A stretch of DNA of 64,000 nucleotides, from assembly GCA_019704295.1 (NCBI GenBank), contig AP024596.1, positions 310,001-374,000 on the forward strand, in the 5' to 3' direction. Made by a program: the position numbers and the translations under genes. Below the pieces are notes generated by a model. The model searched no databases. It saw only the letters and a program-made list of their open reading frames with translations, and was not told the origin of the DNA. Shown here in pieces: positions 1 to 64,000 of this stretch. Positions within the stretch are counted from its first letter, which is position 1, and every line of letters starts with the position of its first letter. The stretch is from Sulfolobales archaeon HS-7. Lineage in GTDB: Archaea > Thermoproteota > Thermoprotei_A > Sulfolobales > Sulfolobaceae.

Positions 1-25
1 CACTGACTCACGCTTCCCCTCCAAG

Positions 26-1660
26 TTAAGGTGCTTGTTTATATAGAACTCCTGCCCAGTATCCCCTTCCAATAGCCTTTCCTATCGTTGGCTGATCTCT
101 CCTCCTTTCGCTTATGATTACGTCCGCATCCACTTTCTGCGAAATTACCTTTACTCCGATTTTTGAATATTCCGATGTCAACAAATGTCTTCTGGTTTGA
201 TCTAATTCCCTCAAGCTGTTTTCGGTAATGTACACATCGTTCCTCTCGCTCCACACAAAGGCATAGTCCTGATAGGCGTAGACGTTAGAGTCAATTAGAA
301 TTCTCTTACCTGAGTACTCTACGAAGGGCGGGGATTTAGGAGAGGACGTCATATCTAGGCTGTTTTCGGTAACATCTCTCTTACTGTTGAGGTGAACTAT
401 TACCCCTAACCTTTCGATCTCCGCTTTATAGTAATCAATAAGTTCGTGGAATTCCCTCTTTTTCCAAGGATCCATGAAGAACCTAAACTCCCCTCCTAGG
501 TCGTCCTCCATTTCATAGAGGGATACCGAGAATCCCCTTTTCGCTAGTGTTATAGACGCCTCAAGACCCGCTATACCGCCGCCGATCACATCAACCTCTC
601 CTCTTCCTGAAGGTAGCGGGATGGATTCCCATCCAAGTCTAGGGTTAACATCACATCCCACTTCTCTGAAGAGGAACCCCCTGCACAGCTGATTACATCT
701 TATGCATGGTCTCACGGGTAGGTTAAACCTCACCTTCCTTACCCAATCTGGTTCCGCAAGGAGCTGTCTGCCGATAACTACAGCGTCCGCAAGTTCAAGG
801 ACTTTCTCAGCGTCTTTTTCCGTTTTAACCGAGCCCACTACGAACAAGGGAATTCCCGGTCTTCCGAACTTCTTAACCTCCTCAAGAAATGCAGGTTCTC
901 TGTAGTAAAACGGCATTGACGAACCGAGAGGACCGTCTCTCCCCGCTGAAAGGTGGACGTAATCGAGATCCAGCCTGTCGACGATCTTCCTCGCCATCTC
1001 CGGGGTTATCCCGTCGTCAAATTCAGTTACGCTTAACCTCATTCCCAGTGGTAGGGACACGACCTCTCTAATTCTCTTAATGAGTTCTTGAACGAATACC
1101 ACACCGTCGGAGTATTTATCCCTCCTCTTATTGGTAACCGGACTTAGGAATTGAGCTATCAAATACCCGTGAGCTCCATGGAGCTCTATACCGTCAAAGC
1201 CTGCTGACTGAGCCCTCCTTGAAGCCTGAGCGAAGTCCTCGATAACCCTGTCTATGTCTTCCTTAGTCATTTCCCTAACTTCGTCCATAAGCTTTATTGG
1301 TGAGGGGGCAATTGGCGTTGAATTAATCAGTGGTCTTCTCGTCTTCCTCCCTACGTGAACGAGTTGAGTGAAGATCCTAGTTCCTGCGTCGTGAACTGCC
1401 TTAGTTAGCCTATAGAACTTAGGGACTAAGGTATCATCATACAATCCTAGTTGATTTGCAGAACCTCGGGAATCGACGCTGTTCACGTAAGTGTACTCGG
1501 TTATGAGAAGTCCTACATCACTTCTCTCTCTAAAATAGGAGATTAAGGAGTCAGAGGGATACCCCTGCGGAGTACCTAGGTTAGTTATCATAGGGGACAT
1601 TACTACCCTATTCTTTAGTGTTATCCCCCCTACGTTAAGGGTTTGGAATAACAAACTCAT
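26..1660 (-). CDS. Old yellow enzyme / 2,4-dienoyl-CoA reductase-like flavoenzyme
   Basis: Likely reduces enoyl- or dienoyl-type substrates with FMN. The N-terminal TIM barrel (about residues 1-335) carries the HGAHGY motif at 161-166. Cys319, Cys322, Cys326 and Cys336 match the 4Fe-4S site of dienoyl-CoA reductases. A FAD-binding GGGIAG motif is at 360-365. The protein is 544 aa, against about 640-670 aa for full dienoyl-CoA reductases, and I cannot find the second, NAD(P)H-binding glycine motif in the remaining C-terminal part, so the reductase domain looks shortened. The ATG start has a TATA-like CCTTTTAACTTT box about 25 nt upstream. Its place beside an acyl-CoA ligase and acyl-CoA dehydrogenase supports a lipid or aromatic acid role. 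The exact substrate is unknown. Confidence 0.85.
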   Translation of the reverse strand: MSLLFQTLNVGGITLKNRVVMSPMITNLGTPQGYPSDSLISYFRERSDVGLLITEYTYVNSVDSRGSANQLGLYDDTLVPKFYRLTKAVHDAGTRIFTQLVHVGRKTRRPLINSTPIAPSPIKLMDEVREMTKEDIDRVIEDFAQASRRAQSAGFDGIELHGAHGYLIAQFLSPVTNKRRDKYSDGVVFVQELIKRIREVVSLPLGMRLSVTEFDDGITPEMARKIVDRLDLDYVHLSAGRDGPLGSSMPFYYREPAFLEEVKKFGRPGIPLFVVGSVKTEKDAEKVLELADAVVIGRQLLAEPDWVRKVRFNLPVRPCIRCNQLCRGFLFREVGCDVNPRLGWESIPLPSGRGEVDVIGGGIAGLEASITLAKRGFSVSLYEMEDDLGGEFRFFMDPWKKREFHELIDYYKAEIERLGVIVHLNSKRDVTENSLDMTSSPKSPPFVEYSGKRILIDSNVYAYQDYAFVWSERNDVYITENSLRELDQTRRHLLTSEYSKIGVKVISQKVDADVIISERRRDQPTIGKAIGRGYWAGVLYKQAP

Positions 1661-1706
1661 TTCACAGTGCTTCTAGCTCAAAGTTAAAAGGTTTAGGACT
1701 TGTAAT

Positions 1707-3296
1707 TCAACTGGTCATTTTCCTGAGTTCCTTCTTATCTATTTTATTGGTAGAAGTCAGTGGAAGGCTTTGGACGAATATAAAGTCGTCAGGAATCCAC
1801 CACTTCTGGATCTTCCCCTGTTCAGCGAGGTTCTGTAGGAAATTCCTTAAATCCTCCTTAGAAATTGACCCCTTTGGCACGATAAACGCTACAGGTCTCT
1901 CCCCCCACTTCTCATCCTTCTTCCCTATTACAGCTACCTGCCCGACAGACGGATGTGAGGAAATCGCGCTCTCTAAGAGGATTGATGGTATGAACTCTCC
2001 TCCGCTTTTTATAGCGTCCTTCTCCCTATCGACTATATGCAGGTAACCGTACTTATCGAGGAAGCCTAGATCTCCTGTGTGTAGCCATCCCCCTGCCCAT
2101 AACCTCTCGGTCTTCTCCGGATCCTTAAAGTACTCCGTTGCAGTCCAAGGTGCCCTGACTACTATTTCTCCTATTTCCCCTGTCTTCTCAGGTTCCATTG
2201 AGGAGTTAACGATTTTTAATTCAACGAATGGTAGCGGAGTACCTGCAGTTATCTGTTCGGCAAATCTCACCTTTTCCTCCTCATTAATTACCTGGGCGTT
2301 ATAAGTACCTAAAGTAAGTACCGGACAGGTTTCAGACAGTCCGTATCCGCCAATTACAGTTATGCCCATTTGTTTTGCCGTATTTGCTAAACCCTCAGGC
2401 AAGGCCGAACCTCCTATCACTACCTTCCATTTCTTTAGGTGGTTAACGTATTTACCCACTTCCTCGTGCGAGAGAATCATGTAGAGTATCGTAGGTACCA
2501 TAGCTGAGTAGGTTACATTGTATTTGCCTATTAATTCGAGTTCCGCTTTAGGGTCGTACCTACCGGGGAGAACATATGCTGAACCCGTCATCATGAAGAT
2601 ATATGGATGTCCCCAGGAGTGGACGTGAAACATCGGAACTAAAATCATGTAAACGTCGTTATTGTTTAAGTTTAACGGGGGTCGAGTTCCCGCAAGGGCT
2701 ACCGCTTCAGCGTGGTAAATTAGCTGTTTGTGAGTAAACCAGACGCCCTTAGGTTCCCCTGTAGTTCCTGAGGTGTAAAATATCGTTGCCATATCGTTCT
2801 CAGACACGTCAGGACTGTTAAGGGGTTCCTCGTTAAGGAGTTCCCAGAAATTAGTTGGATTAAGTGGACTCTTTGGAGTTTCCTTACTCTCACTGTAGGC
2901 TATGAGTCCTACGGACTTTAGGTAATCCTTACCCTTTTCTAGGAGTGGGAGGAACTCATCCCTCACGATGATCCATCTGTCTTCGGCGTGTAGCATCGTT
3001 TTCAGTATTAATTCCGGAGGATAACGGATGTTTACCGTGTGTAGAACGCCTCCCGACAATGGTACTCCATAATAACTTAGGAGATATACGTCCGTATCCC
3101 AGTCAATTACCGCCACTCTGTCTCCCCTCTTTACCCCGAGTTTTCTTAAGCTATTAGCCAACGCTAATGCCTTCTCCCTGAATTCCGAGAAGGTGTATTC
3201 CCTTAGATCTCGGTAATAGATCTTCTGAGATGGGAAGGTCTCTGCACCTGTATTCAGGACCTTTTCCAATGTTAATTCGAATTTAAAAGCTCGCAT
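1707..3296 (-). CDS. AMP-forming fatty acyl-CoA ligase
   Basis: Adenylate-forming enzyme that would activate a carboxylic acid with ATP and CoA. The P-loop YTSGTTGEPKG lies at residues 174-184. It is followed by GGYGLSET and then GDLGFLDKYGYLHIVDREKD, the adenylate signature and hinge, with a C-terminal NKIDKKEL lysine segment expected for the catalytic Lys. At 529 aa it has the normal family length. It is divergent from the acyl-CoA dehydrogenase at 3395; the shared 98-bp gap has TATA-like boxes for both directions. The family covers medium- and long-chain fatty acids as well as aryl acids, so chain-length preference cannot be read from sequence. Confidence 0.9.
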   Translation of the reverse strand: MRAFKFELTLEKVLNTGAETFPSQKIYYRDLREYTFSEFREKALALANSLRKLGVKRGDRVAVIDWDTDVYLLSYYGVPLSGGVLHTVNIRYPPELILKTMLHAEDRWIIVRDEFLPLLEKGKDYLKSVGLIAYSESKETPKSPLNPTNFWELLNEEPLNSPDVSENDMATIFYTSGTTGEPKGVWFTHKQLIYHAEAVALAGTRPPLNLNNNDVYMILVPMFHVHSWGHPYIFMMTGSAYVLPGRYDPKAELELIGKYNVTYSAMVPTILYMILSHEEVGKYVNHLKKWKVVIGGSALPEGLANTAKQMGITVIGGYGLSETCPVLTLGTYNAQVINEEEKVRFAEQITAGTPLPFVELKIVNSSMEPEKTGEIGEIVVRAPWTATEYFKDPEKTERLWAGGWLHTGDLGFLDKYGYLHIVDREKDAIKSGGEFIPSILLESAISSHPSVGQVAVIGKKDEKWGERPVAFIVPKGSISKEDLRNFLQNLAEQGKIQKWWIPDDFIFVQSLPLTSTNKIDKKELRKMTS

Positions 3297-3314
3297 AAAG
3301 CCTTAGTCGAGTCT

Positions 3315-3345
3315 AATATTAAAAAATTTCCTAACTATATATAAA
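3315..3345. promoter_or_regulatory. Divergent TATA-like elements
   Basis: TATATATAA at 3336-3344 lies about 50 nt before the ATG at 3395 and about 30 nt before the GTG at 3374. On the other strand TTTAATATTA lies about 25 nt before the ATG at 3296. Both suit archaeal TBP sites serving the ligase and dehydrogenase genes. Confidence 0.5.
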
Positions 3346-3394
3346 AATTTTCGTTGTCAAGGAAGTTTTTTAAGTGCTTAAGAGATATATCTTC

Positions 3395-4594
3395 ATGGTA
3401 GCACCGTTTAGGGATTCGGAGACGTTTAGCGTAACGGTCTCCGAGGACCATGAATTATTTAGAAGGAGCGTAAGGGAATTTCTGGAAAGAGACGTAATGC
3501 CATACGTGGAGAAAGGGGAAAGAGAGGGAACAATACCGGAAGAAGTCCTACAGTCGATAAATCAGATGGGCCTAACGGGCATTTCAATACCTAAAGAATA
3601 CGGAGGTCAGGGAGGGGACATGCTCTCAACTGTAATACTTACTGAGGAAATAACTAGGGTATGGCCTTCTCTAGCGGCTAGACTCGGAATAGTATCGCTA
3701 TTTTCCATTCCTATACTTTTACACGGTACGGAGGAGCAGAAGAAAAGGTACATCCCCCCAGTTGCAAAGGGAGAGAAGACTCCTGCTTTAGCGAACACAG
3801 AACCAACCGGAGGTTCAGACGTTGCCGGTATGAAATCCCTAGCAAAGAGGATAAACGATCATTACGTAATCAACGGCAGGAAGATATTCATAACTAACGG
3901 AGGAATAGCGGATTATTACGTGGTTACAGCCAGGACTTCGCCTCCAGGAGATAAAAGGTGGAAGGGAATATCTATGTTTATAGTAGAAAGGGAAATGCCG
4001 GGCGTCAAGGTTGTGGGGAGAATTGAAACCATGGGGTTAAAGTCGTCAAACACTGCGGAATTAGCCTTCGAAGAGGTAAAAGTTCCGGCTGAGAACTTAA
4101 TTGGAGAAGAGGGAATGGGATTTATGTACGCAATGGAGACATTCGATGGGAGTAGGCCGGGAGTTGCAGCGCAGGGGCTTGGGGTTGCTCAGGCAGCAGT
4201 TGAGAAAATGGCAAGTTACGCCATACAGAGAAGTGCCTTCGATGCCCCACTCATATCTTACCAAATGGTACAGGAGAAAATTGCGGAGTCTTTAACCGAG
4301 ATATCAGCGGCTAGACTTCTAACTTACTGGGCTGCCACACTCCATGATAAGGGACGAAAGGACGAGGCGATCATTGCCTCCTCTATGGCTAAATATTTCG
4401 CAACTGAGGTGGCAGAGAAAATCGTATTGAGAGCTATATCAATACACGGCGGATATGGGGTTACAACTTCTACAGGTGTGGAAAGACTCCTACGAGACAT
4501 TGAAATTATGAAGATCTACGAAGGGGCTAACGATATTCAAAAACTAGTAATAATTAGGGAGACTGCAAGGAGACTTCTTGGAATAAAAATGTGA
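3395..4594 (+). CDS. Acyl-CoA dehydrogenase
   Basis: FAD enzyme that introduces the alpha-beta double bond in acyl-CoA, the first oxidative step of beta-oxidation. Family motifs are [13 protein letters not shown] (FAD/substrate loop), [10 protein letters not shown], and a C-terminal [11 protein letters not shown] whose Glu is at the position of the catalytic base in medium-chain enzymes. An upstream in-frame GTG at 3374 would add seven residues; I chose the ATG at 3395 because [11 protein letters not shown] matches where the paralogue at 47116-48294 begins. It ends directly against the convergent aldehyde dehydrogenase, with the two stop codons touching. It is probably co-regulated with the divergent acyl-CoA ligase. 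Confidence 0.92.
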
Positions 4595-6040
4595 TCAGAG
4601 TTCTAGTGAGATTAGTTTAGACTCAGTCATGCCAAGAATGGTGTTCCTCACACCTTCCTTATTTCCAAGTCCGCTCATTTTAACGCCACCGAACGGGAGT
4701 GCATCCCATCGAAGCCTAGTGGAGTTGTTAATCATTACTGCTCCGAACTCCATCTCCTGAGCTACTCTTAAACCTCTCCTTACATCAGCCGTAAACATCG
4801 ACGATTGTAACCCGTAGTGAGTGGAATTGGCGATTTCGACTGCCTCCTCCTCAGTGCTGAATTTCGCAATGGGGGCTATGGGTCCAAAAACCTCCTCCTT
4901 CATGGAGGAAAGTGAAAGGTCAGCGTTTACAATAATCGAGAGTGGGAAATAATACCCCTTTGAAGGTGGATTCTGCAGCCTCAATATCGTCTTTCCCTTC
5001 TCCTCCGCGTCCGTAACGAATTTCCTCATGCTCTCCACTGCGTCCTTGGAGATCAGAGGACCAACGTCTGTTTCCTCAGAAAGGGCGTCTCCAACTCTAA
5101 ATTTAGCAACCTCTGTTCTGTAAAGCTCTACGAACTTGTCGTAAATCTTCTCATGTACAATAATCCTCTTTCCCGCATTGCAGTTCTGTCCCGCATACTC
5201 GAACCTAGCCTTGGCGATTATAGGAACGGCTTTCGAGAGATCTGCGTCGTCAAATACAATAACTGGATCTGAACCGCCCATTTCCATCATTATTTTCTTT
5301 CCTGTTAGAACGGCCTTTGACGCTATCTCAGTTCCCGTCACTGTGGAACCTGTAAAGGTTATTCCTGCGACTCTCATGTCCTTGATCAACGGCTCCGCTA
5401 CCACCTTGGAGGGTCCTACGAGCACGCTTAGAACTCCCTTTGGTAGTCCTGCCTCGTACAGTATTTTACCCATCTCAATTGCTGAAAGGGGAGTAAGCGT
5501 TGATGGCTTAACTATAATTGTATTTCCAGCCATAATATTGGGGGCGACTTTATGAGCGAAACTGTTTGCAGGGAAATTAAACGGAAGTATGGCTAACACT
5601 ACTCCTATAGGTTCCCTAACCTCCATGACTATTCTGTTTTCGTTACCAGGGGGATACTCATAAGCGTCGACCCTGTGAACTTTCCCCTCAAGGACGAACC
5701 TGGTCTCTTCGGCAGCTATCCTAAACACAGAGATGGCCCTTAAAATCTCTACACGAGAGTCCTTTATCGGTTTCCCGGCCTCCATGGCAAGAACTCTGGC
5801 TAAATGTTCCCTTTTTTCCTCAATGATCTTAACTGCGTTTAGTAAAATCTTTGCCCTATCCTTTAATGACGTTCGCTTGAACTTGTGAAATGCCGAAATT
5901 GCCTCCTCTAGTGCCTTCTCCGCCACAGATTCGGAAGTAATTGAGGAAACCTTCTCGAAGGGTTCCCCTGATGACGGATTAACCACCTCTAAGTAGTTGG
6001 TGTCCTGAACCTCTTCTCCTGCTAAAATGTATCCTTTCAT
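4595..6040 (-). CDS. NAD(P)-dependent aldehyde dehydrogenase
   Basis: Aldehyde dehydrogenase superfamily, oxidising an aldehyde or semialdehyde to the acid. It has the catalytic Glu in MEMGGSDPV, the catalytic Cys in GQNCNAGKRI, and the FTGST cofactor-binding motif. At 481 aa it has the normal length. Substrate-side residues resemble the succinate-semialdehyde or non-phosphorylating GAPDH branches, which cannot be separated by eye. The ATG has AAATTATATTC about 25-34 nt upstream, fitting a leaderless transcript. It is convergent with the acyl-CoA dehydrogenase, and downstream of it on its own strand is the 98-bp promoter region of the next genes, so it is probably transcribed alone. Confidence 0.92.
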   Translation of the reverse strand: MKGYILAGEEVQDTNYLEVVNPSSGEPFEKVSSITSESVAEKALEEAISAFHKFKRTSLKDRAKILLNAVKIIEEKREHLARVLAMEAGKPIKDSRVEILRAISVFRIAAEETRFVLEGKVHRVDAYEYPPGNENRIVMEVREPIGVVLAILPFNFPANSFAHKVAPNIMAGNTIIVKPSTLTPLSAIEMGKILYEAGLPKGVLSVLVGPSKVVAEPLIKDMRVAGITFTGSTVTGTEIASKAVLTGKKIMMEMGGSDPVIVFDDADLSKAVPIIAKARFEYAGQNCNAGKRIIVHEKIYDKFVELYRTEVAKFRVGDALSEETDVGPLISKDAVESMRKFVTDAEEKGKTILRLQNPPSKGYYFPLSIIVNADLSLSSMKEEVFGPIAPIAKFSTEEEAVEIANSTHYGLQSSMFTADVRRGLRVAQEMEFGAVMINNSTRLRWDALPFGGVKMSGLGNKEGVRNTILGMTESKLISLEL

Positions 6041-6159
6041 AATGTACCTCTTATCCTAGGGAATATAATTTTACTGCAGACAGAGTTGTAGAACCTATCC
6101 GTACAATACCAGGTACCTGCGCTTTCCACACTAAAACTTAGTTATTTTTTAGCTTGTGA

Positions 6160-6921
6160 TCACCTTCCCTTAAATACAGGTTCTCTTTTCTCAAGAAAAG
6201 CCCTTAGCCCTTCCTTAAAGTCCTCTGTCCGACTTAAGTAATCCTGTAATAACGCCTCGTACTCCAAGAACTCCTCGAAATCTCTAAAAGCCGTCTGATT
6301 TATCATTCTCTTAGCTGCGATAAAGGCCCTTGCTGGTCCGGAAGATATCCTTTTGGCAAGCGCTAAAGCCTCACTAACGGGATCGTCAACTACCTTACCT
6401 AAGCCCCCCCTTTCCAATTCCTCATCGCTTATTTCGCCTCCCTCAAGAACATACTTGGTGAATTTGGGACCACCTAACTTGTAGAGAATATATGCCGCCC
6501 CAGAATCTGGCGCCAATCCCAATTTCTGAAATGCCGTAGAGAACTTGGTTCCCCTTTTGATCAATACGTAATCTGAGACTAGGGCAAAGCTTATGCATGC
6601 ACCTGCAGTTATTCCGTTAACAGCTGCAATGTAAATCTTGTCGCTGTACCTGATTAACTTCACTATTTTATGAAAGGTCTTTCTAAGGTCTTCTGCAATA
6701 TCCTGTGCCATCTCCCTTACGTCGGCACCCACGCAGAAAGCCCTTCCCTCACCAGTTAGGATCACCGCGGGAACTTCGCTTCTATTTGACCTTTCCAGTG
6801 CGTCTATTAGCTCAGTTCTCATTTGAAGATTCAGCGCATTAAGCTTCTCCTGTCTGTTCATCCTTATGAGTATTGCCCCTTCCTTTTCTTCAGTTGTGAC
6901 GAACAAGGAATTCACCCCCAT
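6160..6921 (-). CDS. Enoyl-CoA hydratase/isomerase (crotonase), PaaG-like active site
   Basis: Crotonase-fold acyl-CoA enzyme of 253 aa. The oxyanion-hole segments GRAFCVGADV (59-68) and AAVNGITAGACI (99-110) are present. Where classical hydratases have a catalytic Glu, this protein reads FQKLGLAPDSG, with Asp139 in the place used by PaaG-type epoxyphenylacetyl-CoA isomerases. An isomerase or a non-classical hydratase role is therefore possible. The start overlaps the end of the DUF35 gene by 10 bp, making it the last gene of the thiolase-DUF35-crotonase operon. Earlier starts are not supported. Confidence 0.88.
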   Translation of the reverse strand: MGVNSLFVTTEEKEGAILIRMNRQEKLNALNLQMRTELIDALERSNRSEVPAVILTGEGRAFCVGADVREMAQDIAEDLRKTFHKIVKLIRYSDKIYIAAVNGITAGACISFALVSDYVLIKRGTKFSTAFQKLGLAPDSGAAYILYKLGGPKFTKYVLEGGEISDEELERGGLGKVVDDPVSEALALAKRISSGPARAFIAAKRMINQTAFRDFEEFLEYEALLQDYLSRTEDFKEGLRAFLEKREPVFKGR

Positions 6922-7445
6922 GGTTCAAATTCGTAGGTAAGATAACCCTCTGGGTCCCTTTCAACTACATTTAGCTTTACCCTCTCCCCCACTTTAGGTT
7001 GATCTTTACCTCTGTACCATGCCGTTACGTTAACGCCGTTACTCATTCTCGCCACTACTACGTAATAGTCAGGGTAATGTGAGAACGATACGGGCTTTAC
7101 GAATATCTTAGTAAATGCCACTACCTCCCCTTCAGCGGGCATTTCAATCCACTCAAGATCGGAAGACCTACACTTGGAACAGTCGGCTTGAGGGGGGAAG
7201 TAAATCGCACCGCATTTAGGACATTTAGTTGCCATAACCTTCCCCTTACCCAGGCCCTCATAGAACTTGTAAATTTTCTTTACTGGAATCTGATATCGGA
7301 GGTCTAATTCCCTTACGTCCACCCATAAGGGAGAACCGTTTTTATCCGTTATTATTGGAAGTTTGGTGATCTTAACGAGCTGATCAAGTTGGGTTAGGGA
7401 TTTGTCGATTTCCTCCTGAATCCTTCTCCTGGTGTCGGTTATCAA
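6912..7445 (-). CDS. DUF35 zinc-ribbon/OB-fold protein, thiolase partner
   Basis: Small protein of the DUF35 (ChsH2-C) family, which forms complexes with thiolase-fold enzymes and is thought to hold or channel the CoA ester. The rubredoxin-like ribbon is intact: CPKCG followed by CSKC. The OB-fold half (GEVVAFTKIFV to the C-terminus) follows. It starts with TTG; AGGAGG at 7454-7459 lies 8 nt upstream, and the TTGA start overlaps the thiolase stop by 4 bp. This tight translational coupling suggests one complex. An N-terminal helical region of about 60 residues precedes the ribbon. Confidence 0.9.
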   Translation of the reverse strand: MITDTRRRIQEEIDKSLTQLDQLVKITKLPIITDKNGSPLWVDVRELDLRYQIPVKKIYKFYEGLGKGKVMATKCPKCGAIYFPPQADCSKCRSSDLEWIEMPAEGEVVAFTKIFVKPVSFSHYPDYYVVVARMSNGVNVTAWYRGKDQPKVGERVKLNVVERDPEGYLTYEFEPWG

Positions 7446-8635
7446 TTTCCTGGCCTCCTTGTAGAGTATATCGTTACGTAGGCGTAATGACCAGTTCCTC
7501 CTACATTATGAGATAATGCCCTTCCGTTCCTAATGGTAGCCTGAGTACCTTTAGGAGCTCTCCCCAGTAATTGCCTTGCCATGGAGACGGCCATGCTGAC
7601 GCCAGTAGCTCCTATCGGATGTCCTTTCGCCTTTAACCCTCCGTCAACATTTACGGGTATTTTACCCCCTATCTTCGTCTGACCTTCCCTAATTAGCTTA
7701 ACGCCTTCTCCCCTGTTCGCGAACCCCAGATCCTCGTACGCGAGTATTTCCGCTATAGTAAAACAGTCGTGAACATCTGCTACGTCCATGGACTTCCAAG
7801 GTTCTGAGTCATCGATCTTCGCCCTCTTGTACGCCTCTTTGGCCGCAATCCTAGCGGCTTCAATTGAGGTAAAGTCGTCTCTCCTGCTTAAGTTTGCAGA
7901 ACCTGACGCAGCAGCCTGAGCTTCTATCCATATCGGACTATCCGTATATTTCTTAACTACCTCTTCGGACGCTAAAACCACGGCTGCTGCACCATCGGTA
8001 ATTGGTGAAGAGTCCAGAAGCTTTAAGGGATAAGCGACCATCCGGGACTTAAGGTATTCCTCCATTGTAATCTCCTTTCCGTAAAACTGTGCGTAGGGGT
8101 TCATTGATCCATAATGATGATTTTTGATTGCAACTAAACCTAGATCTTCCTCCTTTGCACCGTACTTAGCCATATACGCTGTGGCGTAAAGCGCGTAATA
8201 ACCAGGAAAAGTAAGACCTGAGTTCTCAAACTCCCAGAAGTAGTTTCCCGCTCTTCCTATTAATTCAACTACAGTAGGGTTTGGGGATTGATGCATTTGT
8301 TCCACACCTATAGCTATGGCAATGTCAACCTCTCCCGATTTTATTGCCAAATAGGCGTCCCTCAATGCGGCGCTCCCTGTGGCACACGCAGCCTCAACCC
8401 TCATAGTGCCCTTTGGGTTAAGACCGCAGTATTCGCCAACGACTATTGCTGGAAGATTTTCGGAACTCCATGCCCCCGCATTTCCTACTGTAAAGAATTC
8501 CACGTCTTTTTGTTCAACACCAGATTCCTCTAAAGCCTGAGATACTGCTTCCCACGCAAGTTCCTGCATGTTTACGTCTGTTCTAACTCCAAACTTTGAG
8601 TGCCCTGTACCTATAATTGCTACATTTCTAGTCAT
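7442..8635 (-). CDS. Thiolase, SCP-x-like acetyl-CoA C-acyltransferase
   Basis: Thiolytic or condensing enzyme of the SCP2/SCP-x thiolase group. The nucleophilic Cys84 sits in EAACATG, His289 in VHDCF and His339 in KGHPIGATG, so the catalytic set is complete. The C-terminus has HNVGGTGHYAYV. The ATG at 8635 is chosen over 8659 because family members begin close to VAIIGTGHSKFG; a TATA-like GTTAAATG lies about 30 nt upstream. It is the first gene of an operon with a DUF35 partner and a crotonase. This intact enzyme contrasts with the two degenerate thiolase-fold proteins at 26-28.7 kb. Confidence 0.92.
   Translation of the reverse strand: MTRNVAIIGTGHSKFGVRTDVNMQELAWEAVSQALEESGVEQKDVEFFTVGNAGAWSSENLPAIVVGEYCGLNPKGTMRVEAACATGSAALRDAYLAIKSGEVDIAIAIGVEQMHQSPNPTVVELIGRAGNYFWEFENSGLTFPGYYALYATAYMAKYGAKEEDLGLVAIKNHHYGSMNPYAQFYGKEITMEEYLKSRMVAYPLKLLDSSPITDGAAAVVLASEEVVKKYTDSPIWIEAQAAASGSANLSRRDDFTSIEAARIAAKEAYKRAKIDDSEPWKSMDVADVHDCFTIAEILAYEDLGFANRGEGVKLIREGQTKIGGKIPVNVDGGLKAKGHPIGATGVSMAVSMARQLLGRAPKGTQATIRNGRALSHNVGGTGHYAYVTIYSTRRPGN
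7454..7459 (-). promoter_or_regulatory. SD motif fixing a TTG start
   Basis: AGGAGG on the minus strand lies inside the last codons of the thiolase and 8 nt before the TTG at 7445. It supports TTG as the real start of the DUF35 gene. Confidence 0.65.
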
Positions 8636-8716
8636 AATTAAATATCGAATAGGCGACATTTAACGCTATTCCGCTGCACTGACACCTTCATTCCGAGTTA
8701 GGCTTTTCCCCTAATT

Positions 8717-8743
8717 TTACGTAACTGTCATTGTCAGTCGTAA
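8717..8743. promoter_or_regulatory. Imperfect inverted repeat, possible operator
   Basis: Arms TTACG(TA)ACTG and CAGTCGTAA flank a 7-nt centre. The position upstream of the thiolase operon suits a TetR-like acyl-CoA-responsive regulator such as FadR of Sulfolobus acidocaldarius, but no such regulator gene is in the window and I cannot match a known motif. Confidence 0.25.
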
Positions 8744-8852
8744 TATGTCCTTGCCTAACTTAAAATCCCTCGATTAGACGTTACCTGAACCCTAAAACAG
8801 TGAAGATGCTATATTCCTTAAGGGTTTCACGCGGTTATAATGAAAGACTTTT

Positions 8853-8886
8853 TAATCCTACAAATTTGCTAATCCTACAAATTTGC
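8853..8886. repeat. 17-bp exact tandem duplication
   Basis: Two adjacent copies of TAATCCTACAAATTTGC (8853-8869 and 8870-8886) in non-coding DNA. This is probably a recent slippage or duplication. Confidence 0.85.
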
Positions 8887-9070
8887 CAAGGTGAGTTTAA
8901 CTCTAACGTAACTTCCTAAAACCTTGAAGTTAATCACCTAGTATCAGTTCATCTAATTTTAGAGTTATGAAATCCGGACGGTTGGAGGATAAGGAGTCTA
9001 AGGACTTGTTAAGGGAATGAACGAGGGTAAAATCCTTCTTCTATTGAAAAAATATTAGTGAGGAGGGGTT

Positions 9071-9733
9071 TCATCTCCCCCTAAAGGACAGACGCAATAT
9101 GAATGCAAACCAACTCGCTATCTCCTTAATACCGAGTTTGCTTTTCCCCACTTTTCTATCAACGAAAATTATTGGATACTCCTTTATAACAAGTCCCCCC
9201 TTTTTTACGTAAAAGACGCTGCAAATTTGGAACTCATACCCGTTTGCCGACAGACAATTTATAGCCGCTTCCGCCGCCTTTCTTCCATAGACCCTAAAGT
9301 TTGATGTATTATCCTTTACTCCAGTTTGAAGGAGAATTCTCGCAAGGGCGTTTGCCCCGAAACTTATTACCCTTCTCGAGAGGGGCCACGCGCGAACTCC
9401 TCCTCCCTTGACGTACCGTGAACCTATAACTAAATCGGCATCGATTGAAAACATCTCTTTCAAATAAACGGGGTCGTGAGAAAGGTCTGCGTCCATTGTA
9501 GCTATCTTAGTACATTCCTCCTCTAACCCCCTTTTCATCCCATCCCTTAATGCCCCTCCTAAACCCCTTTCGTTCCTTAGGATGAGTTCCGCGCCTAGTG
9601 ATTTCGCCAGTGAGCCCGTTCCGTCGGGACTATTATCATCAACGACTATAACGTGTGCTATTTCCTTCACTTTGCTAAGGAGTTTCTCAATATTTTCCCT
9701 CTCATTATATGTGGGTATTACTATGCAGTTCAA
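9071..9733 (-). CDS. Dolichol-phosphate mannosyltransferase-like GT2
   Basis: Glycosyltransferase family 2 enzyme expected to transfer a sugar from a nucleotide sugar to a polyprenyl phosphate at the membrane face, for protein glycosylation or glycolipids. It has IPTYNERENIEKLL at the N-terminus, the DADLSHDP metal/nucleotide motif, GSRYVKGGGV, and FVDRKVGKSKLG near the C-terminus, all typical of DPM1. At 220 aa it is the short soluble form with no transmembrane tail. The start is TTG; TTAAAATATAG about 26-34 nt upstream supports a leaderless transcript starting there. It stands alone, with long gaps on both sides. Confidence 0.9.
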   Translation of the reverse strand: MNCIVIPTYNERENIEKLLSKVKEIAHVIVVDDNSPDGTGSLAKSLGAELILRNERGLGGALRDGMKRGLEEECTKIATMDADLSHDPVYLKEMFSIDADLVIGSRYVKGGGVRAWPLSRRVISFGANALARILLQTGVKDNTSNFRVYGRKAAEAAINCLSANGYEFQICSVFYVKKGGLVIKEYPIIFVDRKVGKSKLGIKEIASWFAFILRLSFRGR

Positions 9734-10053
9734 TTTCCGTTAATGGGTTTAGTCCTCTTCTATATTTTAACTTTTATTCCGATTTAGTGTGAGCGAAAAG
9801 TAATAGTCTACAGCACCTTCGTGAAGTTTAAAAGGATTACTCACAGCCGGTTTCAACACCTTTAACAGAACTACCAATAATCATTTCACGGAAGTAAACC
9901 ATGACTTGCCATTTCATCACGACCATTCTGGTAGGCATTGGTACCTATATTTTAGGAAAGTGTCAGAACGTCATGCCAAACTTTATTTTCCTATATATAC
10001 TTCCCTTCGCTCTTTAAAAATAATATATAAATCTTACCCCCAAAGAAAGTCAT
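9734..10053. other. Intergenic region
   Basis: Holds the outward promoters of the GT2 gene (left) and the winged-helix gene (right). A 38-codon open frame starts at 9901 (+), but it has no recognisable family and I do not call it. Confidence 0.6.
10022..10031 (+). promoter_or_regulatory. TATA box of the winged-helix gene
   Basis: AATATATAAA lies 23-32 nt before the ATG at 10054, the standard spacing for a leaderless Sulfolobales gene. Confidence 0.6.
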
Positions 10054-10281
10054 ATGGAACTTGATCTTGAGGGATTACCACCATCTGTAAAACTGGTGTT
10101 AAAGGTTTTGGAGGAAATGGGAGAGGCTAAATTCTCAGAATTAATGTATGAGACTAAGCTACCGCAGAGGACGCTCAGGGAGGCAATAAAGATCCTAAGG
10201 GAGAGAGATATGATAGAGATAAGGCCTTGTCTAGAGGACATGAGAAAAAGAATTTACTGTATAAAGCTTAACGAGGGTTAG
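10054..10281 (+). CDS. Small winged helix-turn-helix protein
   Basis: 75-aa predicted DNA-binding protein. The order is helix (SVKLVLKVLEEMG), HTH (AKFSELMYETKL then QRTLREAIKILRERDMI) and a short wing (IEIRPCLEDMRKRIYCIKL), as in MarR- or ArsR-like single-domain archaeal regulators. A strong TATA box sits about 25 nt upstream. It is convergent with the diiron protein and overlaps its end by 4 bp. The target is unknown; it might act on its own promoter or on the neighbouring genes. Two Cys residues (in RPCLED and IYCIK) are near the C-terminus. Confidence 0.8.
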   Translation: MELDLEGLPPSVKLVLKVLEEMGEAKFSELMYETKLPQRTLREAIKILRERDMIEIRPCLEDMRKRIYCIKLNEG

Positions 10282-11285
10282 AATATAGGAATTACGTCCT
10301 CCTCTTTTATATCAAAAACCTCCTCTCCGCTAATCCCGATTTCAGGAATAGCGGGCATCTTTATTCCGTAGTGAGCTAGAGAGGCCCCAACTCTGACGAC
10401 TGCCTCCTTCCAAGCTCTCTCCTTCTCTTCAATTGTAGGTATTTCAAAACCGGCACCCCTAGCGATATTCTCCATTCTCTCGTTAACCTCATTAAACCAT
10501 GGAGGGAGTTTCCAAAAGTCCTTAGGAGGCCTATAAGTTATTAGGGAAAGAAAGACGAATCCAGCTCTTATTTGCTTAGTAACTAACTTCTTTTCCTCAT
10601 CCGTCATCTTAGGGGCTTTGTCCGTCATTATAAGGTGAGTGAAGGCATAGTGCCTGGTCTCATCAACAGCTGTATTCTTAAACGCCTCCTTGAAAGGTTG
10701 TATTCTAGTGTCCTTTCCCATCGTTGTAAACACGGTAGTCGCAGCGGCCTCTCCCATCATAAATGAGGTGAACAACACATCTATTGTGTACTTCTTGTAG
10801 GAATCGAGGTAGGCCTTCCAATACCTAGAACCGTTGTACCATGTCCACAAAACGTTTAACCTGGCTTTTGCCTCAAGTTCGTCCTGGGGTTTGAAATTAG
10901 GAAATTCGGGGAAAACTGAGTTTATAGCGTATCCGCAAACTAGGTTGTGCCTGTTTTCATCCCAAGTAATGGTGGACACTAATGACCTCACCGCAGTAGG
11001 AAGGTGATTTTCAAAGGATTTAACTAGAGCGTATGCGAAAACCGGAGTCGCATTATCAAAGTTCGAGAGAAGTGCCCACCAATAGGCTATAGCTAACCTT
11101 TCCTTTCTGTCAAGACCTGACGCTATTTCCCTCACTTTATCCCAGTCTATCTTGTCTTCATCCCATTGCTCTGCCTTGGCCCTTCTATACAACTTCCAGG
11201 CCCTTTCGTTATCGAAATCCCATTTAGGAGGGTAAACGTTATTCTCTGGAAAAGGCGGTTCGTTTGAGAAGTCAAACGATGACAT
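10278..11285 (-). CDS. Ferritin-like diiron oxidase (R2-like)
   Basis: About 335-aa helical protein with carboxylate-rich metal motifs WDENRHN and VDETRHY on two helices, plus further acidic helices (MGEAAATTVF) as in ribonucleotide-reductase R2-like or diiron oxygenase proteins. A diiron site acting as oxidase, oxygenase or desaturase is likely; the substrate is not evident. An in-frame GTG at 11294 exists, but ATG at 11285 is a better start, with AGATTAAATAG about 30-39 nt upstream. No radical-transfer tyrosine can be assigned with certainty, and no R1 subunit is nearby, which argues against a nucleotide-reductase role. Confidence 0.7.
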   Translation of the reverse strand: MSSFDFSNEPPFPENNVYPPKWDFDNERAWKLYRRAKAEQWDEDKIDWDKVREIASGLDRKERLAIAYWWALLSNFDNATPVFAYALVKSFENHLPTAVRSLVSTITWDENRHNLVCGYAINSVFPEFPNFKPQDELEAKARLNVLWTWYNGSRYWKAYLDSYKKYTIDVLFTSFMMGEAAATTVFTTMGKDTRIQPFKEAFKNTAVDETRHYAFTHLIMTDKAPKMTDEEKKLVTKQIRAGFVFLSLITYRPPKDFWKLPPWFNEVNERMENIARGAGFEIPTIEEKERAWKEAVVRVGASLAHYGIKMPAIPEIGISGEEVFDIKEEDVIPIF

Positions 11286-11464
11286 AAAGACCACGTGTAC
11301 TATATTGGTAGCCTGCTATTTAATCTTATTTGATATTTTCAACTTAATATCATTCTAGAGTATAAAGAATATTTTTGTAATTGAGATTATATTTCTGTGA
11401 GGGTAGTTAGTGATGTTCCAAAATTTCAAGTTCATAATTTATACTGGGAATTAGTATAGGTGTT

Positions 11465-12277
11465 ATGGAGTATAGGCCCCTCTGTAAGAAATGTGATAAA
11501 GTATCTGTGGTAGGTATGGGAACCTATTACGATCCCTTATGGATCGTTTTATCTAGATTTAACGTATTCAGAGGCGCGGAGGAGAAGGTAAAGGCAATTA
11601 AAGCGGGTATAGAACACGGGATAAACTTCATAGATACCGCAGAGTTATACGGTTCAGAGCACCTGGTTAGAGAGGCAATAAAGGAGTATAAAAGGGATCA
11701 ACTCTTCATAGCTACAAAGGTTTGGAGAAGTCATCTCAAAAGGGAACAGGTGTTAAAGGCGATTGATGGCAGTCTAAGGAGGTTGGGCCTAACTTACGTT
11801 GACCTATACCAGATTCACTTCCCTAGCTATACAGTCCCGATAGAGGAGACAATACATGCGATGGAGGACCTTGTCGATAAGGGTAAGGTACGTTACATCG
11901 GTATAAGCAACTTCTCTCTTGAAAAAATGAAAAAGGCCGTCGAATCATTTAGGAAGTACGAATTGGCATCGACCCAAATGAATTACAGTCTAGCTAACAG
12001 GGAGATCGAGAGGGATATAATCCCCTTTTGTAGAGAGAACGGAATAGGTGTAATAGCCTACTACCCACTAGGTCACGGGAAGTTAATACGGAACAGGGAG
12101 GTCAATGACGTTGCAAAGAGATTAGGGAAGACGCCAGCTCAGGTCGTCCTTAACTGGGTGATAAACAAAGGGGCTTTTCCCATACCCAGAGCGTCTAGGG
12201 AAAGTCACGTAATAGACAACGTGTTAAGCGCTGGTTGGGAACTTTCACCCGAGGATATAAGGCAGCTGGAGTCGTGA
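11465..12277 (+). CDS. Aldo/keto reductase
   Basis: NADPH-dependent carbonyl reductase of the AKR superfamily, 270 aa. The catalytic tetrad is complete: Asp57 and Tyr62 in NFIDTAELYG, Lys85 in ATKVW, and His118 in YQIHFP. The cofactor-binding RASRESHVIDN segment is near the C-terminus. AATTTATAC lies about 25 nt before the ATG. It borders the defence-like module on its left; a decayed homologous C-terminal fragment borders the module on its right at 22706-22895. Substrate unknown. Confidence 0.9.
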   Translation: MEYRPLCKKCDKVSVVGMGTYYDPLWIVLSRFNVFRGAEEKVKAIKAGIEHGINFIDTAELYGSEHLVREAIKEYKRDQLFIATKVWRSHLKREQVLKAIDGSLRRLGLTYVDLYQIHFPSYTVPIEETIHAMEDLVDKGKVRYIGISNFSLEKMKKAVESFRKYELASTQMNYSLANREIERDIIPFCRENGIGVIAYYPLGHGKLIRNREVNDVAKRLGKTPAQVVLNWVINKGAFPIPRASRESHVIDNVLSAGWELSPEDIRQLES

Positions 12278-12420
12278 TGAGTGTAATTCAGAGGTCTTTT
12301 GTGAACTCTAGTTCGCGAATAACATATAGCGAAGTAGACCGATGAATAAATTCTTACCTAGTAGAGACCGTGTATTCAAATTTTTATGAACCCAGAAACC
12401 CCTGTAATTTTCTCAATTGT

Positions 12421-15012
12421 CTATTTGAAGAAGCTATCCAGTGTTACTTGATTATCATCTATCCTCTTATTGCATATTTGAAGTAGATATTCTTTACTTG
12501 CTTTCTTCTCCTCATCGTCTGGACCGTGCACGGAGAGTATTTCGGCTATATTACATAATTCCTGTGGTGAAAATGTGAAAATTGTTGAGGTAATCTCTTT
12601 CTCGACTCCCTTCTTTCCCTCTTCTTCGAAACGTCTGAGTAAGTAATGATAAGCGTCTATAATTATCCTTTCTTTGTTTCCAAACCTGACCCTGTTCTTA
12701 AAGTTCAGTAACTCAATATCCGATTTCTCTTTACCAGAGGATCTCTTTATAATTCCTTCTTTCTCTAAGTACTCAACACTCAAATCTGGGAAACCCCTTG
12801 TAAGGTTAATTAGCTCGTCACTTGAAATAACTACTTTTATACCTTTACTATCCTTTCTAATATATATGTCAGATACCCTGGTGAAAAGGTAAAGTTTAGT
12901 CACCGAATCCATGGCAGAAATGTTTTTATTTGTCATAAAGTTGACAATTTTAACTGGAGCAACCTCATAGACCATCTCTATGACGCTATCAAATGGTTTC
13001 ACATCCTTTCTCTTCGCCAAAAGATTAGAGTACTGAGTCGCAACGCTAAGTGATGCCCCTATACCTGCTAGCATGATATCAGCCCCTTTATACCCCTTTT
13101 CAATAGCTCTCTTTATAGAGGTAGTAATCGCTCTCTCAATATCGCTTTTAAGGTCTTCGACGAAAGCTTGTCTGTCCTCCTTCCGCTTCCTCAATACCAT
13201 TACAACTGATGTCTGCATAGCTACCTTTCCACGACTTACGGAGGAGCTCTCTTGCTCTGTATGAACAGGTATCGTATTGGAAATCGTGAAACCGGATTCC
13301 ACTATAGCTTGAAGCACTGAGATCCAGAACTCTGGCCTTTTATGAGCATAGAACATTGCAATAATCCCATCGTCTTTAAGCACTCTTTTCATGAAGTTTA
13401 GAACGGTTTTAAATTTCATTTCAAAAAAATTCCTATTTCTCCCTGGTCCTACGCTCATCTCCTCCATTGATCTTTCTCTCCATAATGACGAAAAATGGAA
13501 ATTTTCCGGATACACGTCTTCAAGGACAGGTTTCATTAGTGCGTAGAAGAAATCCGAGATCTCGGCGTATTGCACGTCGTCATAGTAGGGGGGATCTGTC
13601 ACGATAAGGTCAATTGAACCATCTGAGATTGGTAGATCTTCTGCACTTTTCATCAAAAGAGTGTAATTTGGGTTATCTTTGACTCTCTCTTGTATGAATG
13701 CACATGCCTCAACAATATCACAAAACATAGACCAAAGCGAACCTGAGAAAAGGGAGAAAGGGTTGACTTCAACGACATTCCACGTCATTGCGGGTCTTCT
13801 GAATGCCATAGTGTCCCCTACAACGACGTAGGATGAATGCCAGTGGGTTAAGAACGAATTATGATCTCCATGTTTGCTCACTAAAAATGAGAGATATAGT
13901 CTAAGCATCGCTTCTTCTTTAGGTACTTGTTTTCTAATTTCCTCTATAAGCTCGGAAAGAACCTTTAGCTGACGTTTATTAAACATTTCTGCATAGTTAC
14001 GAAAACCATATCTTGATGCACTTACCACTTTATCCTGTATTACCTCTACGTTTATAGGAGATTCAGAAACTTGAGGGAGATTGGAATCTTCTGGTCTAGC
14101 TAAATGAAATTCCTTGTCCTCGGTCATTATGATCAAGAGTCTTGCCCTGTTAGGTTCTTTACTGATTTTACTTACTAATTCTTTCTCTGGAATTGAATAG
14201 TTGCACCTAGGGCACATTACTTCCTTGTTAGATGCTTTCGTAGGAGAAGCTTTAGTCTCACCTTCTTCAATTTCTACGATGTAATCGTCTCCTTTATATT
14301 CTATTGAGAGGTAAAGCTTCTCTTTCGACTTTACCTTCTTCAAATACCAACTAGATGTAATGGGAATTTTAGCTCCACAATTAGGACAGTCCGTCTCTCT
14401 AAACCATAAATACGCAGCCACTCTTTTACCATTAAAATCTGGGAACAGCTTTTCGTTCTTTTGTTTAACGCCTAAAATGATCTTGCATCCTAAGTCGACA
14501 AGCTTTCCTAACTTCGATTTATCCTCCTTTGTACAGACATCTTCCATGTCAACGGTAAATCCTCTTTTATACTTCTTAGAGATTCTTTCCCATTCCTTAA
14601 CATTTACTAGCTCCTCTCTTATATCAAGAGCCTTTAACAAGGCCCACGCCACAGGGTTATAGTCGTTTGCGATGACTTTTAGACCAAGTCTTAAGCCTTC
14701 AAATGGTATTGACCCTCCACCAGCGAATGGATCCAAGAGAGTAAGATTTTCAAATCTTTTTATAACATCCTTAGGAATAGGATTTTCTACTGTAGCTTCG
14801 TTTCCTTTTATCATTAGTCTGATAAACTCCTCATCATTGTCCAGAATCGAGCCTAAGATCATAGCCCTGGAAACTACTAAAGGTTTCCTCGCCCACCAAA
14901 AATTTAGTTCACTAATAGGATATCTCCCCCCTGTCTTTTCCCTTCTTGCTTCTTCATTTATCTTCTCTAGCTCAGGTAATCCCCTTTCTATTAGCTTTCC
15001 TCCTTCGGGCAC
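12421..15012 (-). CDS. DUF1156 DNA methyltransferase (COG1743-like)
   Basis: Predicted amino-methyltransferase for DNA adenine or cytosine. The DUF1156 N-terminal region includes EARREK and FWWARKPLVVSRA (about 5-55). The SAM-binding motif DPFAGGG is at 94-100. A zinc ribbon is formed by Cys209/Cys212 and Cys267/Cys270. The catalytic DPPY is at 473-476, followed by YDDVQYAE. The large insert between motifs I and IV and the ribbon are typical of this family. It is 863 aa, starts with GTG, and is divergent from the DUF499 ATPase only 35 bp away, so the two are probably co-regulated. Within the module it could mark host DNA. Specificity cannot be read from sequence. Confidence 0.88.
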   Translation of the reverse strand: MPEGGKLIERGLPELEKINEEARREKTGGRYPISELNFWWARKPLVVSRAMILGSILDNDEEFIRLMIKGNEATVENPIPKDVIKRFENLTLLDPFAGGGSIPFEGLRLGLKVIANDYNPVAWALLKALDIREELVNVKEWERISKKYKRGFTVDMEDVCTKEDKSKLGKLVDLGCKIILGVKQKNEKLFPDFNGKRVAAYLWFRETDCPNCGAKIPITSSWYLKKVKSKEKLYLSIEYKGDDYIVEIEEGETKASPTKASNKEVMCPRCNYSIPEKELVSKISKEPNRARLLIIMTEDKEFHLARPEDSNLPQVSESPINVEVIQDKVVSASRYGFRNYAEMFNKRQLKVLSELIEEIRKQVPKEEAMLRLYLSFLVSKHGDHNSFLTHWHSSYVVVGDTMAFRRPAMTWNVVEVNPFSLFSGSLWSMFCDIVEACAFIQERVKDNPNYTLLMKSAEDLPISDGSIDLIVTDPPYYDDVQYAEISDFFYALMKPVLEDVYPENFHFSSLWRERSMEEMSVGPGRNRNFFEMKFKTVLNFMKRVLKDDGIIAMFYAHKRPEFWISVLQAIVESGFTISNTIPVHTEQESSSVSRGKVAMQTSVVMVLRKRKEDRQAFVEDLKSDIERAITTSIKRAIEKGYKGADIMLAGIGASLSVATQYSNLLAKRKDVKPFDSVIEMVYEVAPVKIVNFMTNKNISAMDSVTKLYLFTRVSDIYIRKDSKGIKVVISSDELINLTRGFPDLSVEYLEKEGIIKRSSGKEKSDIELLNFKNRVRFGNKERIIIDAYHYLLRRFEEEGKKGVEKEITSTIFTFSPQELCNIAEILSVHGPDDEEKKASKEYLLQICNKRIDDNQVTLDSFFK

Positions 15013-15047
15013 AGTTAAAGATAAATCAAGAGAGATTATTATTATTT
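15013..15047. promoter_or_regulatory. 35-bp divergent promoter of methyltransferase and ATPase
   Basis: The only DNA between the GTG at 15012 and the ATG at 15048. TTAAAGATAAATC (15014-15026) is placed to act as TATA for the ATPase gene. Both transcripts must be leaderless or start inside each other's coding region, so expression of the pair is likely interlocked. Confidence 0.45.
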
Positions 15048-18000
15048 ATGGAAATGAAGGCAGTATGGGAAGCCAATAAACCCTCTCAGGACATACTCTC
15101 AAGCTCTCTTTCCGAAGATCAATTTGGAATAGAAATAAGTAATGTCGTACGTGGAAAAGCTCCAAAAGTCTACCTAGATCCCTTCGAGTTCTTTAGGAGG
15201 ACGTACTTTACCAAATCACTATCAAGGATACTTAAGGACGCGATACTCACAGTGACTAATGGCACCGGTACTCCTATTTACGCTGTTTTGACAAGTTTCG
15301 GGGGAGGGAAGACTCACATACTTATAGCTCTTTACCACTTCTTTAAGGCTAATAAAAAGCAGGAGCTATTGTCTATCTCCTCAATTTCGTCTTTACTTGA
15401 TGATATCAAAACAGGTAACGTGACAATGAATATCCCTGAGGTTAACGTGGTTGTCATTGACGGATTGAATTTAGAAAAAGATGATAACCTCTTTCAATAC
15501 CTATCCAGATCACTCAAATCGGACGTTGATCTTAGCGATCCTACTGAACAGAAAATGTCCTTTATGCTGGAAAAAGCTGCTCCCACAGTAATTTTGATAG
15601 ATGAGATCGGGGAATATATTAGGAAGCTCGACACCTATCAGAGAACGAACAAAATCCAGGAGGTTTTGCTCTTTTTCAGATTACTGACTTCGGCTATCAC
15701 AAGTAGAACAAGAACGTTTCTCCTAGTCACGTTGACCGATGAGACTTTACCTCCAGAGCTCAGGAGTTACATCAGTGATATCGCTAAAATCCTCTCGCGT
15801 TACGTTAACCCACTAGAACCTACAACCCGAGAGGAGGTAGTAGAGATCATCAAAGCAAGGCTTTTCGAGTACATCGATAAAAACAACGGTGATAAAGTTT
15901 CCTCGTTTTTCTCATCTTATTATACTAAGTTCAAAGACTACTATCCTGCAGAGGCGTCAGAATATTACTATAAAATGATAAAATACTATCCGTTTCATCC
16001 TACTTTAATAGATACATTGTATGGAAGGATATCAACAATTCCCGGCTTCCAAAAGACCCGACATACACTTAGGTTTCTAGCTTACGTTGTAAGGGAAGTG
16101 TGGAAAAAGAAGGAAAAAGATGCGTATTTAATAGGATTAGATTCGGTTGACCTGAGCAATTCGGATATTCTGAATAGTCTTTTAAACAACATAGGAAGAG
16201 ATGCGCTTTCAACTGTTGCAAAGTTCGACATCGAGTCTGACAAAGGGGGGAAAGCCAAAGGAATGGGCTTAGATCACTTGCTTACAGCTAGGGTGATCTT
16301 CATGGGATCTATCATAGGTACAGACCAACCCCTAGATAGGAACGCATTTAGAAAAAGCGACATCCTTTTAGGTCTGACTAACGTAATTCAAAAGGTTAAC
16401 CCAGGGTGGATTGACACAGTTCTAAAAGACCTTACAGACAAGCTCTGGTATATCTATACGGACAATGTAGATAGATATTGGTTTGCTACAACGCCCAACA
16501 TAAACAAGGCTATAGAGGATACGAAAGCTAATGTTAAGTCTGAACGGGTGGACAAAATAAGGGAATATCTGGAGGAGTTTCAGAGAGATTTCAAGAGAGA
16601 ATTTGAGGGATTCGAAGTCAGAGTAGACACTGATTTAGAGGACCTAGATGATCCGAAATTACGTTTAATCATTATAGACCCCTCCGTAGAGGGCTCCAGC
16701 CTAACGATAAGTTACGAGGGAGGTGACATAGAACCCCCTCAGAAATTGCTAAGTTATTTTAACGTGAGGTCTTATAAGAACACTGTAATATTTATTGTTC
16801 CTAGTAGAGTCTATTTCGAGAAAGCTCTAGATGAAGCGGCTACAATAGTTGCGTTAGAGAGATTAGAAAGTCTGGAGTCAATGAATCAGTACAGTAAGGA
16901 GTTGAAACAGAAGAAAGCGGATTACGACGCGAGATTAAGGTTCTCCCTAGTTAATGCCTTCAGTTTTATTTTTTACCCAGTTTCAAAGGAGGGCTGTAGA
17001 TTAGAAGGTGAAAAAATACAGCCCGACGTTTATACCAAGGACGTTTCCTTAACTTCAGAGAAATTAGCTAAAAAGGCGATGGAAACTTTAGAGAGCAAAA
17101 CTAAGGTCATAAGGAAGTCAGACGATGTAACTGATGAATATCTCAAATACATATTTAGTTTAAAATCTGAACGTATAGCTGTAAAGGAATTTCTGGATAA
17201 TCTGAAGAGAAGGTGCGACGCACCAATAATTCCCGATGGAACGACCCAAATTGACTTAATTAAGAGAGCGGTATCTAAAGGATACGTAAGTTATAAGTCT
17301 GCTGATGGGCTCCTTACTAACTTAAAGGAAATATCTAAGGAGATAGGGAAGAGAGACGGTATTAACGTAGATGTAATACAGCTCATTGCGGAAGGCTCCA
17401 AACTTGGATTGGAAATAGCTAAAAAAATGAAACAAAAATTCGATAACGAAGCTATTGAGGTTAAAGATGACGGGTTCCTAATAAACAATGAAGAAGTGAT
17501 CAATGAGGTTAAGACGTATTTGCCGCCTTTAATTGAAGAGATCGAGAAGAAAAAAATTCACCAAACTCCCGACGTTAACAAAATCGAAAGCCAATCCGTT
17601 TCCCCACAAGATATTTTCAAGCAGGAGAGAAGGGAGGAGATATCATTAGACGACTTAGACAATATAATAAGTGAAGGTTTCAAAGTCGAAATAAGAAACG
17701 TCGTAGTTACCATTAACAATTATCAAGATTTCTCTGGTTCAGTATCCAGTCTTGGTCTTATAATATCTGGTATTAAAGTACATGACCCTAAAATTAGCAT
17801 AAGTGTTACACAGACTTCCAGGGATTCGCAGCGTAAACTCTCCCTAGAGTTAAACACTGATTTAGAAAATTTTCAAAGAATAATTCAATTTTCAAGAGAT
17901 ATTGTAAATAACTCATTTAGAAACGGATTAGTTAACCTAAATTTTAGGCTTGGTATAGAATTGACAGAATATAAGATAAAACAAAATGATGATTTCATAA

Positions 18001-18074
18001 AAAATCTGAAAGGGCTGAAGCCGAAAGAACAGGAAGGAATTCACGTGAAACTAAATGTGATCGTAACGAAATGA
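15048..18074 (+). CDS. DUF499 AAA+ ATPase (COG1483-like)
   Basis: 1008-aa predicted ATPase of the DUF499 family. The P-loop is SFGGGKTH (GGGKTH at 85-90), the form usual in this family, and Walker B is ILIDEIGEY with Asp185-Glu186. The C-terminal third is charged, with likely helical and beta-rich segments ending in FRLGIELTEYKI. I chose the ATG at 15048: an upstream ATG at 14946 would run 67 bp into the methyltransferase gene and add residues unlike the family. With the methyltransferase and the SNF2 helicase it forms the core of the predicted anti-element system. A motor or regulatory role is inferred from family context only. Confidence 0.85.
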   Translation: MEMKAVWEANKPSQDILSSSLSEDQFGIEISNVVRGKAPKVYLDPFEFFRRTYFTKSLSRILKDAILTVTNGTGTPIYAVLTSFGGGKTHILIALYHFFKANKKQELLSISSISSLLDDIKTGNVTMNIPEVNVVVIDGLNLEKDDNLFQYLSRSLKSDVDLSDPTEQKMSFMLEKAAPTVILIDEIGEYIRKLDTYQRTNKIQEVLLFFRLLTSAITSRTRTFLLVTLTDETLPPELRSYISDIAKILSRYVNPLEPTTREEVVEIIKARLFEYIDKNNGDKVSSFFSSYYTKFKDYYPAEASEYYYKMIKYYPFHPTLIDTLYGRISTIPGFQKTRHTLRFLAYVVREVWKKKEKDAYLIGLDSVDLSNSDILNSLLNNIGRDALSTVAKFDIESDKGGKAKGMGLDHLLTARVIFMGSIIGTDQPLDRNAFRKSDILLGLTNVIQKVNPGWIDTVLKDLTDKLWYIYTDNVDRYWFATTPNINKAIEDTKANVKSERVDKIREYLEEFQRDFKREFEGFEVRVDTDLEDLDDPKLRLIIIDPSVEGSSLTISYEGGDIEPPQKLLSYFNVRSYKNTVIFIVPSRVYFEKALDEAATIVALERLESLESMNQYSKELKQKKADYDARLRFSLVNAFSFIFYPVSKEGCRLEGEKIQPDVYTKDVSLTSEKLAKKAMETLESKTKVIRKSDDVTDEYLKYIFSLKSERIAVKEFLDNLKRRCDAPIIPDGTTQIDLIKRAVSKGYVSYKSADGLLTNLKEISKEIGKRDGINVDVIQLIAEGSKLGLEIAKKMKQKFDNEAIEVKDDGFLINNEEVINEVKTYLPPLIEEIEKKKIHQTPDVNKIESQSVSPQDIFKQERREEISLDDLDNIISEGFKVEIRNVVVTINNYQDFSGSVSSLGLIISGIKVHDPKISISVTQTSRDSQRKLSLELNTDLENFQRIIQFSRDIVNNSFRNGLVNLNFRLGIELTEYKIKQNDDFIKNLKGLKPKEQEGIHVKLNVIVTK

Positions 18075-18542
18075 ACTCCTACTTTTTAAGGAAAATTACT
18101 AATTTATATATAACGTTAATAAAACTAAAATTCTCTCGGTCATAAGAGAAGGACCGTGAGCTAAAACGTTCTCTTATTACAGATCATTTCCTAACTACTA
18201 TAATCTATGAAAATGGTAAGGAGCCTTCCGCGGGGAAGACGCGCGCCACCAGCGCAAGGATTAGTAAGTCCATACAAAGGCTTAATCCTAAGAGGTTCAA
18301 GTTACTCAAGATAGGAACGTCAAGGACTATAACGTTGACGCAAGTGACGTTCTGGACTTGCCATTCTCATAGCTGTGTTAGAGGCCAAGTAGGTAAAGCC
18401 TCTATGAAGAATGCTCAGGATTACCTAGGGTGAGTCTCTCTTGATTATACATCCAGAGCGGAAGTTCAGCTCTTTAACCCTTGTGATGATAATATTTTCA
18501 TGCCCACTCTCTTATATATGCTGATCTCAACTAGGTGAGAAG
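18075..18542. other. Intergenic region with strong TATA and GC-rich core
   Basis: Between the ATPase and the 114-aa gene. A strong TATA-like TTTATATATAACG (18105-18117) precedes a stretch with several hairpins. The segment 18222-18260 is about three-quarters G+C, far above its surroundings. A 95-codon open frame without a usable start spans 18146-18433 (+). It may be a non-coding RNA, a decayed gene, or both. Confidence 0.5.
18130..18433 (+). ncRNA. Candidate structured RNA or decayed ORF in the module
   Basis: Seen: CGGTC (18137-18141) can pair with GACCG (18152-18156); alternatively TTCTCT pairs with AGAGAA nearby. CTTCC pairs with GGAAG around a GCGG loop at about 18228-18241. GCGC repeats follow. 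In low-GC thermophile genomes, GC-rich intergenic islands often mark structured RNA. Against this, one frame stays open for 95 codons, which could mean a broken gene. I recognise neither a known RNA nor a protein. Confidence 0.25.
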
Positions 18543-18887
18543 ATGGCTCTTAAAGAGGTATATGACGTATTTGAAATCAGTGTAAACAAAAAGAATGTGT
18601 GTCTCTATTTCAAGGGGGAAAATGTTAAAGTAAAGTACTCGTGTTGTTCTAGGGATTACATGAAGTACATAAATATCCTAGAAGAGAGGAAAGTAATCCC
18701 TGAAGCAGAGTTTAGAAAAGTTGCTAGACTTTTCATCTTGATGAAAGTATTGCCTTACACCAAATCCAAATACAAAGCGGTCGACATAGTTAGATCATTA
18801 CCCGATATGGAGGTATCCTTCTGGTTTTCCAAGTTCTCAGCATTAGGAAATAGGGCAGTGTCTTCCTTCATGAAACTCTACCTCTGA
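18543..18887 (+). CDS. 114-aa orphan protein inside the defence-like module
   Basis: Not recognised. It is a basic, mixed alpha/beta protein with aromatic-rich hydrophobic stretches and three Cys (one in KNVCLYF and a CC pair in YSCCSRDY). No signal peptide or membrane helix is evident. A TATA-like TTATATATG at about 18512-18520 and a weak SD GGTGA at 18534-18538 precede the ATG, so it has its own promoter. It ends 1 bp from the convergent helicase gene. Position suggests an accessory, inhibitor or regulator of the module; this is inference only. Confidence 0.6.
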   Translation: MALKEVYDVFEISVNKKNVCLYFKGENVKVKYSCCSRDYMKYINILEERKVIPEAEFRKVARLFILMKVLPYTKSKYKAVDIVRSLPDMEVSFWFSKFSALGNRAVSSFMKLYL

Positions 18888-18888
18888 T

Positions 18889-21800
18889 TTAAAAACTCTC
18901 ACTGGTAACGTGATTTGACTGTAGGTATTTCAGGAGATCCGTGTAGGGAATTTCCACCTTCCTCTGAGTTTTCATGTATTTTTGCTGATATAGGAACTCC
19001 CTGAGGGATGCAGCCGGGTTCTTGACCTCCCAGACTTTCTTGCTCGCCAGATCTGCTATGTATAAATAAAAGTGCTCCCTCATATCCCCCCCATAGCCGT
19101 GGAGTTTTGCCTTAGTAAACCTACCCCTATAAGTCCTATTATTGGGGTCCATCGCCATTAACTCAACGGGGGTTATATTGATCTTGCTCCAATTTCCTTG
19201 GACAGTCTTGACCTCAATGTATTTGACCTCGTCATTACATATACTTAAAAAGTCAAACCCTGCAGTGAAAACATCCCTCATGTCAATTACGTCACATCCC
19301 TTATTTTGCTCTAACCTATTCACGATCTCCTCTCCCTCTGAACCCTGATTTAAGAACTCCTTCATGGAGTTCACGTCCGCGTTTCCAGTTATGTCTGAGA
19401 ACCCTTCGGGTAACAGTCTAATCCCTGCTATGAGTTTTGAATCTGTATATATTTGGGCATAGTTGAAGAGGTCTGCTACGGTGCTTTTTCTACTAAATAG
19501 TTCATCTAAATTATCTGTCATTGAAGATCGTCTCTTTTCAATGTTAGCGATTTCCTGATCAATCACGTCAGTTACTTCCTGAAATATCTGATTCTTTCTA
19601 TATTCAATTTCTGTCTTAATCTGTTCCTCAACTTCCCTTATCTTTTTCTTAACTTCAGGTTCATCAGCTATAACTAGAAATTCCGATCCACACTCATCTA
19701 TGACAGCAGTAAGGGAATTGATGAATGAAGTCTCTACTCTCTTCACCTTTTTATTGACCTCATCGTATAATATTGCTATAAGCTTCTCCTTCTCAAGCTT
19801 CTTCTTGTAGAACATCCCTTCCGTGACTCTTCCGTTTACGGGAACCTCATCAGATTCACCCTTTACTTCAAAAAGTAGAAGCCAACCCATGAAACGCTTA
19901 TTTTCGGCAGTAAATGAAATAGGGTATGAAGATGGCTTCAAAAGGTCTATAAGAGCTCTAACCAGAGGATGAGTCGGGTATATATAGTTGCACTCCTTTA
20001 CCCTTTTACATTCATCAAAGCGAAAAGAAGCATTACTTACAATTAGATTTTCAGCATCTTTCACGCCTTTAGGAGGCCTTATGTCGTAAAGGAGTGGGTT
20101 TATCCTACTCCGAATTGGGGGGACTCCATAAGCTTTCAAGGTTTCTGTTACAAACATTTCCACTTCCTCCTCCGTCACTTCTTCCTTTTCATCGCATGAA
20201 GGGTCCAAATTACTAAAACTGTAAGACAAGTTATATTCGTTCCATTCCTTAGCTGTTCTTTCGGCTTTTCTTAACAGCGAGTCGATCTTTTTCTCTATCT
20301 CTTGATTCCTAAAGGTTTCGTCTGGGTTTTTTACAGTTGTTTCCCTTATAACCTTCTCTATGTCTTTGTCCGAAACTGCCACTCCAAGGTAATCGTAGAC
20401 TTTTCCTAATGTGTCCTTAATGATATCCAATTTGTTCATGAGTATTTCGAGAACATGAGAGTCTATGGTCTCCTCTGTGTAAACGTTATACGTCAACACC
20501 TTTTTCTTCTGTCCGTATCTGTGAACCCTTCCTATCCTCTGGTCAAGTCTGGTCGGATTCCAGGGAAGATCATAGTTTATTACTACGTTGGCCACTTGCA
20601 AATTCAGCCCTTCGGAGGCGACGTTAGTCGCAATTAAGACGTCCTTTCCCTCAATGAAATCTGTTTCAGCTCTCTTTCTCTCCTCAACTCCCATCTTTCC
20701 GTGTACGATGGACACTCTAAACTTGTCTTTCCATCTCTCATTCAGGTAAAATAGTGTGTCTCTAAACTCCGTAAAAACTATGACCTTATCTCCACGACTT
20801 ACGTGTTCCTCTATTACCTTTTCAACCTTTTCAAGCTTGGAGTCCTTGGCAATTCTACCTCCTTCGTCGATCAAGTCATCTAACCTGGATATCTCACGTG
20901 ACAGTTCTTCCTTGTTTCTACTCAAAGTGACTTCCTGGACTATACGTCTTTCGTCTATCCCTTTTTGGTGTTGATCGGAAGGATTTTGACCTTTATTAAC
21001 TATTTCTCCTAGCTTATTCCTTCTCTTCTTCAGGGTCTGCAAAAGGGAATTGAGGGAGGAGGAGGCCCTTTTTTGAATTACCATTGCTACTAAAGCATAA
21101 GCCTTAGACTTTCGTCTGTCGCTCTCTCTCATCGAGGCCATGTAGTAATCTCTTATATATTCATTAACTTTATCGAAGAAGTTCCTCTCTTGATCACTTA
21201 GAGTAACCTTTATGATCTTAGATTCTCTATCCGGTATAAGCCTATTATCATTGAAGTCTCTTACCTCTTCCCTCAACCTCCTGATCATAATTTCGTTTAA
21301 CACCACGTTTACGTTTGACTCAGTAACAAATGGATCGATCAATCGCAACCTATGAATGAAATCCTTGGTCTTTCCATGATGAGGGGTGGCGGTAAGTAGT
21401 ACTATGTTAAGAAATGGATCGCTAAGCAAAAGTCTTTCCGCCCCAGCGTACCTCTTTGTTCTACTGATTTTTTCCCTCTCTTCCCGTACTGTGAGATTAT
21501 GCGCCTCGTCTATTATTATCAGATCCCATTTCCCTTTCAACAAGGACTCTACTGCTTTTTTCTTGCCCAAGAGCCCCATGGAAAGGATAAAGTTTCCTGG
21601 ATGTTGATTAGGCGATAAGTCAGATGCCTCTTTAGTGCTTGATATTATTTTAAAGTCCAGATTAAACTTCTCCTTCATCTCTCTTTGCCACTGGAATAGA
21701 AGGGATTTTGGACAGATTACAAGGACGTTATTGGCTCTCTCCCTACTCTTTAGTTCTTTTATTAACATACCCATCATGATAGTCTTTCCAAGTCCGACAT

Positions 21801-21984
21801 CATCGGCAACTAGAAATCTTATAGGGTCGTGTCTGAGCATGTTTTGAACGGCGATCAACTGATGCGGAAGAGGATCGACCTTAGAAGGAACTGAAGTAGT
21901 GCAAGCCTCTTCGAAGGCAAAATGATGCAATCTTATTGCCTCAACTCTAAGGTAATTCAGAAGGGCCTCGCTTTCCCTATTCAT
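18889..21984 (-). CDS. SNF2-family helicase with C-terminal DUF3883-like nuclease domain
   Basis: 1031-aa ATP-dependent DNA translocase fused to a likely PD-(D/E)XK domain. Walker A DVGLGKT is at 62-68 and DEAH at 159-162; TATPHHG (motif III) and GRVHRYGQ (motif VI) follow, all of SNF2/RapA type. After a long charged middle region with helical segments, residues about 896-1000 read as DUF3883: Asp911 in GFDFLSI, Glu924 and Lys926 in YIEVKT, then HFYLYIADL. The nuclease triad appears intact. ATG start with CATAAAAATC about 20-28 nt upstream. With the methyltransferase and ATPase it would be the likely effector that recognises and cuts unmodified DNA. Confidence 0.88.
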   Translation of the reverse strand: MNRESEALLNYLRVEAIRLHHFAFEEACTTSVPSKVDPLPHQLIAVQNMLRHDPIRFLVADDVGLGKTIMMGMLIKELKSRERANNVLVICPKSLLFQWQREMKEKFNLDFKIISSTKEASDLSPNQHPGNFILSMGLLGKKKAVESLLKGKWDLIIIDEAHNLTVREEREKISRTKRYAGAERLLLSDPFLNIVLLTATPHHGKTKDFIHRLRLIDPFVTESNVNVVLNEIMIRRLREEVRDFNDNRLIPDRESKIIKVTLSDQERNFFDKVNEYIRDYYMASMRESDRRKSKAYALVAMVIQKRASSSLNSLLQTLKKRRNKLGEIVNKGQNPSDQHQKGIDERRIVQEVTLSRNKEELSREISRLDDLIDEGGRIAKDSKLEKVEKVIEEHVSRGDKVIVFTEFRDTLFYLNERWKDKFRVSIVHGKMGVEERKRAETDFIEGKDVLIATNVASEGLNLQVANVVINYDLPWNPTRLDQRIGRVHRYGQKKKVLTYNVYTEETIDSHVLEILMNKLDIIKDTLGKVYDYLGVAVSDKDIEKVIRETTVKNPDETFRNQEIEKKIDSLLRKAERTAKEWNEYNLSYSFSNLDPSCDEKEEVTEEEVEMFVTETLKAYGVPPIRSRINPLLYDIRPPKGVKDAENLIVSNASFRFDECKRVKECNYIYPTHPLVRALIDLLKPSSYPISFTAENKRFMGWLLLFEVKGESDEVPVNGRVTEGMFYKKKLEKEKLIAILYDEVNKKVKRVETSFINSLTAVIDECGSEFLVIADEPEVKKKIREVEEQIKTEIEYRKNQIFQEVTDVIDQEIANIEKRRSSMTDNLDELFSRKSTVADLFNYAQIYTDSKLIAGIRLLPEGFSDITGNADVNSMKEFLNQGSEGEEIVNRLEQNKGCDVIDMRDVFTAGFDFLSICNDEVKYIEVKTVQGNWSKINITPVELMAMDPNNRTYRGRFTKAKLHGYGGDMREHFYLYIADLASKKVWEVKNPAASLREFLYQQKYMKTQRKVEIPYTDLLKYLQSNHVTSESF

Positions 21985-22076
21985 AACAAGAGATTCATTT
22001 GAGGATTTTTATGGTTTTCTTACAGTTTTATTTCAGCTTTAAATACGAACAAAAGATCACAGATATCTGAAAAAGC

Positions 22077-22096
22077 TTTCCCTATTGTTAGGGAAA
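22077..22096. repeat. Perfect 8-bp inverted repeat
   Basis: TTTCCCTA and TAGGGAAA around TTGT, 93 nt upstream of the helicase start. It could be an operator or a leftover terminator. Confidence 0.5.
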
Positions 22097-22366
22097 AATG
22101 GGAAGATTTACGTTAGTGACGAAGCGGAATCCGTGTAATTCTGCTAACAGGGGAATTGGAATAACGTAATTCGGATTTTTTGTATATTCATGAACATATT
22201 TCACGTAAACCTTACAATAGTAAATAAAATACGAAGCTTTCAGAATTAAAAAAGACAAGGTTATATTAATGAAAGTAAAAAGTTGATCGTGCAGACCACC
22301 AATTTCTCTACTTGTAAGTCTCTTTTTTTACGCCTCTTACAGACGTAGCACACAAGGTAAAGCGGT

Positions 22367-22665
22367 TTTGAAAGTGATGAAAGGTGACAAGTTAGGAGAT
22401 ATGAGCAGGCAAATGAGGGTCGAGTCATTATCTAGAATAAGGTATCCTTATCGATGAGGAGTCCTATCTCAGGGGAGCTGATGCGCTTTCTCTATGACAT
22501 TATGAGAGCTGGAAAAGTCCTCCCACAGAAACGAAGGTTGTGTCTGACAAGGTAATTATACTAGATAGTGAAAGGGTAATCGCAGGGACTTTTATCGAGA
22601 TTTTCCTTTCCTCGGACTTAAGGACGGCAAACTCCGCTTACTTTATCGCCAACTCCTGAGGATAG
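22367..22665 (+). pseudogene. Decayed reading frame, unidentified
   Basis: The frame ending with TGA at about 22660 encodes protein-like text (ETKVVSDKVIILDSERVIAG) but has an in-frame stop after LRGADALSL and is broken upstream. The KVIILDSERVIAGTF part loosely resembles the second half of a phospholipase D HKD motif, with the His missing; I give this little weight. It sits between the helicase gene and the aldo/keto reductase fragment. Confidence 0.3.
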
Positions 22666-22705
22666 GTCCTGACATTAGGGGTCGCTCTTTCCTTGTCATG
22701 ATATA

Positions 22706-22895
22706 CCTATACGGAGTAAGGTAATCAACGACCCTGCAAGGAGATTAGGGGAGCCGCCTGCTCAGGTTGCCATTAACTGTGCATTCAGTGAGAGTTCCCC
22801 CATACCTAAGGCGTCTAAGGAAGTCACTTCATAGATAACGCGTTAAGCGTGGATCGTGAACTTTCGCGTCACGACGTAAGGTTACCGAATCATTA
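22706..22895 (+). pseudogene. Aldo/keto reductase C-terminal fragment
   Basis: Aligns by eye with 12090-12270 of the intact aldo/keto reductase gene: shared text includes AGATTAGGG, GCTCAGGT, CCCATACC and GCGTTAAGCG (GTGTTAAGCG in the intact gene). One base is lost around 22815 and stop codons interrupt the frame. Only the last 60 or so codons remain, with no N-terminal part. Divergence is considerable, so it came from an old paralogue rather than a fresh duplicate. Confidence 0.75.
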
Positions 22896-22960
22896 TCGTG
22901 TTTCGTTAAACCGATTGTTACTAATATTTAATAGTTATCGGGACGAGTTGAATCTGTGTT

Positions 22961-23755
22961 ATGGAAACTGAGAACGTAATAAGAGATCTTGCACAAAGGT
23001 TCGTGAAGGAGGATCCGGCGAGGGCTATTGCAGAGGCAACGAGGACGAGGTATCTCTTTCTCGATTTTTTGGACTCGCTCAGAGGGAGGATCAAAGAACT
23101 TGATAAGTTAAGGTTTGAGATTCTCCTGGACGCTATAAAAGACGACGTAGAGTATCAGGACGTACTTGCTGAGGCGATCTCGTGGGAAATTAACCGAGTT
23201 GACGACAAAGACGCGTTAAATATTATAAACATAATTTCGCCTCTTCCATATCTTTTTCGAAGAGTTTGGTGTAATCTGGGAGAAAACTACTTTTCTAGAA
23301 GGGTCTACCTCATGGCACTAAAAATGAGTGCTTCACGATATCTGGGCTGGGGAGCAGGTAAGGGGTTCGTGAATTACGACAACGACGGTCTCCTGAAAAC
23401 TGTAGAAGTGGATAACGAATTTGCTGTAGGATTTGGGATTGGGACGGGTTTAAGTGTAGAGCTCCTGACCGATGAGAAATTAAGGAAAATACTCCAAATA
23501 AGAAATGAGACTTTGCATGTGACCTTCGCCTCGACTATAGTGTTGAGGGCTAACCACATCCCCTTTTCAACACTTATGAGTCTCATCTCACTTTCCAATT
23601 CGTACGAGAACTTCGGCAGAAGCTTTGGACTCCTCCTTTCTTTATACTACCCTCATCTTAAAAAGGACATAAAGGAAAAACTAGACATGTACTGCAGATT
23701 CAATAGTGGAAATCCCTTTTTGGAGGGATTTACTGACGTCCTGTTGAAGGATTAG
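22961..23755 (+). CDS. Unrecognised 264-aa protein
   Basis: No family recognised. Mostly helical and charged in the first 100 residues (LAQRFVKEDPARAIAEATRTRYLFLDFLD), then a glycine-rich stretch (RYLGWGAGKGF, VGFGIGTGLSV), then further helices. No signal peptide or clear membrane span. Its 3' end overlaps the convergent acyl-CoA synthetase by 26 bp. The sequence before the ATG is AT-rich with TTAATAGTT about 30 nt upstream. It could be a cytoplasmic regulatory or scaffold protein, but nothing seen supports a specific role. Confidence 0.65.
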   Translation: METENVIRDLAQRFVKEDPARAIAEATRTRYLFLDFLDSLRGRIKELDKLRFEILLDAIKDDVEYQDVLAEAISWEINRVDDKDALNIINIISPLPYLFRRVWCNLGENYFSRRVYLMALKMSASRYLGWGAGKGFVNYDNDGLLKTVEVDNEFAVGFGIGTGLSVELLTDEKLRKILQIRNETLHVTFASTIVLRANHIPFSTLMSLISLSNSYENFGRSFGLLLSLYYPHLKKDIKEKLDMYCRFNSGNPFLEGFTDVLLKD

Positions 23756-25544
23756 CGGCCCTCTTTATTTCCTCCACAGAATCCGGATTCTCTAGAGAAG
23801 TGGAATCCCCTATTTCCTGACCCAAGTATATCCTTTTTATTAACCTCCTGAGGATCTTGGCATTTCTCGTCTTTGGAAGGGATCTCACGAAAATAACCTC
23901 CTTAGGGGCTAAGGGCTTTCCTATCTTGTCCTCCACGTATTTCCTGATCTCCTCCGGAGTGGAATTCCCCTTACTTACGACGAAGCAGATCGGTACCTCC
24001 CCTTTTACTGGATCTGGAACTCCTATACACGCAGATTCCACCACGTCCACATGGGTATTAACTATTGCCTCTATTTCCCCAGGTCCCAGCCTCTTCCCTG
24101 CCACCTTTATTACGTCGTCGCTCCTACCCGTTATGTAATAGAACTTACCGTCAAATATCGCCATATCTCCGTGGATCCATACGTCTCCCCTCCAATAAGT
24201 TTCAATGTATTTTTGGGGATTTCTCCAAAATCCGCGAGTCATCCCCGGCCAGGGTGCAAGTACGGACAGATAACCTTCCGAACCCCTAACAGGTCTTAAC
24301 TCCTCGTCTAGGACATCGACTTTCATTCCGGGAGAAGGGCCGTTAAATGACGCAGGGGCAATGTCCTTTACTACGTAACACCCCAAGATTCCTCCGGAAA
24401 TTTCCGTACCACCTGAGTAATTTATAAGGGGAGTATTGAGGTTATCCACTATATATCTCCAGGATGACTCGTCAAGTGGTTCCCCTGTTGAACCGACTAT
24501 CCTAGGAGGATTTTGCATACGAGGCTTACCTAAGGACTTCTGCATTCTAATAAGCGTTGGAGATAGACCCAATACTGATACCTTGTGGTAATCCACTACC
24601 TCCCAGAGATCTTTAGGAGTCCCGTCGAATAGGAAAATGGAGGAACCTAGGGTAATAGCGTTGAATATAACCCAAGGCCCCATCATCCATCCGAAATCCG
24701 ACATCCATGTTATCACATCACTTTCCTTTATGTCAAAGTGGAAATACCCATCTGCAGCTGCCTTAATGGGAAATCCCGCATGTACATGTACAGTCCCCTT
24801 TGGTTTTCCCGTCGTTCCTGATGTATATATTACCATAAGTACGTCCTCGGCACTGGTTTCCTCTATGTAATCTCCTCCCGTTTTGTAAACTTCAGAAAGC
24901 TGAGGATTTTCCTTATCTAGTCCTAACCTATCGTGAACTATAATCTTACCCGAAAAAGCCTCCCTTGCGTTATCTATCATTCTTATGATTTTCCCCTTTC
25001 TGATATTTCCGTCTGTGGAAAAGAGAAACTTGGCACCTACATCGTCAAGTCTTACCCTCATTAGCTCAGGTCCGAATCCCGAAAAAAGAGGTACTATAAC
25101 GCCCCCCGCCCTAGCTATACCGAAAACTACGGGGAGCAGATCCTTTGAGTAACTCATGTAAACGCCTACCCTATCTCCCTTCTCCAGCCCGTTCCTTTTC
25201 AACCAAGAAGCCACGGATTTAGCCTTACTCGCCATCTCGGAATAGGATATGGAACCCTTATTTCCCTCTTCGTCCTCCCAGCGCACGTACCCATTAGTGT
25301 CAGGAATGTTTCCGAGGTTGAACTTCCCCCCTATGAACCATTTAGCCCACTGTATCCCCTGTGAAGTATCTAGCACCTTTGAAAAGGGAGAAAACCAAGG
25401 GATCTTAATGCTTTTCGCGAACTCGCCCCAAAAAGCCTCTGTCAGTGAATAGGACAAAAAATCGTCTAGTGATTTGAGGTCGTGAGATTCCATAAAACGC
25501 TTTAGATTTGATTTTCTTACAACTTCCTCATCAGGCGTCCACAT
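23730..25544 (-). CDS. AMP-forming acyl-CoA synthetase (acetyl-CoA synthetase-like)
   Basis: 604-aa adenylate-forming CoA ligase of the ACS type. It has IYTSGTTGKPKG near residue 230, WMSDFGWMMGPW, YSGGTEISGG, and HGDMAIFDGKFYYITGRSDDVIKVAGKRLGPGEIE (adenylate motif and hinge; segment given as key landmarks only). The catalytic Lys is in KTRNAKILRR. The ATG at 25544 overlaps the stop of the upstream gene as TGATG, so I prefer it to the ATG at 25577. It is the last gene of the five-gene thiolase-fold/DUF35 operon and may supply or receive the CoA ester handled by that complex. Confidence 0.85.
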   Translation of the reverse strand: MWTPDEEVVRKSNLKRFMESHDLKSLDDFLSYSLTEAFWGEFAKSIKIPWFSPFSKVLDTSQGIQWAKWFIGGKFNLGNIPDTNGYVRWEDEEGNKGSISYSEMASKAKSVASWLKRNGLEKGDRVGVYMSYSKDLLPVVFGIARAGGVIVPLFSGFGPELMRVRLDDVGAKFLFSTDGNIRKGKIIRMIDNAREAFSGKIIVHDRLGLDKENPQLSEVYKTGGDYIEETSAEDVLMVIYTSGTTGKPKGTVHVHAGFPIKAAADGYFHFDIKESDVITWMSDFGWMMGPWVIFNAITLGSSIFLFDGTPKDLWEVVDYHKVSVLGLSPTLIRMQKSLGKPRMQNPPRIVGSTGEPLDESSWRYIVDNLNTPLINYSGGTEISGGILGCYVVKDIAPASFNGPSPGMKVDVLDEELRPVRGSEGYLSVLAPWPGMTRGFWRNPQKYIETYWRGDVWIHGDMAIFDGKFYYITGRSDDVIKVAGKRLGPGEIEAIVNTHVDVVESACIGVPDPVKGEVPICFVVSKGNSTPEEIRKYVEDKIGKPLAPKEVIFVRSLPKTRNAKILRRLIKRIYLGQEIGDSTSLENPDSVEEIKRAANPSTGRQ

Positions 25545-25963
25545 CAGGCCTTTCCCACTACAAGAGGCCATTCCCACTTAATTACCTTGACTTTATCACC
25601 CTCCTTGGCGTCTCCTTCAACTCGGACAATTATTCCTCCCTTCGCGTTGAGGAATCTAATTATTCCTACCTTTATCGGCTTTTCCAGTTTGTTTCCGTAA
25701 CTGTCCTCCCTCACCTCAGTCAACAGGTCTAGATAAGGTTCTGTAAGCTCTACGTAATTTCCTTCCGTCATATCCTCAGGACAATAGTCCCGGGGGGGTA
25801 CGTATACCTTACCGCTACTGCACTTAATCCCGTAGAACTTCCCCTCCTTAATTCCTTCAATGAACTTCTTCCCCGCATTCCCTTCATCATATTCATACGC
25901 CTCTACCTCCATATTACCTTTCCAGAAGATCAAGTCCTCTATTCTTCCCTTCTTACTCCACAC
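25544..25963 (-). CDS. DUF35-like protein with degenerate zinc ribbon
   Basis: 139-aa DUF35/OB-fold relative. The ribbon region reads CSSGKVYVPPRDYCPEDM: the VPPR spacer typical of DUF35 is kept, but only two of the four expected Cys remain, so zinc binding is probably lost. The OB-fold half follows. It starts at GTG 25963, with GGAGGTG at 25971-25977 spaced 7 nt. It lies directly after an intact DUF35 gene, so the pair may form unequal subunits, matching the two unequal thiolase-fold proteins upstream. Confidence 0.8.
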   Translation of the reverse strand: MWSKKGRIEDLIFWKGNMEVEAYEYDEGNAGKKFIEGIKEGKFYGIKCSSGKVYVPPRDYCPEDMTEGNYVELTEPYLDLLTEVREDSYGNKLEKPIKVGIIRFLNAKGGIIVRVEGDAKEGDKVKVIKWEWPLVVGKA

Positions 25964-25966
25964 TTT

Positions 25967-26413
25967 TCACACCTCCTTAAAACATTGAATATCCTCTATG
26001 CTTCCTACTCTCTTCTCATTCCACACGGCTTTAACTTTTGCCCCAATGATAGACATGTCCCTAACTTTATCATACGTGGTACAGATCCTATGAAACATTC
26101 CCGGAAACACGTAGTCTCTCTCCGAACCGTACAACTTTATAGTGCCTGAGATGATGGGTTCCTCTAATCTATCCCTTGTCCAGGAAACAAAGGATGCAAT
26201 TGCCGTGTGTACTATCCCCTCGTCCTTTAATTCGACCCATCCGTCCGTTGGCTTAAAGCATTCCTCGCAGTACATCTTAGGTGGGACATAGACCTTTTTG
26301 CACTTATTACACACCGTACCCAAAATCTTCTTCTCCTTAAGGCCATTTAAAAAGACGCTTTGCGCTTGGCCTGCGGAGTAAGAGTATTTAGCCTTTGGAA
26401 CGTATCTTATCAT
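25967..26413 (-). CDS. DUF35 zinc-ribbon/OB-fold protein
   Basis: 148-aa DUF35 protein with a complete ribbon (CNKCKKVYVPPKMYCEEC). The OB-fold part holds WTRDRLEEPIISGTIKLYG. I chose the ATG at 26413, because GGAGGTGA at 26419-26426 ends 5 nt before it; the GTG at 26422 lies inside that motif. It follows the second thiolase-fold gene, with that gene's stop codon embedded in the SD motif. A partner role to the thiolase-fold proteins is expected from the family. Confidence 0.87.
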   Translation of the reverse strand: MIRYVPKAKYSYSAGQAQSVFLNGLKEKKILGTVCNKCKKVYVPPKMYCEECFKPTDGWVELKDEGIVHTAIASFVSWTRDRLEEPIISGTIKLYGSERDYVFPGMFHRICTTYDKVRDMSIIGAKVKAVWNEKRVGSIEDIQCFKEV

Positions 26414-26418
26414 GTATT

Positions 26419-26426
26419 TCACCTCC
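26419..26426 (-). promoter_or_regulatory. SD motif containing the upstream stop codon
   Basis: GGAGGTGA on the minus strand; its last three bases are the TGA stop of the thiolase-fold gene, 5 nt before the ATG at 26413. Confidence 0.7.
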
Positions 26427-27567
26427 TGAGAACCACAACAGTTGAGGCCTGCATGAGATCACCCCATGCCTGAGCTACTCCAGTGTAAACAGGTTTTTTC
26501 ACCTGCATCTTTCCAGCAGTTCCCTTGAGCTGCCAGTACAAACTAATTACCTTCATCAGCCCTGCGGCAGCAATTGGGTTTCCTACACCAAGTAAGCCTC
26601 CACCAGGAGAGCTCGGAAGGTCCCCATCTCTATTAAACACTCCCTCCTTTACCAACTGGGCAGCTTTGCCCTTTGGAGCTAATTGAAGAGCTTCCAGATG
26701 CATTAACTCCTTGTAATCGAATGGATCGTATGGTTCAGCCACGTCTATTTCCTTATTTGGTCTCTCAATTCCCGCCATTTTGTACGCCATCCTCCCCGCA
26801 ATCTCCAAATACCTGTTATAGGATAGATCTCTCCCAGTCCACTCAGTGTTGTCCAAAGTCCAGCCGACACCAGCCACCCACACAGGGGTGTCGGTATACC
26901 TCCTGGCAACGTCCTCCGACACCATAACTACAGCTGCCGCACCGTCACTCACCGGGGATACGTCAAGTCTATTTACGGGCCAAACTAGAACTTCGCTCTT
27001 TATCACGTCGTCTACTGTAATACGACCTCCGAGTTGGGCATAGGGATTATCTGCAGCATTTGCCTTATTCTTCACAGAAACTAAGGCAATGTCCTCCTTA
27101 GGAACTTTGTAAGCGTACATGTACCTATGCATTTCCATAGCGAAGATCCACAAAAGGTTCGGACCTATAGGTGTTTCCAATATGGGATCCCAGATGTATC
27201 TAAACACAGCCTGAGGATGAGGCCTTGCCTGACTCATCTTCTCCTCTGCTATTGCAAGAACCTTATCGCACATACCGCTTGCCACGTGGTAGTATCCTGA
27301 TATGGGCACCATAACTCCGGTTGCGCCTCCTATGAAGACTCTAGTCATTGGTTTATTCATCGCTGGGAAGAGGTACTCGCCCTTTTGATGTACACCATCA
27401 AACGCGTCCGGGGCACTTCCAATTACGACGCAATCTATGTCGTTATATCCTAGACCTGCTTCTTCCAGAGCCTTTATCGATGCTTCCTGTACCAATTCCT
27501 GCGGTGTCTTAAAGTGCCTTCTTGCAAACTTAGTCATTCCTGCTCCAATTATGGCTACTTTCCTCAC
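26419..27567 (-). CDS. Thiolase-fold protein without thiolase catalytic residues (subunit 2)
   Basis: 382-aa thiolase superfamily member (starts VAIIGAGMTKF). By alignment with the intact thiolase at 7442-8635, the nucleophilic Cys is Gly81 (IGGATG), the GHP His is Asn330 (GVGNPIAAAG), and the VHD His is Tyr280 (EPYDPF). It therefore cannot do Cys-based thiolysis. Thiolase-like aldolases of the Ltp2 type, which work with DUF35 partners, also lack Cys/His and rely on Tyr, as far as I recall. I chose GTG 27567 because GGAGGTGA at 27573-27580 ends 5 nt before it; the 27624 start would run well into the upstream gene. Confidence 0.82.
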   Translation of the reverse strand: MRKVAIIGAGMTKFARRHFKTPQELVQEASIKALEEAGLGYNDIDCVVIGSAPDAFDGVHQKGEYLFPAMNKPMTRVFIGGATGVMVPISGYYHVASGMCDKVLAIAEEKMSQARPHPQAVFRYIWDPILETPIGPNLLWIFAMEMHRYMYAYKVPKEDIALVSVKNKANAADNPYAQLGGRITVDDVIKSEVLVWPVNRLDVSPVSDGAAAVVMVSEDVARRYTDTPVWVAGVGWTLDNTEWTGRDLSYNRYLEIAGRMAYKMAGIERPNKEIDVAEPYDPFDYKELMHLEALQLAPKGKAAQLVKEGVFNRDGDLPSSPGGGLLGVGNPIAAAGLMKVISLYWQLKGTAGKMQVKKPVYTGVAQAWGDLMQASTVVVLRR

Positions 27568-27572
27568 TTTTC

Positions 27573-27580
27573 TCACCTCC
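27573..27580 (-). promoter_or_regulatory. SD motif containing the upstream stop codon
   Basis: GGAGGTGA on the minus strand; its TGA is the stop of the first thiolase-fold gene and it lies 5 nt before GTG 27567. It decides the start of the second gene. Confidence 0.72.
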
Positions 27581-28658
27581 ACATGGATAAGACCATACCT
27601 GTATACGTTGGCACTCCTCTCCAACTACCAACTACCGCTGAGGAGTACCCCTTCCTAAGGTATTCCCTAGCCTCAAGAGCCAGGGTGAGACCTGCTGCCT
27701 CCAAAGGAACGCCTTCCGATAGAAGACCTCCGAACACGTTAGTAGGAGCCGAACCTCCCTCTCCTAACTGACCCTCCCTTAATAGGGCCAAGGGATCTGC
27801 CTTGAAGACGCCTAAGTGCTCTAGTAGTTTAAATGAATACCTATCGTCCACGAAATAGCCGTCAAATTTCCTCTTAGAAATTTGAGAATATGCTCCTCTC
27901 AAATAGCCAGCTTCGCCCAGCTCAGCGTAACCGGGATAGTTAGTTTCAGTAAACGTAGATGCTTCCACCCAAATGGGATCGTCCGTTAAACTCCTTGCGA
28001 TATCCTCTGAGGCTAAAACGACTACAACTGCACCATCTACGAAGTCCGCAATGTCTGGTCTCCTTAAGGGTTCCGCTACTTTCTCGTGAGATAAAATATC
28101 GCTTACGTTAAGGTTAGCCGCATAAGAAGCCCTGGGATTTCCAAATCCGTTCCTTTTCTCAATGGACACGATTTCGGCCATGTCCTCCTCTGTCATTCCG
28201 GTTCTCCTCTGATAAGCCTTGGCCTCGAGTGCGGCTAAAAAGTGAAAGTTGGGTGGGGCCGCAGGTCTAAGGAAAATCGGATCCATGGCGAATTCAACAA
28301 TATCTCCTATTGTGAGTATGTCGCTAGCCTTTGAGTGAGCCTCAACTGCCGTCACCTTAGAGATTCCGGACTTTATGTGCATTATGCCGTGAAGAATACC
28401 CTGTACTCCGTCTCCCGTCACGGTAAAGGTAGGTCTAAGATATCCTCCAATCTGATCCGGTGCGAACTCATCCGCTATGCTAATACCCTCCCAGAAGTCC
28501 TCTTGGGAAGAAATGAAGGTATCTACATCCTTCCTAGGATCTAGGTTAGCCTCGGCATAAGCGCGCGAAGCCGCCTCGAAGACCATCTCCCTGAACGAGA
28601 CCTCAGGAGTAGAAGGGCGAAATCCATACCATCCCATTCCTACTATTGCTACCTTCAA
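27573..28658 (-). CDS. Thiolase-fold protein without thiolase catalytic residues (subunit 1)
   Basis: 361-aa divergent thiolase-fold protein, first gene of the operon. It begins VAIVGMGWYGF as thiolases do and retains the DGAVVVVLASED core. The nucleophile loop reads FTVTGDGVQGI with no Cys, the GHP motif is EGVPLEAAG, and the VHD position is VDDRY. No catalytic Cys or His remains. It is more degenerate than subunit 2 and may be a structural or substrate-binding half of a heterodimer. Upstream is an AT-rich gap separating it from the divergent CBS-domain gene. Confidence 0.78.
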   Translation of the reverse strand: MKVAIVGMGWYGFRPSTPEVSFREMVFEAASRAYAEANLDPRKDVDTFISSQEDFWEGISIADEFAPDQIGGYLRPTFTVTGDGVQGILHGIMHIKSGISKVTAVEAHSKASDILTIGDIVEFAMDPIFLRPAAPPNFHFLAALEAKAYQRRTGMTEEDMAEIVSIEKRNGFGNPRASYAANLNVSDILSHEKVAEPLRRPDIADFVDGAVVVVLASEDIARSLTDDPIWVEASTFTETNYPGYAELGEAGYLRGAYSQISKRKFDGYFVDDRYSFKLLEHLGVFKADPLALLREGQLGEGGSAPTNVFGGLLSEGVPLEAAGLTLALEAREYLRKGYSSAVVGSWRGVPTYTGMVLSMWR

Positions 28659-28769
28659 AGAATCACCGGACTTGTGTAAACCTATAGTTAAAAAAAATTA
28701 ACGTTATTTACAGATCGAGATCAATCATCATAAATCTAAAATGGCAGTTTCTATTGAATATCTCACAAG

Positions 28770-28779
28770 TTTTATATTC
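28770..28779 (+). promoter_or_regulatory. TATA box of the CBS-domain gene
   Basis: TTTTATATTC lies about 21-30 nt before the ATG at 28800, the usual leaderless spacing. Confidence 0.55.
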
Positions 28780-28799
28780 TATTAAAACGAGCATGAATA

Positions 28800-29246
28800 A
28801 TGCCACTTCACAAAAGATACATGAGGAAAATCGAGGTTAAAGTTAATGAACTCATGTCTGCACCTCCCGTTACTGTAGCTCTGGATTCATCTTTAGAAGA
28901 CGCAGTAAGGAAAATGATAGAGGGAAACGTAGGAAGCGTAATGGTAACAGACTCGGATAGAAGACTTAGGGGAATTATTACGGAGAAGGATGTGCTTATC
29001 GCCGTATCAAAAGGACTTTTGAAGAAAGAGGAGACTAAGGTAACCGACATAATGTCGCGTAACGTAATAGCAGTAACTCCCGATGACGTGATATCGGAAG
29101 TAATCGAGAAGATGAGAGCACATAACATACGACACATACCGGTTACCGATTACGAAGGAAGACCAGTCGGGATGATATCGATAAGGGACATTTTAGATTT
29201 TACCACTTCATACCTTAAAGTCCTTTTGTTACCCGAGGAAATTTGA
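28800..29246 (+). CDS. Tandem CBS-domain protein
   Basis: 148-aa protein made of two CBS motifs: VNELMSAPPVTVALDSSLEDAVRKM and VTDIMSRNVIAVTPDDVISEVIEKM (key landmarks), each with a GIITEKD/MISIRD-type ending. CBS pairs bind adenine nucleotides and sense energy charge. There is no fused effector domain, so it acts as a stand-alone sensor or partner protein. It is monocistronic by position, and divergent from the thiolase-fold operon. Confidence 0.9.
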   Translation: MPLHKRYMRKIEVKVNELMSAPPVTVALDSSLEDAVRKMIEGNVGSVMVTDSDRRLRGIITEKDVLIAVSKGLLKKEETKVTDIMSRNVIAVTPDDVISEVIEKMRAHNIRHIPVTDYEGRPVGMISIRDILDFTTSYLKVLLLPEEI

Positions 29247-29705
29247 ACTTACACGTCATTACTGTATTTTTCGTAACGTAAACGGTATTAAAGAAATCGT
29301 CATTAGGATAAGTTGTTAGTGAGGTGTACCAAACATGTCCTCCCTGTCAAGCTCTGAGTAACCCCACAAAGTCGGTTGGATGTTTTACTCCTGATACTGC
29401 TTCCCTAAGTTTCAGGAGGTTTTCACGACATTAAATGAGAAGGAATTGAAGGCCTCCAAATCCCGTCGTTCTAACAATCGGTAGCGATAGTTAACGTAAA
29501 GTCTAAGAACTTCTAAACCTTGAAATCTCGCATTTTTATAAAAAGGAACTATACGTCCCGCCAGATGAGTTCGCCATACCTTGAACTTCAATCTCATAAT
29601 CAGAGCCGAGTTTCTCCTCAGTTGTAAATCGAGGAAATAGCATAGCGCGTCTAGTTAACGTAGTGCCGGAAATTCTGTCTAATTATCCATAACTTAAAGT
29701 TACCG
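29247..29705. other. Intergenic region, no gene supported
   Basis: Both flanking genes end here. A 61-codon open frame on the minus strand (29412-29597) has no recognisable features or promoter. The sequence looks like decayed coding DNA but I cannot identify its source. Confidence 0.5.
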
Positions 29706-31520
29706 TTAAGATAAACCTAATTCCTTTAATTTATCTTCTGAAGGTATTCCGTTCTTCCATCCCCTATACGCGTAATATACTGGAAGCATATCATCCAGTT
29801 TACACGTCCCACCTTTGTGCTTTCCTTCTGGAACTGGAACTTCCGTAAATTTCCTTGGAAGATAATCCCTTTTCGATCCGAATTTAATGTTATATATTCT
29901 CTCAGCATTGAAGATCCTCTCGCCGATCTTAAGTAGCTCGTCCTCTGTAACTTCCCATCCAACAACTGCGTTAAGGGCGTCCACGTAATCTTTCATTTCA
30001 AATGCCATATAAGAGAAGGCGCAAACTTGCAACGAGTCTAAAACTGCAACAAGGTCTTGCTTGAATTTTACTGCCTTAGAAATTGTCCGAACATCGTAGT
30101 CGTCTGGTAAAAGTGATCTAATTCCATTGAGTCCCTTGAATGAGTAAATCAGATCGGGATAAACCCATATATGACACGACGAACCGGTGTTTTCCGTAGC
30201 GTTAAGTAAACCCCACGCCGGTTCTACTCGGGGATCGGTATTTTGCATTGTTATTCCCATTACAGATGTGTCCAGTTCCGGTACGTTTATTTCCGTGAGG
30301 AAAGCGGATATTCCCTCCCCTAATATCCAATATTTTCCCTCCCTATTCGCAACCTTTTGAATTATCTCTATCATTCTATCACTATCCCCCCAACGGAGTC
30401 CGTAGGATTCCTCTACGTAACCTTTCTCTGTTGCGTCTGCCAAAGCTGCTAGGATATTCCCTACTTCAATGGGATCCATACCCCATTCGTAGGATAGGTA
30501 GTTCATATAAGCCACTGCCTCCACGTCGTCTACGTAACAGTTAGAACCCAAAGAGCTTATTTGGGCGTAGTCCGGCCCTTCCACCCTAAACTTGTACTTT
30601 TTATAAGTTGCGGTATCCCTTCTACACTGGACAGAACACGCAGTACAAGTTAGCCTTCCAACTAGAATAGTTTGAGACATTGTCTTTCCGCTTAAGTTTA
30701 ACGCATTTTCCATTGAAGTATAGGTGTAGTTCTTTACTGGTAGTGCTTCGTTTAAGAAGAGAGGCTCTACGGCCAAAGGAGTTCCGTAGATTGAGAAACT
30801 CCCTGTCTCGCGGTTAAGAAGAGGGGAATTTCTAATTTTAGTGGTTAATCTTGTGAGAACGTCCTTGAATTTCCCCTTATCTGCCACTTCGACAGGAACG
30901 CTATAGTCCCCTAAAATAGCTACCGCCTTAACTTTCATCTTACCTAGGACGTAACCTGCACCATGTCTCACCCCACTAGACCTCCCTGCGTCATTAACAA
31001 CATTTGCAAATCTAACTAACCTCTCTCCAGCGGGGCCTATTGATATAACCCTGACGTCACCGTGCCTTTGCCTCAAATATGCTAAAGTCTCAGACGCGCA
31101 TTTCCCCCATATCGGCGATGCGTCCTCTACACTTATTTTGCCTTTTTTAATAAAGAGATATATTGGCTTAGGTGAAATTCCCTTTAGGATTATTCCATCA
31201 ACGCCAGTCTTCTTAAGTGAAGTTCCAGCATATCCACCTGTATTCGCGTAGGCTATAGTGTTAGTAAGAGGTGAATGAAATACGAAAGTCAGTCGATTGG
31301 CCAAGGGAATACCAGTTCCCGTAAGAGGTCCTACGAGCATACCGAAAAAAGGTTCATTACTCCTGTTTCGATAATCTGAGAGTAATTTGGTGCCAAGTCC
31401 CCTACCGCCAAGGAAATTGTAAACGTCATCTAAATTAAGGTCAACGAGATCAACCTCACCTGAATTCAAGTTAACTTCTGCTATCTTACCAGTAAATCCC
31501 CCTTTGAAGGCATTATTCAT
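29706..31520 (-). CDS. Aldehyde:ferredoxin oxidoreductase (tungsten/molybdopterin)
   Basis: 604-aa AOR-family enzyme that would oxidise an aldehyde to an acid and reduce ferredoxin using a bis-pterin metal site. Cys292, Cys295 and Cys299 (CTACSVQC) with Cys500 (LDSLQVC) form the 4Fe-4S site. N-terminal GGRGLGTKLLS and GPLTGTGIP match the family. Length is normal. The TATA-like TTTATTATG lies about 25-33 nt upstream. It stands apart from the Lut-like operon upstream by about 220 bp. The substrate is unknown; several AOR paralogues are usual in Sulfolobales. Confidence 0.92.
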   Translation of the reverse strand: MNNAFKGGFTGKIAEVNLNSGEVDLVDLNLDDVYNFLGGRGLGTKLLSDYRNRSNEPFFGMLVGPLTGTGIPLANRLTFVFHSPLTNTIAYANTGGYAGTSLKKTGVDGIILKGISPKPIYLFIKKGKISVEDASPIWGKCASETLAYLRQRHGDVRVISIGPAGERLVRFANVVNDAGRSSGVRHGAGYVLGKMKVKAVAILGDYSVPVEVADKGKFKDVLTRLTTKIRNSPLLNRETGSFSIYGTPLAVEPLFLNEALPVKNYTYTSMENALNLSGKTMSQTILVGRLTCTACSVQCRRDTATYKKYKFRVEGPDYAQISSLGSNCYVDDVEAVAYMNYLSYEWGMDPIEVGNILAALADATEKGYVEESYGLRWGDSDRMIEIIQKVANREGKYWILGEGISAFLTEINVPELDTSVMGITMQNTDPRVEPAWGLLNATENTGSSCHIWVYPDLIYSFKGLNGIRSLLPDDYDVRTISKAVKFKQDLVAVLDSLQVCAFSYMAFEMKDYVDALNAVVGWEVTEDELLKIGERIFNAERIYNIKFGSKRDYLPRKFTEVPVPEGKHKGGTCKLDDMLPVYYAYRGWKNGIPSEDKLKELGLS

Positions 31521-31740
31521 AAGTATTGAAATATAGTAAACTACATAATAAACGCAATAGTTGTTAGTTTGTCGCAGTTTCTTATAATTACAAAATGAGG
31601 CAGGGAAACCCTTTATTTGCCACAGACTTTATACTGTACCGCAATTTCACTGACAACAATGATACTCTAAATCACTGTAATTGCGTATCTTCAATTACCG
31701 AAAACGTCTGGACGTTACTAAAATTTTGGAAGTACCAAAA

Positions 31741-32184
31741 TTATAACAATGCTCCAAGATCCCTTAGAACGGCTATTTCAAAGGAACCTCTTAAATTCAG
31801 GTAAACTTTCTCCTCGGGAGTTAAACTTCTCCTAATTTGCTTTTCAGCGAACTCGTTTAGAGCTTCGAGTAAGTTTGATGCCCTTAGCTCAGGGTTTTTA
31901 CTTACGACAAACATCTGATAAGCGGAGTTTACTAAATAAAACATTTCCTCATCCAAGTCCAACACTACATCGTTGAGAACGGTAAGGAACTCATCACCTA
32001 CTTTTACCATTTTAACCCTAACGAACGGTCTCCACGTCAGAATGTTCTCCTTAACGAAGTTCCAGGAGGGAGGTTCTTCTTTTAACTCCCCGTATGAGGG
32101 GACCCTGGCCACTTTGTACTTCTTCCCTTCTAATTCAATTTCCCCCAATATCCCCAATTCAAGTTTGCCAACCTTCATTGTCAT
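31741..32184 (-). CDS. 147-aa hypothetical, third gene of Lut-like operon
   Basis: Not recognised. It starts with an ATGA overlap with the LutB-like gene, so it is clearly co-translated. The N-terminal half is beta-rich ([23 protein letters not shown]) and the C-terminal half helical ([22 protein letters not shown]). It has no Cys clusters and no membrane segment. Canonical lutABC operons carry LutC here; this protein does not look like LutC. It may be a replacement subunit or assembly factor. Confidence 0.75.
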
Positions 32185-33311
32185 CCCTTGAAGTAAAGTG
32201 ATTTTATGTATTCAATGACTTTAGGTATGTTGATCTTCATAGGACAGACGTTAGCACATGCTCCAGAGTGACAACACAGCAACGCCTGCTCCTTATTACC
32301 ATAAACTACATAGGACCACATGGCGCCCATAGGACCTGAGTAGGGTGGAACACCCCATCCCGATCCCATCGCCTTATACGTTGGGCAGTGGTAATGACAT
32401 CTCCCGCATCGTATGCAGAGTAGAGCTTCTTGGAGAATAGGGTCATGGGACGCCTTGACCCTTCCGTTGTCCAATAGTATGAGGTGAAACTCCTTTGGAC
32501 CGTGAGCTGGACTAACCCTTTTTAGCTCTATATCGGCAGTTGAACTAGGACCAGACGTTACATTAACATAAGTTGGAGGATACAGCCCAGCATATGCTGA
32601 CTGGACAAGTGACTCTAACATAGCGTATTCAAGGTTGGGCAATATCTTTTCAACTCCAGTAATCGATATGTGTATTGGAGGAACTACGCTACTCATCCTT
32701 ATATTTCCCTCATTCTCCACTAAAACTATTGTACCTGTATCCGCAGCTACCGCGTTAGCCCCCGTTATACCTACCTCAGCACTAAGGAACTTCTCCCTTA
32801 AGAAATTCCTTACGAACTTAACTATTTCCTCGTGAGACTCCCCTGGGTCCTCACCTAATCTCTCCTTGATAAGCTCCCTGACCTTTTCCTTAGTCATGTG
32901 AATTGCAGGTCCTATTATATGAGAGGGGGGTTCCTCTGCAAGTTGAATCAGGAATTCGCCCAGATCCGTTTCCCATACTTCCTTTCCCTTTTCCAGAAGG
33001 AATTCCCTTAATCCTGCTTCATATGCTACCATGGATTTGCCCAAGATAATTCTTTTTCTATCACCAATGATCTTTAGAACTATCTCCCTAGCCTCCTCAG
33101 GGGTTGCAACGTAGTATCCGTATCCTCCCGTCCTCTTTACGGATTTTAACGTTTCCTCGACATAGGCCTCTATATTTCCCAGAACCTTTAGTTTACCTTC
33201 CCTCACTTTCCTGGCCATGTCCTCTATGTATTTGTGGGCTTCAAGTACGGAGTAAACCCTCGGAACGTTGTTCTGAATAGCTCTGTTTACTGCAATTTCC
33301 CAGTTACTCAA
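32181..33311 (-). CDS. LutB-like LUD-domain iron-sulfur protein
   Basis: 376-aa protein with an N-terminal LUD domain (about 1-280; [20 protein letters not shown] is its hallmark) and a C-terminal ferredoxin region: Cys299, 302, 305 and 309 in [11 protein letters not shown], and a second cluster in [11 protein letters not shown]. This is the LutB layout, involved in L-lactate or another 2-hydroxyacid oxidation with electron transfer. It overlaps the LutA-like gene by 8 bp and the next gene by 4 bp. Confidence 0.88.
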
Positions 33312-34188
33312 CGTTGACCACCTCCATGAAGTCCTTAACTTGAACGTGTGCCTTTAGATTTTCATAACAAAACGGACAGAAGACGAGCACATTAGGAGAC
33401 AGCTTCTTAAGACTTTCTGCTCGCATTTTGGCTATCGAATCGCTCACTTTATAGTTAACGGGGGCTATAGGCGAGCCGCAACACATTGAAGTATCCCTCC
33501 CCGTAATCATGGGATCCTCGATCAGATTGATTCCAGAAGATCTCACGATATTCCTTATCGCGTCTCTTAATCCCAAAAACCTAGAGTATAAACAAGAATC
33601 GTGTATGGTAAAAACCCCCGAAGCCTTAAATCCTCCTACCATTTCATAAAAACTCCTTATCTCAATGGCCGTATTATTCATCTCCTTCCCTCTTAAAAGT
33701 GCGTATTGTGTATGGGGATCCACTGTAATAACCCTTTTTACGTTGTACTTCTCAAAAATTGAAAACACTTTCTTAGATACCTCTTTGAACTCATCAATTA
33801 GCCCCATTTCAAGGAGTATGGCTCCGCTATACGGTTCGTCCTCATAAAGATATCCGAATTCTACTCCCGTCTTTCTTAGGATCGTTGCCATTTTCCTTAA
33901 TATTTGCCACGAACGTTCAACTTGGTCTTTTGAGGGAGTAATCACTTTAGATGCGAGACCCTTGAGTTTTTCTATCCCCTTTATCTTCGTTATAAGGGGT
34001 ATCAGCCTATCGTAACTGTGTCCTAGGAGAGCTAATTGATAAGCACAGCCAGTATATAGGATAGTTTCCCCTCCTCTCGGTATATCCTGAGCCCATCCAT
34101 AACATAGTTTTTTATCAACTGGAAATGGCATCAGGGATGTTGACATCTCATCGCTAACCAGTTTCATTGTATGTTTAACGGTATTCAT
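33304..34188 (-). CDS. LutA/HdrB-like CCG-domain protein
   Basis: 294-aa Cys-rich-domain protein. It has YTGCAYQLA in the first half, then [14 protein letters not shown] and CPFCYENL in the second, typical of LutA, GlpC and HdrB that bind unusual Fe-S clusters and pass electrons. The first CCG copy is incomplete. First gene of the operon lutA-lutB-(147 aa). AT-rich DNA precedes the ATG. Confidence 0.85.
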
Positions 34189-34775
34189 ATATTCTATTTG
34201 ACGCTTACATTTTAAAAGGGTAAATTAATAGGATTGAATCCTATCCGAAGAAGTTTATGAGGGATTTCCTTCATCCTCCAGGGGTTCTTTAATCCGCTAA
34301 AACGTCGGTCAAGTAAACTTACCCTCCCCTAACTGGGCTTATTACCTTCGACGGGGAAAACACTTAAGACTAGAGATCAGGATAGCGAGTCCATAGGGGT
34401 TTGCTCTAAAGAGGTCCAAATTGCCTAATATTAGGGACTTCAAGGGGGAGATTCTCATGTAGTGATCTATTCGATAAGTTGTAGTGAAATTCCTAACGTT
34501 TCTTTGAAGTCTACTTTTTCCCCCACGGAAGAATTCTTGCCTCTTGTAATTCAGCTCGTTGAATAACTTATCAGAAACGTGTGCTAGTCTCAGCAATTTC
34601 CTCTGTTATCAACCGTTTGGTAGAAGACGGACTACATTAGTACTCCTACTCTCGAACTCAACTCTGTATACACCCTTTGGTATTGTGGGTGTAGGAGTCA
34701 GCTCACGCTCCTCAATAAGTTGCCCAGGACGACGTGCCATGGGAAGTCGAGTTAAGTTAGTTAAAAGACTTTACC

Positions 34776-34792
34776 CTGCCTTAAAAAGGCGA
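34776..34792. repeat. Small hairpin in IS-like remnant
   Basis: GCCTT (34778-34782) and AAGGC (34786-34790) around AAA, flanked by a G-rich strand. It looks like subterminal hairpins of IS200/IS605 elements, but no intact end is visible. Confidence 0.3.
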
Positions 34793-34913
34793 GGCTTGTC
34801 GTTCGTGTATGACCCCCAATGATACTTATTTAAGTATAAAGCCGTTGTCAACAGTTTTAGATAAACCGTGAAGTTTATATAGTTTATATATAAAATATAT
34901 TTTATAAATATTG

Positions 34914-35150
34914 TTATTAGATGTCGATGACCTTTACCGAAAGGTGACAGGACACAAAATGTGCGGGTTTCCCCACATCCATGAGCAGGTGGGGGTTGGG
35001 ATTATCCTGCTAATGGGACGGAGAAGGATGAACCGGGCAACGCCCCGTGACCTCGGTGAAGTTCAAGGGCTGAGGATTGAGATGAAATACTATGAAATCC
35101 TGAAGTCCAAATCGCGCTCCGCGTCAGTTGATCCTGCGAGAAATACGACT
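34914..35150 (+). mobile_element. Remnant of IS605 OrfB/TnpB 3' end
   Basis: The frame reads KMCGFPHIHEQVGVGI, which fits the TnpB C-terminal zinc-ribbon and RuvC-III text (CGF...H-D-VGA-NI) in decayed form, followed by a basic tail common in Sulfolobales OrfB proteins. The other three-quarters of the gene is missing. The GC-rich 3' part, with a GGGC/GCCC hairpin near 35036-35046, is where TnpB genes encode their guide RNA. The adjacent coiled-coil nuclease gene ends at 35160. Confidence 0.4.
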
Positions 35151-35159
35151 TGGGTATCC

Positions 35160-36173
35160 TTAATCTTGACTCTTTTCGGGTCTTCTCCTTTTTTCTATAA
35201 CGTAACCTGCGAGCATTCTTATTCCATATTCTTTTGCCCTCTCTACTGCCTCATCTACTGCTGACACCGCTAAAAATAGCCTAATGGGGTTCTCGAATCC
35301 ATACACCTTAGATACTACGTTTGTCTTGATGTTAAACCAGTCCACGTCGTCACCCTCTGCAAACGATTTAACCTCTATAAGATATACTTTGCCGTTCTTC
35401 GCTAGTATGTCTATCTCGTATATCGTTCCCTTAGCTCCAAACTGTCCAGTAGCGTCCTTATACGTAAGTCTGTTAACGTAAGTGAGATCTATTCCCTCTT
35501 CCTCAACTAATTCCTTAAAGAAAAGTCGCATTACTTCCTCGTAGTCTTCTCCCCATCTCTCACCCATCGAATCCATTCTCTTTTTGATTCCATTAACGTC
35601 CTTCTGCACACCGTATATCGCCTCAGCCAACTTAGCTATCTGCTGTTCGGCCTTATTTTGAGCCTCGGCAAGTCCGGCAACTGTATCCTCTAACCTAGTT
35701 AACCTCTCCTCTGTTTTCTTTTGAGCCTCGGCCAACTCGTTGAGTTTCTCCTCTGTTTTCTTTTGAGCCTCGGCAAGTCCGGCAACTGTATCCTCTAACC
35801 TAGTTAACCTCTCCTCTGTTTTCTTTTGAGCCTCGGCAAGTCCGGCAACTGTATCCTCTAACCTAGTTAACCTCTCCTCTGTTTTCTTTTGAGCCTCGGC
35901 AAGTCCGGCAACTGTATCCTCTAACCTAGTTAACCTCTCCTCTGTTTTCTTTTGAGCCTCGGCCAACTGTCCTACTGTCCTTACCACTCCCTCTAGCAGT
36001 AACTTGGTTTCAGTATTTACCCTGATCTGTTCATCTAAGCTTCTCCTTATGTTACTAAGCTCTACCCCCCACTCTATCTCCTTTATCCCTATCGCGTCCC
36101 TAAACTCCTTTCTGAATTCAGGGTCCTCCTTTAGGAGTTTTATTAGGATGTTTTTAATTTCATTAGACGTCAA
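35160..36173 (-). CDS. Coiled-coil repeat protein with PD-(D/E)XK nuclease domain (copy 1)
   Basis: 337-aa protein of a Sulfolobales family resembling DUF3782/DUF1626. Residues about 70-190 are a coiled coil built from 21-residue repeats (LTRLEDTVAGLAEAQKKTEER, in key form) and shorter 14-residue units. The C-terminal domain has Asp255 (YEIDILA) and Glu267-x-Lys269 (LIEVKS), a PD-(D/E)XK nuclease triad, with an upstream acidic helix ERWGEDYEEV. It is a paralogue of 58678-59559. Its function is not known; a DNA-cleaving or DNA-end-related role is inferred from the fold. Confidence 0.85.
   Translation of the reverse strand: MTSNEIKNILIKLLKEDPEFRKEFRDAIGIKEIEWGVELSNIRRSLDEQIRVNTETKLLLEGVVRTVGQLAEAQKKTEERLTRLEDTVAGLAEAQKKTEERLTRLEDTVAGLAEAQKKTEERLTRLEDTVAGLAEAQKKTEEKLNELAEAQKKTEERLTRLEDTVAGLAEAQNKAEQQIAKLAEAIYGVQKDVNGIKKRMDSMGERWGEDYEEVMRLFFKELVEEEGIDLTYVNRLTYKDATGQFGAKGTIYEIDILAKNGKVYLIEVKSFAEGDDVDWFNIKTNVVSKVYGFENPIRLFLAVSAVDEAVERAKEYGIRMLAGYVIEKRRRPEKSQD
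35650..35970 (-). repeat. 63-bp tandem repeat array within coding DNA
   Basis: Three consecutive 63-bp copies (35755-35817, 35818-35880, 35881-35943) are identical, with a near-identical fourth unit at 35650-35712 and a 42-bp short unit between. All keep the reading frame and add three heptads each. Perfect identity indicates recent expansion or gene conversion. Confidence 0.92.
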
Positions 36174-36456
36174 TTATCTTCTGATATAACTCTTTCGTGA
36201 ACCAGCATATAAGAATTGCCAAAAATAAATTTAGAAACCTTTTGGGAATTTTCCAAACTTGCATGGTTAAATTTAACACTGGTCGTTCTTAACGGTCTAT
36301 CAAAAATTTAGTAATAAATTGGCTTGATAACATATCAAAACATTATGAATTCTGATCCCAATGTGAAACCGGAAAAAATCGTGTTAAGCGTACGTTTCGT
36401 GTTCTTACAAAAGATATATCGAAAACCTTTTATTCTATCTTAGTGTGCGTGACTAT

Positions 36457-37893
36457 ATGAGTTCTAATAACACAGCAATGAAGACATTATTGATCCTTTC
36501 GCTGATGCTAATCCTGATCAATTACGTGGAAACGATGGTTGTTCCAGCATTGCCGAAAATACAGCAGGATTTCGCTACCACAGCCACTACAGTGGGTTGG
36601 GTCACCTCAGCGTATTTAATAGTGGGAGCTATCGCGTCACCAATTTTCGGAAAATTAGCTGACAGGTATGGCAAAAAGAAAATGTATGTGACCGCGGTTA
36701 TGTTTTACATAATAGCAGTGGGATTGGCCGGTATTTCCCCATCGATAGGCTTCCTCATCGGAGCGAGAGCAATTCAGGGTCTTGGGTACGCTGTTTTCCC
36801 CATAGCTATAGCAATTATTACCGACGTTTTTCCGAAGGAGAGAGTAGCCTTCGCGCAGGGTATACTTAGCGGAACGTTAGCAATAGGACCTGCCTTAGGG
36901 TTACTGATAGGTTCCTATGTCGTCCAGGATCTGGGATGGCCTTATGCCTTTCACACAGCCTTCATACTCTCTTTAATAATATTTGTAATTTCCCTAAAGT
37001 ATTTAGAGGAAACTAACGTAAGGACGATGGAGAGAGTAGATTATCAGGGAGCTTTATTAATAGGTATAAGCATGGCATCTGTTCTCATTTACCTAACTGA
37101 TGGTCCTAGCTATGGCTGGGTTACTCTTCAGCAGTTAAGCTTGCTTGTAATATTTGCTATAACGCTTGCTATATTCATAAGGCTAGAACAGAGGAAAGTA
37201 GAGCCTCTCATGAAATTAAGTCTATTCAAAATAAGGAATGTAATGGTTGCTAACGTAGCTGGGATAATCTCAGGAATATCGATGTTCCTTATGTTCATAG
37301 CCATAACATATTACTCCCAGCTACCCAGACCCTTTGGACTAGGACTTTCAATAATTCAAGCGGGTTTACTTATGAGCCCAGTTGCAATAGTTATGGCAGT
37401 CATAGGACCTTTTGTTGGAAGAATGGTCAGTAAAATTGGACCTAAGTTGCCTCTGATCGTGGGTTCTGGTATAGGAATGATAGGGTTTTCGACCTTCATA
37501 TTTAACAGATCCACGCCAACTGCAATAGTGGAGGATACAATACTTTCTGCGGCTGGACTTATCTTCATTATAGTTCCTTTGGTTAACATGATCGCCGTTT
37601 CACTTCCTCCTGAGTCGAGGGGTGTAGGTATAGGAATGAACACGTTAATAAGGACATTGGGAAGTTCGATAGGACCCGTCATAAGTACGACGCTTATGGA
37701 TACGTTTCAAACGAGTTATGTAATGCTTTTTAATAACCAGATAATTCCGGTGGGCGACTTTCCATCTTCAACAGCGTTTGACATAATATTCGCGATCGGA
37801 ACTTTTTCTATGCTATTAACGCTCATTATTTCTCTTTGGACCAAGAACTATAGAGCTGAGGTGAAAGGGGAAACGGTTGCGATAGGCGGATAA
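36457..37893 (+). CDS. MFS multidrug exporter, DHA2-like (14 TM)
   Basis: 478-aa membrane transporter with about 14 hydrophobic helices, driven by protons. Family motif A is GKLADRYGKKK between TM2 and TM3; TM5 carries GPALGLLIGSYV (motif C, antiporter). It would export drugs or organic acids. The ATG at 36457 is preferred over GTG 36445, because TTTTATTC centred near 36431 gives about 26 nt. It is unlinked to neighbours, with the divergent nuclease gene about 280 bp upstream. Confidence 0.9.
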   Translation: MSSNNTAMKTLLILSLMLILINYVETMVVPALPKIQQDFATTATTVGWVTSAYLIVGAIASPIFGKLADRYGKKKMYVTAVMFYIIAVGLAGISPSIGFLIGARAIQGLGYAVFPIAIAIITDVFPKERVAFAQGILSGTLAIGPALGLLIGSYVVQDLGWPYAFHTAFILSLIIFVISLKYLEETNVRTMERVDYQGALLIGISMASVLIYLTDGPSYGWVTLQQLSLLVIFAITLAIFIRLEQRKVEPLMKLSLFKIRNVMVANVAGIISGISMFLMFIAITYYSQLPRPFGLGLSIIQAGLLMSPVAIVMAVIGPFVGRMVSKIGPKLPLIVGSGIGMIGFSTFIFNRSTPTAIVEDTILSAAGLIFIIVPLVNMIAVSLPPESRGVGIGMNTLIRTLGSSIGPVISTTLMDTFQTSYVMLFNNQIIPVGDFPSSTAFDIIFAIGTFSMLLTLIISLWTKNYRAEVKGETVAIGG

Positions 37894-37967
37894 TTCCATT
37901 TTCAAGACAATACTTCCCTGAGGTGTAGCAAAAGGGTCTAACTGAGCGGATTATTGAACTTAGATGG

Positions 37968-38897
37968 TTAGTTTTCCCTTTTCAAGACATCGGCGATTAT
38001 CTTAACACCTTTCTCGACGTAGGAGGTGTCCTTTATGCCCAGGGAAATTCTAAAGCCATCATTTAATCCAAAAACAGTGCCAGGTAGAACCAATACTCCC
38101 CTTTCCTTAAGCTTGTACGGTACATCAGAGTCGGCCATAACATAGGCGTAAGGTAGGTGTTCCGTGTGAATAAGGTTAATTCCGTATTTTCTCATAATCC
38201 TTTCATTATTCTCGACTATTTCAAATGCCCTCCTCTTGACTTTCTCAATATTCGTGAAGAAGGTTGAGGCTATCACCTCAACGAACCCTATAGGAGGGGG
38301 AGCTATTAGTTCCTGGACTTTCTCGATTCTCTTAATTATCTCGGGTTCAGCTATAACCCATCCGGCCTTTCTGTCCTTAAAGTTACATATCTTGGTAGTT
38401 GAGCCGATTCGGATTACGTTTTTCAATGGGAACGGCTTATATTCTCCAACGAAGGGAGCAAACGTCTCGTCAACTACTACAAAGCAGTTTAGTTTCGAGC
38501 AATTTTCAGAGAGTTCCTCTAAACTTTCAACAGAATACCCAAGAGGGTTATTAGGGGAACTAAGAGCAATGTTATAACTCAGGTTCTCTGGGTTATCCCC
38601 TTTCCCCCTTATTATATTTGCTCCAACAAGTTCGAGCTGGGCTACTATGGGATCGTATTCAGGAACTGGGACAAAAACCTTACTGCCCTTATCGAAAACT
38701 GCCAGAAAAGATAGGAATAACCCCTCCTGCGCACCGTGAGTTACGACGATTTCGTCTCCTTCTATTTTTAAAAACTCGTAAAGGGGAGTCTTCACTTCTT
38801 CTAACTCCTGGTAGTCCATGGGTTCAATCCCGCTACCTCCTAAGTTTATATCGCAATTGTTTTTCAACCACTCAAAATGAGGAATGTCCCTGATCAT
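37968..38897 (-). CDS. PLP-dependent class I/II aminotransferase
   Basis: 309-aa fold-type I aminotransferase. SPNNPLG at 114-120 binds pyridoxal phosphate, VVDETFAPF holds Asp143, and the Schiff-base Lys169 sits in GSTTKICNF. It is short for the family (usually 370-400 aa) and lacks an N-terminal arm. The amino acid substrate cannot be assigned; a biosynthetic or catabolic amino-group transfer is likely. It is divergent from the DUF255 gene, sharing a 52-bp promoter. Confidence 0.85.
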   Translation of the reverse strand: MIRDIPHFEWLKNNCDINLGGSGIEPMDYQELEEVKTPLYEFLKIEGDEIVVTHGAQEGLFLSFLAVFDKGSKVFVPVPEYDPIVAQLELVGANIIRGKGDNPENLSYNIALSSPNNPLGYSVESLEELSENCSKLNCFVVVDETFAPFVGEYKPFPLKNVIRIGSTTKICNFKDRKAGWVIAEPEIIKRIEKVQELIAPPPIGFVEVIASTFFTNIEKVKRRAFEIVENNERIMRKYGINLIHTEHLPYAYVMADSDVPYKLKERGVLVLPGTVFGLNDGFRISLGIKDTSYVEKGVKIIADVLKREN

Positions 38898-38949
38898 GTT
38901 TCTATCTATGCTAACTCTAGTTTAAAGGTTTAAATGAGGGAGGTACTAT
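38898..38949. promoter_or_regulatory. Shared divergent promoter, 52 bp
   Basis: TTTAAAGGTTTAAA at about 38920-38934 is readable as TATA in both directions, about 25-33 nt from each start. GGGAGGT (38938-38944) is an SD-like motif before the ATG at 38950. Confidence 0.5.
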
Positions 38950-40824
38950 ATGAACCAAAAATTAGCAAAGTCAAGCAGTTCATATTTAAGAGAAGCTATA
39001 TCACAACCAGTAGAGTGGAGGATATGGAATGACGAGGCTTTTGCCGAGGCTAAGAACTTAAACAGGCCGATTCTCGTTGACGTTGGTGCGTCGTGGTGTC
39101 ACTGGTGTCACGTAATGGACAGAGAGACCTACGATAACGAGGACATAGCTAGAATTATTAATGAAAACTTCATCCCAATAAAGGTCGACAGGGACGAGAT
39201 GCCGGACATCGATAGGAAGTTACAAAAGGCGGTGTATGAGATAACTGGCCAAAGTGGCTGGCCTCTGACAGTCTTCATGACGCCTGAGGGTCTGGTTTTC
39301 TTCGGTGGTACTTATTTTCCTCCAGAGGATAAGTTAGGCATTCCAGGAATGAAAAGAGTTCTAACCTCTGTTATTTCGTATTGGAAGGATACCAAAGGGA
39401 ATGTTGAAGGAGTGAAATTCAATCAGTTAAAAAATACCGAAGGTACAGAAATCGATCCTCAGCTAACTACAGAAAGTATTCTCACTTACTTCGATTGGGA
39501 TTTTGGGGGAATTGAAGGGGGAATGAAGTTTCCTCATCCACCTGTCGATTCACTTCTTCTTGCAGAAGCCTACTGGAACAATGACGACTTGGCAAAGAAG
39601 GCCGTTTACCTCACATTAAAAAATATGTATATGGGCGGATTAATGGATCAGGTAGGCGGAGGATTTCACAGATATACTGTAGATAGAGAATGGTGGGTTC
39701 CTCATTTCGAAAAGCTCCTTATAGATAACGCGGAAATTCTGATCACTTACGTTAACGCCTATACTTACTTTCGTGATGAGCAGTTCTTAGATGCAATAAA
39801 TATGAGTATTAGCTTCTTGGACTCTATAAGAGATGACGATGGTCTTGCTTCTAGTGTTGATGCGGACAGTGAGGGAGTTGAGGGCAAATATTATACCTGG
39901 ACCGTTAACGAGGTAAAGGAGATCTTCCCGGAAAATCCTGAAAGAGTAATAAGGCTCTTCTCAATGGATATACCGGGTGGGGAAGTAGAGGGAAGAAAGG
40001 TATTGAAAAGAAAGTATGATAACGAGGAAATCTCTAAGAGGTTCGGAGTAAACCCAACGGTTTTTCTAACGGAAACTAGGAGAAGGATGTTAGCAGAGAG
40101 AATGAAAAGGATCCCTCCAATGATTGATAAAAACAAGTACTCATATCCCAACTTTAGGGCCGTAGAGGCATACCTGTGGGCTGGAGAGCTCCTAGACGTT
40201 AATACAACGTGGGCTCAACAGTTACTCAAAAGAGTAAATAAAATAACGCGGAGGATTAACAGTGGTGGAGAACCGTTATTTGAGGACTTTGCTGCAGCAG
40301 CCTCCTGCATGATAAAGGCGTACGAAATTACTAGTGATGAAGGCCTTTTGGATAAGGCAATTAGCTACGTTGATGAGATTAAGGAAGTAGAATTCCCTCC
40401 AATTGAGGAACAGCCAAGTTTTTCCCCTACAGTCTTGTTAGGCATGATAATTCTAAAGATAAATTCAATAAGACCTGGTACTTTCTCCGAGTCGTTATTA
40501 AATAGAATAACTGGAATGAAAGCTGGAGATCCATTATTCAGTTCTGGTTTAGCCCTTCTAAGGGAGCTGAAAAGGAGAGGGGTTGCGCATATAGTTATAA
40601 CAGGAGATGATGAGAACTCTAGGAAACTACTTAGGAGGGCTGTTTCACTTTACTATCCGTTGAAGGTTGTTGAAAGAGTTAAAGGAGAAAAACATGACAA
40701 CCCGGTTATTAATTCAATGCTAACAAAAACTAAGGGAAATGGGACAGCCTTTGTATGTGTAGGTCATAAATGTTCACCTCCCGTAAGTGACCCTACTCTA
40801 CTTATAGTTAGACCTGAGAGTTAG
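38950..40824 (+). CDS. DUF255 thioredoxin-fold/GH-like protein (YyaL/SSP411 family)
   Basis: 624-aa protein with an N-terminal DUF255 thioredoxin-like domain (WCHWCHVMDRETY, CHWC active site) and a long C-terminal (alpha/alpha)6-barrel-like region similar to cellobiose 2-epimerase folds. This is the family of bacterial YyaL and mammalian SPATA20. Its function is unresolved, perhaps thiol-redox linked to carbohydrate or protein handling. Length is near the family norm (about 640-680 aa). It ends 4 bp from the convergent FAD oxidase stop. Confidence 0.88.
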   Translation: MNQKLAKSSSSYLREAISQPVEWRIWNDEAFAEAKNLNRPILVDVGASWCHWCHVMDRETYDNEDIARIINENFIPIKVDRDEMPDIDRKLQKAVYEITGQSGWPLTVFMTPEGLVFFGGTYFPPEDKLGIPGMKRVLTSVISYWKDTKGNVEGVKFNQLKNTEGTEIDPQLTTESILTYFDWDFGGIEGGMKFPHPPVDSLLLAEAYWNNDDLAKKAVYLTLKNMYMGGLMDQVGGGFHRYTVDREWWVPHFEKLLIDNAEILITYVNAYTYFRDEQFLDAINMSISFLDSIRDDDGLASSVDADSEGVEGKYYTWTVNEVKEIFPENPERVIRLFSMDIPGGEVEGRKVLKRKYDNEEISKRFGVNPTVFLTETRRRMLAERMKRIPPMIDKNKYSYPNFRAVEAYLWAGELLDVNTTWAQQLLKRVNKITRRINSGGEPLFEDFAAAASCMIKAYEITSDEGLLDKAISYVDEIKEVEFPPIEEQPSFSPTVLLGMIILKINSIRPGTFSESLLNRITGMKAGDPLFSSGLALLRELKRRGVAHIVITGDDENSRKLLRRAVSLYYPLKVVERVKGEKHDNPVINSMLTKTKGNGTAFVCVGHKCSPPVSDPTLLIVRPES

Positions 40825-40828
40825 TAAG

Positions 40829-43801
40829 TTAGGACATTATTTGTTTTACAACAATGGTCTCAAGTTCTACTCTCTTTTCGTTTAACTTGTCTAGAAGAGC
40901 ACTTTTGAATATCTTCTCGTCTATAGGTTCATCTGTTAAACCTTTTATGCCCTCATAGAGCTTTTCAACGAAGGGTGCGAATTGTGTCGATCTTAGTATG
41001 CTTGAGACCAGTTCGGCATATTCCTTTATAATTACTATTTGATTAGCCTGTTCTTTGTGAGAGCTCATAATCTGTCTAAGATTTTTACCCATTTCCCTAC
41101 TCATTTCATCCACCATTTCTGAGATTACTGGTTCTATTATCTTTTCGTAATCGTCAAGACCACTGGATACAAAACTAGCCGTTTCAGCAATAACGTTTAC
41201 TTTAGACGTGATCGCCTTAGTAATAATGTCAGTTACTATTTTCCTTATCTCCGCTTCTTCCTCTTTCGGAACGGTAAATTTATTTGTAACTTCAAAAACC
41301 TGTATACCTTGCCTTCTACCCAAGTATTCCGTAAGTGTTATGGCATTTATCCCTAGATTCTTGAATTTAATTGCGGCAAATGGACACATAGTTACTATCG
41401 TTTTATAGTTCTCACCTATCGCCTTAGCTATCTTATCTGCTCTTTTTCCCATGCTTTTTTCAAGTTGAGCCCCTGAACATCCCTCTATCTTCTTAACCCT
41501 AAAGCCCTTTTCCCTAAGTCTTCTGACTACTTCGTCAGCATATCCCCTTGCAAAACACGCTAAGTGGAGATTAATCTCCTCGTCTCCCCTAATATCCATC
41601 GATTTAAGCATTAAAACCTCCAGAGGTGTGGTTTGATAATTAACTGGTACTCCAGACATCTTTGAGTAATCCACATACGCTTCCGATAACATCTTATAAT
41701 CTTCTGGAGATATGGTGACAATTTCTTCCGAGTCGATCATCATTTTAGCATTCTGTTTTATTTTGTTGATTACTTCTCCTCCGTTTCCGCTTATGAAGTC
41801 AATGAATCCCGTATCGTACTGAGTGCCTACAATCCTCACTTTAAGTCCAAGTTTCTTAATAACTGCTAAAGACGACATTACTACCCCGCTGTTCTCTAAA
41901 CCTGTTCTTCCGATCCATAGTATTAGCGGAGAGTTTTCATCAATAATATCCTTATATTCCGGAGGGACAAGGTCTATGTTAACAGGAGACTCCTTCGGCA
42001 TTTTCTTAGCGACTAAACTGTTGAGCCTAACAAGTAATGACGAAATTGGAATTCTTGCTGGACATACGCCATCACAAAGTCCGCATTTATGACATCCGGA
42101 AAGTTCTGCTATAGCCGAGTCTGGTATATCAACTCCACCAGAGAGGTGATAATCCGATATTGCGCCCTTAACGAAGTCGAACATACCTTTTGGGGCATAG
42201 GGCATTTGAGGTATTAACCTATATTGTGGACAAACTGTAACACACATTGCGCAGTCGATGCACTTCATTGCGTAATCCGCGAAGATATCCATGTATTTCT
42301 TAGCATTTTTGAACCCTTCATCAGGGCCGCCCCTGCTTACAGCTTTTACCAATCCAACTGCAAACTTAAACGTTAATGCCTCCTTTTGCTTTTGAACTAT
42401 ATCGTTTACTGCCTTCGCCCTAATCTTTGTGTCGAAAACTTTCCCAGGATTAAATAGCTCCTCTGGATCGTTTTCTTCCTTATATTTTCGGATTTCCTCG
42501 TACCTGTCAACACCCTTTTCCTGAAAAGTTTTCCCCATGGCGTTAAGCCTGTTACGTGCGTATTGATGGACGAAAATCCCGACTGAAAGCATGGAACCAC
42601 CGGCTTTAATCATTTCCTCCATCATGAAGGTGTTCTTCGCCAACTCGTAGAGGATCTTCTTATCCTCGGGCGGTAACTCCGACTGCACAAAGGCGTTTAC
42701 CAATAAAACCTCCCTTCTTTCAAGGTCAATGTCGAGATCAAAGCCGTTGTCTATATCTCCAAGTTTACCAAGATTCTTCTCCATGCTCTGCACGAAATCT
42801 CTCAATTTAGTGTAACTTAATAGTCCGTGCTGATGTATCAAAAGCCCTTTACTTCTCAACGCTGCAACTACACCGTGATTAAATGACCACCATCCTGTCC
42901 ACTCTCCCTCGAAAATCCTTCCCTCTAGATTATTTGCAATTCTCTTTATCTTCGGCTCTACTAACATTGACCTTTGTGCAGGATACAATATTACCATATT
43001 CCACACGTTCGGTTCTAATGGTGCCTTAAAGTTCCTATATACATAAGATGATATAGACGGTCCTCTAACTTGAACGTGCCACGCTGGAATTGCCTCTCTA
43101 TAAAACTCCATTATTGCATCGTATGCTTTCGTGAAAGAATCAAAGGCTATCGTCATAGCTTCTGTTGCTGAGAAAGGCCTTAATTTTAAACCGATTTCAG
43201 TAATTAAACCAGTTGTACCCTCCGCCCCGCACACTCTTGCCAAACCGTTTCCTGATAAAGTTATGTACTCCCCCTTGGGATTGACCATCTTTACGTAATT
43301 AACGTTATCACAAATGAATCCGTACTCATATGAACCTATTCCGAGGACGTCTCCCGCAACTCCCCCACCTACTGAGGAATCATAGGAGGATGGAAAAGTA
43401 CGCAACTGCATTCCTTTTTGTTGAGCGTAAAGGTCAACTAACTTCCATGTAGCTCCAGGACCTACTACAGCATCCTTTAATTCCGGGTTTACTACTACCT
43501 TGTCCATCTTTGAAAAGTCCACTGTTATTCCTCCGTCGGTGGGAATAGCATTACCATATCTATTCGAACCTCTCCCATAGGGAGTTATTGGGACTTTATA
43601 TTTAGTAGCAATCTTAACCAGATCAATCACGTCCTCCACAGTTTCGGGATAAACGACGTAATCAGGAATTATTTTTATCTTGATCCCACTCCACACTAAC
43701 TGAGGGACGAAGCCTAAATCTGCTGAGTGAGCGTACCTTTCCACTATAGACTCCGAGAAATTGTCCCCAAACCTATCAGAAAGCTCTGTCCTTATAGACA
43801 T
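40829..43801 (-). CDS. 990-aa FAD-linked oxidase fused to Fe-S and CCG-like domains
   Basis: Fusion of D-lactate/glycolate dehydrogenase-type modules. FAD_binding_4 occupies about 50-210 (PYGRGSN, SSVGGGVAGDVLG), with the FAD-oxidase C-terminal domain to about 460 ending NPGKVF (452-456). Two 4Fe-4S motifs have Cys514, 517, 520, 524 and Cys570, 573, 576, 580. A CCG-like region follows (LHLACFARG, EGCSG, TMCPFAA), then a C-terminal helical tail of roughly 130 residues that I cannot place. It should oxidise a 2-hydroxyacid and send electrons to a quinone or ferredoxin. A possible leaderless start lies near ATATAAAAG. Confidence 0.85.
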   Translation of the reverse strand: MSIRTELSDRFGDNFSESIVERYAHSADLGFVPQLVWSGIKIKIIPDYVVYPETVEDVIDLVKIATKYKVPITPYGRGSNRYGNAIPTDGGITVDFSKMDKVVVNPELKDAVVGPGATWKLVDLYAQQKGMQLRTFPSSYDSSVGGGVAGDVLGIGSYEYGFICDNVNYVKMVNPKGEYITLSGNGLARVCGAEGTTGLITEIGLKLRPFSATEAMTIAFDSFTKAYDAIMEFYREAIPAWHVQVRGPSISSYVYRNFKAPLEPNVWNMVILYPAQRSMLVEPKIKRIANNLEGRIFEGEWTGWWSFNHGVVAALRSKGLLIHQHGLLSYTKLRDFVQSMEKNLGKLGDIDNGFDLDIDLERREVLLVNAFVQSELPPEDKKILYELAKNTFMMEEMIKAGGSMLSVGIFVHQYARNRLNAMGKTFQEKGVDRYEEIRKYKEENDPEELFNPGKVFDTKIRAKAVNDIVQKQKEALTFKFAVGLVKAVSRGGPDEGFKNAKKYMDIFADYAMKCIDCAMCVTVCPQYRLIPQMPYAPKGMFDFVKGAISDYHLSGGVDIPDSAIAELSGCHKCGLCDGVCPARIPISSLLVRLNSLVAKKMPKESPVNIDLVPPEYKDIIDENSPLILWIGRTGLENSGVVMSSLAVIKKLGLKVRIVGTQYDTGFIDFISGNGGEVINKIKQNAKMMIDSEEIVTISPEDYKMLSEAYVDYSKMSGVPVNYQTTPLEVLMLKSMDIRGDEEINLHLACFARGYADEVVRRLREKGFRVKKIEGCSGAQLEKSMGKRADKIAKAIGENYKTIVTMCPFAAIKFKNLGINAITLTEYLGRRQGIQVFEVTNKFTVPKEEEAEIRKIVTDIITKAITSKVNVIAETASFVSSGLDDYEKIIEPVISEMVDEMSREMGKNLRQIMSSHKEQANQIVIIKEYAELVSSILRSTQFAPFVEKLYEGIKGLTDEPIDEKIFKSALLDKLNEKRVELETIVVKQIMS

Positions 43802-44123
43802 TATAGGTTCCTTATCTATTTTCTCACTTTTATATTTTTATGTATAATGTTCTTAAATAATAACTACGTATGTGATCGTGAGTATTACGTTTACCCAATA
43901 GTTGTAACTAGATGTACTCCTACAACACTTACCAGAGTTTTTCAGGCACTACATCACTAGATGAGAAGCAATAAAAGATTTTCAATTCTGACAAGCTAAT
44001 CCAAAACAGGTGTTAACGCTAGCAAAGGTCAGGGGAGTCCTACCTTTCTATAGAGAATTACATATTCCCGCAAACGGGATCTTTCTCTCCGTTAACTGCT
44101 TAATAGTTAAAGAAGCAGAGAAC
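43802..44123. other. Intergenic region, no gene supported
   Basis: Holds the AT-rich promoter of the FAD oxidase at its left. A 4-bp GC hairpin (CCCG/CGGG around CAAA at 44067-44078) lies 45 bp past the end of the aldose epimerase on its own strand and could be part of a terminator. Nothing else is recognised. Confidence 0.55.
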
Positions 44124-44921
44124 TTAAATGACTCTCACTTTGAAGCTGAATTCCCTTCTCTCCTCCGGCTTGAGAATAGTTAATCCTATCCCGTTATGGA
44201 ACGCATCAGGTATTCCCGACATGGGTTCTATGGCCACTGCACCATTAACTCCAGTATAAATCTGAACGTAGGGCATCTCCTGTCTTTCTAAGATTACTGT
44301 TAAATGCGAAGACGTAAGTTTGACTTCTCCTTGGATCAAGAAACAGTCGTCAAAGTTTCCATTCCCATCTAGATTCACATCAACTGTTTGTCCCGTAGGT
44401 ATATTATTCTGAGAAAGATATTTTTTCCCCTTTGCAATTACCTTCCAATCTTCATTCACCACAAAGTAAGGATGCGCACCGACAGTAAGGGGGGCGTTTT
44501 TCATTCCTATATTCCTGATCTCGTAAGAAACTTGAACATCAGATGAGGCAAATCTGTACTCAATTTTGGAGAGTAGAAGTGAAGGGTAGCCGGGATTCTC
44601 TAGTACAGTGCGTAATCTTACCGTATTTTCAGTTATCCTTTCAAATTCCCATTTCACGTCCTTCCCAAACCCGTGGATTGCATTTCCCTCCCTATTTTTA
44701 GAAAGTTCATAAACAACCCCCTCGAATTCGTAGCTTCCCCCTTTTATCCTATTAGCAAAGGGTAAAAGGTTAGCCATTCCACCGTGAGTCTGATCGTCTA
44801 CATTCCCTGGAAGTAGAACGTTCTTGTTCTCATATTCAAGTCGTGATAGATATGCGCCTAGTTTATGAATTTCTGCGTACCACTTGCCGTAGTTTAACCT
44901 TAGATCCGGCTCTTTTTGCAC
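44124..44921 (-). CDS. Aldose 1-epimerase-like (mutarotase)
   Basis: 265-aa GalM-fold protein. It has AIHGFGKDVKW (His), TVGAHPYF (His) and VAIEPMSG (catalytic Glu), as in aldose 1-epimerases that interconvert sugar anomers. Starts with GTG at 44921, overlapping the molybdopterin enzyme by 22 bp, so it is the last gene of a three-gene operon with an acyl-CoA dehydrogenase and a molybdenum hydroxylase. Its role next to these genes is unclear. Confidence 0.85.
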   Translation of the reverse strand: MQKEPDLRLNYGKWYAEIHKLGAYLSRLEYENKNVLLPGNVDDQTHGGMANLLPFANRIKGGSYEFEGVVYELSKNREGNAIHGFGKDVKWEFERITENTVRLRTVLENPGYPSLLLSKIEYRFASSDVQVSYEIRNIGMKNAPLTVGAHPYFVVNEDWKVIAKGKKYLSQNNIPTGQTVDVNLDGNGNFDDCFLIQGEVKLTSSHLTVILERQEMPYVQIYTGVNGAVAIEPMSGIPDAFHNGIGLTILKPEERREFSFKVRVI

Positions 44922-47119
44922 GACTCAACCACCTTCATTACATACTCAGGAGTAATGGGAACTTCTACGTCCTTTATTACGCAGTCCAAGTAATCCTCCA
45001 GGGCATTTACTATAGCAGCGGGGGGAACTGTCGCTCCTCCTTCAGCAACGCCCTTAGTTCCCAGAGGAGTATAAGGAGATGGGGAGGTTAAGTGTTCAAT
45101 TTCGAAGTTGACGGATTCGACTGCAGACGGGATAGCGTAGTCCCCAAAGTTAGTTGCAAGTGGGATACCGTCGTCATTATACCTTATCATCTCTAACGTA
45201 GCTGCGCCAATACCCATCATTGTCCCCCCCATCAGTTGACCATCCACGATCATGGGGTTAATCATCCTACCAGCATCGCTGACTATTCTGTATCTCTTAA
45301 TCGAAATCCTGTAGTCTTCTAGGAGCTCAATTACGGCTAGATGAGCGTTAACCCCGTAAGTTGTAGAGAAGTTCACCCTCCTTAAATCGTCCACTACGTT
45401 GACGTTCTGGGAGTTTATGGTATGAGAGACCTCAAGGGGAAAGAAGTATCCAGGTCTGTTATAAGCAATGTTTGCAAGTTCCTTTACGCTAATTCTCCTT
45501 TCTCCGTTTACCTTTACCCAGCCATTTTCTAGCGAAAGGGTTTTCCTCTCTACGTTAAGAACCTTTGAGGCAAGATCGAGTAGTTTATCTCTCATTTTCA
45601 GTGATGCTTCATAGACGGCTGAGATCCCGACTACTGCGAACCGGCTCCCATAAAATCCCGTACCTGGAGGTCCGTCTGTATCTCCTAGCTTTATCGTAAT
45701 ATCCTCAACTCCTAAGACACTTGATACCACCTGGTAAATTGAGGTTTCATGTCCAGTGCCCACGGAGTTGGAACTCATGTAGACTACGACGTCCCCTCCA
45801 CTATCTATTTTTATGTAAACCCCCTCATAATATGGCGTACGAGGTTTATCTACAACCAAGGTTTGGAAAGCTAAGGAAGAGCCAGGCTCAAGAGCAAACG
45901 CTATGCCTTTTCCCCTTTCATTTACATTATCGCTCAGCAATTTGAGCGCCCTGCTATAATCTCCGCTGTCGTAAATTGCTCCCGTGATCGTTGTAAAGGG
46001 CAATTCCCTTATGAAGTTCTTCAATCTGATCTCCTCCTGAGAAATTCCCAGAGTTCTCGCGAGAGAACTCACTAGGTTTTCCAAAACCAAAACTGCAGGA
46101 GGAATTCCCAGTCCCCTATAAGGACCTGTAGGTGGTTTATTTGTGAGTACTCCCTTCACCATAAAGGTAAGTCCCTTTACATTATACGCTCCAGTAAGAT
46201 GATATATTTGCCTCAAAATGGGTAGAGGCTGGTAAGTGTGCATGTATGCCCCGAAATCCTCCAGGAGTTCAACCTCCAGACCGGTAATCCTTTGTCCCTC
46301 GTAGTATATTCTGGCCCTGTACTTCCTATCAGGTCCGTGAACAGCGGCACTTATGTGTTCAGTTCTCGTCTCTACGTATTTAACAGGTCTTCTCGTTAAG
46401 AAGGATGCTACGGCAGCCATTGCTAAGGGTCTGAGGTATATTTTTCCCCCGAATCCTCCGCCAGAATCCGGTACTATTATCCTTATTTTGCTCCGCGGAA
46501 TATTCAAAATAATACTTAATGCGGTCCTGAATACCTGAGGCAGCTGTGTGTTTGCGTATAACGTTAGTTTTTCATTATCGTAGTTCGCCAGTACGGCATT
46601 TGGTTCTATTGGTGCAGGAGAGTTCCTGTTATACCTAAAGGTTTTTTCTATGAAATCTCCTTCAGGCTTTTCCCCATATGTGAAAACGTCATTGTAAATT
46701 AGATTTGGAACGCCCTCATGGATTGGTTCAGAGGAGATTGACTTCTCGGGCTCAATCAAGGGAGGTAGTGGATCCCACTCTACATCGACGGATTCGGTGA
46801 TGTCCTCCAAGTCGTACCTGTCTCTTGCAAGGACTAAGGCAACTGGCTCCCCCACGTAATTGGCTACCTCTTTTGGTAAAACGTATTCCCTTGGCGCCCC
46901 TCTGAAAAAGAAGTTCGGGAATGGGAGGAAGTTCTTGACATCGTCGAAAGTCAGAATTCTTCGATCCCCTTTCGTTATCAACTTGAACTTAGCCCTAGGG
47001 AAGGGAGACCTAACCACACCTAGGTAAAGAGTACCAGGAATATGTATATCATCTACAAAATTACCACGACCTGTAAGGAATCTAACATCCTCAACCCTTC
47101 TGATCGGCTTTCCGATCAA
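44900..47119 (-). CDS. Molybdenum hydroxylase large subunit, aldehyde oxidase/xanthine DH-like
   Basis: 739-aa large subunit of the xanthine oxidase family. It starts GKPIRRVEDVRFLTGRG, contains GGGFGGK for the molybdopterin region, and has the catalytic Glu in GTKGVAEGGA. The CO-dehydrogenase signature loop AYxCSFR is not present (GPYRGLGIPPA instead), so CO oxidation is unlikely; an aldehyde or N-heterocycle substrate is more plausible. The FAD and 2Fe-2S subunits that normally accompany it are not in the window. It overlaps the acyl-CoA dehydrogenase stop by 4 bp (ATGA). Confidence 0.85.
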   Translation of the reverse strand: MIGKPIRRVEDVRFLTGRGNFVDDIHIPGTLYLGVVRSPFPRAKFKLITKGDRRILTFDDVKNFLPFPNFFFRGAPREYVLPKEVANYVGEPVALVLARDRYDLEDITESVDVEWDPLPPLIEPEKSISSEPIHEGVPNLIYNDVFTYGEKPEGDFIEKTFRYNRNSPAPIEPNAVLANYDNEKLTLYANTQLPQVFRTALSIILNIPRSKIRIIVPDSGGGFGGKIYLRPLAMAAVASFLTRRPVKYVETRTEHISAAVHGPDRKYRARIYYEGQRITGLEVELLEDFGAYMHTYQPLPILRQIYHLTGAYNVKGLTFMVKGVLTNKPPTGPYRGLGIPPAVLVLENLVSSLARTLGISQEEIRLKNFIRELPFTTITGAIYDSGDYSRALKLLSDNVNERGKGIAFALEPGSSLAFQTLVVDKPRTPYYEGVYIKIDSGGDVVVYMSSNSVGTGHETSIYQVVSSVLGVEDITIKLGDTDGPPGTGFYGSRFAVVGISAVYEASLKMRDKLLDLASKVLNVERKTLSLENGWVKVNGERRISVKELANIAYNRPGYFFPLEVSHTINSQNVNVVDDLRRVNFSTTYGVNAHLAVIELLEDYRISIKRYRIVSDAGRMINPMIVDGQLMGGTMMGIGAATLEMIRYNDDGIPLATNFGDYAIPSAVESVNFEIEHLTSPSPYTPLGTKGVAEGGATVPPAAIVNALEDYLDCVIKDVEVPITPEYVMKVVESCKKSRI

Positions 47120-48294
47120 ATTCTTAACCCCAATTTCCTGTAAATGGTTCTGGCGACAGTAAGTTTTTGAATATCATTAGTTCCTTCATAAGTCATTAAT
47201 ATCTGAGCGTCCCTGAGATATCTTTCCGCACCTCCTTTCGAAACGCCGTATCCTCCCATTACGTTTTCCGCCCTTTGTGCAACCCTATTAGCGACGTCTG
47301 TAGCAACGTATTTGGCAATGGACGCCGCTGGTATTCCGTCATCCATATTTCCCTTCATTATCAGGTTTGCAGCCCAATAGGTGAGGAGTCTGGCGTAAGC
47401 GACCTCCGCTATGGATTCGGCAACCTTTTCTTGAATGAGCTGAAACTCTGCGATCTTTCTGTCAAACGCTGTTCTCGACATGGAGTAAGTGATCATCTTT
47501 TCCAGAGCTGCCTGAGCTAATCCAACGCCTTGAGCTGCTACAACAACTCTGGAATAATCGAAAGCCTCCAAGGTGTGTTTGAATCCCATTCCCTCCTCCC
47601 CAATCATGTTCTCCTCGGGAACTTCTGCATCCTCAAACGAAAGCTCTGCGGTATTTGATGCCCTTAAACCTACAGTGTCAATCCTGCTGATTATCTTTAC
47701 CTGCTCCTTTTCAACGATAAAGAGTGAAATTCCCTTCCATCTCTTCCCCTCCTCAGGTGGGGAGGTCCTCGCTGAAACCACAATGTAATCCGCTATTCCA
47801 CCATTACTTATGAATATCTTCCTTCCGTTTATTACGTATTCATTACCCACTTTCTTCGCGTAAGTTTTTATTCCGGCCACATCAGAACCCGCTCCAGGCT
47901 CCGTGTTGGCGAACGCGCCTATCTTTTGACCTTTTGCAACAGGAGGGACATATTTTTCCGCTATTCTTCCTGAACCATAGGTCTGAACAGCGTGTATGTA
48001 AAGCCAGTTTATGAATAAATGGGTTGAGAATGATGTCCATACTCTGCTGAGCTCCTCTGAGGCAATCGCTTGGGAGAGGAGGTCACCCCCCTGCCCTCCG
48101 AGTTCTGGTTTTGCGTTAAGACCATAAAGCCCCAATTTCACTACCTTAGCCTTTAGCTCAGCGGGTATTTCCCCCTTTAACTCTCCTTCCTCCACATATT
48201 TCGTAACCTCACTTTCACAAAAGTCCTTTATTGTACTCCTCAGGATCTCATGTTCTTCCGAAATGTCTACTTTAAAATCTCTAAAGGGAATCAT
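47116..48294 (-). CDS. Acyl-CoA dehydrogenase
   Basis: 392-aa FAD enzyme, a clear paralogue of 3395-4594 (ANTEPGAGSDVAGIKTYAKK, GRKIFISNGG, MTYEGTNDIQKL with the catalytic Glu). First gene of the operon with the molybdenum hydroxylase and aldose epimerase. Such a grouping suggests stepwise oxidation of a single organic acid or cyclic compound rather than general beta-oxidation. The ATG is at 48294; the sequence before it is AT-rich. Confidence 0.92.
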   Translation of the reverse strand: MIPFRDFKVDISEEHEILRSTIKDFCESEVTKYVEEGELKGEIPAELKAKVVKLGLYGLNAKPELGGQGGDLLSQAIASEELSRVWTSFSTHLFINWLYIHAVQTYGSGRIAEKYVPPVAKGQKIGAFANTEPGAGSDVAGIKTYAKKVGNEYVINGRKIFISNGGIADYIVVSARTSPPEEGKRWKGISLFIVEKEQVKIISRIDTVGLRASNTAELSFEDAEVPEENMIGEEGMGFKHTLEAFDYSRVVVAAQGVGLAQAALEKMITYSMSRTAFDRKIAEFQLIQEKVAESIAEVAYARLLTYWAANLIMKGNMDDGIPAASIAKYVATDVANRVAQRAENVMGGYGVSKGGAERYLRDAQILMTYEGTNDIQKLTVARTIYRKLGLRI

Positions 48295-48849
48295 AAACTA
48301 GAGTACGTAATAGCAAGTATTAATGCTTAGTTAAGCTCCGTTATCTTAATGGGAACCATTAAGGAAGAACTGTGCAAATAGTCTCCTAGACTTAAATCAT
48401 AATAACTAAGGACATTCTTCAGTCAAAATCAGAGTAAGAGCTAACGAGATAGCCTAGCGGAGCTTTATGTTGCACCCCATTCTCAGATAATATAAACTAT
48501 TATTACCAGTTGTTTTAGTTTCCCTCGGCAATACTTAATTTTCGGCGTTATCAGGAAAGTTTTTAGATTGATATCTCTTTGAGTGAAAAAGCATTGCGAG
48601 TTTCCCTATAATTATTGAAATACTTCTATGAGGTACCATTAATTTTATGAAAATATTTAAGATACGTTAAAGTAGAAAAACTACAGTTATTATAATTATT
48701 TATATGTTATTACAATAATTTATAATTAGTCACATCGTTGACGGTTAAGACAATATGCTTAATTTTCGTAAAATTTAGAATATTGCCGATATTCTTCTTG
48801 TCAAAGCCCTTCACTATATTCTTTAAATCAGGCTGTGATAAGTACAAAT
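48295..48849. other. AT-rich intergenic region, no gene supported
   Basis: About 555 bp between two divergent operons. CTTTAAATC at 48821-48829 is placed to be TATA for the gene at 48850. I see no gene, RNA or clear repeat. A 61-codon minus-strand frame (48710-48895) is AT-rich and not credible. Confidence 0.6.
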
Positions 48850-50088
48850 ATGGAAGTTTCCATAGAGAGGGAATTCGAAAGGAATTTTCAAGCAAAGTTC
48901 ATAACGCTTCCAGGAGAACTTGAGAAAGCTTCAAGCGCCCCTTACCTCGTATCACCTGTAATATCGAGAATGGGGAAAAAGGCTATAGGGCTAATTAAGG
49001 CTGAATGTGATGAGGACGTCTTGAATGTAATAAGATTATGCAATAGGTATAGAATTCCGCTAGTTGCTAGAGGTAACGGGACATCAACTATAGGACAGGT
49101 GATCCCGTTGAGGGAGTCAATCGTCATAGACGTTAATCAACTTAACAAAGAAATTTCTGCTAATGATACCTCAATTCGGCTATCACCTGGAGTTAGGGTT
49201 AAGGATGCGTTAAATTACCTTAGAAAAAGGGGAAAGGAACTAAGGGTATATCCGAGTAGCTTCTACATTTCTACTATAGGAGGATACGTGGCGGGAGGGG
49301 ATGTGGGAATAGGTTCGTATCAATACGGTTATTACTTCGATAACCACGGAGTACTTCGAGCTACAGTAGCTGGAGTTAACGGTAAGGAAGAACTCTCTGG
49401 AAGTAAAGTATTAGGGATTGCACAGGCTGCCGGGGCGAACGGGATCGTATTAAGCGTTGACCTGCCAATTATTGACGTTGAAGAATGGCGAGATCAGATA
49501 CTAAGTTTTGATTCCCTGCATGATGTCGTCAACTTTCTCAAAAACGCTGAGAACTTCAGGGAGAAAATAAGGAGAATAACAATTGAGGATTTCGCTACTC
49601 TGTCCATTGTATCAGGTGGAAGAGTTAATGAACTTAAAGAGTGGAATGTAATAGTCGCTTCTGTTTTGGACTTTGGAAGGGAAGTTGAACTCAAGTTCCT
49701 GGACGAATTAGCATTTGCCGCAATTTATGTCACCCTAAGTAGACTTACTAAGTTTACCCAATATTTTTACGAGGTTAGACTTTTAAACCTCCCCAGCTTT
49801 CTCTCCGTAGTAAGCCAGGTAAAAAAGGCACTAGGTAATAGCGTCTTAATTCACGGCGACGTCATGACGCTTAGGAAGGAGACAGTAGTTTACACCGTAT
49901 TTGTATCGGAAAGGAACAACTTCCCATTAATTGACGAGATCATGAGGAAGGAGGGGATTCCCTTTGAGATTCACTCAGTCGAGGTTAATGATAGGGTAGA
50001 TGAACCTTGGAGACTTGAGCTGATGAAATCTCTAAAGAAGGAATTAGATCCTCACGACATATTTAATCCAGGGAAGTTGAGAATATGA
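48850..50088 (+). CDS. FAD-binding oxidase (GlcD/GlcE-like) without Fe-S part
   Basis: 412-aa protein with the same FAD_binding_4 text as the N-terminal half of the 990-aa oxidase (VARGNGTSTIGQ, YPSSFYISTIGGYVAGGDVGIGSY) and ending HDIFNPGKL, the normal end of the FAD-oxidase domain. It has no Fe-S motif. GTG at 48835 is possible, but ATG 48850 has a TATA-like box 21-29 nt upstream. It is the first gene of an operon with DUF1177 and an M20 peptidase. It likely oxidises a hydroxyacid or similar compound. Confidence 0.85.
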   Translation: MEVSIEREFERNFQAKFITLPGELEKASSAPYLVSPVISRMGKKAIGLIKAECDEDVLNVIRLCNRYRIPLVARGNGTSTIGQVIPLRESIVIDVNQLNKEISANDTSIRLSPGVRVKDALNYLRKRGKELRVYPSSFYISTIGGYVAGGDVGIGSYQYGYYFDNHGVLRATVAGVNGKEELSGSKVLGIAQAAGANGIVLSVDLPIIDVEEWRDQILSFDSLHDVVNFLKNAENFREKIRRITIEDFATLSIVSGGRVNELKEWNVIVASVLDFGREVELKFLDELAFAAIYVTLSRLTKFTQYFYEVRLLNLPSFLSVVSQVKKALGNSVLIHGDVMTLRKETVVYTVFVSERNNFPLIDEIMRKEGIPFEIHSVEVNDRVDEPWRLELMKSLKKELDPHDIFNPGKLRI

Positions 50089-50966
50089 TCCTTCGTTCCA
50101 TGATGAACGTAATAGAATTGCTAGAGTCCTCCGAACCTATAGACGCTCTGAAAAAGGAGATTCCAGGATTACAGGTAATGGAAAAGGGGGAGGTCTCATT
50201 TATTAAATACAAGTACGGTGATGGTAAGCCCATTGAAATATTGGGTAGACTAGGTGCGGTCCAAATGAAGGGTGAATACGGTTTAGTTTCTGATGCTGAC
50301 GGGGCGATCGTGGCATTAACTGTTCTGCTCGAACTACTTAACCTTAAGAGAAAGGGGATCTCGATACCAGGTTCTGTTGTCATATCTACGAGTATATCAC
50401 TAGATGCCGGACTAATTGAACATAAGCCCTTTAAGTTCATGGTACCAAAAATAGGGTTAGAGGACGCGTTACCTATAGAGGTAGAAAGGGACGCTGAGCT
50501 AGTGATATCAGTCGATTCAACGAAGGGAAACAACCTAGTGAAATTCGACGATTTCGCATTGACTCACGTTGTATTTGGCGGGTATTTGTTAAGACTTAGG
50601 GATGAAGTCATAGAGCTATACAAAAGGGTAACTGGGCACGAAATATATATGCTAGCCCTCACTACTGGGGATCTCACACCAATGGAGTTTAAGGTAAATC
50701 ACGTAAGCACTCTTGTGACACCATGGTTATATACGAACTCACCCCTCATTGGTTTGGCTACAGTATCTAAACAGGTTATTCCAGGTTACGTCACAGGTGT
50801 TCAGGACTTTCTCATGCTGGAAAGGTCGGCTCGCTTCTGTCTAGAAATGATAAAGTATGTGGGAAAAGGAGGTAAGGTATATTATGAGGAGGAATTATCT
50901 GAATTACTCAGCAAGTTAGGGGATAACGAATTGGCGAAACTGAGGAGGGAACGTGGAATACCTTGA
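50085..50966 (+). CDS. DUF1177 family protein
   Basis: 293-aa member of DUF1177, judging by GLVSDADGAIVALTVLLELL, SVDSTKGNNLV, and VPGYVTG-like text. The family has no assigned reaction. It overlaps the FAD oxidase stop by 4 bp (ATGA) and the M20 peptidase start by 14 bp, so the three proteins are co-translated. The conserved Asp/His-rich core suggests a hydrolase or metal site, which is inference. Confidence 0.8.
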   Translation: MILRSMMNVIELLESSEPIDALKKEIPGLQVMEKGEVSFIKYKYGDGKPIEILGRLGAVQMKGEYGLVSDADGAIVALTVLLELLNLKRKGISIPGSVVISTSISLDAGLIEHKPFKFMVPKIGLEDALPIEVERDAELVISVDSTKGNNLVKFDDFALTHVVFGGYLLRLRDEVIELYKRVTGHEIYMLALTTGDLTPMEFKVNHVSTLVTPWLYTNSPLIGLATVSKQVIPGYVTGVQDFLMLERSARFCLEMIKYVGKGGKVYYEEELSELLSKLGDNELAKLRRERGIP

Positions 50967-52119
50967 CATACTTAAGGATCTAATTGAAATACCTACGTAT
51001 AATCCACCTGGAGTTAACTACTGGAAAATCTCAAACTACCTTCTCTCTCGCCTTAAAGAGGCCGGTTTTGACGTAAGTCTAATGGAGATTCCTGAGACAG
51101 AACTCAATTCCAAATACGTCTATTCCCCTCTTCATAAGGGAAATCCTAGGTATGTAGTATTAGCAAGAAGGGGAGAAGGTAAACCTGTTCTACATTTTAA
51201 CGCGCATTACGACACTGTTCCTGCAGGTGATGGGTGGGAACATGACCCATTTTCAGCTACCGTGATTGACGGGAAGTGCTTCGGAAGAGGTACAGCTGAC
51301 GTGAAAGGAGGAATCTCAGCCATCTTAGAGACAGTTAAGACGGAATTTTCAGGCACACTTGAGGTATCATTCGTTCCTGATGAGGAAAGTGGAGGACTCG
51401 GCACTTCCTACTTAATGGAGAAGATACCTCCTCCAGATTTTGCGATTTTAGCAGAGCCCAGCTTTCCCAACCTTTTCATAGGACATAAGGGAATTCTCAG
51501 AGGAACGATAACCGTTCTGGGTCAACAAGCTCACTGTAGTAGACCGTGGTTAGGTCTTAACGCATTTACCGAGGGAAGTAAGTTCGCACTTCTTTTTCTA
51601 CAGAAATATGAGAAAATCCTAAGAACAAAGACTACTGCGTATGAAACTGAGGTGGAAAAGGATAAATATCCTTCAATTAACATTGGAGGCATTACCAGTA
51701 GTTCACCTGGTAACGACGGGGTAGTTCCCTCAAAGTTTGAATTTTCTTTTGTGAGGATGACGCTACCTGAGGAGTCCGAACCTAAGGAGGAAATAGTTAA
51801 AATCGGGGATGAAATTGGGAAGGAATTACACCTAAACTATCGCTTAACTTTCAAGTCTTATTCACCAGGAATGGTCGAAATTTCCCCATTCACGAACCTG
51901 GCTTACGAATGTGCTAAGAAAGTGATTAATGACAATATTAGGGAATTAGTAGCGCCGTTAAGATATGATGGTTACTTCTACAGGGCTAAGGGAACGCATA
52001 CAGTTAACTTTGGTCCAGGAAGACTTGAGAACGCTCATGCAGTTAACGAATATGTTTCGCTGAGGGAGATCGAATTATCAATCCTTGTTTACCAATGCAT
52101 AATGAAGAAGATCTTGTAA
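50953..52119 (+). CDS. M20 metallopeptidase/deacylase (ArgE/DapE-like)
   Basis: 388-aa zinc amidohydrolase. Metal ligands: His and Asp in FNAHYDTVPAG, Asp in GRGTADVKGG, the Glu pair in VPDEESGG, Glu in LAEPSF, and His near the end in GTHTVNFGPG. It would release an amino acid or remove an acyl group from an amide. Starts with GTG at 50953 inside the DUF1177 gene. Together with DUF1177 and the FAD oxidase it suggests catabolism of an N-acylated or dipeptide-like compound. Confidence 0.9.
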   Translation: MEYLDILKDLIEIPTYNPPGVNYWKISNYLLSRLKEAGFDVSLMEIPETELNSKYVYSPLHKGNPRYVVLARRGEGKPVLHFNAHYDTVPAGDGWEHDPFSATVIDGKCFGRGTADVKGGISAILETVKTEFSGTLEVSFVPDEESGGLGTSYLMEKIPPPDFAILAEPSFPNLFIGHKGILRGTITVLGQQAHCSRPWLGLNAFTEGSKFALLFLQKYEKILRTKTTAYETEVEKDKYPSINIGGITSSSPGNDGVVPSKFEFSFVRMTLPEESEPKEEIVKIGDEIGKELHLNYRLTFKSYSPGMVEISPFTNLAYECAKKVINDNIRELVAPLRYDGYFYRAKGTHTVNFGPGRLENAHAVNEYVSLREIELSILVYQCIMKKIL

Positions 52120-52265
52120 CGGGAGACGTTATCTTAATAACCCTCATAGATGAACTTTCTGTCACACCCTCCTAAGAGAGATCTTAGACATAACGATAAT
52201 AGCAATAAAAAGACGTTTTCAGCTCGGTTAACCCTTTATTTTAGTTTGTCCTTAACAATTCATTC

Positions 52266-52652
52266 ATGAATAGGGATATTGGTAAGTCTGCAGAAAGGGA
52301 ACTGGTTCATCTGCTGTCATCAATGGGGTTCAGGGCAGTGCGAATACCCACTTCAAATTCCTCTATGAATCCCCTTCCCGATGTTTTCGCCGTAAGGGGT
52401 GAACTTCTTTTAGCTTTTGAGGTGAAAAGCACATGGGAGAAAAAGCTTAAGATAAGAGAGATTCAAGTGGAAAAGGTCAGGGATTTCCTTTCACTTTTCC
52501 CTATGAGAGGGAGAGGAATAGTAGCAGTTAAATTCAAATCCATACATAAATGGAAGGGAATGCTAGTAGATGATTTAAATGAGGAAATAACTCTGATGAA
52601 TTCAAGAGACCTTATAGAACTCTTATCGGAGGAGGAACTACTCGTTCATTAA
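52266..52652 (+). CDS. hje: Holliday junction endonuclease Hje
   Basis: 128-aa archaeal resolvase. Glu10, Asp39, Glu52 and Lys54 are at the expected catalytic positions (SAERE, PLPDVF, FEVKS). The start MNRDIGK and the RIPTSNSS segment match Sulfolobus Hje rather than Hjc. It cuts four-way DNA junctions as a dimer in recombination and repair. It overlaps the convergent GlcD gene by 15 bp. The preceding CTTTATTTTAG is a likely TATA. It is monocistronic. Confidence 0.92.
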
Positions 52653-53954
52653 TTTGTACGCTAATTCAACGTATTTATCTGGATTCATTATATCGTAAGG
52701 ATCTATTACTCTCTTTATTTGCATCATTATCTCTAGGACATCCCTCCCATTATGTTTAAGCACCTGCTCCTTTAGCAGATTAGCCTTCTGATAACCTATC
52801 CCGTGTTCTCCAGAAACCGAACCACCCATGTCAATAGCTATCCTCCCCACCTCTTCGAACAGCTTTTCCGGTTCCTTAACGGTATCAGCTATTATATTGG
52901 GATGTAAATTCCCATCACCTATGTGAGCAATTAAGGGCATTCTTACGTTCTCCCTCCTCTCAATTTCCTTTAATTTGATAATAGCGTCGGTCAATCTAGA
53001 TATTGGAACGACTATGTCCTCAACAATTATATTTGGACTTTCGGCCTTGAGGGCTAGAACAGCCTTGGCTCTAACCGAGTAAAGTTCGTCAGCTTCTTCT
53101 CCCTCCGCTATCTTAAGCTCAAGAGTCCTTCCCTGCAGGATATCTAGCATGTCCTTTACTGCGTCTTTACCCACTACAATTAACAATGCACCACCGTCGC
53201 TCTCCTTTAGATCCGCGTTCAAATGCTTATTTAATAGGCGGATAATGTCTCCGTCAATGTACTCCGCCAAATCAGGTAGGATTTTCCGCCTCCTCATCTC
53301 CGTTATAACAAATGCTGTATCCTCAAAGCTCCTCATGTAAGCTAATATGGTCTCGGTCGGTTCTCTGGGCTTGGGGATAAGTCTTAGCCAGATTTCAGTA
53401 ATAACTCCTAGCGTACCCTCAGAACCTACAAAGAGATGTACTAGATCGTACCCACCTCTATTCTTCCTCAGGGGTTCTCCGACTTTCACTACGTGACCGT
53501 TCGGGAGCACCACCTTAACTGCTAACACCCATTCCCTGAATGACCCATATTTTACCCCCCTCATTCCTCCAGATGAATTAGCTGTTGCTCCCCCCACAGT
53601 ACATAGGAAGAAACTAGCTGGGTCTGGAGGTAGGAAAAAACCCTTCGACTCCACCTCCTTAAATACCTTTTCTAGATTAACACCAGGTTGTACCCTCACG
53701 TACCAGTCTATGTCGTTGATCTCAAGGATTTTATTCATGTACTTCATGTCGATTAAAATACAACCGTCACATTTCAAATGACCTGAGAGACTTGTCCCTG
53801 CACCCCATGAAATAACTGGAATTCTTCTCTCCCTTGCGTAATTTACTATCTTAACTACTTCCTCTTCGTTCTTTGGATAATAAATGATAGAAGGTCTTAA
53901 CTTAATTCCTGTGAAGTCCTCTCTCTCCTCGACGTTATGCTCTATCTCATCCAA
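52638..53954 (-). CDS. FAD-linked dehydrogenase GlcD-like
   Basis: 438-aa D-lactate/glycolate dehydrogenase-type flavoprotein. FAD-binding text is [29 protein letters not shown] and [11 protein letters not shown], and the C-terminus has [10 protein letters not shown] and [10 protein letters not shown], full hallmarks of GlcD. The start is TTG, 10 nt after the ADH stop; the N-terminus is about 20-30 residues shorter than usual. Last gene of the lactonase/iron-ADH/GlcD operon. Confidence 0.9.
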
Positions 53955-53964
53955 AATATCTATT

Positions 53965-55251
53965 TCACATCGCCTCTAAAAAGACCTGCTTGAGGTCGGC
54001 TTGCTTAATGTCCTTAGGACATAAGGAAAGCAACCTCTGTTGGGCTAAAGTACCGTCAACCAGAGGTTGCAAATCATCGTTTGAGAAGTCCAGTTCCTTG
54101 AGTGTTGTAGGCATACCCAAGTCTTGGAGGAGCTTAACGTAATACTCAAATATGTTGTCTGCAAGCTCCTTAACGTTCCCTGTGTAATTAAGCTCCAAAA
54201 GATCTGCTACTAACGCAAACTTCTCGTGGGCGTATGGTGTCAGGTACTTTAGGGCATAAGCTCCAGGTATAGCGGTGCTTACGCCATGAGGAACTATCGG
54301 ATAGCCGAACTCGTAGTCCTGAGGATACCACTTCCTTATCATCCCCGCTATGGGATATGCCATGGCGTGAGGTAGATGTACTCCAGCATGACCGAAACCC
54401 AGTCCAGCTATGGACGCACCGAGCATCATGTAATACCTGGCCTCAACGTCACTCGGATTAGCATAAGCCCTTCTTAAGTACTTATGAACCCACTGAATTG
54501 CGGCCGAAGCGAAGAGATCTCCTACAGGAGTAGAACCCGCATATACGGGTCTTTCCCCTGGATTCTTGTAAGCTGGTCTGGAGGTATAAGGCTTAGCAGT
54601 CAAGGACTCTATGGCGTGATTTAGAACGTCTAGTCCTGTTGAAGCTGTAACGCCAGGGGGAAGAGTTAAGGTAGTAAGGGGATCTACTAGGGCAACTGAG
54701 GGCTTCAAATATGGATTGCTAATCCCTGTCTTCACCCTCTTTGACTTAACGTCTAGTACGGCTACATTCGTCGCCTCACTTCCGGTACCAGCAGTGGTTG
54801 GTATTGCAATCAGCGGTCTTAAAGGTCCTGGAGGGTAACTTCCTTTTCCGATAGGCTTGTTTATGTACTCAAATATGTCCGCGGGGTAAGTATATAGCAA
54901 GTTGAGTATTTTTGCCGTATCTATAGTCGAGCCTCCTCCTAACGCAACGAATCCGTCAAATTGCTTATCCTTTATCTGCTTGTATGCTTTCACGATCTCC
55001 TCGTCATCTGGTTCGACGTGAACCTCATCAAGAAGTGTTACCTTTATTCCTTCGGCCTCAACGCTACTTACAACATCCTGAGTAAGTTTGGTTTCCTTAA
55101 GGGTTTTTCCAACTACTAGAAGGACGCTTTTCATCCCGAGGCGTTTTGCCTCGAATCCTACCTCGCCGCTAACACCTAGCCCGAATTTTATTTGTGGTAT
55201 GTTAATAGAAAAAACCGCGTCATTTAGAGGAGTTTTCACTAGATAGCTCAT
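53965..55251 (-). CDS. Iron-containing alcohol dehydrogenase (group III)
   Basis: 428-aa NAD(P)-dependent dehydrogenase. [10 protein letters not shown] binds cofactor; [13 protein letters not shown] and the metal-binding His set ([16 protein letters not shown], then [12 protein letters not shown]) are clear. Such enzymes interconvert alcohols or hydroxyacids and aldehydes or oxoacids, for example hydroxyacid-oxoacid transhydrogenase. The ATG overlaps the upstream lactonase stop by 1 bp (TAATG), showing coupling. Confidence 0.92.
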
Positions 55252-56063
55252 TAATCTATCGCCTTTCCCTTCGGATACTTATCCCAAAGCTTTGGATCGT
55301 GAGATATGACGAGTTTGGCCTTCCTTGACTTTTCAATTAACTTCAACTTCCTTATATAGGAGTGCCACTCATCGGCATCTCCCAAGAGCCAACCTTTTGC
55401 CTCAATCTCATGTTCCTCCGGTAAGTGGATGTAATCTCCAGTGAAGACGTATGTGCTCCCTGAATTGGTCTCCGCTATCATTACCTGGTGGCCTGGTGTA
55501 TGCCCTCCAGTAAACTCAAGCGTTATGCCGTCCATAAGTTCGAATTTCTTATCATCGATCGGGTGCCACGAGGCTCCCATTAGGGGAACGAGATCCGCCT
55601 GATCATAAGCTCCTCCCTTGCCCTGCCAAATCATAGAAAGGGCATACTCGAGTTCCCTCTTCTGTACTACAATTGGAACTTTATAATCCTTGAAAATTGC
55701 AGCCTGCCCTATATGGTCTAAATGAAGGTGAGAAATTACAATGAAGCTAATGTCTCCAGGGACTAGTCCAATATTAGCTAACTGCCTCTCAATGAAGTTG
55801 TCATCGTTGAATTTGGTTATCGGAAAGGCCTCCATTAATCCTGGGGCGTGGGTCTTCATGGCTAAAGGTGAGATCCCTGTATCAAATAAAACAACGCCGT
55901 CCTTATGCATCACTACAGCGGCAGTTACGGGAATTTCAACCCACGTTCTCTTAACATTCTTATTGGAGTTCGTTAGAGCACCTCCAGCAGCTCCCGGTAA
56001 GAACCAACCTAGATCTCCGCCCAACCACCCCAAATCCAATAGGTAGATTTTTTCCGCTTTCAT
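55251..56063 (-). CDS. Metallo-beta-lactamase fold lactonase-like hydrolase
   Basis: 270-aa MBL protein of the AHL-lactonase (AiiA)-like branch. The motif HLHLDHIG gives the di-zinc HxHxDH site, with HTPGHQ, TGDYIHLP and VISHDPKLW supplying the remaining ligands. It could open a lactone to a hydroxyacid that the following iron-ADH and GlcD would oxidise. First gene of the operon; AT-rich DNA upstream. Other esterase substrates are possible. Confidence 0.87.
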   Translation of the reverse strand: MKAEKIYLLDLGWLGGDLGWFLPGAAGGALTNSNKNVKRTWVEIPVTAAVVMHKDGVVLFDTGISPLAMKTHAPGLMEAFPITKFNDDNFIERQLANIGLVPGDISFIVISHLHLDHIGQAAIFKDYKVPIVVQKRELEYALSMIWQGKGGAYDQADLVPLMGASWHPIDDKKFELMDGITLEFTGGHTPGHQVMIAETNSGSTYVFTGDYIHLPEEHEIEAKGWLLGDADEWHSYIRKLKLIEKSRKAKLVISHDPKLWDKYPKGKAID

Positions 56064-56332
56064 TTGGGATAAAGTATTGTATTTTTATATAAAACTTTTT
56101 TCAACCTTTTTTCCGTGGTTAAATATTGTGATGAGACTGTATTGAGACCTCCTGTAGGTCCTTTGAATTTTTAGACTTACGAATAGTAACTACTGCATAG
56201 AGAACCTTTATCCCCTAATTAATCGGCAGATATAAAAATCTCCTTAATAATATCCCACTACCTCTATAAATCCTTAAAATGTAATCCTCAACTCAGTTCA
56301 AACTCTTATTCCTAAAATGCGTGTACTGTCCA

Positions 56333-58282
56333 ATGAGATTTCCAAAAGGGAATGGAATTCCGATAGGGGCATTAGGAACTGGTAAGATCGACTTCTTCGA
56401 AGACCTTACAGCAGGAAACATTACTATCGTTAACAACTGGTCGTCACCAATAAGGCAGTTAAGGGGATTTCACATTTACGATATGTCAACAGGCAAGTTC
56501 CTACAACTCGATCCCTATAGATATTCCGAACATAAAAGAGAAGTAAGAACAGCTAAATTAGTTAATGTAGATGCGGTGTTTCCAGAGGTAAAATATAAGT
56601 TCACTGAACCTGAACTCACTGTAAGGATTTTTTCCCCTCTGATACAAGGAGACTTGAAGAACTCCTCAATACCTGGAGTGGTTTTCGAGTTCTCGGGGAA
56701 GGGGGAGATTGCCCTATCCTTTCCAAACATCGTGGGAAGCAGGAGATGGGGAAGAAGGAACACATTGATATCAGGGAAATTAAGCGGTGTGTTTTTCGAG
56801 AACGAGAGGTCGGTGAATTCAGATCCCGCCTACGGGAACGCCTTCTTGGGATGTAACGGATGTAGAGGGTTCACGGGATACAGAAACTGGATCCCATCAG
56901 AAATGGAGGGAATGATTGAGGACCTTTCAGTATTTGACAAGACAAGGGATCTGACGTCACCGGAAATTTACAGAATAGAGAAGTACGCTAGAGAGGAAAT
57001 CTCCGGTATCGTATGGAAGAAAATTAACGGTACCGAGAGGTTTTACCTTACCTGGTTCTTCAATGGTAGACCCCATAATTACCCTTACGGTCACTATTAC
57101 GAGAACTTCTTCTCTAACTCACTAGAAGTAGCGGAGTACCTGGACGAAAACCACCTTGACGTAAGGCTTCCTAGTGTTGAAGGTTGGCTAAACGACGCTT
57201 ACAGGAACTCCTCTTATGTACTAACCTACAGCTGGCTTACAAAGGACGGAAGGTTCGCGGTATATGAGGATCCAGAGATTTCGCTTTTGATGAACACTAT
57301 AGGTTCTATGACGTGGGATTCCCTTTCATTTCTGCTTCTGGACCTTTACCCGGAACTCGTTGAAAAGATGGATGAGTACATGGTTAACTTCACGAGGCAT
57401 GGGGAAGCACCTCACGACCTCGGGGAAGAGAGCATAGAGGATCCTATTTACGGGGCGTCATTCCCTTACTCATGGAATGATCTAGGTCCAACCTTAATTC
57501 TCATGCTTTATAGAGACTACCTTCACACCAAGAGAAAGGATTTCCTGAAGAGGGTATACCCTAAGATGAGGGAGATCCTAGACTGGTTGATCGCTAAGGA
57601 TCGGGATGGCGACGGAGTTCCTGACTCAAACGGAGGCTTTGATAACTCATATGATGGGACTTACATGTATGGCGCGTCTTCTTACATCGCCTCTTTGTTC
57701 GGATGCGCGCTAAAGGCAACCATTTCCGCAAGTAACGAGATGGGAGACGATAGCTCCAAATATGAGGAATTTCTGGAAAGGACAAGAAATACCTTAAATA
57801 CACTTTGGAACGGAAAGTACTTTGTCGCTTGGAGAGATGAGAACGGGGTGCATAATACTAGTCTAAATTCTCAGATCCTTGGGGAGTTCTGGTGTAAAGT
57901 ACTTGGACTAGGTTACGTTACTGATAGAGAGAAAGTTCTGAAAGCCCTCCATTCCATATATGAGTTAAATTACAAGGCTTCGGAATACTGTACTGTGAAT
58001 TCCGTAGCGGAGGATGGAGAAATAGATATGTCAACGGATCAAATGAAGTCCTGCTGGCCTAGAATTAATTTCACTCTTGCCTCTCACATGATCTTTGAGG
58101 GGATGACCGAGGAGGGGCTTAATTTGGCCAAGAGGGAGTGGGAAACTATTTCCACGAGGTATCCGTGGAATCAGCCCTCAAAGATAGACGCCTTTAATGG
58201 GGAGAGGTTCGGACTTCCTTATTATATTGGAAGTAGTGTAGTGTATTTGGTCACAAAAGCGATCTTACAAAGGTTCAAGTAA
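56333..58282 (+). CDS. GH116 family beta-glucosidase/xylosidase-like
   Basis: 649-aa glycoside hydrolase with the DUF608 catalytic region of GH116 (non-lysosomal glucosylceramidase type; S. solfataricus has a characterised member). It starts FPKGNGIPIGALGTGKIDF, with FDNSYDGTYMYGASSY containing the likely acid/base Asp, and SCWPRINF near the end. No signal peptide, so cytoplasmic or non-classically exported. ATG 56333 is preferred over GTG 56321 because of TATA-like CTCTTATTCC about 22-31 nt upstream. Confidence 0.87.
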   Translation: MRFPKGNGIPIGALGTGKIDFFEDLTAGNITIVNNWSSPIRQLRGFHIYDMSTGKFLQLDPYRYSEHKREVRTAKLVNVDAVFPEVKYKFTEPELTVRIFSPLIQGDLKNSSIPGVVFEFSGKGEIALSFPNIVGSRRWGRRNTLISGKLSGVFFENERSVNSDPAYGNAFLGCNGCRGFTGYRNWIPSEMEGMIEDLSVFDKTRDLTSPEIYRIEKYAREEISGIVWKKINGTERFYLTWFFNGRPHNYPYGHYYENFFSNSLEVAEYLDENHLDVRLPSVEGWLNDAYRNSSYVLTYSWLTKDGRFAVYEDPEISLLMNTIGSMTWDSLSFLLLDLYPELVEKMDEYMVNFTRHGEAPHDLGEESIEDPIYGASFPYSWNDLGPTLILMLYRDYLHTKRKDFLKRVYPKMREILDWLIAKDRDGDGVPDSNGGFDNSYDGTYMYGASSYIASLFGCALKATISASNEMGDDSSKYEEFLERTRNTLNTLWNGKYFVAWRDENGVHNTSLNSQILGEFWCKVLGLGYVTDREKVLKALHSIYELNYKASEYCTVNSVAEDGEIDMSTDQMKSCWPRINFTLASHMIFEGMTEEGLNLAKREWETISTRYPWNQPSKIDAFNGERFGLPYYIGSSVVYLVTKAILQRFK

Positions 58283-58677
58283 ATCAAGCCCCCATTAACT
58301 ATCCTTTCTTATTAAACCTTATTCGTATTTCCTTTATTAGATTTTTTATCTGCTTCAATAATAGTTTTTGCTTCTAATTTTATAACCAAATTATAATTGA
58401 AAATCCTTAATTGCTTTACACTGGGCAATTCAGGTTTCCATTTCGAATTGTAATTATTGCAAACAGTGATTAAATAAAGGAAATTATTAAGTGCGAATCC
58501 CTACTTGGTCTATATGATGGAACTCAATTAAATTCGTTTTATTTTTCTAAATAAACTGAATTCGCGATGAACGAGTGAACGGCCCTTTACACTAAGTATT
58601 GATTAATCTAATCAAATTCATAAAAGTTAGAAAATAATTATCATTGTTATAGTATTATTGCGGTTGTTACGCTCATC
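58283..58677. other. AT-rich intergenic region with T-rich stretches
   Basis: T-rich runs soon after the GH116 stop (about 58305-58375) fit archaeal termination. TTATAGTATTA at about 58646-58656 is a probable TATA for the next gene. No gene is seen. Confidence 0.55.
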
Positions 58678-59559
58678 ATGGTTTATAACTATAGCAGAGA
58701 AAATCTACATATGGAACTGAGAAGTGACGAATTGAAAGACATAAAGGATGCAATAAGTAAGCTTGCGGAGGCTCAGTTAAAGTCGGAGGAAGAGATCAGG
58801 AAATTAGGAACCAGTATGAGTAAGTTGGAGGAAACTGTGGTCAAGCTTGCGGAGGCGCAGAGGAGGACAGAGGAGAGGCTTAACGAACTTGCTGAGGTGC
58901 AGAAGCGTAGTGAGGAGAGACTTACTAAGTTGGAGGAAACTGTGGTCAAGCTTGCGGAGGCGCAGAGGAGGACAGAGGAGAGGCTTAACGAACTTGCTGA
59001 GGTGCAGAAGCGTAGTGAGGAGAGACTTACTAAGTTGGAGGAAACTGTGGTCAAGCTTGCGGAGGCGCAGAGGAGGACAGAGGAGAGCTTGGATGAATTA
59101 GCCCGTGTAGTAGCAAACCTATCAACTAAGGTGGAAAGTCTTAACAAAACCGTTAGTAGCATAGGGCAAAGATGGGGCGTAGATTACGAGGAACTCATTA
59201 GAGCCTTCTTTCAGGACTTCGCTAAAAGAGAGGGGCTAGATTTCACATACTTAGATAAGTTCACTTACAAGGATGAAGAGGGTAAATACGGTAAAAAGGG
59301 TAAAGTATATGAAATGGATATACTCGCCAAAAATGACAAGCTCTACCTTATCGAGATTAAATCGTTCGTAGAGGAAGACGACATTGAATGGTTCGATACA
59401 AAAAGCGACATTATAATAAAAGTCCTTAATGCAAGAAATCCCGTAAAGTTAATTCTGGGAGTAAATGTCACTGATGATGCAGTTAAAGCCGCTGAGGGCT
59501 TAGGCATAAAGTTAGTTTATGGGAACGTAATAGAGGTAAAAAGAAAGGAGAAGAAATAG
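58678..59559 (+). CDS. Coiled-coil repeat protein with PD-(D/E)XK nuclease domain (copy 2)
   Basis: 293-aa paralogue of 35160-36173. Residues about 25-155 form a coiled coil with 35-residue repeats (five heptads; LNELAEVQKRSEER plus LTKLEETVVKLAEAQRRTEER in key form). The nuclease domain has Asp214 (YEMDILA), Glu226 and Lys228 (LIEIKS), preceded by QRWGVDYEEL. A TATA-like box lies about 25 nt before the ATG. A small hairpin follows the stop. Function unknown; the coiled coil probably drives oligomerisation. Confidence 0.85.
   Translation: MVYNYSRENLHMELRSDELKDIKDAISKLAEAQLKSEEEIRKLGTSMSKLEETVVKLAEAQRRTEERLNELAEVQKRSEERLTKLEETVVKLAEAQRRTEERLNELAEVQKRSEERLTKLEETVVKLAEAQRRTEESLDELARVVANLSTKVESLNKTVSSIGQRWGVDYEELIRAFFQDFAKREGLDFTYLDKFTYKDEEGKYGKKGKVYEMDILAKNDKLYLIEIKSFVEEDDIEWFDTKSDIIIKVLNARNPVKLILGVNVTDDAVKAAEGLGIKLVYGNVIEVKRKEKK
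58822..59085 (+). repeat. 105-bp tandem repeat array within coding DNA
   Basis: Two full 105-bp copies (58822-58926 and 58927-59031) are identical, with a partial third from 59032. The frame is kept. Unit length and sequence differ from the 63-bp array in the paralogue, so the arrays expanded separately. Confidence 0.92.
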
Positions 59560-59560
59560 G

Positions 59561-59576
59561 TAGAAGAATACTTCTA
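59561..59576 (+). terminator. Hairpin just after the nuclease gene
   Basis: TAGAAG and CTTCTA around AATA, 1 nt past the stop codon, with a T-run at about 59600. Possible terminator or mRNA 3' stabiliser. Confidence 0.35.
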
Positions 59577-59800
59577 GGATCTATGGAAGGCCTCATTAGA
59601 TTTTTATGAAACTGTCTTTGGGGTAGGAAGACCTTAGTGTATCAATATTAAACAAGTAAGAGTTCTAATATACTAAATATACTAAATATGGTATAGAATC
59701 CTTAAATGGGTGATAATTCCTGAATTGGTTACGAAACTACTCTTCTCAACGATTTTGAGAGAGACTTTGAGATAAACTCCTTATTTTTTGGGGGTACTCC

Positions 59801-59947
59801 TTATACTTTCGGTTTTACGAAGTCTCTTTTCAGGGCTGCTAAGGGGTCGCTGAAATTAAAGGCACCATCGCTTTTTACTGTGAACACAAAGTCCCTTACA
59901 AATGGCGAAATACTGTGAACGGGAGTCGAAGTTAACATCTCTAGCAT
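59801..59947 (-). pseudogene. 48-codon protein-like frame, possible remnant
   Basis: Reads MLEMLTSTPVHSISPFVRDF then VFTVKSDGAFNFSDPLAALK and a short basic end. Codon choice looks natural, but I recognise no family and no good promoter precedes it. Could be a gene fragment or chance. Confidence 0.2.
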
Positions 59948-60159
59948 TTTACCTGATATTACGGACAATTATTGACTGTTGAGATGTTCCGCATTACGTT
60001 ACAACTAACAATCATTGTTAGGCTTAACAGTTCAGTGAAATTCCTTTTCTCATTTAGAGCACTAACCTGGTCCTAAACTTGAATGGGATATTTTATTGGG
60101 ATCATTCCTTAACTAAATCAATATAAATAAGGATTAATACTACTGCACTAAATAGGTAC

Positions 60160-60480
60160 ATGATGAGTAAAGAAAAAATAGTTAAGATACTAATGGTAGC
60201 GGAAGAAGAGGACATTACGGTAACGCTTCCCACGTTAAGGAGACTTATGAGACTTATGAAAATAGAGGAGAATGTTTTAGACGAACTAATTGATGAGGGG
60301 AAAGTGAGGTTTGAAGAAATTCCTGCGATCGGAGAGAATGAAGCTAGGTTCGGTAAACTTCCAGTAGTTAGACTCGTCGGGAAAGTTAACCAGGAGATCT
60401 CTGAGGATGAAAGGAGTGCCATAGAGCTCGTTTTAAGGACAAAGACAAAAGATGCCGAGAAATACCTGGGAATATTATAA
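60160..60480 (+). CDS. Hypothetical 106-aa protein
   Basis: Not recognised. Charged helical N-terminus (MMSKEKIVKILMVAEEEDITVTL) and a likely HTH-like or helical bundle (LRRLMRLMKIEENVLDELIDEGKVRFEE); no Cys, no membrane segment. The two consecutive ATGs make the start ambiguous by one codon. ATATAAATAA lies about 30-39 nt upstream. A small regulator is possible, not shown. Confidence 0.7.
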   Translation: MMSKEKIVKILMVAEEEDITVTLPTLRRLMRLMKIEENVLDELIDEGKVRFEEIPAIGENEARFGKLPVVRLVGKVNQEISEDERSAIELVLRTKTKDAEKYLGIL

Positions 60481-60569
60481 TCGTCCTTTCCAGAGTCTGA
60501 TGCTAATAGAGTTTTCGAATAGTTTTGTTAAAAAAGCAGACTTAATTTTCCTCAAAGAGATTTAGAATT

Positions 60570-61616
60570 ATGGGAAAATTGGAAACATTACGAAAACTCA
60601 TGGCAGAGAAGTCGATAGATTACCTTATACTGGCTCCAGGAAGCAATTCGTTTTACTTAACGGGCTTTAAAGAGGAACAAATGGAGAGACCTCTCCTCCT
60701 CATCGTCTCCCATGACGATATCTCCTTCCTTGCCCCGAAAATTTATAAAGAACAGATAGAGGCTTTAGGGTACTCAGGAAAGTTTTTCTCAGACGGAGAG
60801 GACCCTTATCGTGAATTAAACCTTAAGGGTAGGGTAGCAATAGATGACGAACTTAGAACGTCCTTTACTCTGGACGTACTAAAGAGGTATGACGTTAAGC
60901 CGGAAAAAGCCTCAGAAATCATGCTTGAGATAAGGAAGGTAAAGAATGAAGAAGAGATAAGGGTGATGGAAGAAGGGGTGAGGATAGCAGAGAAATCCTT
61001 TGAGGAGCTAATAAACTACATCAAGGAGGGTGTTACGGAGAGAGAATTATCAAGAAGGCTACAGGACATTGTGATAGATAATGGAGCTGAGGGGACGTCG
61101 TTTGAGCCCATCATAACTTTTGGTTCAAGGACTTCAATGCCCCATCTTAGATCTGGGGATAAGATGCTTCGAAAAGGAGAGAACTTGGTTATCGATTACG
61201 GAGTTAAGTATAAAGGCTACTCTACCGACACAACTCGAACTCTGTTCTTTGGGAAGTCTTCAGAGGAATTCAGAAAGGTTTATGAAGCTGTTCTAGAGGC
61301 TCAAACAGAAGGAGAAAAAGTGGAACAGGGGGTTAAGGCGTCTGACGTTGATGCTCGAACGAGAAAAGTAATAGAGAAAAAAGGATATGGTGAATTTTTC
61401 ATACATAGAACAGGTCACGGAATAGGAATAGACGTTCACGAAGGGCCTTACATATCACCCGACAGCCAGGAGATCTTAGTTAACGGCGAGTGCTTTACCA
61501 TCGAACCGGGAATATACCTTCCGGGAAAGTTCGGTGTGAGGATAGAGGACATGGTTCACCTCAGCGGTAGGGCTATTGTTTTTAATTTGCTTGACAAAGA
61601 ATTGTGGGAGATATAG
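60570..61616 (+). CDS. M24 family Xaa-Pro dipeptidase-like aminopeptidase
   Basis: 348-aa pita-bread fold metallopeptidase. All five metal ligands are visible: Asp in VIDYGVKY, Asp in YSTDTTRT, His in HRTGHGIGI, Glu in FTIEPGIY and Glu in VRIEDMV. An N-terminal creatinase-like domain (about 1-120) precedes the catalytic part. It cleaves dipeptides with C-terminal proline in cytoplasmic peptide turnover. The next gene begins right after its stop (TAGATG). Confidence 0.93.
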   Translation: MGKLETLRKLMAEKSIDYLILAPGSNSFYLTGFKEEQMERPLLLIVSHDDISFLAPKIYKEQIEALGYSGKFFSDGEDPYRELNLKGRVAIDDELRTSFTLDVLKRYDVKPEKASEIMLEIRKVKNEEEIRVMEEGVRIAEKSFEELINYIKEGVTERELSRRLQDIVIDNGAEGTSFEPIITFGSRTSMPHLRSGDKMLRKGENLVIDYGVKYKGYSTDTTRTLFFGKSSEEFRKVYEAVLEAQTEGEKVEQGVKASDVDARTRKVIEKKGYGEFFIHRTGHGIGIDVHEGPYISPDSQEILVNGECFTIEPGIYLPGKFGVRIEDMVHLSGRAIVFNLLDKELWEI

Positions 61617-62927
61617 ATGTATTCCGTTATGATTAATTCCCAATCACCTCCAGTGAGGTTTCGCTTGACTTATCAGGAATTACTTGAGAAGTACGGCGAA
61701 CTTTCAATTCCAGTGAGGATTTCAGAACTAGAACCTGAAGATTATCAAGTAGCTGTAGGAGGAGTTCCGAGAATGATGTTACAACTCATAAGTAAACCAG
61801 TTTTCAGTAAAACCAGATGGGTTGCCTTAGGGCCCGGGTACCCCTCCGAAATAGATATGACGGACTTCATGTTTTACCCTGTTTCACCAGAACCGCATAC
61901 CTTGAAGCTCTACACTAGGTTTAAGGAGGGACTGTATAACGAGAGTCACGGGATATCAAGTTACGTGATTTCTGCCGAGGATTACCTGGCTTACATGAAT
62001 TACAATTTCCTTTCTGCGAACACTATGCTGAGGTTCAGGGACGATACTGACATTTACTTTGTTAACGACTTTCAACAACTCCTTATAGGAAATATAATTG
62101 GACCTGCAGCACCAGTAGTTCTCTGGTACCACATTCCCATAGTCCCTGAAAAACTTGACCAGAAGATGAGAGAGTTCCTTCTCAGATCCCTAGAGGGATT
62201 CGATCAGGTTATTGTTAGTACAAAAAGGGATCTGGAGGGACTAGTGAGAACGGGAAGGAAAATAAACGTAACGCAGATTTATCCCTACATAGATCCATCA
62301 TCTTTAGTTAGGCCTACCAAATCCGAGTTGCAGGAGACTAACGATAAATACGGAATAAAGGACGATGACAAAGTCGTCGTAGTTGTTGGAAGAATGGATC
62401 CAATAAAGAGTCAGGATGTTGCAATAAAGGCAATAAATAACGTCGACGCAAAACTCGTTGTCGTCGGTAACGGAAGTTTCACTAGTAGCTCCCTCGGACA
62501 TGATAAGGCGAGTGTTTGGGCAAACCACTTAAAAGGACTAGTGAAGGAACTTCACCTAGAGAATAAGGTCATTTTTACAGGATATGCAAGCGAATCCAGA
62601 CTTTCCGCCCTTTATCAGCGAGCAGATGTTGTTGTACTTCCATCAAATTTGGAGGGCTTTGGACTAGTCGTCTGCGAGGGATGGAGTTTCGAGAAACCTG
62701 TAGTAGTGAGCAGAGGAGCTGGTGCATCAGAGTTGGTCATTGAAGGGGGTAATGGGTACACTTTTACTCCGGGAGATTGGAAAGAGCTAGCGGAAAAAAT
62801 TAAGCTAGCCCTCACCAACGAAAAAACCGGAGTCTTAGGAAAGGAAACCGCGAAACAGTGCTACGTTGATACTGCTCTTAACTCTTTAAAAAAGGTGTTC
62901 GATAACGCGATATCAATGTATATTTAA
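61617..62927 (+). CDS. GT4-like glycosyltransferase
   Basis: 436-aa GT-B fold glycosyltransferase. The C-terminal half has [42 protein letters not shown] and [13 protein letters not shown], typical of GT4 nucleotide-sugar binding. The N-terminal half carries [11 protein letters not shown] and WYHIPIV, the acceptor side. It starts immediately after the M24 stop, so the two are co-transcribed although functionally unrelated. Product (glycan, trehalose-like sugar or lipid) is unknown. Confidence 0.88.
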
Positions 62928-63080
62928 AAGAGATAATTCTAGAACTCAAAAATTTTTACGGGGTTACGTAAACATAGGAACTCGTTATCATAAAGCTCTT
63001 TCAAAATTAATGAAAATTTTTCGTTCAAAAATCTCGTCTCTTGAAGATATATCTTGATAAAAACCACAATTTCAAAATGT

Positions 63081-63093
63081 TTTTTAACTTATA
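63081..63093 (+). promoter_or_regulatory. TATA-like box of the DUF973-like gene
   Basis: TTTTTAACTTATA lies 18-30 nt before the ATG at 63111, fitting a leaderless transcript. Confidence 0.45.
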
Positions 63094-63110
63094 ACTCCTG
63101 ATTCTTATAA

Positions 63111-64000
63111 ATGTCAATTGTTTCGGATAGGCAGGCATTACAAGACCTTAAGACCCTATTTTTATATTTCATCATAATGGGAATTATATCTATTGTATCA
63201 GCATTTCTTGGTATTGCCTCAATAGTGAATTTCATAATAGTATTTTTTGTGATCAGGAACACATACCTTAGGACCTTCCAGTCGTTTGCGCAACTCGGAA
63301 GGAATACACAATATGTGAATTACGGTTACTATGGACTTCTGGGAGGATATGGTTTGGGATTTATTGGAGGGATATTTTCGCTTATTGCAGCTGCATTAGT
63401 TTTTGTTAGTCCGTTTGCAGTATATGCTGTAGGTCTTGTGGGCACAATATTTAGTACTTTAGGAATACTTGGTGTGATCGTAGGATTTATACTAGTAGGA
63501 ATAACAATATATTACTGTACACAGCCATATGGAGAGGATCTGTTGAAATTCTCAGGTATAATAATCGCCATTCCTTTTCTGTGGTTTATCGGTTCAATAA
63601 TTGGGTATATCTCCGTTGACGGAGTTATTAACAGATTAGGTCAATACGGGGGTTACCAGCAATTTCCTCCACAGATGGGACAGGTCCCTCCTCCGACCCC
63701 TCAATATCCTCAACAGCCAGTGATTCAGCCTTCATCGCTAAACGCTGTGTATCAAACTGGACAGGGAAGGATCGACTCAGCGGGTAATGCGTATTTTTCA
63801 CTATATTCCACCGTAGGGAACATATCAATTACTAACGTCATCATTGATGAAACAGGAACTAGCGTAATTCCAAATACGATTTATCCAATGACGTTAGGTG
63901 TAGGACCTAACAACGTTACTGCAAAATTCGGAAACATACCTAATTATCAAATGGGGAAAAGTTATCAGTGTACGGTTTCATTGAGTAACGGTATGCAGAT
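63111..64000 (+). CDS. DUF973-like membrane protein, cut by window edge
   Basis: Open frame from ATG 63111 to the window end (296 codons, no stop). About five hydrophobic helices fill residues 10-180 (LFLYFIIMGIISIVSAFLGI, LIAAALVFVSPF, LGVIVGFILVGITIYYC, IIIAIPFLWFIGSIIGYI). A Pro/Gln-rich linker follows (QQFPPQMGQVPPPTPQYPQQ), then a beta-rich soluble domain (NISITNVIIDETGTSVIP) that runs off the edge. This matches the Sulfolobales DUF973 layout. The role is unknown, perhaps cell-envelope related. Confidence 0.8.
   Translation, partial: MSIVSDRQALQDLKTLFLYFIIMGIISIVSAFLGIASIVNFIIVFFVIRNTYLRTFQSFAQLGRNTQYVNYGYYGLLGGYGLGFIGGIFSLIAAALVFVSPFAVYAVGLVGTIFSTLGILGVIVGFILVGITIYYCTQPYGEDLLKFSGIIIAIPFLWFIGSIIGYISVDGVINRLGQYGGYQQFPPQMGQVPPPTPQYPQQPVIQPSSLNAVYQTGQGRIDSAGNAYFSLYSTVGNISITNVIIDETGTSVIPNTIYPMTLGVGPNNVTAKFGNIPNYQMGKSYQCTVSLSNGMQ

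Follow-up and report, generated by a model that had tools for sequence, protein, structure and literature searches.

Exact in-frame repeats in the coiled-coil stalk of a predicted PD-(D/E)XK nuclease from a Sulfolobales archaeon, and stepwise stalk lengths among close relatives in its family

The window analysed here is a stretch of 64,000 nucleotides from the genome of Sulfolobales archaeon HS-7, a single contig of 2,151,177 bases. The target gene encodes a protein made, from its N-terminus, of a helical segment, a heptad coiled-coil stalk and a PD-(D/E)XK domain of the DUF3782 type. A paralogue located 22 kb from the target in the same window shares 52% identity with it over target residues 65-334. 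The features of both genes are given in Table 1.

Table 1. Features of the target gene and of its paralogue, in window coordinates
Feature	Position	Strand	Basis
Target gene (337 aa, TTG start)	35160..36173	-	ORF list; PF12644 match
N-terminal helical hairpin, residues 3-28, LLKEDPEFRKEF motif	36090..36167	-	AlphaFold2 and relatives
Stalk helix, residues 35-204	35562..36071	-	AlphaFold2; a/d register
63-bp repeat, exact copy 1, nearest the N-terminus	35898..35960	-	Repeat search
63-bp repeat, exact copy 2	35835..35897	-	Repeat search
63-bp repeat, exact copy 3	35772..35834	-	Repeat search
42-bp (14-residue) block between copies 3 and 4	35730..35771	-	Repeat search
63-bp repeat, exact copy 4	35667..35729	-	Repeat search
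PD-(D/E)XK-like domain, about residues 206-330	35184..35558	-	Residues, model, NucS/EndoMS match
Paralogue, 293 aa, architecture as target	58678..59559	+	ORF; Pfam
Paralogue array, 105 bp x 2.5 copies, 100% identical	58821..59087	+	TRF

Running the program TRF on the window revealed a period of 63 bp with 3.4 copies and 100% match at positions 35747-35963. By searching for the 63-bp unit with up to 3 mismatches allowed, four copies were recovered, each with 0 mismatches and three of them contiguous, at spacings of 105, 63 and 63; the same search on 100 shuffles found 0. The array is in frame with the target ORF and its unit corresponds to 21 residues, that is, three heptads. A previous reading made from the sequence only had described three exact in-frame copies of 21 residues, and both searches confirm this contiguous set, but the case was slightly understated, the fourth copy past the 42-bp block and the second array of the window, in the paralogue, having been omitted. 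The same reading proposed a recent expansion. Since no base differs between the four copies, even at synonymous positions, an origin of the array by recent in-frame tandem duplication is supported.

The a/d core of the stalk is continuous between about residues 63 and 204, with L/Q, T/L and L/V at the core positions of the repeat unit and some polar Q and T layers. An unbroken hydrophobic register of this kind is that of a canonical heptad coiled coil. The motif of alpha/beta coiled coils, [aliphatic]-A-T-K-[polar]-[DE], was found 0 times in the target, as against 14 in L006, another HS-7 paralogue. AlphaFold2 modelled the whole target, as a monomer, with one helix spanning residues 35-204; this is a weak model (mean pLDDT 56.5), with low confidence in the head because the alignment comprised two sequences. 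The N-terminal helices 3-16 and 18-28 had a pLDDT of about 60-77, and the LLKEDPEFRKEF motif of this segment is similar in relatives, as read from their sequences. The stalk would presumably assemble as a parallel oligomer.

The C-terminal head matched DUF3782 (PF12644) with 40.4 bits in the target and 36.6 bits in the window paralogue, for a Pfam cut-off of 24.4. For PDDEXK_10 (PF07788, cut-off 21.2), the paralogue scored 22.2 bits, above the cut-off, and the target 18.3 bits, below it. The residues of the PD-(D/E)XK superfamily are present in the target as E212, D255, E267 and K269. We inspected them in two alignments of 13 sequences, A1 (the target, the paralogue and 11 relatives) and A2 (a broader set). 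All 13 sequences of A1 keep the motif I E as well as the E and K of motif III, and their motif II position is D in 12 and E in 1; in A2, motif II is D in 11/13 and G in 2/13. The C-terminal 148 residues were also modelled separately, on 13 sequences, yielding a mean pLDDT of 79.3 and the secondary structure order H-E-E-E-H-E-H-E from residue 22. Searching with this head model, Foldseek returned three matches with an E-value below 0.001, all of them NucS/EndoMS chains (best E 5.5e-4, TM 0.48). Comparison by VIA-align gave a Z of 11.5 with NucS (rmsd 2.5 over 100 residues, 17-19% identity) and of 10.6 with AF1548, while Z was about 8 with the CRISPR ancillary nucleases Can2 and Card1, near the level where a match may reflect a common arrangement alone. 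As modelled, the head has a NucS-like fold, and judging from its residues and this model it would be an active nuclease. The nuclease domain of the earlier reading is thus upheld, as a predicted domain, by the family match, the conserved residues and the fold.

Other searches with the target mainly touched the coil. PADLOC reported 76 families at E<=1, of which the best 25 were weak (top 3e-7) and mainly covered coil stretches. All NCBIfam matches were far under their cut-offs and mainly in the coil, as was the best match of a PDB sequence search (E 0.03). A phage origin was rejected, the target having no relative among viral contigs and no phage match. A plasmid origin was rejected as well: the sole match, with a 917,738-base Thermomicrobium roseum plasmid, had 31.8% identity over query residues 38-206, which are mostly coil.

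The scanned neighbours in the window include LUD/4Fe-4S, CCG, MFS, aminotransferase and thioredoxin-like genes. At the loci of 11 relatives, 20 neighbours showed no shared family save a dTDP-sugar isomerase (near two loci) and transposase or transposase-like genes (near two loci). The scanned neighbours give no functional pointer. An operon link with HEPN/MNT is mentioned in PMC3710099; none was present among the 30 neighbour proteins scanned in the window and at the relatives' loci. Just downstream of the target, at positions 34841-35111, lies an element of about 270 nt with dispersed copies; at least 22 further HS-7 places overlap it (40 of 53 candidates scored), mostly at 71-85% identity, and many of its copies stop at one common right edge. 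Rfam gave no match for it or anywhere else in the window, and little covariation was seen among 15 aligned copies, so that it resembles a small mobile element, such as a MITE, more than a conserved structured RNA. Two shorter stretches of this intergenic region, at positions 34338-34445 and 34452-34495, recur at at least 9 and at least 3 further HS-7 places, respectively.

We then surveyed the family. With a close-clade profile at E<=1e-8, matches were detected in 28 of 31 Sulfolobaceae genomes, and all matched places but one (G018:C16) fell within the loci used for the ORF counts. The family set was defined by a match to the A1 profile at E<=1e-5, which gave 112 distinct ORFs, some of them from other families; the family loci L003, L007, L008, L021, L044, L079, L142, L153 and L158, being broken, short or weak, have no counted ORF. 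Proteins with at least 2 hits of the ATKDD motif were called ATKDD-type, and those with one hit were counted as heptad-type. Perfect arrays of at least 2 copies were found in 33/112 ORFs, namely 32/91 in Sulfolobaceae (23/68 heptad-type and 9/23 ATKDD-type) and 1/21 elsewhere. A second sample of 43 members from other Thermoproteota, drawn from 40 loci chosen among the better-scoring places and mostly from few genera, contained 0/43 perfect arrays, which brings the figure outside Sulfolobaceae to 1/64 of the archaeal members examined. Fisher's test of Sulfolobaceae against the rest gave 5e-8, on members that are related to one another. As arrays are nearly absent from the members examined outside Sulfolobaceae, their fast turnover appears to be lineage-specific. 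PF12644 itself was detected in 56/151 genomes sampled from the phylum; of 14 control genomes it was found in 1, that of Sulfolobus acidocaldarius. We also observed that L022 and L024, from two genera, share gene DNA 97% identical over 585 bases with no matching flanks in the examined stretches, which suggests a transfer of the gene alone.

The HS-7 genome has 8 family places. Among the seven checked for arrays (all except L007), perfect arrays occur in 5, L001 (the target), L002, L005, L006 and L008 (called by position in the latter), and none was seen in L003 or L004. The 105-bp unit of the window paralogue corresponds to 35 residues, or five heptads. Between the same anchors, this protein exceeds L038, which comes from another genus and has no array, by 70 residues, equal to two of the 35-residue units; L038 looks like its unexpanded form. 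In the L038 stretch compared, no further gene had a match in the window, hence the relation is drawn from the proteins alone. L003 (G000:C1:1507856-1508131) is a 122-residue ORF with a target-like N-terminal segment and the start of a stalk, without the full nuclease domain, and is probably a decayed paralogue. L006 (L155, G000:C1:1388641-1388928) is of ATKDD-type, carries 6.3 perfect copies of a 54-bp unit and has M at the position of the lysine of motif III; it is a candidate for a long natural alpha/beta coiled coil. Over 464 kb of the genome (the window plus 400 kb), six perfect arrays were detected in total, three of which belong to the family (the target, the window paralogue and a third member, in L162). 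Of the remaining three, one lies in a repeat protein, one in a stretch of low complexity and one is a CRISPR-like array. The repeat protein (L172:562-1725, G000:C1:1300562-1301725), which we take from its sequence pattern to be beta-propeller-like, has an exact 126-bp tandem duplication. In the CRISPR-like array (L173:4779-4940, G000:C1:1454779-1454940), the 30-base repeat and the next 36 bases are repeated exactly, meaning that two adjacent spacers are identical.

The periods of the arrays follow the type of stalk. In heptad-type members, including L020 from another family of the order, 26/26 perfect arrays have a period that is a multiple of 21 bp, in 22 distinct unit groups. Among ATKDD-type members, the periods of the 9 arrays are 27, 54, 60, 66 and 87 bp, 0/9 being divisible by 21. 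Stalk lengths were next compared between nearest relatives among the 110 ORFs with enough domain coverage, omitting the zero differences (one heptad-type and one ATKDD-type edge) and any edge that lacked, at either end, an anchor both unique and shared. For heptad-type pairs with a domain identity of at least 75%, 30 of the 31 nonzero differences were multiples of 7 residues, on edges that are not fully independent; the sole exception was L005/L150, with 109 residues. Below 75%, 12/24 nonzero differences were multiples of 7, so that the rule is good for close relatives and blurs with divergence. Moduli other than 7 were near or below chance in the heptad-type sets, save 14, itself a multiple of 7. 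ATKDD-type pairs gave multiples of 7 in 0/12 cases at 75% identity or more and in 1/20 across all identities. The second sample yielded 9/11 at 75% or more and 14/23 overall for heptad-type pairs, and 0/4 and 1/13, respectively, for ATKDD-type pairs.

The ATKDD stalks obey a rule of their own. In the alpha/beta coiled-coil structure described in PMC4786415, the beta-layer sets the register that comes after it, from which successive ATKDD motifs would be expected at spacings of 2 or 6 modulo 7. This was observed for 98/108 spacings in the first sample and 61/74 in the second, only the latter being a fresh test since the prediction was written after such sequences had been read.

Stalk length changes quickly. 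Among nearest relatives with domains at least 90% identical, stalks differ by 7 to 98 residues, one pair (L104/L037, 90% domain identity) being equal; the constant copy number that would have spoken against the sequence-only reading is thus not what these relatives display. L025 and L123, from one genome, have 408/408 identical nuclease-domain bases and stalks that differ by 14 residues. Two syntenic pairs show the same trend: L031/L032, from two species, differ by 21 stalk residues for domain DNA 98.2% identical, and L013/L016 by 84 residues for 95.1%.

Taken together, we consider it fairly probable that the target is a DUF3782-type protein whose stalk is lengthened by in-frame duplications in register-keeping steps, remaining a continuous rod that likely serves as an adjustable spacer. 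Tandem duplication within the stalk would create new lengths, and in Sulfolobaceae it has recurred as independent events across many family members. The steps retained would be those preserving the register, i.e. multiples of 7 residues where the stalk is of heptad type and beta-layer to beta-layer in ATKDD stalks, and lengths that break the rod would be lost, or would never arise because mispairing follows the heptads. Selection may act on the register. Because the kept steps preserve it, fast changes in length would leave the stalk a single unbroken rod, which would hold the predicted nuclease heads away from the N-terminal module. By analogy with the HsdS TAEL repeats, the WbdD ruler and SMC arms, a spacer between this module and the heads is the most likely role of the stalk. 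Going further, copy number in Sulfolobaceae could be a fast genetic dial for the reach of the nuclease, each duplication adding a fixed step to the rod with its strands still in register and retuning, in each lineage, the distance from the anchored N-terminus to the cutting site while leaving the catalytic domain untouched; we regard this extension as rather doubtful. At the usual 0.15 nm per residue, 21 residues make about 3 nm of rod.

The main rival of the spacer reading is homology-driven duplication without selection on length. The stalk would then be a tolerant linker turned over neutrally by unequal recombination or slippage between similar heptad blocks, with steps of 7 residues set by the places where the DNA can mispair, not by selection on the register or the length. 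This is quite possible, if the less probable account. It fits the make-up of the units, whose 14- and 21-residue blocks are alike in sequence, the wide variation in length among close relatives and the ATKDD class, which likewise steps from motif to motif. Against it, net changes of 7 residues (L037/L108, L131/L030) occurred despite differing neighbour heptads, although they may be the net result of larger events, and the rule held outside Sulfolobaceae (9/11) where perfect arrays are absent (0/43), although old arrays may have decayed there. Alternatively, each 21-residue block could be a docking site for a partner, with copy number setting avidity, so that the repeats would be binding sites instead of a spacer. 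A LAEAQ..TEERL block does recur in the paralogue and several relatives, but the sequence of the unit varies by subfamily while architecture and register are constant, and what varies is the length rather than one motif, making such binding sites very unlikely.

The head might also be an inactive, degenerate domain acting as the structural or DNA-binding end of a fibre. The PDDEXK_10 score of the target, under the cut-off, would agree with this, as would the replacement of the motif III lysine by M, T, N or S in ATKDD-type paralogues (EIMSS, EITSS), a threonine at this position being already remarked in PMC1913061. We find it unlikely given the motif I, II and III residues kept throughout A1, apart from the single D to E exchange, and the match of the model with NucS. 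Finally, the repeats could have been collapsed or inflated by an assembly error, the HS-7 genome being estimated 91.32% complete and the gene of one relative, L015, hitting a contig end within the stalk. However, similar arrays with different units exist in many genomes, several of them single-contig, the roughly 217 bp of the array are well below the length of a long read, and errors would respect neither the frame nor the heptad step on which the length differences fall. An artefact of this kind is hardly credible.

The nuclease family as such is known. PMC1913061 placed DUF1626/COG5493 in the PD-(D/E)XK superfamily and noted coiled coils, and the target resembles these DUF3782/PDDEXK_10 proteins in its N-terminal coiled coil and C-terminal restriction-endonuclease-like domain; the description given there contains no tandem arrays, length variation or register rule. 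To the same family belong the crenarchaeal DUF3782 alpha/beta coiled coils with MATKDD nonads (5APZ, as presented in PMC4786415). Such ATKDD stalks exist in an HS-7 paralogue and many relatives, whereas the target lacks ATKDD-type motifs, its stalk being purely heptad. The catalytic domain of NucS/EndoMS is the best fold match to the target head, but in the target a long repeat stalk precedes the domain. Among the open-licence papers searched, mostly at the level of titles and abstracts, we recognised no report of tandem arrays or length variation in DUF3782 nucleases. Stalk length in the family varies strongly, in steps that keep the register when the relatives are close.

Three systems offer analogies, none of which is claimed as a relative. 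In the HsdS subunit of EcoR124I/II, the in-frame copy number of TAEL repeats in a helical, coiled-coil-forming region sets how far apart functional parts lie, as outlined in PMC3874165; there the unit is 12 bp, in two versus three copies, and belongs to a DNA-recognition subunit, and no homology is claimed. WbdD is a three-stranded rod whose length sets the length of its product (PMC5082667), and SMC arms are functional only in certain length regimes (PMC5344682); the accounts of both given in these sources contain no natural perfect repeat arrays. According to PMC5082667, coiled coils on average vary less in length than other regions. In the present family, near-identical nuclease domains can stand behind stalks that differ by as much as tens of residues, and between close relatives the change almost always falls on the helical step. 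The family supplies many natural length variants of one design, a test bed for coiled coils as rulers, and a natural readout of the insertions that a coiled coil tolerates, with heptad and beta-layer stalks side by side.
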